Origin: Haloferacaceae archaeon B1-Br10_E2g22
GTDB lineage: Archaea; Halobacteriota; Halobacteria; Halobacteriales; Haloferacaceae
Assembly (NCBI GenBank): GCA_001563795.1
Contig: LKML01000010.1
Coordinates: forward strand, 1 to 38,320
Direction: 5' to 3'
Length of the DNA: 38,320 nucleotides
Shown: positions 1 to 38,320 of the stretch, piece by piece
Layout: each line of letters begins with the position of its first letter
Position numbering within the stretch: position 1 is the first letter of the stretch
Program-made: the position numbers and the translations under genes
Notes under the pieces: model-generated
Databases searched by the model: none
What the model saw: only the letters and a program-made list of their open reading frames with translations
What the model was told of the DNA's origin: nothing

Positions 1-2
1 AC

Positions 3-491
3 GTCCTGAAAAACGCCGACTGCGGCGTGCTGCTCGTCGAGGATCGTGGCTTTACCGGTGCGGACGAGATCGCAGTTGTCGCGACACGTGGGCTGTACGA
101 TCCGTTGAAACTGCTGGTCGCCGACGCTATCGCCGAAGAGACGGGTGCGACCATCACCCTGATGCAGGCGGTCTCGGCGTCCGCAGCCGAAAGTCGACGC
201 GAAACCATCGAGGCGTACCACAGTGAGCTAATGCGGCTGCTGACGGTGCCGGCCCAATCACGCGTCCTCGAGACCGACGATGCGGTCTCAGGGCTCGCCC
301 GATTCGCTGAGTCGGCCGACCTGCTTGTAACCGGTACCGAAACCCGAGGTGTGGGCGGTGACATCTTCGGACGTCCCGGCGATGCGCTGGTCGACAGCGT
401 CGAATGTACGGCGATCATGGTTCAGCCTGCTGAGCAACACCGGCCGGGTGTCGTCCAGCGGTACCTGCTCAGCAAACTGTTTGGGGTGTAA
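3..491 (+). CDS. C-terminal UspA-like domain of a protein truncated by the window edge (probably an APC transporter-UspA fusion paralogous to the next gene)
   Basis: Open reading frame runs in from the window edge (VLKNADCGVLLVEDRGF...). It aligns closely to the C-terminus of the 639..2942 product (VLKNAPCGVLLVEDRGF... ending DRLFGG vs SKLFGV). Confidence 0.8.
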   Translation, partial: VLKNADCGVLLVEDRGFTGADEIAVVATRGLYDPLKLLVADAIAEETGATITLMQAVSASAAESRRETIEAYHSELMRLLTVPAQSRVLETDDAVSGLARFAESADLLVTGTETRGVGGDIFGRPGDALVDSVECTAIMVQPAEQHRPGVVQRYLLSKLFGV

Positions 492-638
492 TCGTGGCCC
501 CAAACAGAGAGGATCGAACAAAATCGAAACCTGCAGTTTTGAACGCGATCAACCGTGATCTGCCGGAGATAGAGTAATGTGTGGAAACTACAATACTATG
601 AAACATATACAGCGACTGAACGCGAACGGAGGGTATCG

Positions 639-2942
639 ATGCCGACAGGACTGAAACGGGATTTAGGGTTGTTTTCGACGATGGCAATCGCCATCGGGGC
701 GATGGTTGGCTCCGGGATTTTCATTCTTCCCGGGGTTGCATTTATGACGGTCGACGGGCCAGCCGTGGTGCTGGCGTTCCTGTTGGCTGGGCTGCTCGTG
801 TTACCGGCGGCGTTTTCGGCCTCCGAGATGGCGACTGCGATGCCCGAAGACGGCGGCTCGTACGTGTACGTAGAACGGGGGATGGGGCCGCTGTTGGGGA
901 CGATTGCGGGTGTCGGCAACTGGTTTATGCTCTCGTTCAAGGGCGCGCTCGCACTGGTCGGCGGGGTGCCGTATCTCGTTTTTATCGCTCCAGAAATCGC
1001 CGCCTACATCATCCCGATCGCGGTCGCGCTGGCCATCTTTTTCACGTTAATCAACATTGTCAGCACGAAAAGTGCTGGCAGCATGCAGTTCGTCATTGTG
1101 GGTGTGATGCTGGTCGCACTCGCCTGGTTCATCATCGGCGGCGTCCCCGACATTAATCCCGACCGAACGGCCGGCGCGTTCAACTTCGGTAGTGGGGGGC
1201 TGCTGGCGGCGACCGCGCTCGTCTTTATTTCCTACGCCGGGGTGATTAAGATCGCTGCCGTCGCCGAGGAGGTCAAAGATCCGGGCAAAACGATCCCGCG
1301 GGCGATGATCGGCTCGCTGCTGTTGACAACCGCCCTCTATGTCGGGGTTGTCTATGTCGCCGTTGGCGTGGTCGACGTCCAGGCGGCTATCGAGGCCGGC
1401 CAGCTTGAAGCCGACGGCGAGGGGCCGATTATGGCGCTCGCAGCCGAAGCGACGCTCGGAACGGTCGGAACGGTTGCAATCGTCGGTGCCGCACTGCTCG
1501 CGCTGGCCTCGACAGCCAACGCCGGGCTGTTGTCGGCTTCCCGATTCCCGTTTGCGATGGCACGGGATGGGCTGGCTCCGTCGGCCTTCGAGAACGTCAA
1601 CGAACGGTTCAACACGCCCGTGCTCGCCATTGGGCTCTCCGGGGCGATAATCATCGTCTTTATCGTCTTTTTGCCGATCGAGCAAGTCGCCAAATTCGGC
1701 AGCGCATTTCAGATTATCGTTTTTATTCTGGTTAATCTCGCACTGATCGGCTTTCGCGAGGGAGCAATTGAGGACTACGATCCGGCGTTTACCTCGCCGC
1801 TATACCCTTGGATGCAACTGTTCGGGATGGCAAGCGGCTTTGCGGTGCTCACACAGGTGGGAACAGTGCCACTGGCAGGAGCGGCGTTCATCACTGTCGT
1901 CTCGATGGTCTATTTCTATGTCTACGTTCGACCCCGAACCGACCGCGAGGGTGCGGCCCGTCGGCAGGTCAGACAGAATGTCGGCGAGACGGCCATCGAA
2001 CAGACTGAAAAGCTGTTCGAGGAATCCCAGCGGTACGATACACTGGTTGCAACAACTGACGAGACAAGCGTTGCGACCAAACGTGATATGTTGCGGATCG
2101 GCAGTGATCTCTCTGGGCTTCGAGAGGGATCGGTGACTGTCGGAGACTTCCATGAGGTGCCTCACCGGGCGTTTACTGCGGGTGATACGGTTGCCAAACG
2201 AACCGACCCACCTTCGTGGGCAGCCGAACTGTTCGAGACGACGCTCGCACCGCGAACGACTGACGGTGGCATCGAACTCTCGAGGGCTCCACCCGAGACG
2301 GCACTCTCGGAGGTGACGTTTAAACGAATCACGACCGAGGAGGTCGGCCCGGCTATCGTCGAGTACGCTGCGTTCGAAGACGAATCGTTCATTATCCTCG
2401 AGCGGAACGTCGAGGAACTGCATGAGTTGTACGGCGAGGGACTCAACGAACACGTTCTGAAAAACGCGCCATGCGGTGTGCTGCTGGTCGAAGACCGCGG
2501 CTTTGAGGATATCAACGAAATCGCAGTCGCAACCAGCAGCGGTGTCTACGATCCGGTGAAGCTACTGGTCGCCGACGCGATCGCCGAAGAAACCGGCGCG
2601 GAGCTATCGTTGCTTCAGACGCTTCCAGCCGACGCCACCGACGAACGGCGACAGGTCGTCCAGAAATACCACGACGACCTTCGGCGTGTGCTAACCGTGC
2701 CTACCGATTCGCGGATCATCGAAAACGACGACCGAATTGCAGGGCTAGCCCGCTTTGCCAACGCCGCCGATCTGCTTGTGACGACGACCGAACGCCGAGG
2801 GATTCGTGGTGCGGTGTTCGGCCGCCCCGGCGACCGACTGGTCGACAGCGTCGATTGTACGGCAATTATGGTGCAACCGCCGGATCAGCAGCGCGCGGGC
2901 GTGATTCAACGAGTCGTTCTCGACAGGCTGTTTGGTGGATAA
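639..2942 (+). CDS. APC-superfamily amino acid permease fused to C-terminal UspA-like domains
   Basis: N-terminal MPTGLKRDLGLFSTMAIAIGAMVGSGIFILPG is typical of APC permeases; many hydrophobic helices; C-terminal UspA-like region (VLLVEDRGF...GRPGDRLVDSVDCTAIMVQPP). Start chosen at ATG 639, not the ORF start 579. Confidence 0.9.
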   Translation: MPTGLKRDLGLFSTMAIAIGAMVGSGIFILPGVAFMTVDGPAVVLAFLLAGLLVLPAAFSASEMATAMPEDGGSYVYVERGMGPLLGTIAGVGNWFMLSFKGALALVGGVPYLVFIAPEIAAYIIPIAVALAIFFTLINIVSTKSAGSMQFVIVGVMLVALAWFIIGGVPDINPDRTAGAFNFGSGGLLAATALVFISYAGVIKIAAVAEEVKDPGKTIPRAMIGSLLLTTALYVGVVYVAVGVVDVQAAIEAGQLEADGEGPIMALAAEATLGTVGTVAIVGAALLALASTANAGLLSASRFPFAMARDGLAPSAFENVNERFNTPVLAIGLSGAIIIVFIVFLPIEQVAKFGSAFQIIVFILVNLALIGFREGAIEDYDPAFTSPLYPWMQLFGMASGFAVLTQVGTVPLAGAAFITVVSMVYFYVYVRPRTDREGAARRQVRQNVGETAIEQTEKLFEESQRYDTLVATTDETSVATKRDMLRIGSDLSGLREGSVTVGDFHEVPHRAFTAGDTVAKRTDPPSWAAELFETTLAPRTTDGGIELSRAPPETALSEVTFKRITTEEVGPAIVEYAAFEDESFIILERNVEELHELYGEGLNEHVLKNAPCGVLLVEDRGFEDINEIAVATSSGVYDPVKLLVADAIAEETGAELSLLQTLPADATDERRQVVQKYHDDLRRVLTVPTDSRIIENDDRIAGLARFANAADLLVTTTERRGIRGAVFGRPGDRLVDSVDCTAIMVQPPDQQRAGVIQRVVLDRLFGG

Positions 2943-2957
2943 GACGAGGAGAGCCTC

Positions 2958-4037
2958 CTACCCGGAAAGAGGCTGTGGAAGGCCGACATCTGCCTCGAGA
3001 AGAGCCGCTCGCGTATGATATAACCCTGCAAGTTCGCTTGCTGAGTTAGGTGAAATCGCCGTCGGAGCGGCCGCCAGATACCAGCCGGTCTCGATGCCGA
3101 GCCGCTCGAGATACGCTCGGAGTACGATCGAGTCGACACCGTTGTGGGCTGCCTGTTCGGCGTAGATCTCCCGCCAGGTCTTGGTCGGAAGGCTGAGACA
3201 GCCGACATCGAACCCGTTGCCGAACGACTCAACAGAAAGTTGGCATTTACTTGCCTGCTGGAGGATTGATATCACATCTGCGATGAGATCGACCAGGAGT
3301 GTCGGCGTTGTCGCATCCAGTGATCGCCACTCGAGGCGGCCAGCCTCGCATAGCCGGATCGGCTGCCAGCGTTCCGTCTCGATGTTGGTGTCATCGCCGC
3401 CTGCCAGGTCAGTATCGTTGTCAGTCCGGTAGGGCGCAACTCGGCGGTTCCGTGTGGCTGCACGCCCGCAGGCATACTGGTGGTTGGTCGTGGCCCACTG
3501 AGTCGTGTTGAGCAGTGCGAAAGCGGGATCAAGTGCTAACAGGATATTGTAGACGTCGACTGTCACATCGGGATCAGTCTCGAAGGTGACCCGTGTGCTG
3601 GCGGTGGCTGACGGCGGTGGATGGTCGGCAGTTAGTTGCTCGTCCTCGTCGTTTTCGTTGTCTTCATCCTCCTTTCGGCCCGTAATGCTCGGTCGGTCTG
3701 CCAGAAAATCTGGCCGCAGTCCCAGTGGGAGCAGTCGGCACTCTGCTTTATGAGCAAGTGCCACAGCCGTCTGAAGTCGGCCTTCGAGGTGTGCCTGGAG
3801 TTCGCCACAGCTCTCGCTAGGAGGTGTTTCGACTGCGATACTGTGCGGTGTCGTACCGGCGACAGCTCCGGGGAGTTCTGCTATCAGGGTTGGATCAGCG
3901 AGTTCGCCCGTCTCGTCGATCACCCAGTAGTCGACGGCGACGCTAATTCGATCCGGTACAAGCGAGTCGTGACTGCTGGCGGATGGCTGGTGAGCACCGA
4001 TCGATGGAGTGGCAGGCAAATCATACATTATAAACAA
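2958..4037 (-). CDS. GCS2/glutamate-cysteine ligase-like protein, divergent, haloarchaeal
   Basis: VAVDYWVIDETGEL...IAVETPPSESCGELQAHLEGRLQTAVALAHKAECRLLPLGLRPDF follows the GCS2 N-terminal pattern; DVYNILLALDPAFALLNTTQWATTNHQYACGRAATRNRRVAPYR resembles the haloarchaeal GCS2-like region. Acidic linker in the middle. Confidence 0.55.
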   Translation of the reverse strand: MFIMYDLPATPSIGAHQPSASSHDSLVPDRISVAVDYWVIDETGELADPTLIAELPGAVAGTTPHSIAVETPPSESCGELQAHLEGRLQTAVALAHKAECRLLPLGLRPDFLADRPSITGRKEDEDNENDEDEQLTADHPPPSATASTRVTFETDPDVTVDVYNILLALDPAFALLNTTQWATTNHQYACGRAATRNRRVAPYRTDNDTDLAGGDDTNIETERWQPIRLCEAGRLEWRSLDATTPTLLVDLIADVISILQQASKCQLSVESFGNGFDVGCLSLPTKTWREIYAEQAAHNGVDSIVLRAYLERLGIETGWYLAAAPTAISPNSASELAGLYHTRAALLEADVGLPQPLSG

Positions 4038-4240
4038 TGGTGTATACAGTTGGGAGGACCAAACCGCTATTTACCACTCGAGTACCAGCTGCTGGCCGAA
4101 TGAGTGCTGTTCTACTGGCAGGCTGTGGTCGGGTAGCCAAAAAATACGGGATCGATCTGTACGAACAGGTGTGATCGATGTTCGAAGACGCTGCAGTCAG
4201 CAGTTGGCGGCGGTCAGGTAGGGTTGTGAGTGGCCTACTT

Positions 4241-5926
4241 TCACATTGCGCCGCCCATACCACCCATACCGCCCATACCACCCATGCCGCCGCCCATGCC
4301 GCCGGCAGGCATGTCGTCGTCATCGTCGTCGCCGACCTGGCCGCCTGCCAGATCGCCCGCGGCGATGACATCGTCGATCCGGAGGATCATCACTGCGGCC
4401 TCGGTTGCGGATTCGATAGCCTGGGTTTTGACCGCCAACGGTTCGACAACGCCCTCGTCTTCCATGTTGATCACATCGCCAGTGTAGGCATCGAGGCCCG
4501 CGGCGAACTCGCCGCTGTCGTGCTGCGAGCGAAGTTCAACAAGCGAGTCGATGGTGTCAAGTCCAGCGTTTTCAGCGAGCGTGCGTGGGATGACCTCGAG
4601 TGCGTCCGCAAAGGCTTCGACAGCCAGCTGCTCGCGGCCACCAACCGAGTCGGCGAAATCACGAAGCTGGAGTGCAAGTTCGGTCTCAGGAGCCCCGCCG
4701 CCAGGCAAGACCTGTCCGCCGAGGAGTGTCGAACGAACAACGCCGAGTGAGTCATCGATAGCACGTTCGATCTCATCGACGACGTGTTCGGTGCCGCCGC
4801 GGACGATTAGGGTGACGCTTTTGGCGTCTTCGACGTCTTCGACGAACAGTCGCTGGTCGCCGCCGATATCCTTCTGGGCGACGCTGCCAGCAAAGCCGAG
4901 GTCGTCTTCGGAGAGATCATCGAGATTCGAGACGACGCGTGCACCAGTTGCACGAGCGACCGCGGTCAGCTCGGAGCTTTTGACGCGACGTGCGGCGATA
5001 ATTCCTTCTTGGGCGAGGTAGTGTTGGGCCATGTCGTCGATACCGTCGCCGACGAAGACGACATCAACGTTGGCCGCGACGAGTTTATCGACGAGCTCGC
5101 GGAGCTGTTTTTCTTCTTGGTCGAGGAACTCCTGGAGCTGGTCGGGGTCAGTGACGTTGACTTCGGCGTCGATTTCGGTTTCGGCGACCTCGAAGGCACC
5201 GTCGAAGACGGCGATGTTGGCGTCCTCGGCGAAGTACGGCATGTTTTCGTCAACACGCTCTTTGCCGACGATAACGCCCTCGACGAGTTCTGCGTTGTCG
5301 ATCGAACCGCCAACGACTTTCTCGACGCTGATGTTCTCGAGGTCGATACCGTCTTCGTCTTGGACGGCGACGACCGCATCAACAACGAGTTCGGCCAACA
5401 GGTCTTTGGCTCCTTCTGCGCCCTTTCCGGTCATCGCGGTTGTGGCGATCTCGATGAGCGTCTCGCGATCCTCGGCCGAAACGTCGATTGCTTCCTCAGT
5501 GAGAATCTCTTTGGCCTTTTCGGCAGCCTGACGATACCCTTGGGCAACCGTCGTGGCGTGGATGTCTTGTTCGATGAGTTCTTCTGCCTGATCGAGAAGC
5601 TCACCGGCAACAACAACTGCAGAGGTCGTACCGTCGCCGACTTCAGTCTCCTGTGTCTCGGAGACCTCCACAATCATGTTTGCGGCGGGGTGGTCGATAT
5701 CCATCTCTTTGAGGATGGTGACACCGTCGTTGGTGACGACCACCGAGCCGCTGGAATCGACGAGCATCTTGTCCATGCCTTTTGGACCGAGTGTGGTTCG
5801 GACGGATTCGGCAACGGCCTTGCCGGCGGTTATATTCATCGATTGTGCGTCTTTCCCAGAGGTTCGCTGGCTATCCTCGGAGAGTACGATCATCGGCTGG
5901 TTTCCCATTCGCTGTCGCTGAGACAT
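4241..5926 (-). CDS. thsA: Thermosome subunit (group II chaperonin)
   Basis: [100 protein letters not shown]-terminal [20 protein letters not shown] tail. Start chosen at 5926. Confidence 0.97.
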
Positions 5927-5950
5927 AATCACCTCGTGATTGTTTGTGAT

Positions 5951-5960
5951 TCTATATAAA
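5951..5960 (-). promoter_or_regulatory. Archaeal TATA box of the thermosome gene
   Basis: Minus strand reads CTTATACAAAAGTTTTATATAGAATCAC; TTTATATAGA lies about 25-35 nt upstream of ATG 5926, as expected for a leaderless or near-leaderless haloarchaeal transcript. Confidence 0.5.
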
Positions 5961-6162
5961 ACTTTTGTATAAGGGCGAACGACCACCCCCACGTCGGACG
6001 GATTTTCGCGTGTGAGTGCGTATCAATGACGTGATTTATATACGCAACTCTGCTGATCAGCAGCTGTACCGACTAGCATAGCCGACATACGACGTTCAGC
6101 AGTCAGCTTGTAGTTCTTATATACGACGAGTTTCTCTGAGTCCACTAGATGGAGCCCCAACG

Positions 6163-6777
6163 ATGATGCTACCCACTCATGCGGTGGTCGGATTAGCGGT
6201 AGCCGCGCCGTTGGCCGTTTTTGCGCCCGACCTCGCACCGGCCGCGCTCGCTGGCGGATTGCTCGGCGGCGTTTTCCCTGATCTCGATATGTATGCTGGC
6301 CACCGCAAAAGCTTCCATTATCCGACGGTGTTTCCGATTCTGACACTGCCGGCGGCGATACTCGCTGTGGTGTACCCACAGCCAGTGGTGGTTGGAACTG
6401 CGTTTTTCTTCGCTGGGGCTGGGATCCACTGCCAGATGGATCGCTTCGGCGGCGGCCTCGAGCTTCGGCCGTGGGAAAAGACATCCGAAAAGGCGGTCTA
6501 CGACCACGTTCGGGGGCGATGGCGGCGGCCAAAGCGGTGGATTCCGTACGACGGCTCGCCGCACGACCTGGCGTTGTTGATTGCCGTGTCGCTGCCGCTG
6601 TTGGTCGTACTTGACGGTTCGTTTCGGGTGATTGTCGGGCTTGCAGTCGGTATCGGTGGGGTGTACGTCGGGCTTCGCCGACGGTTGGCGGCGATTGCAC
6701 CAGTTGTCTTCGGCTATGCGCCCGGGTGGCTCACTCAGTACGTCCCCGAGCGATACCGTCCTGAGACAGATCAGTAA
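6163..6777 (+). CDS. Membrane-bound metal-dependent hydrolase (YdjM/DUF457-like)
   Basis: MMLPTHAVVGLAVAAPLAVFAPDLAPAALAGGLLGGVFPDLDMYAGHRKSFHYP: conserved TH, FPDLD and HRKSFHYP motifs plus TM helices. Confidence 0.8.
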   Translation: MMLPTHAVVGLAVAAPLAVFAPDLAPAALAGGLLGGVFPDLDMYAGHRKSFHYPTVFPILTLPAAILAVVYPQPVVVGTAFFFAGAGIHCQMDRFGGGLELRPWEKTSEKAVYDHVRGRWRRPKRWIPYDGSPHDLALLIAVSLPLLVVLDGSFRVIVGLAVGIGGVYVGLRRRLAAIAPVVFGYAPGWLTQYVPERYRPETDQ

Positions 6778-6826
6778 CTGCCATTCTTGCTGGAAGACTT
6801 ATCAGGAACCAGGATGATGCCAACAT

Positions 6827-7471
6827 ATGCAATCGCTCGAGGAGGTTGTCGGACCGCCCGATACGCTTGCACGACTATTTAAAAGCAGTCGAACGAACGC
6901 GGTCATTTCGTGGCTGCTGGTTGGGGTACTTGGTCTCGTATTCGTCGAGAGTTTGTTCGATTTCGACCGACTGTGGATGTTGTTTGTCGCGGTGACGACC
7001 GTGATCGTGCTTATTCCACCGGTGGCCCACCGCGAGTGGCGAATGATGCTGCCATGGGAGTTGCTCACGCTCGCGTTGCTGCCGATCTTGGTTCGCGCGC
7101 TGGCTGGTGGCGAACTCGGGACGTTCGGCTACTATCTGTCAGTCGCTGCCCTCGCGTTGATCGTCACGGTCGAACTCCACATGTTCACCGAACTCAGACT
7201 CACCCACTGGTTTGCAGTTCTTTTCGTCGTGTTGACGACGCTGGCGTCGGTGGCTGCTTGGTCAGTTGTTCGCTGGAACATGGATCGGTATCTCGGCACC
7301 GAATTTCTCATCCAACCAGGGGTCTCACAAGATGCGGCCAACGCCGCGTTGATGATCGAGTTCATGTGGGTGATGCTGGCTGGACTCGTCGCTGGTGTGC
7401 TGTTTGATGCCTACTTTCGGGGCCGTGGCCGACAGCTCCGTCAGCGGGTTCGCCGGAGGGTGCGCCGATGA
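6827..7471 (+). CDS. Predicted membrane protein, uncharacterised
   Basis: Multiple hydrophobic segments; stop overlaps the start of the next ORF (ATGA at 7468). Confidence 0.75.
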   Translation: MQSLEEVVGPPDTLARLFKSSRTNAVISWLLVGVLGLVFVESLFDFDRLWMLFVAVTTVIVLIPPVAHREWRMMLPWELLTLALLPILVRALAGGELGTFGYYLSVAALALIVTVELHMFTELRLTHWFAVLFVVLTTLASVAAWSVVRWNMDRYLGTEFLIQPGVSQDAANAALMIEFMWVMLAGLVAGVLFDAYFRGRGRQLRQRVRRRVRR

Positions 7472-8094
7472 AGTTGCTGCCGCGGCCCTCCGTACAAACG
7501 CAGATCCGGCTTACTCGTGGGATGCAACTCGTGTTAATCGGTATCATCGTCTACGGCTTTGCGTTCGCCGAGCCAAAAGCGATCACCAACGGCACGATGG
7601 GGATTTTGATCACGCTTGTTCCCGCACTGTTGGAGCGTACCTACGATTTCCCATTAGATCCGTGGCTCGGACTGTGGATCACGCTCGCGATTTTTCTGCA
7701 CACGATGGGGTCGGCCGGATTGTACGCCCAGTTCGCCTGGTGGGATCACCTGACGCATGCCATGTCGGCCTCGTTGGTTGCTGCGATTGGCTACACCTTT
7801 GGGCGGGCAGTCGATCTTCACAGTGACCAGATCACCATCCCCAGTCAGTTTGCCTTCGCGTTTATTCTGATCACGGTGATGGCATTCGGCGTCATCTGGG
7901 AACTGTTCGAGTTCGGTCTCGATATCGCCGCTGATGCCACCGGGATTACGATGCCGGTGGCTCAACACGGCCTGGATGATACGGTTCGAGATATGATGTT
8001 CAACACGCTCGGTGCGGTTGTCGTGGCCGTTTTCGGCCAAGCACATCTGCTCGGTGTTGCGGAATCAGTTACAGAACGGTTCAGCCAACTGTAG
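7468..8094 (+). CDS. Predicted membrane protein, YjdF/DUF2238-like
   Basis: WWDHLTHAMSASLVAAIGYTFGRAVD and FELGLD-like WELFEFGLDIAADATG, DTVRDMMFNTLGAVVVAVFG match the DUF2238-type pattern (DHLTH / WELFE / D..D...N..G). Confidence 0.7.
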   Translation: MKLLPRPSVQTQIRLTRGMQLVLIGIIVYGFAFAEPKAITNGTMGILITLVPALLERTYDFPLDPWLGLWITLAIFLHTMGSAGLYAQFAWWDHLTHAMSASLVAAIGYTFGRAVDLHSDQITIPSQFAFAFILITVMAFGVIWELFEFGLDIAADATGITMPVAQHGLDDTVRDMMFNTLGAVVVAVFGQAHLLGVAESVTERFSQL

Positions 8095-8098
8095 CCAC

Positions 8099-8632
8099 TC
8101 AGGCGAGATCGGGCCCGCGAGTTAGCTCGCGGTGTTTTCGTTCGAGATACGAATACACCGCACCGTGGGGTGCACCATCAAGAATCATCCCAGTTGCTCG
8201 CCGAACAGCCTCTACTTCTTGTGGGTCGCCGATCATCCCAATCGTCGAACCATAGATAACGACATCTGCGCCCGACAACTCCTCCATGAGCTGGCGAGTT
8301 CGACCGTTTTCGCCGATCAGTCGGCCTTTTTGTCGGCGCAGGTCGTTGTCGTTACGCGTTTTATCCGAGAGATCGATCAGATCGAACATCCGCATCTCGT
8401 CGTCAAGCAGCGACAGTGCGACCTCAGGCTTGAAACCGCGGCCGATGGCCCGAACGATATCTGGTGCCACAAGTCCGGAGACCGGATCGCCAACTGACTC
8501 AATGCCGACCGAGCCGGATTCCGAATCGATGTCGAGTCGGACTTCCGAGCGGGATTCGATCTCCCGCATCGTCTCGCCACCCTCGCCGATTAAGACCCCG
8601 ATCCGGTCTTGTGGAACCGTTACGTGTTGCAT
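8099..8632 (-). CDS. KH domain RNA-binding protein (archaeal Pno1/Dim2-like)
   Basis: MQHVTVPQDRIGVLIGEGGETMREIESRSEVRLDIDSESG plus second KH GRLIGENGRTRQLMEELSGADVVIYG; adjacent to RIO1 and eIF1A as in other archaea. Confidence 0.93.
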   Translation of the reverse strand: MQHVTVPQDRIGVLIGEGGETMREIESRSEVRLDIDSESGSVGIESVGDPVSGLVAPDIVRAIGRGFKPEVALSLLDDEMRMFDLIDLSDKTRNDNDLRRQKGRLIGENGRTRQLMEELSGADVVIYGSTIGMIGDPQEVEAVRRATGMILDGAPHGAVYSYLERKHRELTRGPDLA

Positions 8633-8714
8633 ACCCCTGCTATCGGGTGTATCCGTTTAAGAGTGTTCCTCGTTGAGCCAGTGGTCGAAGCCGATCTCAC
8701 GCCGGTTGCAAATC

Positions 8715-9575
8715 CTATCGCGTAGGATCGACCTCTGGGTCTGTGAGGAACGTCAGCAACTCTTGTGTACTCACCTCGAGACCCTGTCGACGGAAAAACG
8801 AAGCCACGTTTTCACAATCTCGCTGGAGGAACTCATCGGAGTTCGGATGATGAACCGTTACAGCCTGGCCCAGATCGATCACGACGAGTTCGCCATCGTG
8901 GATAATCATATTGTACTCAGAGAGATCTCCGTGAATCAGCCCCGCGCTGTACAGTCTGCGCATATACTCCCGAACAACCTCGTAGGCAGTCTCGGGGTTT
9001 TCGATACTGACTTCCGCAAGTCTGCGTGCTCGCTTTTCGACGAGTCCGACCAACTCCATGACAAGCACGTTGCGCTCGACGGCGATTGGCCTAGGAACCC
9101 GAACTCCGGCGCGTTGGGCCCGCTCGAGGTTGGCATACTCTTTGCGAACCCACGCGAGGACGACTTTGCCTTTGTCGTTGCCGATTCCCTCGAACCGGGG
9201 GTCGCCTTCGAGATAATCACGCATCTGTTTGAACGCCGAGGCGTTGATCCGGTAGACTTTGACTGCCACCTCGCTGTCGGCTCCGAGAGCCTCGTACACG
9301 TTGGCCTCTTTGCCGGTCGAAATTGGCCCACCAAACGCATCGATGTGGCCGTCTGCGACGAGTTTATACAGCGCCCCAAAGGTGGCATCGTCGAACACCG
9401 ACTGTTCGACTTTGAACTGGTCGGCGTCTTTGATGCGTTTTTGAAACGCTTCGAACTCTCGGTCGCGCTTGCGGGCGATGCGGTCGGCCTCCGTATCTGT
9501 TAGGTCGATCTGTTCCCACTCGTCGCCAGGAGGGGCTGATACGTCGGTATCGAGAAGGCCGAACTCGTCGGTCAT
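8715..9575 (-). CDS. rio1: RIO1-family serine/threonine protein kinase
   Basis: GPISTGKEANVYEALGADSEVAVKVYRINASAFKQMRDYLEGDPRF; LIHGDLSEYNMIIHDGELVVIDLGQAV. Confidence 0.96.
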   Translation of the reverse strand: MTDEFGLLDTDVSAPPGDEWEQIDLTDTEADRIARKRDREFEAFQKRIKDADQFKVEQSVFDDATFGALYKLVADGHIDAFGGPISTGKEANVYEALGADSEVAVKVYRINASAFKQMRDYLEGDPRFEGIGNDKGKVVLAWVRKEYANLERAQRAGVRVPRPIAVERNVLVMELVGLVEKRARRLAEVSIENPETAYEVVREYMRRLYSAGLIHGDLSEYNMIIHDGELVVIDLGQAVTVHHPNSDEFLQRDCENVASFFRRQGLEVSTQELLTFLTDPEVDPTR

Positions 9576-9794
9576 TACTGGCTGCTACGTAGCGAAGACT
9601 CAAAAGTGTCGGCTGTCGGTTGTCGCACCAAACCGACCCTAGCAATCAACTACTCACAGGACACAGCCGATCCCATCTCCACCGATCCACGCGGCTCGTG
9701 AGAAACGTCTGAACCGTCTGCAAGCCGACTTGTAGTAGTGAACCGAGCCGACTAACTTACGAACAACTGCTCCGAGCTGCCAGACAGAAGCCGA

Positions 9795-10079
9795 CTACTG
9801 CAAGTGGCCTTCTTCGCGGAGCTGTTCGGCCTCGGAGTTTTCGTATCGCCAGGTGATGTCGGCTTTTTCATCCTGCCAGTCCCAGGGTTCGACGAGGACG
9901 ATATCGTTTTCCCGAATCCAGATTCGTTTCTGCATACGACCGGGGATTCGGGCCGTTCGCTCCGTTCCGTCGGCACACCGGACGGTGACTCGGTTGGCAC
10001 CGAGCATGTCTGTGACTTCGGCGAAGACCTCATCATCGTCTGGCATTCGGAGGTCGCCTCGCCCCTCGTTTTCACTCAT
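9795..10079 (-). CDS. eif1a: Translation initiation factor aIF-1A
   Basis: [79 protein letters not shown]. Start placed at 10079. Confidence 0.96.
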
Positions 10080-10141
10080 AGCTGGCAGTTGGGAATCATA
10101 CAAAATAAAATCGTGGATCTTCTGGCACTACCGGCGTTCGA

Positions 10142-11128
10142 CTACCCCGAGAGCTGCTGTCGGCCGGGTTCGATCAGTACATTGAGTTCTGCTGCAAGCG
10201 CAGCCTTTGCGTCCATCGGATGCAGTTCACCCGACTCCATGTCGGCTTTGAGGGCCTCGTAGCTGGCATACTCGAGATCACCACCGTATTTTTCGGGCCG
10301 TTCGACGACAACGTGCTCGACTCGCGGGAAAACGTGGTACTGGAACAACTGCAAAACAGGGTTCTCTCGGTCGTGGCCTTCGTCAGTGGGTTCAGGGTCA
10401 GCGGTCGGCGGACAGTAGGCGTCGTTGACCTTCTCGGTAATCTCTTGGCGAGTGTCTTCCATCGAGATCGTCACGCCGTCGCTCGAGGACATCTTTCCGA
10501 CACCCGTCGACAGATCAGCGATAATCGGCGTGTGGAGTGCCGGACGAACCTCGTAGTTGAGTTCAGGCAGCGTCTCACGGGCGAGCATATGGACTTTTCG
10601 CTGGTCGAGACCACCAACCGCGAGATCGACATCCAGATATTCGATATCGAGTGCCTGCATCAGTGGGTAGACCATCTGTGAGACTTTGGCGTGGTCGCCC
10701 CGCTGGATTTCGGCCATCGACCGTTTGGCCCGCGAGAGTGTCGTCTCCAACTCAGCGGCATGGAGATCTAGTGTGTAGGCTTTGTCCAACTGGAACTCCG
10801 AGCCAAGCACAAACTCGGTTTTGTCTTCGTCGAGTCCGTAGGCAATAAACTGGGCTTTCATCCGGTCGGCCGTCTCGCGGATTTCTTCAAACGTGCCTTT
10901 GTCGTTCAAATAAGCATGTACGTCGGCCAACAACACCGTGATCTCGAAGCCGGCCTCTTGGAGATCAATAAGTTTGGTTGCGGTCAGCATGTGGCCGATA
11001 TGAAGGACGCCAGAGGGCTCATAACCCACATAGGCTCGCTTGCCGTCGGGATCTGTGGCTAGCGTGCGAACCTCGTCTTCGGTGACCACCTCATCGGTAT
11101 TGCGGGTGATCAACTCATAAGCGTCCAT
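10142..11128 (-). CDS. tyrS: Tyrosyl-tRNA synthetase
   Basis: AYVGYEPSGVLHIGHMLTATKLIDLQEAGFEITVLLADVHAYLNDKGTFEEI; class I HIGH motif; KMSSSDG. Confidence 0.96.
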   Translation of the reverse strand: MDAYELITRNTDEVVTEDEVRTLATDPDGKRAYVGYEPSGVLHIGHMLTATKLIDLQEAGFEITVLLADVHAYLNDKGTFEEIRETADRMKAQFIAYGLDEDKTEFVLGSEFQLDKAYTLDLHAAELETTLSRAKRSMAEIQRGDHAKVSQMVYPLMQALDIEYLDVDLAVGGLDQRKVHMLARETLPELNYEVRPALHTPIIADLSTGVGKMSSSDGVTISMEDTRQEITEKVNDAYCPPTADPEPTDEGHDRENPVLQLFQYHVFPRVEHVVVERPEKYGGDLEYASYEALKADMESGELHPMDAKAALAAELNVLIEPGRQQLSG

Positions 11129-11179
11129 GCACGCTTGTCGGGTCAGCGATGTAAAATGACTTCTGAATGCGGCCTGCGA

Positions 11180-13168
11180 CTAGCCGCCACTGCTTCGTTG
11201 GGTGTCGGCGCGGTGTTCGCTAATCAGCTCATCGACCATGCTTGCTTTCTGTTCGCGTTCGCGTTCGGCTGCCCGCTCGTTCCAATCGTCGATGATGGCC
11301 TCAATCTCGCTGTCGTCGACCACCGCCAGTTCGTCGATCTCTTGGATCGAGACCTCATCGGCCGGCCCAACGGGAATCTCGGCTTCGAACAGTACTTCAT
11401 CGGCGACATCCGAGAGCCCACCCTCTCGCAGGACGACTCGAGGTTCGATTTCGGCCAGTTTTTTAGCGGTGCTCCTGCCGGCCCCCGAGGCGTCCCGGAA
11501 GTAGACGATATCGCCGCTGGTCAGCCCAATCGACTCGTCGGTTTCGTCAATGGCACGTTTGGTAAACTGCTCGATCGGTTTGACAGACACGAGGTCGCGT
11601 TCGCCGGCGACCGCATCCACGTTCGAGTGGTCGAGTTTCCAGAGTTCTTTGAGTCGATCCAGTTTCGCTTCCAGTTCATCCGCACGCTCGCGGGCCTCGT
11701 TGCGTTCGCGCTCGAGGCGATTGATCTCGCGGTTTCGCTGGGATATTTCGCGGCGTTCTCTCGCCTTGCGTCGCTCTTGTCGTTTGGCTTCCGAAAGCGC
11801 ATCTTTGTACTCTTCGAGTGTTTCGTCGCGCTCGGTGAGTTGTGCCTCGAGTTCCTCGGTATATGTCTGCAGTCGGCTAACCTGACGTTCCAACTCCTTG
11901 ATTCGGCGTTCCTCCGCAGAAAGCTCTCGTACTTCGTGGGTTGGTTCGTCTGTCTTTTGCTCTGGTTCGTCCGATAGTTCCCGCAAGGCGGCCTCAACCG
12001 AGGCACCGCCGGCGACGACGTGGGCGATAACTTCCTCGCGGTCGAACTGTCGGGGTGTCTTTTCGGCAATGCGTTCGAACTGGTCTTTGTGGTCGTCAAA
12101 CGCATATAGCCCAGCGGCCATCGCATCGCGTTCGTGGTCGTTTTCGTACTCGTGATCCCGTGTTCGGTGGACTTTTTCGTCGACCGGAATATCACTCGGC
12201 GGCACCCATCTGGTTGCATCGAAACTCCGGCGGAACTGCTCGACTGTCTGTGGCATCGGCGTCACGTCGGCGGCGACGATCAACGGCCGACCCTGGTCGA
12301 TCAGCCACTCGATAACGCCTGCTGTATCGACGGTACGGCTCGAAAACACGTTTAGCACACGCCCATCGAGCGAGACGACCGCCGCCGCCGTGGTCGTCCC
12401 TGGGTCGATACCGACGATCACCCGATCACGGCGGGTGACAAGCGGCTCATAGCTGATCCCATCGCGCCGTTCGCGGTCGATTTCGATACGCGTATCGCCT
12501 GCACGGTGGGTCGAAATCGGAATTTCGTCGGGAGTCGCCTCAACAGTAAAAACCGCGTTCGAAAAGCCGCCGTACTTTTCTGTGACGTCTTTGTCGAACT
12601 CGAGGGTAGCCTCTGTGAGTTTGGCTTCGACCTTGCCGGCCATTTTTTTGACACTGCCGTGAATTCGGCGCGTATAGCGGTCTTGGCTCCAGCCACCTTT
12701 GCCAGTCGAACGCCCGCGAGCGACTTTGACGGTCGTGGTGTTGGTAAACGCCGAGACCTCACAGCCGACGTTGGCAGCCGCAAGGCGGGCTGCGGCCTCG
12801 GCTTCCTTCATGGGCTTTTTGCCATACGGGACGCCGTGTCGGTGGGCGACCCGCGAGAGCGGTTCGGGTCGCTCGTCGCCGGTCACCTGGACGAGCGTCG
12901 TTGCTGATGGAAGTTGCCGCAAAAAGCCGACCAGCGCGTCTTTGTCCTCGGCGAGTTCGTAGGCATTGTCCGTTGCCAGCCGTGAGGGCTCGCGGTCGGC
13001 GAGTAGCCGACACAGTTTACGAAAGGAGACGACATCCCGCTCAATCTGTCCGTCCTCGAGGACGACAAGTGCATATGATGGTGAATCGCCGCGAATGTCG
13101 CCGCTCTGAATGTCGACACCGAACACCGGCCCTTCGATGATGGTCGTCTCCACGGTCACAATCACCAT
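11180..13168 (-). CDS. DUF460 / COG2433-type RNase H-like nuclease domain protein with central coiled coil
   Basis: VFGVDIQSGDIRGDSPSYALVVLEDGQIE; VIVGIDPGTTTAAAVVSLDGRVLNVFSSR; VHRTRDHEYENDHERDAMAAGLYAFD; long coiled coil. Confidence 0.9.
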   Translation of the reverse strand: MVIVTVETTIIEGPVFGVDIQSGDIRGDSPSYALVVLEDGQIERDVVSFRKLCRLLADREPSRLATDNAYELAEDKDALVGFLRQLPSATTLVQVTGDERPEPLSRVAHRHGVPYGKKPMKEAEAAARLAAANVGCEVSAFTNTTTVKVARGRSTGKGGWSQDRYTRRIHGSVKKMAGKVEAKLTEATLEFDKDVTEKYGGFSNAVFTVEATPDEIPISTHRAGDTRIEIDRERRDGISYEPLVTRRDRVIVGIDPGTTTAAAVVSLDGRVLNVFSSRTVDTAGVIEWLIDQGRPLIVAADVTPMPQTVEQFRRSFDATRWVPPSDIPVDEKVHRTRDHEYENDHERDAMAAGLYAFDDHKDQFERIAEKTPRQFDREEVIAHVVAGGASVEAALRELSDEPEQKTDEPTHEVRELSAEERRIKELERQVSRLQTYTEELEAQLTERDETLEEYKDALSEAKRQERRKARERREISQRNREINRLERERNEARERADELEAKLDRLKELWKLDHSNVDAVAGERDLVSVKPIEQFTKRAIDETDESIGLTSGDIVYFRDASGAGRSTAKKLAEIEPRVVLREGGLSDVADEVLFEAEIPVGPADEVSIQEIDELAVVDDSEIEAIIDDWNERAAEREREQKASMVDELISEHRADTQRSSGG

Positions 13169-13207
13169 AACACTGCAAGCAGTAAATACTCCACGCCGAA
13201 GGGGTCG

Positions 13208-14140
13208 TCAGGTCTCGTCAGCGAACGGAATCTCAATAGTCTGGCCGTCGGTTGCTAACATGACCTCGCCACTACATTCAGCTTCGGCTTGGCGTTTGAT
13301 CGGCGAGGCGTCCGCGCCGTATCTCGAAGAGATATGAGTCAACGCAAGGCGCTTGACGTCCGCTCGAGCAGCGATGTTGCCGGCTTCGCTGCCGGTCGAG
13401 TGGGCGGTTTTTCTCGCCCGCTCGGCGTTGTCGGCCGCAAACGTCGCATCGTGGATCAACAGATCCGCGTCGGCAGCGATCTCGACTGTGGCATCGACCG
13501 GCCGTGTATCACCCGTATAGATGACCTTTCGACCGGGACGTGGCTCGCCGACGACTTCGTCTGGCTCGATCACCCGGCCGTCGTCGAGTTCGACTGACTC
13601 ACCGGCGTGGAGTTGTCCGTAAGCCGGTCCTGGCGGAATCTCGAGTTCTTCTTCGGCCTTCTGGCGGTCGAACCGACCGGGTCGGTCGCCTTCGACGAGC
13701 GCGTAGCCGACCGAATTCGTCCGGTGGTGCGTCTGAAACGCTCGAATTACGTACTCGTCGGTCTCGCGGGCGATGTCGCCGGCTGAGAGTTCGATGATCT
13801 CGATTGGAAACGCCGGCTCGTAGTCGCCGACCGTAAGTAGCGTCTTGATTTGACCGCCCGTTCCCTGTGGCGTGTAGATCGTCATCGGCTTTTCGCGGCC
13901 GTTGAAACTCAGACTCTGGACGAACCCAGGGATGCCAAGAATGTGGTCGCCGTGCAGATGGGTGATAAAAACTGCCGTCGTATCGAAGCCGGTGTTAAAC
14001 CGCATCATTTGCCGCTGTGTGCCTTCGCCGCAGTCAAACAACAGGCCGTCTCCTTCGCGGTTGAGATAGATTGCACTCGGGGCCCGGTCGGTCGTCGGGA
14101 CGGCCCCGCTGGTGCCGAGAAAAGTCACACGTAACGACAT
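13208..14140 (-). CDS. rnz: Ribonuclease Z
   Basis: MSLRVTFLGTSGAVPTTDRAPSAIYLNREGDGLLFDCGEGTQRQMMRF; HLHGDHILGIPG; VIYTGDTRP; ALTHISSRYG. Start at 14140. Confidence 0.96.
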   Translation of the reverse strand: MSLRVTFLGTSGAVPTTDRAPSAIYLNREGDGLLFDCGEGTQRQMMRFNTGFDTTAVFITHLHGDHILGIPGFVQSLSFNGREKPMTIYTPQGTGGQIKTLLTVGDYEPAFPIEIIELSAGDIARETDEYVIRAFQTHHRTNSVGYALVEGDRPGRFDRQKAEEELEIPPGPAYGQLHAGESVELDDGRVIEPDEVVGEPRPGRKVIYTGDTRPVDATVEIAADADLLIHDATFAADNAERARKTAHSTGSEAGNIAARADVKRLALTHISSRYGADASPIKRQAEAECSGEVMLATDGQTIEIPFADET

Positions 14141-14212
14141 GCAAGCCAGTCGACGGTGCAAGAGTAAACGCCCTTCGGAACGCTCGCCACGTGTGAGGCT
14201 GTTGCTCTCGGA

Positions 14213-14355
14213 GGTGGCCCACCTACACGTAGTCGTAAACTACTCCGGCCTACTCGCTCACTACGTTCGCTCTCTTCTCACGGGCGTGGAGCGCCCGTTC
14301 GAATGGTCAGCGGAACCTCCGGTTCCGCACGACTTGAGGCCGGAGGCTCCACCTT
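14213..14355. mobile_element. Hairpin-rich non-coding remnant, possibly an IS end
   Basis: Consecutive inverted repeats: GGTGG-c-CCACC, GTAGT-cgtaa-ACTAC, ACGGGCG-tggag-CGCCCGT, GCGGAACC-tcc-GGTTCCGC, GGAG-g-CTCC. Located directly before a truncated gene. Confidence 0.4.
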
Positions 14356-14601
14356 GGAACTGCTGAAAACAGAACGCTGACTGCGATCCTCCACGAGGAA
14401 ACAACCAGCAACGAAACGTTCGATCACCTTGGAAACGAGAGTCTCGACAGACCGATTGTCGACGAAGAGAGCAACCCCGTTTCTGGTGAGGCCAACATCA
14501 CCGTTCCAACGCCTGAGACCGACACCGAGGATGATGATGCTGAAGACGACTCTGATAAGAATACAGGAGACGAAAATGAAGACGAAAACGACGACGAGTA
14601 G
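14350..14601 (+). pseudogene. 3' fragment of a haloarchaeal DUF7282-like surface/secreted protein gene
   Basis: Frame ...AENRTLTAILHEETTSNETFDHLGNESLDRPIVDEESNPVSGEANITVPTPETDTEDDDAEDDSDKNTGDENEDENDDE*. It resembles DUF7282 tails (TLTAMPHLDTN..E.YDF) but has no 5' part; upstream is hairpin sequence. Confidence 0.55.
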
Positions 14602-14790
14602 TGACTGAAGAACGCTCGGTGTGTAGAATTTCTGTGGATCTTTTTACACACGGCAGTACCGAGGAGTCACCAGTTTGTTTCACAGCGTACCTGTTGGCCG
14701 TTTTCGACAGATACCGAAACGCCCTCGAGAACGCAGACAACGAACGGAGAAACAGATTCTTCACATGGCTCGACGAATAAGCGTGTTGCA

Positions 14791-15051
14791 ATGCTCGAGC
14801 TCTATCAGTCCGAAGGCTGTCCACACTGTGCAAAGGTTCGCGAGACGCTCTCAGAACTCGGCGTTTCGTACGTCTCGCATGCGCCCCGGCTGCCCGGCGA
14901 TGTCGGTGGCGATGTGGCCAACGAGGTAACGTACGACGAACTCACCGTCGGTGGGGAAGACCAGATTCCGTATCTGGTTGATACCGACCGTGGGGTTCGG
15001 ATGTACGAAAGCGACGACATCGTCGAGTATCTCGAAACACACTACGCTTAG
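14791..15051 (+). CDS. Glutaredoxin / GST N-terminal-like protein
   Basis: MLELYQSEGCPHCAKVRETLSELGVSYVSH...VGGEDQIPYLVDTDRGVRMYESDDIVEYLETHYA: CPHC, IPYLVD, ESDDIVEYL. Confidence 0.92.
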   Translation: MLELYQSEGCPHCAKVRETLSELGVSYVSHAPRLPGDVGGDVANEVTYDELTVGGEDQIPYLVDTDRGVRMYESDDIVEYLETHYA

Positions 15052-15099
15052 GTGGTTCCAACCGACTGATTCTTACTGCTGGGCCGACCATTCCCGTCA

Positions 15100-16131
15100 A
15101 TGGACGCGCCGCTGTGGATCGACACCTACGCGCCCGCACTCGAAGATCTTCCTCAACCGGAGCCCCGCGAGCAACTCGAGCGTACCGTCGGCGAGCCGAT
15201 GAACCTCGTTATTCAGGGACCGCCGGGCGTCGGCAAAACCGCCGCTGCCCGTGCGCTGGCCCGCGAAGTCCACGACGATATTGAGGCAGACCTAATCGAA
15301 CTCAACGTCGCGGACTTTTTCAATCGAAGTAAAAAAGAGATTCAATCCGACCCTCGATTTGAACCGTTTTTGGCCGGCCGCAGTCGGATGGCCAAACGGG
15401 ATATGATAAACCATGTCCTCAAAGAATCAGCCAGCCACGCGCCGGTTTCAGGGACGTTCAAAACCGTCTTGCTCGACAACAGCGAGGCGATCCGCGAAGA
15501 CTTCCAGCAGGCGTTGCGACGCGTGATGGAACAACACCACCGCACTACTCAGTTCGTCTTTACAACGCGCCAGCCTGCCAAACTCATCGCCCCGATCTCC
15601 TCGCGGTGTTTCCCGATCCCGATGCGGGCTGCGACGACTGACGAAACGATTGGCGTCCTCGAGGACATCTGCCAAAACGAAGCCGTCGACTACGAGACAG
15701 AAGGACTCGAGTTCATTGCTAGTGCGGCAGGTGGCAACCTTCGAGAGGCGATTTTGACCGCCCAGACGACCGCTACACAGACCGACGAGATCACGATGCA
15801 AACCGCTTATGAGACGCTGGGTGAACTCGGCGATGACGACCGTCTTTTGAGCACGCTGACGGATGCGCGCGACGGCAATCTCAAAACCGCCCGAAAAACG
15901 GTCGACGACCTGCTTTCTGAGGAAGGCTACGACGGATCCGAACTCCTCGGCGAGTTGCTTCGGGTTGCCCGATCGCGCTCGGAGTTTCGGTCCGACGATA
16001 TCACGCGCCTACACGCCCTCGCTGGCGAAGCTGACCTCGAGCTTACAGAAGGACTGGATGACCGACTCCATCTCACACATCTGCTGGCTGCCTGGGCCGA
16101 GGGTCGACGGGAGCTTCGAGCGACCGTATGA
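15100..16131 (+). CDS. rfcC: Replication factor C small-subunit paralogue (AAA+ clamp-loader-like)
   Basis: APLWIDTYAPALEDL; GPPGVGKTAAARALA; DFQQALRRVMEQHHRTTQFVFTTRQPAKLIAPISSRCFP; overall RFC small-subunit organisation. Confidence 0.88.
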   Translation: MDAPLWIDTYAPALEDLPQPEPREQLERTVGEPMNLVIQGPPGVGKTAAARALAREVHDDIEADLIELNVADFFNRSKKEIQSDPRFEPFLAGRSRMAKRDMINHVLKESASHAPVSGTFKTVLLDNSEAIREDFQQALRRVMEQHHRTTQFVFTTRQPAKLIAPISSRCFPIPMRAATTDETIGVLEDICQNEAVDYETEGLEFIASAAGGNLREAILTAQTTATQTDEITMQTAYETLGELGDDDRLLSTLTDARDGNLKTARKTVDDLLSEEGYDGSELLGELLRVARSRSEFRSDDITRLHALAGEADLELTEGLDDRLHLTHLLAAWAEGRRELRATV

Positions 16132-16736
16132 GCCTCCCGTATGCGGTCGCACCGGGTGCGTGGCGATATGCAGCAGCCTGTTTTGTCGTTGCACTGGTAG
16201 CCGCCGTCATCGCGCCGCTGGGAGCCCTCATCGCAGTCGCTCTGGGTGTAGGCGTGTTGTGGTTTCACCGTGATCCGAACCGAACGCCACCAGAGTCGGG
16301 TGTACTCGCACCTGCAGACGGCCACGTATCGGTTATTCGAAAGGAAGGAGACCAACTGCGGATTGGGATCTTTATGAACGTTACCGACGTCCATGTCAAC
16401 CGCGCGCCGATGGCTGGGACGGTCAAGACGGTTGAACACCGTCCCGGTGCGTACAAACCTGCCTTCTCGAAAGCGTCTGACCGGAACGAGCGAGTGGTCA
16501 TCGACTGCGGTGAGTACGAACTCGCGTTGATCGCCGGCTGGTTTGCTCGCCGAATCCACCCGTACGTTGAGCCGGGCGACAAGCTCATTCGCGGCCAACG
16601 AATCGGCCACGTCTCGTTTGGGAGCCGCGCAGACGTGGTGTTGCCTGCCGACTACTCGAGCGACGATCTACGCATACAGCACGGCGATGCCGTCACAGCG
16701 GGCGAAACGCAACTGATCGAGATGAACCAAGCGTAG
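16128..16736 (+). CDS. Archaetidylserine decarboxylase (phosphatidylserine decarboxylase family)
   Basis: FHRDPNRTPPESGVLAPADGHVSVI; IGIFMNVTDVHVNRAPMAGTV; GEYELALIAGWFARRI; SFGSRADVVLPAD (GS processing site). ATGA overlap with the preceding gene. Confidence 0.93.
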   Translation: MSLPYAVAPGAWRYAAACFVVALVAAVIAPLGALIAVALGVGVLWFHRDPNRTPPESGVLAPADGHVSVIRKEGDQLRIGIFMNVTDVHVNRAPMAGTVKTVEHRPGAYKPAFSKASDRNERVVIDCGEYELALIAGWFARRIHPYVEPGDKLIRGQRIGHVSFGSRADVVLPADYSSDDLRIQHGDAVTAGETQLIEMNQA

Positions 16737-16743
16737 CCGCAGC

Positions 16744-17286
16744 CTACCACGGCTCGTTTTTAACGCCGATTTTGTAGGCAACGATATTAGTCCCCACATG
16801 GAGGATTGGCGTCATGATCAGGATCACTGCAAGCACCGCTGGCGTGAACGTTGCAAGGAACCAGTCGCTGGCAACAACAAACGCCAACAGCAGCGCGCCA
16901 ACGACAAAGTCGAGTTGATCGAGCCCCGGAAACGCCGCACCGCGTTCGCGGCCGCTCCGCCGTTTAATAAAAGAGGCACCGATATCGCCGAGCATCGCAC
17001 CAAAGGCGAGCCCGAATGCTGCATGCAATGGGAACGTCGGCAGAGCGAATTCCAGCCCGCTCGAGATGGGGTCGTTGATTGCGTTCAGACCGACTGCGAG
17101 GAGCACGCCAACGAGGGTACCGACTGCCGTTCCGCGCCAGGTTTTGCCGTCGCCCAACACGCGCCGGCCGCCCCATGATCGACCACCGTCGATTGGACGA
17201 CCGCCGCCGGCGAGCACAGCCGCATTGTTTGGTACGTAAGCGGGCAACATCGCCCAAAACGCCGTCACAACAAGTGAGCCGACCAT
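16744..17286 (-). CDS. carS: CDP-archaeol synthase
   Basis: [52 protein letters not shown]...[39 protein letters not shown]. Start at 17286. Confidence 0.94.
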
Positions 17287-17386
17287 ACCACATCGTTGCA
17301 GGCGAGTACTTAATGTGCGACGATTCACGCCGACTGTAGGCGTCCGAAACGATGAAGCCACCTACCCATCTACAGATAGCTATTCA

Positions 17387-18199
17387 ATGCTGACAAAGCG
17401 CATCATCCCGTGTATCGACGTCGATCTCGACGACGACGGCAACGCCGCGGTGTACACTGGAGTCAACTTCGAGGATCTCAAATACACCGGCGATCCTGTT
17501 GAGATGGCGAAAGCCTACAACGACGCTGGTGCTGATGAGTTCGTCTTTCTGGATATCACTGCCAGCGCAGAGGGCCGAGAAACAATGCTCGAGACCGTCT
17601 CAGCGGTCGCCGATGAGTGTTTCATTCCACTCACAGTCGGTGGTGGGATTCGAACAAAAGAGGATATTAAAGAGACACTGCGGGCGGGCGCAGACAAAGT
17701 CTCGATTAACACCGCTGCACTCCAGCGGCCCGAACTCATCACCGAGGGCGCAGCGGCCTTCGGCAGCCAGTGTATCGTCATCTCGGTCGACGCACGCCGA
17801 CGGTACGACGACGAAGGTGAATACTACAGTAGCGTCGACGGCGAAGAGTGCTGGTTCGAGTGTACGATCAAAGGTGGTCGCGAAGGCACTGGACGGGATG
17901 TCGTCGAGTGGGCAATCGAGGCCGAAGAACGCGGTGCAGGCGAGCTGTTTGTCAACTCGATTGATACGGACGGCACCAAAAACGGCTACGACATACCGCT
18001 GACGAAAGCCGTCTGTGAGAACGTCTCGACGCCCGTGATTGCCTCTTCGGGCTGTGGATCGCCCGATCATATGGCCGAGGTGTTCACCGAAGCCGGTGCG
18101 GACGCAGGACTTGCAGCCTCGATTTTCCACTTTGATGAGTACTCGATTCAGGAGACTAAACAACAACTTCGCGAGGCTGGAATCGAAGTCAGGCTATAA
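17387..18199 (+). CDS. hisF: Imidazole glycerol phosphate synthase subunit HisF
   Basis: [95 protein letters not shown]. Start at 17387. Confidence 0.97.
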
Positions 18200-18271
18200 C
18201 GTATTGGGTTTTGAGACGTTGGTTGTTGGAATGTTTCCGGTACTATTTCGATGGTTGTTCGGCTGTAGGAA

Positions 18272-18544
18272 ATGACAACGGACTTTACCTCGTGTGCCAA
18301 TCATAGCGGTGTGTCCCCCCGCAGCTACCCCCACCCTTCCACCATTGAACCGCTGTTGTTGTCACTCAAAGATACGGCCGCAGTCTCTTCGGTGTCTATC
18401 GTCTTTGAGGGCCAGACGACGACGACCGCCGAGGGTCGCCAAGAGTATACTGTCTCTCTGACTGAACTGCCGCCCGACGAACGGATGACACACTGGCTGA
18501 CTGTCGACGCTGAGACTGTCGTCTCACTCGAGAAAAGGCGATAG
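18272..18544 (+). CDS. Small haloarchaeal protein, DUF7511-like
   Basis: LPPDERMTHWLTVDAETVVSLEKRR tail resembles the conserved small haloarchaeal family (...TTWLTA...SFVSLDE.R). Start uncertain. Confidence 0.55.
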   Translation: MTTDFTSCANHSGVSPRSYPHPSTIEPLLLSLKDTAAVSSVSIVFEGQTTTTAEGRQEYTVSLTELPPDERMTHWLTVDAETVVSLEKRR

Positions 18545-18580
18545 CAATCCTCTGGTCGGTTTCGACGAGCCGAGTGTCGA

Positions 18581-18865
18581 TCAGACCGCAGCCCTGAACG
18601 ATTCAACGAAGCTGTCTGTTTTCGTTCGGACTCCTTGAGCGGCTTCCGCAAGTGCATCAAGCGGATCAAGACCGCCGTCAGTTGTAATCGCAAGCACAGG
18701 GTCGGTTTGCCCACCGGACTGTTCGGGATTCATATCGTAGGTTGCCGCCGAGACGCCGGCGGTGTTCAGGAGTTCGCCCTTGAGGACATTCATGAACGTG
18801 TGATCCTCGCCAGCGATCTCGATGCGGAGTTCCTCGTCTGTTTTCTCAATAACCCGCAGTTCCAT
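18581..18865 (-). CDS. rpoL: DNA-directed RNA polymerase subunit L
   Basis: [65 protein letters not shown]. Start at 18865. Confidence 0.95.
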
Positions 18866-19051
18866 ACAGAGCCATTGGCTGTGTGTTGTTTCAGTGTTTC
18901 GTTGTGCTATGCACATAGACAGACACTATCCGATACTCACATACATGCTCAACGTAGCATAGCTGGTACATACGGACACGGCAAACGTCGTCTCAACAGA
19001 CCACAGGGAGCAAAAAGCATATAATAACGACTGGGTTATTGGTTTGTAGAC

Positions 19052-19363
19052 ATGGTCGATCTACTGCCACTGTTCGGTCCAGTCGGACCGGAGATGCTCA
19101 TTATCCTGCTCGTGTTAGTGCTCTTGTTCGGTGCGAACAAGATCCCAAAACTCGCCCGCTCGACCGGCCAAGCAATGGGTGAGTTCAAAAAAGGCCGCGA
19201 AGAGATCGAAGAGGAACTCGAGGAAATCAGTGATCCGAGTACCGGCAGCACCGGCAGCTCTGGCAGTTCGACAAGCGACCCCGAACCAATCGTCGACGAA
19301 GACGACGAAGCCAAAACCACAGCTGAATCAGAAACCGAAGCTGAATCCGAAAACTGGTCGTAA
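19052..19363 (+). CDS. tatA: Sec-independent (Tat) translocase subunit TatA
   Basis: PLFGPVGPEMLIILLVLVLLFGANKIPKLARSTGQAMGEFKKGREEIEEELEE. Confidence 0.95.
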   Translation: MVDLLPLFGPVGPEMLIILLVLVLLFGANKIPKLARSTGQAMGEFKKGREEIEEELEEISDPSTGSTGSSGSSTSDPEPIVDEDDEAKTTAESETEAESENWS

Positions 19364-19399
19364 CTCCGTTTGTCGGCTATTTTTGTGGTACTGCATAGC

Positions 19400-19472
19400 G
19401 GGCACGTGGCCTAGTGGACAAGGCGAGTGGTTCCTAACCGCTCGATCGTGGGTTCGAATCCCATCGTGCCCG
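19400..19472 (+). tRNA. tRNA-Arg (anticodon CCT)
   Basis: GGGCACG.TG.GCCTAGTGGACAAGGC.G.AGTGG-TTCCTAA-CCGCT.CGATC.GTGGG-TTCGAAT-CCCAT.CGTGCCC.G: full cloverleaf, anticodon CCT, no encoded CCA. Confidence 0.95.
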
Positions 19473-19501
19473 TTGTCTCCGCACTGTGAGGGTGAGACGA
19501 T

Positions 19502-20112
19502 TCACAGTTCGGCGCGCTGTCTGTCCCACGCCGTCGAGCGGTCAATACTGTTGAACGCCGACTCGAGGCTATTGAACTCACTGATCACCGCGGCTGCTTT
19601 GGTTCGTGAGGCTGCAGTCTCGCGTTTGAGCCGCAGATACTCCGGTGATTGCTCGAGCCTTCGGGTGCTGTATTCGGCCTCCAACAGCGCGAGCTTCGAG
19701 AGCTTTCGAAACAGCAGACGGACAGTCTGGTCGTGCTCGCTGGCGAGACACTGTTGGGCTACGGTCTCGGTCTGTGTGTCTTTGCGTACTGGTTTACACA
19801 GGTAATCGTCGAACGGCAACTCGAGGCTGTCGAAGCCTGGATCAACAGCGGTGGTCATGACCACTCGACAGTCATACTCGCTGGCCCGAACCTGCTGGAG
19901 GACGGCTCTCCGGAGACGTTCAGCATCCGTCTGTCGAGCAACATGACATCGACCGTCTGATCAAGCATCTCAGTGGCTTGGGTGCCGCTGTATGCAGTTC
20001 GAGTCGTGTACTCAGCAGCAAGCTGCTGTTGATACATATCCGCTAACTCACGGTCGTCGACAATGAGAACCGATTGTGGGTCGGTGTGTGACTGTATGCA
20101 GTCCATTTCCAA
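19502..20112 (-). pseudogene. HalX-type response regulator, apparently frameshifted
   Basis: ORF 19855..20112(-) gives SVLIVDDRELADMYQQQLAAEYTTRTAYSGTQATEMLDQTVDVMLLDRRMLNVSGE; ORF 19502..19864(-), read upstream in its own frame, gives AVLQQVRASEYDCRVVMTTAVDPGFDSLELPFDDYLCKPV plus the HalX region. They join into one receiver domain if one nucleotide is restored near 19908. Confidence 0.85.
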
Positions 20113-20269
20113 TTCGTGACTCTTATTGGCTCAAAAGAAACTGTTCAGCATGGTTGTTTTGACTTTAAAGAAAAACTGATGTAAAAATCCGAATATTGCT
20201 TTGTTTGTCAAATAGTTCTTGGTTCTTTTGAGAGACAAACATATCCGTCTGCTCGGCCGACACCAGCCA

Positions 20270-21004
20270 ATGGTAGCGGGATTTGATATCACGACGGCAT
20301 CTACCGAAGCCCTCCGTGAGCAGCGCCAGTCGTTACTCGAGGCAGTCGAATCACACGCCGGCGAGATTGCCCGCGAACTCGCACTGTTGGAAGGCGGCGA
20401 CTACGGCCGTCGAGCGTTCAGCACTGACCGCGGTGAGTGGACGGTTAAATACGAGGCTGGCCGACTCGAGTTTCTCTTATTCGAATCGAAAGCTGGAGCC
20501 AAAACGTATGTGATCTCGACCAAACAGCCACCAGAACCCGAGGCGCTCGGTACGGCACTACTCGACTATGCGGCGTTCGTCGAAGCCTACAACGCGTTCG
20601 TCGACTCGCGTGAAGGAATTCTCGAGGAGATCGAACCAACGTTTCCCGAGGTGCGTTCGACCGAGCACATTGTCGCCGACAGAGACCGAATCGTCGCAGC
20701 CATCCACGAACTCGCCACCGAAATCGCCCAGCAGTGTTATCGCTACGAGGGAATAGAGTATGGCATGTTTTCGAGAACGGTCGAGGGCACACGCTGGGAA
20801 CTCAAATGGGAGGCGGGCCAAGTGTCGTATCTCCGGGTTGGCGGCGAGGGTGGCATCTATCTGTTGTCGCAGTACAGCCCACCGTCGGCCCCCGACGTGC
20901 GGGCACTCGCCGGTGAACTCGAGGGGTTTGTCGCCGCGTACAACGAGTGGGTCGAGCAACTCGAAGCCGACCTCTCGACGGTTTCGTTGTCGGCCGACAG
21001 CTAA
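20270..21004 (+). CDS. Uncharacterised haloarchaeal protein with two tandem copies of a ~100-aa domain
   Basis: Start ATG 20270. Internal repeat: GDYGRRAFSTDRGEWTVKYEAGRLEFLLFESKAGAKTYVISTKQPPEPEALGTALLDYAAFVEAYNAFV vs IEYGMFSRTVEGTRWELKWEAGQVSYLRVGGEGGIYLLSQYSPPSAPDVRALAGELEGFVAAYNEWV. Confidence 0.8.
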   Translation: MVAGFDITTASTEALREQRQSLLEAVESHAGEIARELALLEGGDYGRRAFSTDRGEWTVKYEAGRLEFLLFESKAGAKTYVISTKQPPEPEALGTALLDYAAFVEAYNAFVDSREGILEEIEPTFPEVRSTEHIVADRDRIVAAIHELATEIAQQCYRYEGIEYGMFSRTVEGTRWELKWEAGQVSYLRVGGEGGIYLLSQYSPPSAPDVRALAGELEGFVAAYNEWVEQLEADLSTVSLSADS

Positions 21005-21006
21005 AT

Positions 21007-21372
21007 TCAGCCAACAAGCAGCCAGGCGAGGCCGACTGCGAGGCCGCTGAGTCCGAGGTTTCCGACAGCGCTGATGACCGCATAGCCGCGCCTACCGTCT
21101 TCCCAGAGCCGAACGGTCTGAACGCTGAACGATGAGTAGGTTGTAAAGGCTCCACAGACGCCGACACCGACAAACAGCATGGCCTCACTGCCCATAGACC
21201 CGAACACGAGCAGGCCTAAAATGAAACTGCCAATGACGTTGACGAGTAGCGTTGCGGTTGGAAACGTCTCCGATTGGCCCCACCGAAGAAGCAGGTTTGC
21301 CACCGCATACCGCAGGACGGCACCGACCGCACCGCCAGTACCGACGAGATATGCTGGTTCGGCAAACGGCAT
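21007..21372 (-). CDS. crcB: CrcB/Fluc fluoride exporter subunit
   Basis: VGTGGAVGAVLRYAVANLL...FPTATLLVNVIGSFILGLLVFG...VGVCGAFTTYSSFSVQTVRL. Confidence 0.95.
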   Translation of the reverse strand: MPFAEPAYLVGTGGAVGAVLRYAVANLLLRWGQSETFPTATLLVNVIGSFILGLLVFGSMGSEAMLFVGVGVCGAFTTYSSFSVQTVRLWEDGRRGYAVISAVGNLGLSGLAVGLAWLLVG

Positions 21373-21749
21373 TAGCGGCCACCTCCGTAGACGACACGTC
21401 TGGCAACAATTACGGCCACAAAGCCAGTCAGATAGCTCGCTCCAATGTATCCCACCGCGACAGTAGGTTCGACGAGGATGATATCGAGAACGAACGTGCT
21501 GTAGGTCGTAAACGACGACAAAAACCCGGTGCCAAACACGAGCCTCGAGTTGTCGGCGATTGCCGGCTCGCGGAGCGAATCATACACGAGTACTCCGAGG
21601 GCGAAACTGCCAGCGACGTTAACGATAAACGTCCCCGAGAGGCCCCCTGCGAGTAAATCAATAAAGTACCGGAGGTTCGCGCCGGCAAAGCCGCCGACGG
21701 CGACCAATAAAATCGGCTCGAGCTGTGTGAGGAGTGGTCTACATTGCAT
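21372..21749 (-). CDS. crcB: CrcB/Fluc fluoride exporter subunit (second copy)
   Basis: VAVGGFAGANLRYFIDLLAGGLSGTFIVNVAGSFALGVLVYDS...FGTGFLSSFTTYSTFVLD; TAATG coupling with the downstream copy. Confidence 0.95.
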   Translation of the reverse strand: MQCRPLLTQLEPILLVAVGGFAGANLRYFIDLLAGGLSGTFIVNVAGSFALGVLVYDSLREPAIADNSRLVFGTGFLSSFTTYSTFVLDIILVEPTVAVGYIGASYLTGFVAVIVARRVVYGGGR

Positions 21750-21756
21750 GGATGAC

Positions 21757-21815
21757 GTATACAGGAGCCATCAGCCCGGTCGGCGGTTGGATCAGGCGAG
21801 CCCCATCGCCCGGTC
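21757..21815 (-). promoter_or_regulatory. Fluoride riboswitch (crcB motif)
   Basis: Minus strand ACCGGGCGATGGGGCTCGCCTGATCCAACCGCCGACCGGGCTGATGGCTCCTGTATAC. P1 CGGGCG/CGCCTG; AACCGCC...GGCTGATGGCTCCT core; pseudoknot GGGGCT with GGCTCC (two G-U). Eight nt upstream of the crcB ATG at 21749. Confidence 0.88.
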
Positions 21816-22062
21816 GCACAGCGGCGACAGTCTGTTTGATCAGCAGCATGCCGACGTTCTAAGGGTTTTCATCCGTTCGACCAGCATGTCAACGGTGATA
21901 AATCACGTAGTACACGCCTCTAAACCCGGAGACTCGCTCCGAGACGCTTATTTTTCCGTACCACTGAGTAGGAGTATACAATGGGTTGGCGTGACCAACC
22001 CACCGATCGACTACACGACCTGTGAGAAAGCTGATCTGTATCAACCCACACCCTACCTATCC

Positions 22063-22731
22063 GTGATTCCACTATACCACGATTTTAGCGACGAGACGGT
22101 GTTAGTCTTCGGCGGCGGTAGCGTCGGCGCTCGCAAAGCCCGCCGCTTTGTCAGCCAAACGCGGGTCGTCGTCATCTCGCCGGCGTTCGACGACCAGTTT
22201 GACGACCCCGAACTGTCGGCTGTCGAGCCGATCCGCGCCGCCCCCTCGCCTGAGGCGGTCGCCGAGTGGATCGACCGGTTCGAACCCGCGTTAGTCGTTG
22301 CTGCAACCGACAACACCGAACTCAATGCAGCCCTCGAGCAGGCTGCCAGCGACCGATCGATCCTCATCAACCGTACCGATCAATCTGGCGAGCGTGCTGT
22401 CGGCAGCGTCGTGGTACCGGCGACCGTCCAGGATGGCCCCGTTTCGGTGGCAGTCTCGACTGGCGCGAAGAGTCCGGCACTTTCGCGGTATCTCCGCCAG
22501 CAGATCGAACGCGAGATTGAACATGCCGGTGAGATGGCCGAACTGACTGCTGAGCTGCGATCGGAGCTACAATCCACCGATCGTTCGCCAGCCAATCGCC
22601 GTGCAGCAGTCCGATCAGTTGTCCGTTCGCCAGACGTTTGGAAGGCTTTACATACGGGTGCTACAAAGGCCTCAAAAGAGGCAGAACGCCTAATGGCACT
22701 CGAAGTAGACGACATGGATGGTGATCGCTGA
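22063..22731 (+). CDS. Precorrin-2 dehydrogenase / siroheme synthase N-terminal (Met8/CysG-N-like)
   Basis: (GTG)IPLYHDFSDETVLVFGGGSVGARKARRFVSQTRVVVISPAFDDQF...VVAATDNTELNAALEQAASDRSILINRTD. Start GTG 22063 inferred by family; the supplied ORF starts far upstream. Confidence 0.9.
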   Translation: MIPLYHDFSDETVLVFGGGSVGARKARRFVSQTRVVVISPAFDDQFDDPELSAVEPIRAAPSPEAVAEWIDRFEPALVVAATDNTELNAALEQAASDRSILINRTDQSGERAVGSVVVPATVQDGPVSVAVSTGAKSPALSRYLRQQIEREIEHAGEMAELTAELRSELQSTDRSPANRRAAVRSVVRSPDVWKALHTGATKASKEAERLMALEVDDMDGDR

Positions 22732-24128
22732 TGATGCAGATCGGTGTCATCACGGGACTCAGTGTCTCGCATACAACTGCGAGTGTCGATGAGATCGAAC
22801 TCGCGAGTTGCGAGACCGTTGACGACCGCGTCAGCGAGTTGCTGACAAAGCCGGGCGTCTCCGAAGCGTTTGCGCTCCAGACCTGCAATCGTTCGGAGGC
22901 CTATGTCGTCACCGACCGCGCCGACCAGGGGCGGGCCGCACTCACCGATATCGTCACTGATGTCCGCGAGGGTGCGGTCGAACACATGGATCACGAGGCG
23001 AGCCTGCGGCATCTTATGCGGGTGGCCGCGGGCCTCGAGTCGCTCGTACTCGGCGAAGACCAGATCATCGGGCAGTTCAAAACTGCCGTCGAGGCCTCAC
23101 GGTCGGCCGGCGGTATCGGCCCGCTGTTAGAAGATGCGATTATGAAGGCGGTTCACGTCGGCGAGCGTGCCCGCACCGAAACAGAAATTAACGAGGGCGT
23201 GGTCTCGCTGGGCTCAGCAGCCGTCGAACTTGCCAGCCAAGAGACCGACCTCGAGGGAGCGACCGCACTGGTCGTCGGTGCCGGCGAAATGGGTTCGCTG
23301 GCGGCCAAATCACTTGTGTCCGCCGGTGTTGATCGCATCTTGGTCGCCAACCGGACGATCCCACATGCGACCCATATCGCCGAGACAATCGATGTCGAGG
23401 CGACAGCTATCGGGCTGGATGCGGCACCGGCCGCAGCCGAAACTGCCGCGGTAGTCATTGCCGCGACCGGCAGCCCCGAGTACGTCCTCGAGACCGATGC
23501 GCTCGCTGCGGTCGGCGAGACGATCTGTATCGATCTTGCCCAGCCACGGGATATCGATCCCGCGGCCGCCGACGTCGACGGCGTTGCGGTCTACGATATC
23601 GATGCCTTAGAGTCAGTTACCGAGTCGACCCACCGCCGACGCGAGGCCGCCGCTCGAGCCGTCGAGGCGATGATCGACGAAGAGTTCGACCGCCTGACGG
23701 CCCTTTTTAAACGCAAACGCGCAGACGAGGCGATTAGCTCGATGTACGAGAGCGCCGAGCGGGTCAAAAACCGCGAGGTAGCCACCGCCTTCGCCAAACT
23801 CGATGCTCGCGGCGAACTTACCGACGACCAGCGAGAGGTTATCGAGTCGTTGGCCGACTCGTTGGTGAGTCAGTTGCTTTCAGCACCGACCAAGAGTCTG
23901 CGCGATGCGGCCGCCGAAGACGACTGGACGACGATTCAGACCGCCATGCAGCTTTTCAACCCGGAGTTCGGCGGCGAGCTGCCGTCAAACACTGACTCGA
24001 GTGGATCTACCGACCGTACCCCGTCCGATTCGGCTGGACGCCCCAAAGACCGCTCAGACGAACTGCCGGATGGCGTCTCTCACGATGAACTCCCGGCGGA
24101 TGTACTCGAGCAGCTCTCGAGTGAGTAA
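22731..24128 (+). CDS. hemA: Glutamyl-tRNA reductase
   Basis: LQTCNRSEAYVV; RHLMRVAAGLESLVLGEDQIIGQFKTA; LVVGAGEMGSLAAKSLVSAGVDRILVANRT; QPRDIDP. Start 22731 or 22734. Confidence 0.97.
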   Translation: MMQIGVITGLSVSHTTASVDEIELASCETVDDRVSELLTKPGVSEAFALQTCNRSEAYVVTDRADQGRAALTDIVTDVREGAVEHMDHEASLRHLMRVAAGLESLVLGEDQIIGQFKTAVEASRSAGGIGPLLEDAIMKAVHVGERARTETEINEGVVSLGSAAVELASQETDLEGATALVVGAGEMGSLAAKSLVSAGVDRILVANRTIPHATHIAETIDVEATAIGLDAAPAAAETAAVVIAATGSPEYVLETDALAAVGETICIDLAQPRDIDPAAADVDGVAVYDIDALESVTESTHRRREAAARAVEAMIDEEFDRLTALFKRKRADEAISSMYESAERVKNREVATAFAKLDARGELTDDQREVIESLADSLVSQLLSAPTKSLRDAAAEDDWTTIQTAMQLFNPEFGGELPSNTDSSGSTDRTPSDSAGRPKDRSDELPDGVSHDELPADVLEQLSSE

Positions 24129-24173
24129 CCAATCAACACCAACTGTTATTGAGCCGGCGGTCGATTACCCTAT

Positions 24174-24443
24174 ATGACACTTACAGCTGACGAAGTCGAC
24201 GAACAGCTCCCGGCCGCCTGGGATCGCAAAGGTGACGAAATCGTCCGAACTTACGAGTTTGATGATTATCTCGCGGGCGTGGAGTTCGTCCGTGATATCG
24301 CTGCAATCGCCGATGAGGAGTTTCATCACCCAGAAATCAGTGTTGGGTTTCGGTCTGTCGAGGTTCGATTGACCAACCACGAGGCCGGCGGCATCACCGA
24401 GATCGATCTCGAGATGGCCGCACAGTTCGACGACGAGTTCTGA
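24174..24443 (+). CDS. 4a-hydroxytetrahydrobiopterin (pterin-4a-carbinolamine) dehydratase
   Basis: RTYEFDDYLAGVEFVRDIAAIADEEFHHPEISVGFRSVEVRLTNHEAGGITEIDLEMA: HHPEI and T-H-GG-T motifs. Confidence 0.94.
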   Translation: MTLTADEVDEQLPAAWDRKGDEIVRTYEFDDYLAGVEFVRDIAAIADEEFHHPEISVGFRSVEVRLTNHEAGGITEIDLEMAAQFDDEF

Positions 24444-24811
24444 TGGCAGCCTACGTCTTTCGGATCGAGTTCCGACTCGATCCGACGGACGTCCGGGTCG
24501 ATCCCAACCGCTTTGAGACGGTTCTCCGCGTGCCTGCCGTCTCGCCAGGCGAAGAAGGATGGCTGTTTTTCCAGCACAACTGCTGGAGAGGGAATACAAA
24601 CAACGAGCCATACCTCCGCGAGCGGTTCGAAACTGCCCTGGGCGTTCCGGTCAGTTCGGTGGCGTTTCGAGAACTCGAGACAGACCGAACGTATCTCTCG
24701 GCGCTCAAAACTGCGATTGCCGAGGATCTGGGTCGGTTCAACGCCGAGTCGGCCGAGGACGTCCTTCATGCCTATCTGGGCAGTTCGATCCACGTCCGGT
24801 CGCCCGACTAA
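24443..24811 (+). CDS. LWR-salt family protein
   Basis: AAYVFRIEFRLDPTDVRVDPNRFETVLRVPAVSPGEEGWLFFQHNCWRGNTNNEPYLRERFE...YLGSSIHVRSPD; start overlaps the previous stop (TGATG). Confidence 0.8.
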   Translation: MAAYVFRIEFRLDPTDVRVDPNRFETVLRVPAVSPGEEGWLFFQHNCWRGNTNNEPYLRERFETALGVPVSSVAFRELETDRTYLSALKTAIAEDLGRFNAESAEDVLHAYLGSSIHVRSPD

Positions 24812-24876
24812 CCAGCTGTCAATCGGTTTGTTGCTTCGTAACAAACATATGGCCAGGACACATACATACTCGTTCG

Positions 24877-25554
24877 ATGGATACCGACGCCTACGATTTT
24901 TGGCTGTTCGATCTCGACGGAACGCTGGTCGACATCGAGTGGGCCTACATCCGTGATGTGTTCGACCGCGTCGGCGACCGCCTCGGCCGGTCGTTTAGCG
25001 ACCGCGAAGCCGAAATCCTCTGGCATGGCCTGGGCGGTGCGCGCGACCCACAGCTCAGAGCCTGGGGAATCGACCCCGTCGAGTTCTGGGCGGTCTTTCA
25101 CGACGAAGAACACCCGCTGGCTCGTGCAGAATCGACGTATCTCCACGATGACGCAGTCGATCTAATCGGCGAACTCGAGTCGCCGATAGGCGTTGTCACC
25201 CACTGTCAGCCATTTTTAACCGGGCCAGTGTTGGAACATCTCGACATCGCCGACTGGTTTGAGACGGTCGTCTGCTGTGGCGACCAACTCGGCTGGAAGC
25301 CCGACCCTGCACCGGTGGCGTATGCAATGGCCGAGTTGGGCGTCAACGAAAGCCAGCGGGGCGTTCTCGCCGGTGATGCTGAAAGTGATATCGGGGCGGC
25401 CTGGAACGCCGGGCTTGACGGTGTTCATATCGAACGCCACGACCCGGCCAGGCGGGGTCGATGTGTGCTTGGTGATTATCGCGTTGATTCCTTCGAGACG
25501 CTGCTAACAGGCGGTGCTGTTGCAACCGATGGCGGCAGTAAAAACGACGAATAA
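24877..25554 (+). CDS. HAD-superfamily hydrolase
   Basis: MDTDAYDFWLFDLDGTLVDIEWAYIRDVFDRVG; GVVTHCQPF; GWKPDPAPVAYAM; GVLAGDAESDIGAAWNAGLDGVHI. Start at 24877. Confidence 0.93.
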   Translation: MDTDAYDFWLFDLDGTLVDIEWAYIRDVFDRVGDRLGRSFSDREAEILWHGLGGARDPQLRAWGIDPVEFWAVFHDEEHPLARAESTYLHDDAVDLIGELESPIGVVTHCQPFLTGPVLEHLDIADWFETVVCCGDQLGWKPDPAPVAYAMAELGVNESQRGVLAGDAESDIGAAWNAGLDGVHIERHDPARRGRCVLGDYRVDSFETLLTGGAVATDGGSKNDE

Positions 25555-25562
25555 AACGGTTT

Positions 25563-26300
25563 TTAGTCAGCGAACGCCGGTTCTGGGCCTGAGGTTCCGT
25601 CACCTTCGACATCCATAGCGAGCGGATCGTCGGCCAGCGGGTCGAGTGCATCCCGACCGAGCAGCGCGAAGATGGCAAAGCCGACTTTCGTGATGATATC
25701 GAGATAGACGATCACCAGCATCTCAGTGCTCGGCAACAGGAAATCGAAGCCAACCGGTGCAAGCAGCCAGACAACGGGATACATTGTCCACAGCACGACT
25801 GTCACGTTGCGGAGTTTGGTAAAGACCATTGCCACGCGGTCAGTCTCGAAGTCAGCTTTTTCCGGAAGTTCGACGACAAGCAGATACGCCAAGCCGAGAT
25901 ACGACAGACAGCCGGCACCGAACAGGGCCAACGAGACCACACCGTCGGTGAAGATGGCGGCGACGCCAAACAGGATGAGCGCGATATCCAATCCAAGCAA
26001 CAGCGCATACAGCCGTTTGCCCGGCTTGCAGAGCAGAGCCATATACAGAATAAGCAGCGGCGTCGTCAACAGCCAATCAACGTATCGCGGGACATAGAAG
26101 TTCGCACCATCAACTGGAATCGTCCCGATCCCAACGGCAGTGAGCGTATACGAGACGGCTGCAATACTCGTGATTGCGGCCAAAATACCGTAGTAGAGTT
26201 TGTTTTCAGGATCGATGAATAGATAGTACAATGACGGCAGCGTTCCGGCTGCCAGGGCGAGTGCACCGACAAACGCCCACTGTTCGACCGACAGTATCAT
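25563..26300 (-). CDS. Sensory rhodopsin (SRII-like microbial rhodopsin)
   Basis: NFYVPRYVDWLLTTPLLILYMALL (helix C) and MLVIVYLDIITKVGFAIFAL (helix G retinal Lys); VFTKLRNVTVVLWTMYPVVWLLAPVG; overlaps its transducer gene. Confidence 0.93.
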   Translation of the reverse strand: MILSVEQWAFVGALALAAGTLPSLYYLFIDPENKLYYGILAAITSIAAVSYTLTAVGIGTIPVDGANFYVPRYVDWLLTTPLLILYMALLCKPGKRLYALLLGLDIALILFGVAAIFTDGVVSLALFGAGCLSYLGLAYLLVVELPEKADFETDRVAMVFTKLRNVTVVLWTMYPVVWLLAPVGFDFLLPSTEMLVIVYLDIITKVGFAIFALLGRDALDPLADDPLAMDVEGDGTSGPEPAFAD

Positions 26301-27973
26301 CGATTATCACCGAACTCGAAGCCACCGTCAGAGTGTTTCCCACCGTCGGTTGCGGCCATCGAGCTACCTGCTGTCGGTGAGTTATCGACCGTAATCGAGT
26401 TGCTAGCTGACGACCCGGAGTGGCTGGCTGTTGCAGTATCGAACTCCTCGAGCAGTGCTTGGAGTGTCTTGGCCTGTGTACCGAGTTCGGCTGCCTCGCG
26501 TTCGACTGTTCGGAGACTCTCGAGTTGCTGGTCGGTGGTGTCGGTAACGTTGTCGGCGGCCTTAGACGTCTGTTCGCTGATGCTTGCGACCTCATCGATC
26601 ATCTCGACGACCGCACCCGCCGCACGGGCTTGGTCTTCGGTCGTCTGGTTGATCTCGGCCATCGAACTGTCGATCTCGTCGACGTACTCAATCACGTTGT
26701 TGAGTTGCTCAATTGCGCCATCAACCGTCTCGACGCCGCGGCTGATTCGGTCTGTGGTTTCGTCCATGCCGGCAACAGCGTCGCCGGTTCGTTCCTGGAC
26801 GCTCTGGATTTTGCCGTCAATCTCGCTGGCTGCATCTTTGGTCTCTTCGGCGAGTGATTTGACCTCCTCGGCGACAACAGCGAACCCTGCGCCTTCTTCG
26901 CCAGCACGGGCGGCCTCGATTGAGGCATTGAGCGCGAGCAGATTGGTCTGTTCGGCGATCTCGCTTATCATATCCGCAATTTCGCCGATCTCGGTCATCT
27001 CTTCGTCGAGCATCTCGATGTCTTCCATCGTCTCGTCGGTCGTCTCTTCGACTGCGGCCATCTGCTCGAGCGCATCGGCCGCGGCTGATTCACCCTCGGT
27101 GCCGGCCTCAGTCGCCCGTTCGGTCGTGTTGGCGACCGTCTCAACGGTGGCGGCGACCTCTTCGGCACCGGATGAAAGGCCGTCCATCTCGTTGGCGACC
27201 TCACGGAGGTTTTCAGTCTGTGTGTGCGCCCCATCCGAAATGTCTTCGACAGCATCTGAGACGCCGCTGCTGGTGCGTTTGAGTTCTTCGGCGCGGTTGT
27301 CGACGCCGCTTGCAGCGTTGCCAACTGTATCAGCGAACGTCGTCACCTCGCCGATGGTTCCTTCGAGTTCCTCGAGCATCTCGTTGAACGCGAGGCCGAC
27401 CTGCTGCATGGCTTTGCTCTCGCTTTTTGGATCGACGCGCTGGGTCAGATCACCGTTGGCGACTTCCCGCATCGTTCGTTCATACTGTTTGGCCTGCTGT
27501 TCGATCCGGTCTGCACGCCGTTCCATCTCGTCGCGAGCCTCTTGGGCTTCAGCTTTGGCGGTTTCGGCGCTTTCTTTGGCCTCGTCTGCGGCCGCGATTT
27601 CTTGACGGAGCGACCGGCGCATCGCATCGAACGAGCGATACAGTTGGCCGATCTCGTCGTTTCGTGTCGTCTGTAAATCGATGTCCAACTCGCCGTCTGC
27701 CATCCGGTCGGCCTTACCAGCCAGATGTCGCAGCGAGATGATCGTCTGACTACCAATCGTAACTCCGATCAGTGCGAGACTGATCACTGTCAACAAGATC
27801 AATCCGAGAATGCTCGAGCCGACCACACCGCTTTCGGCACCCAACGAGCCCGCGGCCTCAAGATACACGAAAAGCCCAGCCCCGACAACGATTGCGACGA
27901 CCCCGAGTAACGATAGCGTCAGCTTTGCCGCATAGCTGTCGCGTATCACTGATGACTGTGCGTCCGAACTCAT
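26297..27973 (-). CDS. Sensory rhodopsin transducer (Htr-type methyl-accepting protein)
   Basis: Two TM helices with a short extracellular loop, HAMP (RHLAGKADRMADGELDIDLQTTRNDEIGQLYRSFDAMRRSLR), and IADMISEIAEQTNLLALNASIEAARAGEEGAGFAVVAEEVKSLAEETKDAASEI; ATGA overlap with the rhodopsin. Confidence 0.95.
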   Translation of the reverse strand: MSSDAQSSVIRDSYAAKLTLSLLGVVAIVVGAGLFVYLEAAGSLGAESGVVGSSILGLILLTVISLALIGVTIGSQTIISLRHLAGKADRMADGELDIDLQTTRNDEIGQLYRSFDAMRRSLRQEIAAADEAKESAETAKAEAQEARDEMERRADRIEQQAKQYERTMREVANGDLTQRVDPKSESKAMQQVGLAFNEMLEELEGTIGEVTTFADTVGNAASGVDNRAEELKRTSSGVSDAVEDISDGAHTQTENLREVANEMDGLSSGAEEVAATVETVANTTERATEAGTEGESAAADALEQMAAVEETTDETMEDIEMLDEEMTEIGEIADMISEIAEQTNLLALNASIEAARAGEEGAGFAVVAEEVKSLAEETKDAASEIDGKIQSVQERTGDAVAGMDETTDRISRGVETVDGAIEQLNNVIEYVDEIDSSMAEINQTTEDQARAAGAVVEMIDEVASISEQTSKAADNVTDTTDQQLESLRTVEREAAELGTQAKTLQALLEEFDTATASHSGSSASNSITVDNSPTAGSSMAATDGGKHSDGGFEFGDNR

Positions 27974-28059
27974 AATGATGCTGATTAGTAGGAAATCCAG
28001 TGTGATAAAACCACATCACGAAAATATCAGGTCTGAAATCTGATTAGACTGAGCTTTGA

Positions 28060-28290
28060 TTTCCGAACGACCCCGAGGTAGTTGACCGTGAGGAGGTGCT
28101 CTCATGGAATATTGATCAGGACACAGAGACAGTATTATCTGTCTCGGTTATCATCGGCGATCAGACAGTCCTCAAGGACGCGTCCGATCTCGACCACATC
28201 AGCCGGTTCGAGAAGCCAGCAGTTCGTCTTCCGGTTGTGCATGCTGTCGCCGAAACTGCCGAAAGAGACGAGAGATTCGCTAACGCTTGA
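28060..28290 (+). pseudogene. Fragment resembling the N-terminal region of a haloarchaeal Bat/HTH_10-type regulator
   Basis: NDPEVVDREEVLSWNIDQDTETVLSVSVIIGDQTVLKDASDLDHISRFEKPAVRLPVVHAVAE...* resembles EVLNWS...TLLFYVEGDR...(V)..YE patterns. In-frame stop upstream, no HTH downstream. Confidence 0.35.
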
Positions 28291-28331
28291 TTGTAGCCGG
28301 CGAGAGCGGACGGCGACAGTCACGAGAGGTG

Positions 28332-28405
28332 TGACATCCTCCCCGGGGTGAACGGAGAGGGACTGCGTCCCTCAAGCAGTCGGGCTACGCCCGACGACGC
28401 CGGGG
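28332..28405. mobile_element. IS200/IS605-type right-end / solo omegaRNA-like element (copy 1)
   Basis: TGACATCCTCC followed by a three-way junction: outer CCCCGGGGT/ACGCCGGGG, hairpins GAGGGAC-tgc-GTCCCTC and GTCGGGC-tac-GCCCGAC. Confidence 0.55.
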
Positions 28406-28529
28406 CTTGTCTGCTTGAACTAAGATGGTTCCGCTCGGAACTCTTCGACGAACTCGCGGAGACAATTTCGACCCGAGAGGCTGCAAAATGCAGTTGGGTT
28501 GTGAGTGTATCGAAACGCTCGAGAGGGAT

Positions 28530-29297
28530 TCAGAGACCGGTAGGATGGGCATGATAGCTCGTCGACAGCCCCCACGATTCGATCAGTTTCTGCAGACTCT
28601 GCACGCCGAACGTTTCGGAGGCGTAGTGGCCCGCCAGCAGAACATTGATTTCAGCCTCGCGTGCTTGGTGGTAGACTTGCTGTTTGCCTTCTCCAGTAAC
28701 AAGCAACTCAGCGTCGGCCGCAATGGCTTCGTCCAACCAGTCGACACCGCTTCCTGTCACGATGGCAACCTGCTCAACTTCGGCGGGGCCGAACTCGAGT
28801 AGCTGTAGCCCCTGGTTGCCGTCCTCGAGAGCAGGTCTGAGGGTCTCGGCGATCTCCTCGAGCGGCTGTGGGTCGGCAAACGTCCCCTGTTGACCAATCG
28901 TGATTGGGCCCATCGAGCCAAACGGTGCGGTCGACTCCAAGCCGAGTATGTCAGCAATGCCGGCGGCGTTACCCAGATCTGGGTGACCGTCGAGCGGGAG
29001 ATGCGAGACGTAGAGGGCGATATCGCTCTCAATGAGCGCGGCGATACGGTTGTACTGCCGGTCGGTGACACGTTCAATACCACCCCACGAGAGACCGTGG
29101 TGGGTCACAAGCAGATCCGCATCCACCTCGGCGGCGTCCTGAATAGTCGCTTCGGCAGCGTCGACCGCAACGGCGACGTGTTCGATTTCGGTTTCAGGTG
29201 GGCCAACCTGCAGGCCGTTCGCACTGGCATCGACCCCGCTGTAGTCGGCAGTCGAAAGCTGCTCGTCCAGTCTGTTGGTGAGTGTCGTCAGTTCCAT
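28530..29297 (-). CDS. Nif3-like dinuclear metal centre protein
   Basis: SGVDASANGLQVGPPETEIEHVAVAVDAAEATIQDAAEVDADLLVTHHGLSWGG; YVSHLPLDGHPDLGNAAGIADILGL; VTGEGKQQVYHQAREAEINVLLAGHYASETFGVQSL. Confidence 0.94.
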   Translation of the reverse strand: MELTTLTNRLDEQLSTADYSGVDASANGLQVGPPETEIEHVAVAVDAAEATIQDAAEVDADLLVTHHGLSWGGIERVTDRQYNRIAALIESDIALYVSHLPLDGHPDLGNAAGIADILGLESTAPFGSMGPITIGQQGTFADPQPLEEIAETLRPALEDGNQGLQLLEFGPAEVEQVAIVTGSGVDWLDEAIAADAELLVTGEGKQQVYHQAREAEINVLLAGHYASETFGVQSLQKLIESWGLSTSYHAHPTGL

Positions 29298-29348
29298 ACC
29301 AACTGCTATGTGGCGGGAGGCTTGTAAGCCACGAAGTCGAAAAGAGCG

Positions 29349-29720
29349 TTATTCGATGGCGACGGCGTTGACTTGTCCCGACTGGCCTGGTCGAGAGGTA
29401 ACGCGGGCTTTGCCCTCGCTGGTTTCGATGACTGCGCCTTTCGTGATGATGTTTCGGCGGACGTAGTTGACGTTCGAGGGGTTCTCGAGGACGTTTTCGA
29501 TTTCGACCTCAGTCGTCTCGCCGCCTGTGGAGAGCTGGGCGACGTTCGTTGAGAGCGCGCGGAGTTTCTTGTCGCTACCACGCGAGTCGATGTACTGAAG
29601 TCGTGTCTCGCCGACGGTGGTTTCGGCTGGCTCTCGTCCCAGCTGGTGGCGTTTCTTTTTGTTGAAGTGTTTGAGTCGACCGCCTGTCCGCTTTCGCGTC
29701 GAGCGTCCCTGATCTTTCAT
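29349..29720 (-). CDS. rps8e: 30S ribosomal protein S8e
   Basis: MKDQGRSTRKRTGGRLKHFNKKKRHQLGREPAETTVGETRLQYIDSRGSDKKLRALSTNVAQL...VRRNIITKGAVIETSEGKARVTSRPGQSGQVNAV. Start at 29720. Confidence 0.97.
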   Translation of the reverse strand: MKDQGRSTRKRTGGRLKHFNKKKRHQLGREPAETTVGETRLQYIDSRGSDKKLRALSTNVAQLSTGGETTEVEIENVLENPSNVNYVRRNIITKGAVIETSEGKARVTSRPGQSGQVNAVAIE

Positions 29721-29807
29721 ACTCCGAGCTAACCACCAGCAGCTACTTGAATCGCTCGAAACGCCGCGCCGCCTGTGTTTTATACCGCCCGGCAGCCTTC
29801 TGGATGT

Positions 29808-30941
29808 ATGCCAACGCCAGTCATTGTGGCCGCTCGACGGACACCGCAGGGAACCCAAAATGGAGTTTTTTCTGCGGTGCGAAGCGAGGATCTCTCTGTG
29901 GCTGTCATCGATCAGCTTCTCGCCGAAACAGACCTCACGGGCGAGCATATCGAGGATCTGCTGTGGGGGTGTGCCCAACAGCGAACCGAACAGGACAACA
30001 ATCTCGCCCGTGTGATCGCGCTGTGTTCTGCTCTCGGCGAAGGCGTCCCGGCGGCGACGATCAACCGTTGGTGTGGCTCCTCACTGGAAGCGATTGTTTC
30101 GGCTGCCAACGCCGTCGCGGCGGGCAACCGCGAGTGTGTGCTTGCCGGCGGTGTCGAAAACATGTCTCGAGTGCCGATGGATGCCGACGCCTACCAACAT
30201 CTCCATCCCAAACTCGCCGAACAGTACAATATCTTCGAGCTTCAGATGGGAATGACCGCCGAACGCCTCGCCAGCGAGTACGACATTTCGCGAGACGACC
30301 AGGACGCCTATGCCCTTCGGAGCCACCGTCGGGCCGCCGCCGCAGCCGACGGTGGTCGGTTTGCCGACGAACTCGTGGCCGTTGATACCGCAGACGGCAC
30401 TATTACTGAAGATGAAGGAATTCGACGCGAGACGAGTATGGACGCACTCGAGGGTCTCGAGCCAGCTTTCAAAAGCGATGGGTCGGTGACCGCAGCCAAC
30501 AGCTCACAGATTGCCGACGGCGCGGCCGGCGTATTAGTAACCAGCCGAGCGTTCGCCACCGACCACGGACTCAGCGTGCTCGCCGAAGTCGGCACGAACC
30601 ACGTCGCGGGCGTCGATCCCACCGTTATGGGCATTGGCCCGGTTCCAGCAACCCGTGGTCTTCTCGAGCGTGCCAACCGCTCGATTGACGACTATGGGCT
30701 GTTCGAACTCAACGAGGCGTTTGCGAGCCAGACGCTCTACTGTCTGCGTGAACTCGAGATCGACGAAGCGAAACTCAACGTCAACGGTGGAGCCATTGCG
30801 CTGGGCCATCCACTGGGTGCCACCGGGGCGCGGCTGGCTGTCACGCTGATCCATGCAATGAACAGACGGAACGTCGACCGCGGGCTGGCGACGCTCTGTG
30901 TTGGTTTCGGCCAGGGTGCAGCACTCGAGTTCTGTCGGTGA
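29808..30941 (+). CDS. Thiolase / acetyl-CoA C-acyltransferase
   Basis: [107 protein letters not shown]. Confidence 0.96.
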
Positions 30942-30951
30942 GATCGGAAAC

Positions 30952-31491
30952 TCAAGTGTTGAGTCGCCAGCCGACAAACGGAGTTTCGGTCTCGACAGCA
31001 AGCGCCGAAAGCACTCGAGCAATCATGAGATAGCCACTGGCGAGGGTGGTAATGCCGACAATCGTCTCGTTGTCGAACGCGACCGCAAGCCGGTCGGCAA
31101 GTGTCTCGTCAACGTCTCCGCGAACTGTCGCTTGGGCGTACTCGATGAGAAGCCGCTCGGAGCGCTCGAACGACTCGAGGCGACCGTCCCCGATGGCGAT
31201 GAGTTCCGTATCCGAAAGCCCGATCTCGCGGCTGATAGCGACGTGTTGGTGCCAGACGTACTCCGCGTTGGTCTCTCGGGCGACCGCCAGAATGACCAGT
31301 TCGCGCTGTGTGGCCTCGAGTCCCGAATCCCGCCAGAGGCTGCCGAGCAGTGTGCGCAGTCCATACAGTACCGCAGGGTTGTTTCCGACCGTTCGGTAGA
31401 TGTTGAGCGGTGTGCCCTGTAGGGCCGAGACTAACAGATCCTGCTGGCCTGTTGGGAGCGCAGAATCAGTGATGTGTGGAACACGAGCCAT
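30952..31491 (-). CDS. Carboxymuconolactone decarboxylase family protein
   Basis: [56 protein letters not shown]. Confidence 0.88.
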
Positions 31492-31563
31492 GAACGCTAC
31501 TGGACGGCTGAAAGCATAGCGTATCCGGTCTTTGTGTCGGATAAACTACATATTCGGGCGGTT

Positions 31564-32229
31564 CTATGCCTCAACCACCGCAACTGCTCGAACGGGCGCG
31601 CCGTCGCCGCCCTGAATCGAAAGCGGATACGCCTGTAGCTCGAAGCGACCGGCCAGCCGTGAGAGCCCACGGAGGTTTTCGACCAGTAGCCGACCAGCAC
31701 CCAGGAGGTGACGATGAACCGGGTACCCTGCTGGCTCGTCGTCGGCCGCGTTGGCAGTTGGCGTTGGATCGACGTTAGGTGTATCAATCCCGAGGTGTAG
31801 CCCGCGGTCGGCCACCCACTTGGCGGCGTCCGTGCTCAAAAATGGATGTTCGAAATACCGGTCTGTCTCCCAGTAGTCGTCCCACCCCGTCTCGACAACG
31901 AGCAGGTCGAGGGCCTCAGAGAGGTCGCCGTCGATTCCACTGGTCAGTTTCTCGAGGCCGATTTCAGCCCGTGGCTTGAATCCGGTACAGTCGACGTGCT
32001 GGCCAGCAAACCGGAAGGTCTCGAGAGGAAACGCCGAAAGTGACCGTCCGTCGTCGATCATGTGTGCCGGCGCGTCGATATGGGTTCCTGTATGGGTGTC
32101 GATCCGAAGGGCGGTCTGGTGGTAGCCATCGGTTCCGATACTCGCGAGGGTCTCAACGCCAACCGGCGGGTCGCCCGGATAGACGGGCATGCCGTCGGCG
32201 ATTGGATGCGAAAGGTCGTAGCTTGGCAT
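31564..32229 (-). CDS. Cyclase / kynurenine formamidase-like family protein
   Basis: MPSYDLSHPIADGMPVYPGDPPVGVE; DTHTGTHIDAPAHMIDDGRSL; VETGWDDYW. Confidence 0.94.
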   Translation of the reverse strand: MPSYDLSHPIADGMPVYPGDPPVGVETLASIGTDGYHQTALRIDTHTGTHIDAPAHMIDDGRSLSAFPLETFRFAGQHVDCTGFKPRAEIGLEKLTSGIDGDLSEALDLLVVETGWDDYWETDRYFEHPFLSTDAAKWVADRGLHLGIDTPNVDPTPTANAADDEPAGYPVHRHLLGAGRLLVENLRGLSRLAGRFELQAYPLSIQGGDGAPVRAVAVVEA

Positions 32230-32256
32230 ACAGCCGTTCCGAACGGCGGCCGTAAG

Positions 32257-34284
32257 TCAGTTTGTCTCGTAGAGTGTGTCGATTTCGTCGGCATACCGCT
32301 CGGCAATTGCTGTCCGTCGGGGTTTCATCGTCGGCGTCAACAGCCCGTTTTCGACACTAAATGTCTCCGCGAGGAGCCGAACCGCACCGATTCGCTCATG
32401 CGGTTCGAACGAACCGGTGTGTGTCTCGACGGCGCGTTCAATATACGATTTGAGGCGGTCGTCTTCGACTATCTGGGCCGGCTCGTCGGGAAGATCAATC
32501 CCCTCGCGGTCGGCCCATGCCTCGAGTGCATCGAACGCTGGCACGACAAGGCAGGTAACGTATGGCCGACTGTTGCCAACGGCCACACACTGCTCGAGGA
32601 GTGGTTCGGCCTCGAGGGCGGCTTCGATCGGGGCTGGTGCGACGTTTTTGCCGGTCGAAAGCACCAGCAACTCCGTACAGCGATCGTGAAAAACAAGGTA
32701 TCCGGACGGCTGGCGTTCGACGATATCGCCGGTACGGAGCCAGCGACGCCGCCCATTGGACGCATCGTCGGTCGTCACGAACGCCTTGTCGGTTGCCTCA
32801 GGGCGGTTCCAGTAGCCAGGACTCACGTTCGGGCCACTGACCAGTAACTCACCGATAGTTCCGTTGGCTTCAGGTTCGCTGTCGAAATCGACCGTCTCAT
32901 CGAGACGAACCTCGAGTCCGGACAGCGGTGGGCCAATCGTACCGACGTGAGGTGCTTCCGGCGGATTCGCGCTGACAACCGGGGCGGCTTCGGTCAGCCC
33001 ATAGCCTTCGAAAATCGGCACGCCCATCCCATGGAATATCGCACACAACTCTGCGGAGAGGCTGTCGCCGCCGCTGATACACAACTCGAGGTTGCCGCCG
33101 AGTTCCTCGCGTATGGACTGAAAGACGAGTCGATCAGCAATCGCGTATGCGAGTCGTAACCGACCGCTTGGCTGTGGCGTCTCATAATAGCTGCAGCCAA
33201 CGTCACTTGCCCACTCGAAGAGCCGGCGGCTGATTTGCGAACTGCTGGCTCGCTGTTCGAACCGCTCGTACAGTCTGTCATAGAGTCGTGGAACCGCCGT
33301 GATCGTAGTGGGTTCGACCAACTGAAAGTCCGCCGCCAGCGTGTCACTCGAGGCTGCGTAGGCGATAGTTGCACCCGCAGCCAACATGAGATACGAACCA
33401 ACGAGCCGCTCGAAAACGTGGGCCAACGGCAGCACAGAAAGATGTCGGCTGGTATGATCGAGCTGCGGCACAGCATCGTCTCGATGTGGCCGCGGGCCGA
33501 ACCGTCGAAACGTCTGGTCGATGTTGGCGGTGAGATTCTGGTGGGTGAGTCTGACACCTTTGGGTTGGCCCGTCGTCCCTGAGGTGTAGACAATCGTCGC
33601 GAGATCGGTTGGCTCGAGGCTCGAACGCCAGGCGGTGACTGCCTCGGCGTCGAAGTCGGCTGTCCCGCGCTCGTAGAGCTCACCTAAGAGAAGAATGTCC
33701 TCACGGTCTCGGCATGCTGCGGCCATGCCGCTGCCGTCAGCCAGCGCGTCGATAACGACAACGAACTGTATGTCCAGGCCAGCTTCGATCGCCAACAGTT
33801 GGCTGAGTTGTTCGCCGTTTTCGACGACGACACCGGTCGGTTGGGCGTCCGAAAGCAGATACTCGAGGCGGCCGTCGGTTGCCTCAGGATAGACCGTTGT
33901 TACCACGCCGCCTGCAGTCTGTGTCGCGAGATCGACCTGTGTCCACTCCATGCGCGTCTCCGAAACGAGCGCAAGTCGGTCTCCGGGGCCGATCCCAAGC
34001 GTGCGCAAGCCGGCGGCGAGTCGCTCGACGATCGACTGCAGTTCAGTGTACGAAAGCCCAGCATACGCGCCCTCTGGTGCTGCAGGGATGACACCGCTTG
34101 TAACGAGCGAACGGTCGTAGACACCGCCTTTGTAGGATTGGGCCGCCGCCGTGGGATGCCGGTCAGCTGCTGTAGCCACTGCGTCGGGAACGCTCTGGGA
34201 ACCCAACGCCGGATGGTCGAAGGCTGCTTCGTCGCTGAGAGTGGTACGGCCGCTCACAGATCCAGACCCGTCACTGCTCGGCAC
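32257..34284 (-). CDS. AMP-dependent long-chain acyl-CoA synthetase
   Basis: ATIVYTSGTTGQPKGVRLTHQNLTANI; ISGGDSLSAELCAIFHGMGVPIFEGYGLTEAAPVVSAN; WLRTGDIVE; STGKNVAPAPIE. Confidence 0.96.
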   Translation of the reverse strand: MPSSDGSGSVSGRTTLSDEAAFDHPALGSQSVPDAVATAADRHPTAAAQSYKGGVYDRSLVTSGVIPAAPEGAYAGLSYTELQSIVERLAAGLRTLGIGPGDRLALVSETRMEWTQVDLATQTAGGVVTTVYPEATDGRLEYLLSDAQPTGVVVENGEQLSQLLAIEAGLDIQFVVVIDALADGSGMAAACRDREDILLLGELYERGTADFDAEAVTAWRSSLEPTDLATIVYTSGTTGQPKGVRLTHQNLTANIDQTFRRFGPRPHRDDAVPQLDHTSRHLSVLPLAHVFERLVGSYLMLAAGATIAYAASSDTLAADFQLVEPTTITAVPRLYDRLYERFEQRASSSQISRRLFEWASDVGCSYYETPQPSGRLRLAYAIADRLVFQSIREELGGNLELCISGGDSLSAELCAIFHGMGVPIFEGYGLTEAAPVVSANPPEAPHVGTIGPPLSGLEVRLDETVDFDSEPEANGTIGELLVSGPNVSPGYWNRPEATDKAFVTTDDASNGRRRWLRTGDIVERQPSGYLVFHDRCTELLVLSTGKNVAPAPIEAALEAEPLLEQCVAVGNSRPYVTCLVVPAFDALEAWADREGIDLPDEPAQIVEDDRLKSYIERAVETHTGSFEPHERIGAVRLLAETFSVENGLLTPTMKPRRTAIAERYADEIDTLYETN

Positions 34285-35167
34285 GGTCGAGAAACGCCAG
34301 TGCGCCCCGAACGTTGAGTTTGGTCTCTTCGCGGCCCTTTTCGTCGCCCCATATTTCGGTGAGTTCAGTGTGTTCGACGAAATGTTGGATTACCTCGTCG
34401 TCGTCCAACTGCTGGCGTTGTTGCCGGACGGCTTCGACCCACTCAACCAGCGAGCGTTTGTACGCATCCAACAACCCTTCGCTGTAGGTTCGCGGCCCGA
34501 AATGACTGAAACAGAGCAGTTCGGGCTCGAGTGACTGAATCATCGAAACGTCGGCCAAACACTGATCGACATCGAACTGTGGTGGCGGCGAGGTAACTCG
34601 AATCTCGTTTCGTAGATGAACATACAATCCGGCAGCGTCGGCCGTAAAGACGACTCCTGTGTCGGTCTCGAAGACGTGCTGGTGGGGAGCATGGCCGGGA
34701 GCCTCGTGGGCCGTCAATCGAAGGTCTCCGAGATCAATTTCATCGCTGTCGGCGAGTCCACGAATCCGATGTTCGTCGATTGGCTTGGGTTCGGTGTAAT
34801 GTTTCCACATCTCACCGACGGCGGCTTTCGTGCCCTCGATGAGTCGAGTTGGATCGACTAAGTGCTTGACGGCCCGTTCGTGAACAAGTACTTCGGCGTC
34901 CGGAAACGCCTCAGCGAGAAACCCTGCACCGCCGGCATGATCCAGGTGGGCGTGTGTTGGGATGATATACGAGAGCTCGTCGATATCGAGATCCTCGAGG
35001 GCATCAAAAATATGCTCCCGGTTGGTTCCGATGCCGGTATCAATGATTGTGGGTTCGGCGACATCGAGAATGTACACAGAGCCGTAGCCCGCGACGTCGT
35101 ACATCCCCGTATCGAGTGAGTGGATATCGGGATTATCCGGAACGAACTGGAGTTCACCAGCAGTCAT
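34271..35167 (-). CDS. MBL-fold metallo-hydrolase
   Basis: IIDTGIGTNREHIFDALEDLDIDELSYIIPTHAHLDHAGGAGFLAEAFP; EAPGHAPHQHVFETDTGVVFTADAAG; CFSHFGP. Start at 35167; overlaps the ligase start by 14 nt. Confidence 0.93.
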   Translation of the reverse strand: MTAGELQFVPDNPDIHSLDTGMYDVAGYGSVYILDVAEPTIIDTGIGTNREHIFDALEDLDIDELSYIIPTHAHLDHAGGAGFLAEAFPDAEVLVHERAVKHLVDPTRLIEGTKAAVGEMWKHYTEPKPIDEHRIRGLADSDEIDLGDLRLTAHEAPGHAPHQHVFETDTGVVFTADAAGLYVHLRNEIRVTSPPPQFDVDQCLADVSMIQSLEPELLCFSHFGPRTYSEGLLDAYKRSLVEWVEAVRQQRQQLDDDEVIQHFVEHTELTEIWGDEKGREETKLNVRGALAFLDRAEQ

Positions 35168-35232
35168 ACAGCATCTCACCGCTGGCGGCTCATTATCTAT
35201 TCGGTTGCTGTCTCAAAAGACGGTACCGAGCA

Positions 35233-35309
35233 TGACATCCTCCTCGGCGTTTAACCGAGAGGGAGCTTAGCTCCCTCAGGTAGTCGGGCGGAGCCCGACG
35301 ACGCTGAGG
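35233..35309. mobile_element. IS200/IS605-type right-end / solo omegaRNA-like element (copy 2)
   Basis: TGACATCCTCC followed by a three-way junction: outer CCTCGGCGT/ACGCTGAGG, hairpins GAGGGAGC-tta-GCTCCCTC and GTCGGGC-gga-GCCCGAC; same architecture as copy 1. Confidence 0.6.
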
Positions 35310-35705
35310 TTTCCTCTCGCTGTCTGTGGCGGCTCCACAGACACGGAGGCAACATTCCCTTGCGGTACTCCGGTTTGTGTGTTGTTCGTCGGTCCCGTGA
35401 AGGAGTGGTGTGCTTGAATCGCTGTATCCGCTTGAACCACACAGGCCGCTGTTGCCGAGGGAACCTCGGCAAGCTGCCAGACGTAGTCTGGCAATGACGG
35501 GGGAACGCCAAACCGCCTCATTGGGATAGTGTTTGAAATCCCATTAGGAACCGCGTGTACGTACAACACGAAAATAGGCTACTCAATGATAACGCAACTC
35601 GGAGCTCTCGAATCAGCCGGGACGACGTACCACTACAGCAGTGTCCCACTCCGATGTCTCAGATCCTCTAGTATGTATAACCTCAACAATAACCGTGAAC
35701 CCCAA

Positions 35706-35828
35706 TCAGGCCCGAAGCCAGCGCAGCAGGCGTACAGCCGGGCTGGTTGCTGCTTTGAGATCTTTACGTCGCGGCGTGAATTTTAGTCGCTCTGGATATC
35801 CTTTCGGAGTTCTCTTACTCTGAGCCAT
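35706..35828 (-). CDS. Candidate 40-aa basic microprotein, uncharacterised
   Basis: Minus-strand ORF ATG 35828 to TGA 35706: MAQSKRTPKGYPERLKFTPRRKDLKAATSPAVRLLRWLRA*; A/T-rich upstream (aatttataatgg). Confidence 0.35.
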   Translation of the reverse strand: MAQSKRTPKGYPERLKFTPRRKDLKAATSPAVRLLRWLRA

Positions 35829-36085
35829 TACACTATACGAATGTGACTGCATGCTCATGAATCTCTCGAAATGCTGATGAATCTTGGCAGAAAACCCATT
35901 ATAAATTCATTTAATCATCACAATCTTTTGGCCAGTACTGTCTACACACCCATACGACGGTCGATTCAGCCACCTAGCCCACCCAGTTGCTGCTGGCTAC
36001 CGTTTCGTATGTTACCTTGATTGCTGTAATTGTAGTTTTCTAACAGTTCTGTGCCTGCGGCAGTAATCTGTCTGTGAGTATATTG

Positions 36086-36667
36086 TTAGATGTTTGCCTC
36101 GAGGTCGAGCGCCTCGAGTGTCGTCGTCTCACCAAAGAGGAACTCGGTGTGTCCGACCGCGTACTCGAGATGCTCGTCTTTGAGGTATCCAAGAGCGTCT
36201 TCGACGAGTACCGGTTTGAAATCCCGCAGGCCTGCACTCGCTGCGCTGTGGAACACACAGACGTTGGCAAGCGTCCCACAGAACAGCAGTGTGTCGATGT
36301 TGTGGGCCGCAAGCCAACCTTCCAACTCGGTCTGGTAGAAGGCGTCATAGGTGTGTTTGACGATGACGTGATCTTCGTCGGCAACGGGCAGTTCGTCTAC
36401 AATCTCGGCTTCCCAGGTTCCCTCGAGGACGTGTTCGCCCCAGCGGTCGAACTCGTCGTAGTAGTGGGCATCCTCGAACTGTTGGGGTGGATGAACGTCT
36501 CGAGTGTAGATCACTGGTGTCTCGGCACCACGTGCACGGTCAATCAGCTTGCCGACAGGTTCGATGGCGGCTTGGCTGCCGGGGGCGTACAGCGACCCAT
36601 CCGGATGACAAAAGCCGTTCTGCATGTCGACAACGACGAGCGCGGTCGTCTCGGGATCGTATGACAT
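36086..36667 (-). CDS. Isochorismatase family / nicotinamidase-like hydrolase
   Basis: TALVVVDMQNGFCHPDGSLY; VIYTRDVHPPQQF; VIVKHTYDAFYQTELEGWLAAHNIDTLLFCGTLANVCVFHSAASAGLRDF. Confidence 0.95.
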   Translation of the reverse strand: MSYDPETTALVVVDMQNGFCHPDGSLYAPGSQAAIEPVGKLIDRARGAETPVIYTRDVHPPQQFEDAHYYDEFDRWGEHVLEGTWEAEIVDELPVADEDHVIVKHTYDAFYQTELEGWLAAHNIDTLLFCGTLANVCVFHSAASAGLRDFKPVLVEDALGYLKDEHLEYAVGHTEFLFGETTTLEALDLEANI

Positions 36668-36766
36668 ACATACTGTATCGCTCGAACCTACTAAATGTCA
36701 TTGGGACTTCCAGAGTCGCCGAGCGGACACCGAATAACATATACTGTAGACGTTTGTGGTCAGCAT

Positions 36767-37237
36767 ATGGACGCTCAGACCTATCGCAGTCGCGTCGAAG
36801 ACGCTCTTGAGGCTGCGGACTACGAGCCAACTGAGCTCGATGAGTTTGGTACTGTCTGGCACAAAGAGACCGAAGATCCGACAATCGGTGTGACACATGT
36901 TTGTGTGACTGTCATTGAGGCCGACGGGATCGATGAGGCGTCGCTCGAAGAGACTGCCGAGACGTTCCGCAACGTCTTGGCTAGCATTGCTCCCACCGAA
37001 CCGGGCGGCATGAAAAACCTCTTTGGCTACGTCGTCTTTGCTGGCGGCGAACTCAGCGACCAACTCATCGAGTTTGCTACCGAAGAATACACCGTAGCCG
37101 ACCGCCGGACGAGCGTCTTTCCGTTGCTCTTTGAGTTGTCGAGCGAAACGCTTCATCTCCATCCGGTTCCACGCCTCAAGGGTCGCGGCTTTTACGAAAA
37201 ACAAAAACTCGACGCCGAAGCGCTGTTTGCTGTCTGA
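36767..37237 (+). CDS. Conserved haloarchaeal hypothetical protein
   Basis: Start ATG 36767: MDAQTYRSRVEDALEAADYEPTELDEFGTVWHKETEDPTIGVTHVCVTVIEADG...; acidic, protein-like codon pattern; no family recognised. Confidence 0.7.
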   Translation: MDAQTYRSRVEDALEAADYEPTELDEFGTVWHKETEDPTIGVTHVCVTVIEADGIDEASLEETAETFRNVLASIAPTEPGGMKNLFGYVVFAGGELSDQLIEFATEEYTVADRRTSVFPLLFELSSETLHLHPVPRLKGRGFYEKQKLDAEALFAV

Positions 37238-37318
37238 GCGGCTGCTACTGTCGCATTTCCTGACAGGAATACCAGGACATTCGAGCCTCGAGACTGGTGA
37301 GCTACCAGTTGTTACGTG

Positions 37319-38320
37319 TTAGTCACTGTCATTCAGTAGATACGCAGAATCATAGGCGTACTCAGCTGGCCCACAGCCCAACGACCGGTGTGGACAGTGC
37401 TGACAGTGCGAGCCGGGGGTGGGTTCCCACGACGGTGAATCCGCCTCCTGTAGCAGTCTGACGACGTCACTCCAGTTGCCGTCGATCCTCTCGCGGTGGA
37501 TCAGATCAATTGTGCCCGTCTCGCCGCCAGCCTCGCCAACGTACACATAGCCGGCCCACTCGACCGGTTCGTCAAACAGCTCCTCGCAGGCTTTCAGATA
37601 CAACAACAGCTGTGTTGACCTAGAGAGTTCTCGCGTCTCGAAGGTTGTTTTGTAGTCCAACACGGCGAGGCCTTTTGCTGGAATCCGTCGAACCGAATCC
37701 ATATAGCCAACCACCGGGCCGTCAACACCATCGATAGCAGTCAGTTCAAACGGCAGTTCGGCGGCAACTGGCTCCCACTGGTTGAGATCCGTCTCGAACA
37801 GCCGGTGAATACAGGTTTCGACCGCCGTACGCACTGACTCGAGGTCTCGTGCGCGAATAATCCGGTCACAGATCGAGAGCCACTCGGGTTTGTCGCGCTC
37901 GGATCGATAAAACGCCTCTTCGGCTACCGCATGGAAGACCCGGCCGACTGTTCGCCAACTCGGCTCGTCGGTTTGGCCACTGATCACATCTGTCGGCACT
38001 GGATCATCGAACCCATACAGCACGTGATCCAACAGGTGCCGGCGCGGACAGTCCGTGTACGTCTCCAAAGAACTATGGCTGTGTTGGACCGGCAACTCGA
38101 GGTCGTCGTCAAATGACAGCGACGACGAGTAGATGTCTACTGTGTTCGGGTCTTGTGGCGTCAACTGTTCGTCGAAGATGTCTTGGCCCAGCCGGTGGAT
38201 CTCCTCGATTGCCTGTTTGACGTTCAGTTCGTCCTCGTATTTGTTGAAGTAGGTGATCGTCCCCGGCAGCACGTTGGCTGCCTGTGAGACCTCCTCCGAG
38301 AGGTTGACCACTGTCTCGGG
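37319..38320 (-). CDS. C-terminal part of a PD-(D/E)XK nuclease-containing protein, probably a UvrD/Rep-type helicase-nuclease (truncated at window edge)
   Basis: SSLETYTDCPRRHLLDHVLYGF; VGYMDSVRR...GLAVLDYKTTFETRELSRSTQLLLYLKACE (RecB nuclease motifs); terminal CQHCPHRSLGC (4Fe-4S-type cysteines). Frame open to 38320. Confidence 0.85.
   Translation of the reverse strand, partial: PETVVNLSEEVSQAANVLPGTITYFNKYEDELNVKQAIEEIHRLGQDIFDEQLTPQDPNTVDIYSSSLSFDDDLELPVQHSHSSLETYTDCPRRHLLDHVLYGFDDPVPTDVISGQTDEPSWRTVGRVFHAVAEEAFYRSERDKPEWLSICDRIIRARDLESVRTAVETCIHRLFETDLNQWEPVAAELPFELTAIDGVDGPVVGYMDSVRRIPAKGLAVLDYKTTFETRELSRSTQLLLYLKACEELFDEPVEWAGYVYVGEAGGETGTIDLIHRERIDGNWSDVVRLLQEADSPSWEPTPGSHCQHCPHRSLGCGPAEYAYDSAYLLNDSD

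Follow-up and report, generated by a model that had tools for sequence, protein, structure and literature searches.

A fluoride riboswitch aptamer was identified in the 5′ leader of a crcB operon within a 38,320-nucleotide stretch of haloarchaeal DNA (hereafter the window). Comparison with related loci makes it probable that this RNA is a fluoride-responsive ON switch for translation of crcB1 and crcB2, one that masks the region next to the AUG and involves no Shine–Dalgarno (SD) sequence.

The first-pass annotation had read this site as a crcB-motif (fluoride) aptamer and had proposed a scan with the Rfam Fluoride model (RF01734) as its check. The scan (cmscan, Rfam 15) bore out that identity with a significant match at 21819–21755 on the minus strand (46.8 bits, E = 4.9e-10; gathering score, 34) that covers model positions 1–64 of 64. 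This is the single RF01734 match in the genome (whole-genome E = 7.1e-12), whose assembly is 84% complete. Both the P1 stem-loop and a pseudoknot with two wobbles, as predicted earlier, are present in the sequence, and P3 is present too (Table 1). Residues are numbered by what we take to be the Thermotoga petrophila scheme, with G1 at 21811 and U48 at 21763. The P1 loop contains the pseudoknot 5′ strand, GGGGCU (21804–21799, minus strand), and the six pairs of the pseudoknot include the wobbles G10·U45 and U13·G42. The window motif is a genuine RF01734 aptamer, which presumably binds fluoride.

Table 1. Features of the riboswitch–crcB locus (window coordinates)
Feature	Position	Strand	Basis or remark
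Fluoride riboswitch aptamer core, G1–U48	21763..21811	-	RF01734 match, homologues in class, pair covariation
P1 stem-loop, GGCG 21810–21807 / CGCC 21798–21795	21795..21810	-	Sequence; class pairing
P3 stem, GCC 21784–21782 / GGC 21776–21774	21774..21784	-	Sequence; class pairing
Pseudoknot 3′ strand, GGCUCC, partner 21804–21799	21764..21769	-	Sequence; class pairing
Proposed fluoride-free hairpin, GAUGGC 21772–21767 / GUCAUC 21756–21751	21751..21772	-	MFE fold of leader
13-nt spacer GUAUACGUCAUCC, U48 to crcB1 AUG	21750..21762	-	Without SD-like motif, without U-tract
crcB1, fluoride channel CrcB/Fluc, 125 aa	21372..21749	-	Pfam PF02537, E 6.6e-20
crcB2, second CrcB/Fluc subunit, 121 aa	21007..21372	-	Pfam PF02537, E 1.1e-22
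Candidate BRE/TATA-like GAAAACCCTTAGAA	21857..21870	-	Sequence; assignment in window uncertain

The aptamer is placed 13 nt ahead of crcB1, and the tandem crcB pair described earlier is confirmed by Pfam CRCB matches in both ORFs (E = 6.6e-20 and 1.1e-22); crcB2 also scores 92.6 bits to TIGR00494, against a cutoff of 80.45. The start of crcB2 overlaps the stop of crcB1 as TAATG, and among loci of the class the overlap is 4 nt in 37 and 1 nt in 11, an arrangement of start within stop region that is expected under coupled translation. The haloarchaeal host proposed from the letters also holds. The nearest named relatives of CrcB1 come from a Haloferacaceae MAG (L093; 75% identity) and Halohasta litorea (L094; 70%), with 79% identity across 81 residues to the Halohasta salina protein (L100), and the window is placed within Halohasta (class Halobacteria) or beside that genus. 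Divergently oriented at 22066–24128 (plus strand) are an ORF resembling the siroheme synthase N-terminal part (TIGR01470) and, after it, a gene that, on sequence impression, probably encodes glutamyl-tRNA reductase. A short ORF at 19052–19363 (plus strand), TatA-like on the same kind of impression, stands just before a tRNA gene (RF00005) at 19400–19472 (plus strand).

The crcB motif is widespread in bacteria and archaea and has been known since 2010 (PMC2864571). Haloarchaeal members are detectable with Rfam's own model, which matches 67 of the 394 genomes in the class (E ≤ 0.001; 35 of these exceed the gathering cutoff), so the presence of an aptamer is ordinary and not notable by itself. 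Two weak matches (L069, L070) resembled chance matches within coding sequence and were left out. Pairing was examined in 39 distinct haloarchaeal aptamers. P1, P3, and pseudoknot cells were 98.7% paired (P1, 99.4%; P3, 96.2%), against at most 62% in slid registers, and two-sided (compensatory) changes occurred at six aptamer pairs, in 39 two-sided cells. The pseudoknot, with two-sided changes at two pairs, was 100% paired. In two loci (L007 and L013), the aptamer looks intact but no intact crcB ORF follows it directly; in L007, what follows appears to be a broken crcB.

Because U48 lies at 21763 and the crcB1 ATG at 21749, the spacer is 13 nt long. The first-pass annotation, which set the 3′ end of the motif wider, had it ending about 8 nt before the ATG, a figure counted from that wider end. 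Spacing is similarly short elsewhere, at 8–20 nt in 79 of 82 riboswitch–crcB leaders (median 14). The window spacer contains no SD-like motif, and across the class SD-like tetramers appear in 5 of 53 collapsed leaders, which is the chance level (shuffling expectation 6.0 ± 2.2). By contrast, other members of the phylum (L173–L199), with the same aptamer and similarly short spacing, have an SD-like motif in 15 of 22 leaders (Fisher 6e-7). SD sequestration is therefore ruled out as a general haloarchaeal platform. In Haloferax volcanii, SD sequences are not used at 5′-UTRs (PMC3986360). In a Halococcus group (L014, L017, L021, L023, L028, and L164), GGAG stands opposite the CUCC pseudoknot strand, and from these sequences the genus may use SD sequestration instead.

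The suggestion of control at translation initiation, already made in the first-pass annotation, is now supported by comparison: the short spacing, the lack of SD and U-tract, and the complementarity near the AUG described below. An alternative is transcriptional control, in which RNA polymerase would terminate early without fluoride, by an intrinsic or a factor-driven route (e.g., aCPSF1/FttA acting on untranslated RNA), and would read through in its presence. This reading has precedent in the many bacterial fluoride riboswitches that work via terminators (PMC2864571), but between the window aptamer and the crcB1 ATG there is no terminator-like site on the minus strand, in line with the earlier view that an intrinsic terminator would not fit before the gene. 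Furthermore, stretches of five or more U are absent from all 82 leaders over the interval that begins at the aptamer end and extends 40 nt into the ORF, and a spacer of ~14 nt leaves little room. Given the missing U-tract, an intrinsic terminator (hairpin plus U-tract) in the leader is ruled out. Factor-dependent termination of untranslated RNA occurs in archaea and could come second, after a translational block. Overall, a transcriptional switch is considered unlikely.

The evidence for the preferred translational reading comes from the strand adjoining the start codon. Many leaders have (U)CAGCC right before the AUG, complementary to GGCUGA in the aptamer, and others pair G39–C44 in a shifted register. 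Cells of the GGCUGA:UCAGCC helix were 85% paired, versus 16–39% in slid registers. CAGC[C/T] adjoins the AUG in 26 of 52 switch leaders versus 4 of the remaining 70 crcB leaders; at least three of those four (L035, L072, and L082) do have a switch that the regex overlooked. Of 50 collapsed leaders, 43 gave a fold of aptamer tail plus spacer that was more stable than with the spacer shuffled (mean z −1.74; binomial 2e-7). Spacers also paired better with their own aptamers than when swapped between loci (p = 0.004). Locking the aptamer raised the openness of the start region (−8 to +3) from 0.44 to 0.64 in class leaders, a gain of 0.19 compared with 0.10 for shuffled spacers (Wilcoxon 7e-5); some leaders (L003, L012, L020, L022, and L040) showed no gain. 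Folding energies refer to 1 M NaCl without pseudoknots rather than to molar KCl. Near-identical leaders were collapsed, phylogenetic dependence remains, and the p-values for the platform are optimistic because the tests have sequences and phylogeny in common. One leader, L035 (G215), has a long insertion with a strong hairpin between the aptamer and the crcB1 AUG and keeps UCAGCC near the start codon.

Two-sided covariation in the GGCUGA:UCAGCC helix was nearly absent and did not exceed that in shuffles, as would be expected if ligand binding fixes the aptamer strand. RNAalifold found no consensus structure in the mixed-register platform alignment. The hairpins of L018 and L045 (GAUGAC/GUCAUC vs. 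GACGAC/GUCGUC) look compensatory, a pair that is only suggestive because the MFE fold of L018 favors another register. Such minimal covariation, together with the weak complementarity in the window's own clade, would also fit a bound aptamer that acts near the AUG sterically or through RNA stability, with the complementarity incidental and reflecting initiation context or an unrelated signal; CAGCC-AUG, for example, could reflect an initiation-context preference. The rarity of CAGC[C/T]-AUG in switch-less crcB leaders speaks against this, and the swap and accessibility tests favor a link to the aptamer; this reading is judged quite unlikely.

At the window locus, the proposed AUG-occluding hairpin stops 1 nt short of the AUG and is incompatible with A40, U41, and the pseudoknot pairs. 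Openness rose from 0.43 to 0.61 on aptamer locking (p 0.12 alone), and the hairpin energy was not better than that of spacer shuffles (z −0.6, p 0.21). The window-type tail gave −7.28 with spacers of its own clade and a stronger −10.28 with those of other clades. Since the window's own hairpin is not significant (p 0.10–0.21), the mechanism at this locus leans on evidence from the class.

Upstream of the aptamers, an AT-rich peak at −34 to −30 (0.65 vs. 0.42 overall; 0 of 2,000 permutations by shifts reached as high a value) suggests a TATA box and, for the class, a transcription start only a few nucleotides ahead of P1. The window is atypical for the class: its promoter candidates on the minus strand are ATCAAA (21840–21835), the closer of the two to the class-wide position, and TTAGAA (21862–21857). 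It is highly improbable that the aptamer is a relic kept by descent, untranscribed or nonfunctional in this genome: the window lacks an evident TATA box where the class-wide peak falls and the assembly is incomplete, but the core residues and pseudoknot pairs are all intact, the score is well over the cutoff, and the aptamer is conserved across the class.

Taken together, these comparisons suggest the following model of translational control, in which we infer ligand binding, the switching direction, the level of control, and crcB1–crcB2 coupling. The transcription start would lie ahead of the aptamer by a few to ~25 nt. When fluoride is absent, the aptamer's 3′ half (G39–C44 in the window; GGCUGA in many relatives) would pair with the strand just 5′ of the crcB1 AUG, leaving the start codon of this SD-less leader inaccessible. 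The hairpin and the fluoride-bound fold are predicted to be mutually exclusive because they use the same strand (A40, U41, and pseudoknot residues 42–44; in relatives also the 3′ strand of P3), and fluoride should therefore free the AUG-proximal strand. Fluoride together with Mg2+ would let P3, A40–U48, and the pseudoknot form, and crcB1 would be translated. Translation of crcB2 would follow by termination–reinitiation at TAATG, so that both CrcB-family proteins are made. A further level of control might come from factor-dependent termination on untranslated RNA.

One haloarchaeal family (f4, presumably Natrialbaceae) has a variant aptamer. Matches at E ≤ 0.01 were found in 54 of its 125 genomes, only 8 of these 54 above the gathering cutoff. 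Nearly all loci retrieved from it have CUGACGGUCCCU, a U41C change, many have inserts in P3 that reach tens of nucleotides, and most score below the Rfam gathering score; they make up most of L034–L068 and L071–L076 (e.g., L062 and L059), with the pseudoknot intact. As the pseudoknot was 100% paired with these variants included, the pairing test indicates that they are still folded aptamers. C41 also occurs in L045, from another family. A second fluoride aptamer, ~415 bp farther upstream than the one before crcB, was observed in L006 (~1094–1150) and L142 (~1991–2045; Halogeometricum pallidum). It precedes an ORF of ~68–72 aa that resembles a small membrane protein, returned no match in a Pfam search, and has an SD-like GGUGGAGGU ahead of its ATG.

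Relative to RF01734 as a class, P1, P3, the pseudoknot, the core letters, and the class of downstream gene are alike and ON logic is expected, whereas the haloarchaeal leader is short, SD-less, and U-tract-free with complementarity near the AUG, and the f4 family departs further by U41C and long P3 inserts. The aptamer belongs to a known class, and the platform seems to be a lineage variant. An archaeal parallel is the switch of Thermococcus kodakarensis, the sole natural riboswitch from archaea that a 2021 report (PMC8241225) lists as experimentally determined. As described there, from Speed et al. 2018, it too is fluoride-responsive and thought to act on translation; its host, unlike the window organism, is a hyperthermophile, and the switch precedes TK0513 instead of crcB itself (PMC4247193). 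A synthetic switch, theophylline riboswitch E, is functional in H. volcanii, more so at high salt, and is thought to act by masking the start codon (PMC8241225). As in the present proposal, the ligand opens a mask over the start region, and the host is a haloarchaeon living at high salt; the synthetic switch differs in being engineered and in having a GGAGG SD adjoining the AUG, where the window leader has no SD. Within open-access text, no study of a haloarchaeal fluoride riboswitch was found, nor any account of an SD-less AUG-proximal platform or of the U41C family variant.

Haloarchaeal initiation largely dispenses with SD pairing. There is an even chance that haloarchaea have rebuilt the expression platform to suit SD-independent initiation, the ligand-binding strand of the aptamer pairing with the leader that abuts the AUG, giving a natural class of riboswitches that controls start-codon access in a lineage with no reliance on SD pairing, the C41 of one family being suited to the alternative pairing. 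If so, these leaders would offer a clean system for asking how haloarchaeal ribosomes locate start codons on leadered mRNAs, a test case for an anion-binding RNA working at molar salt, and, for H. volcanii, a compact tool inducible by fluoride.
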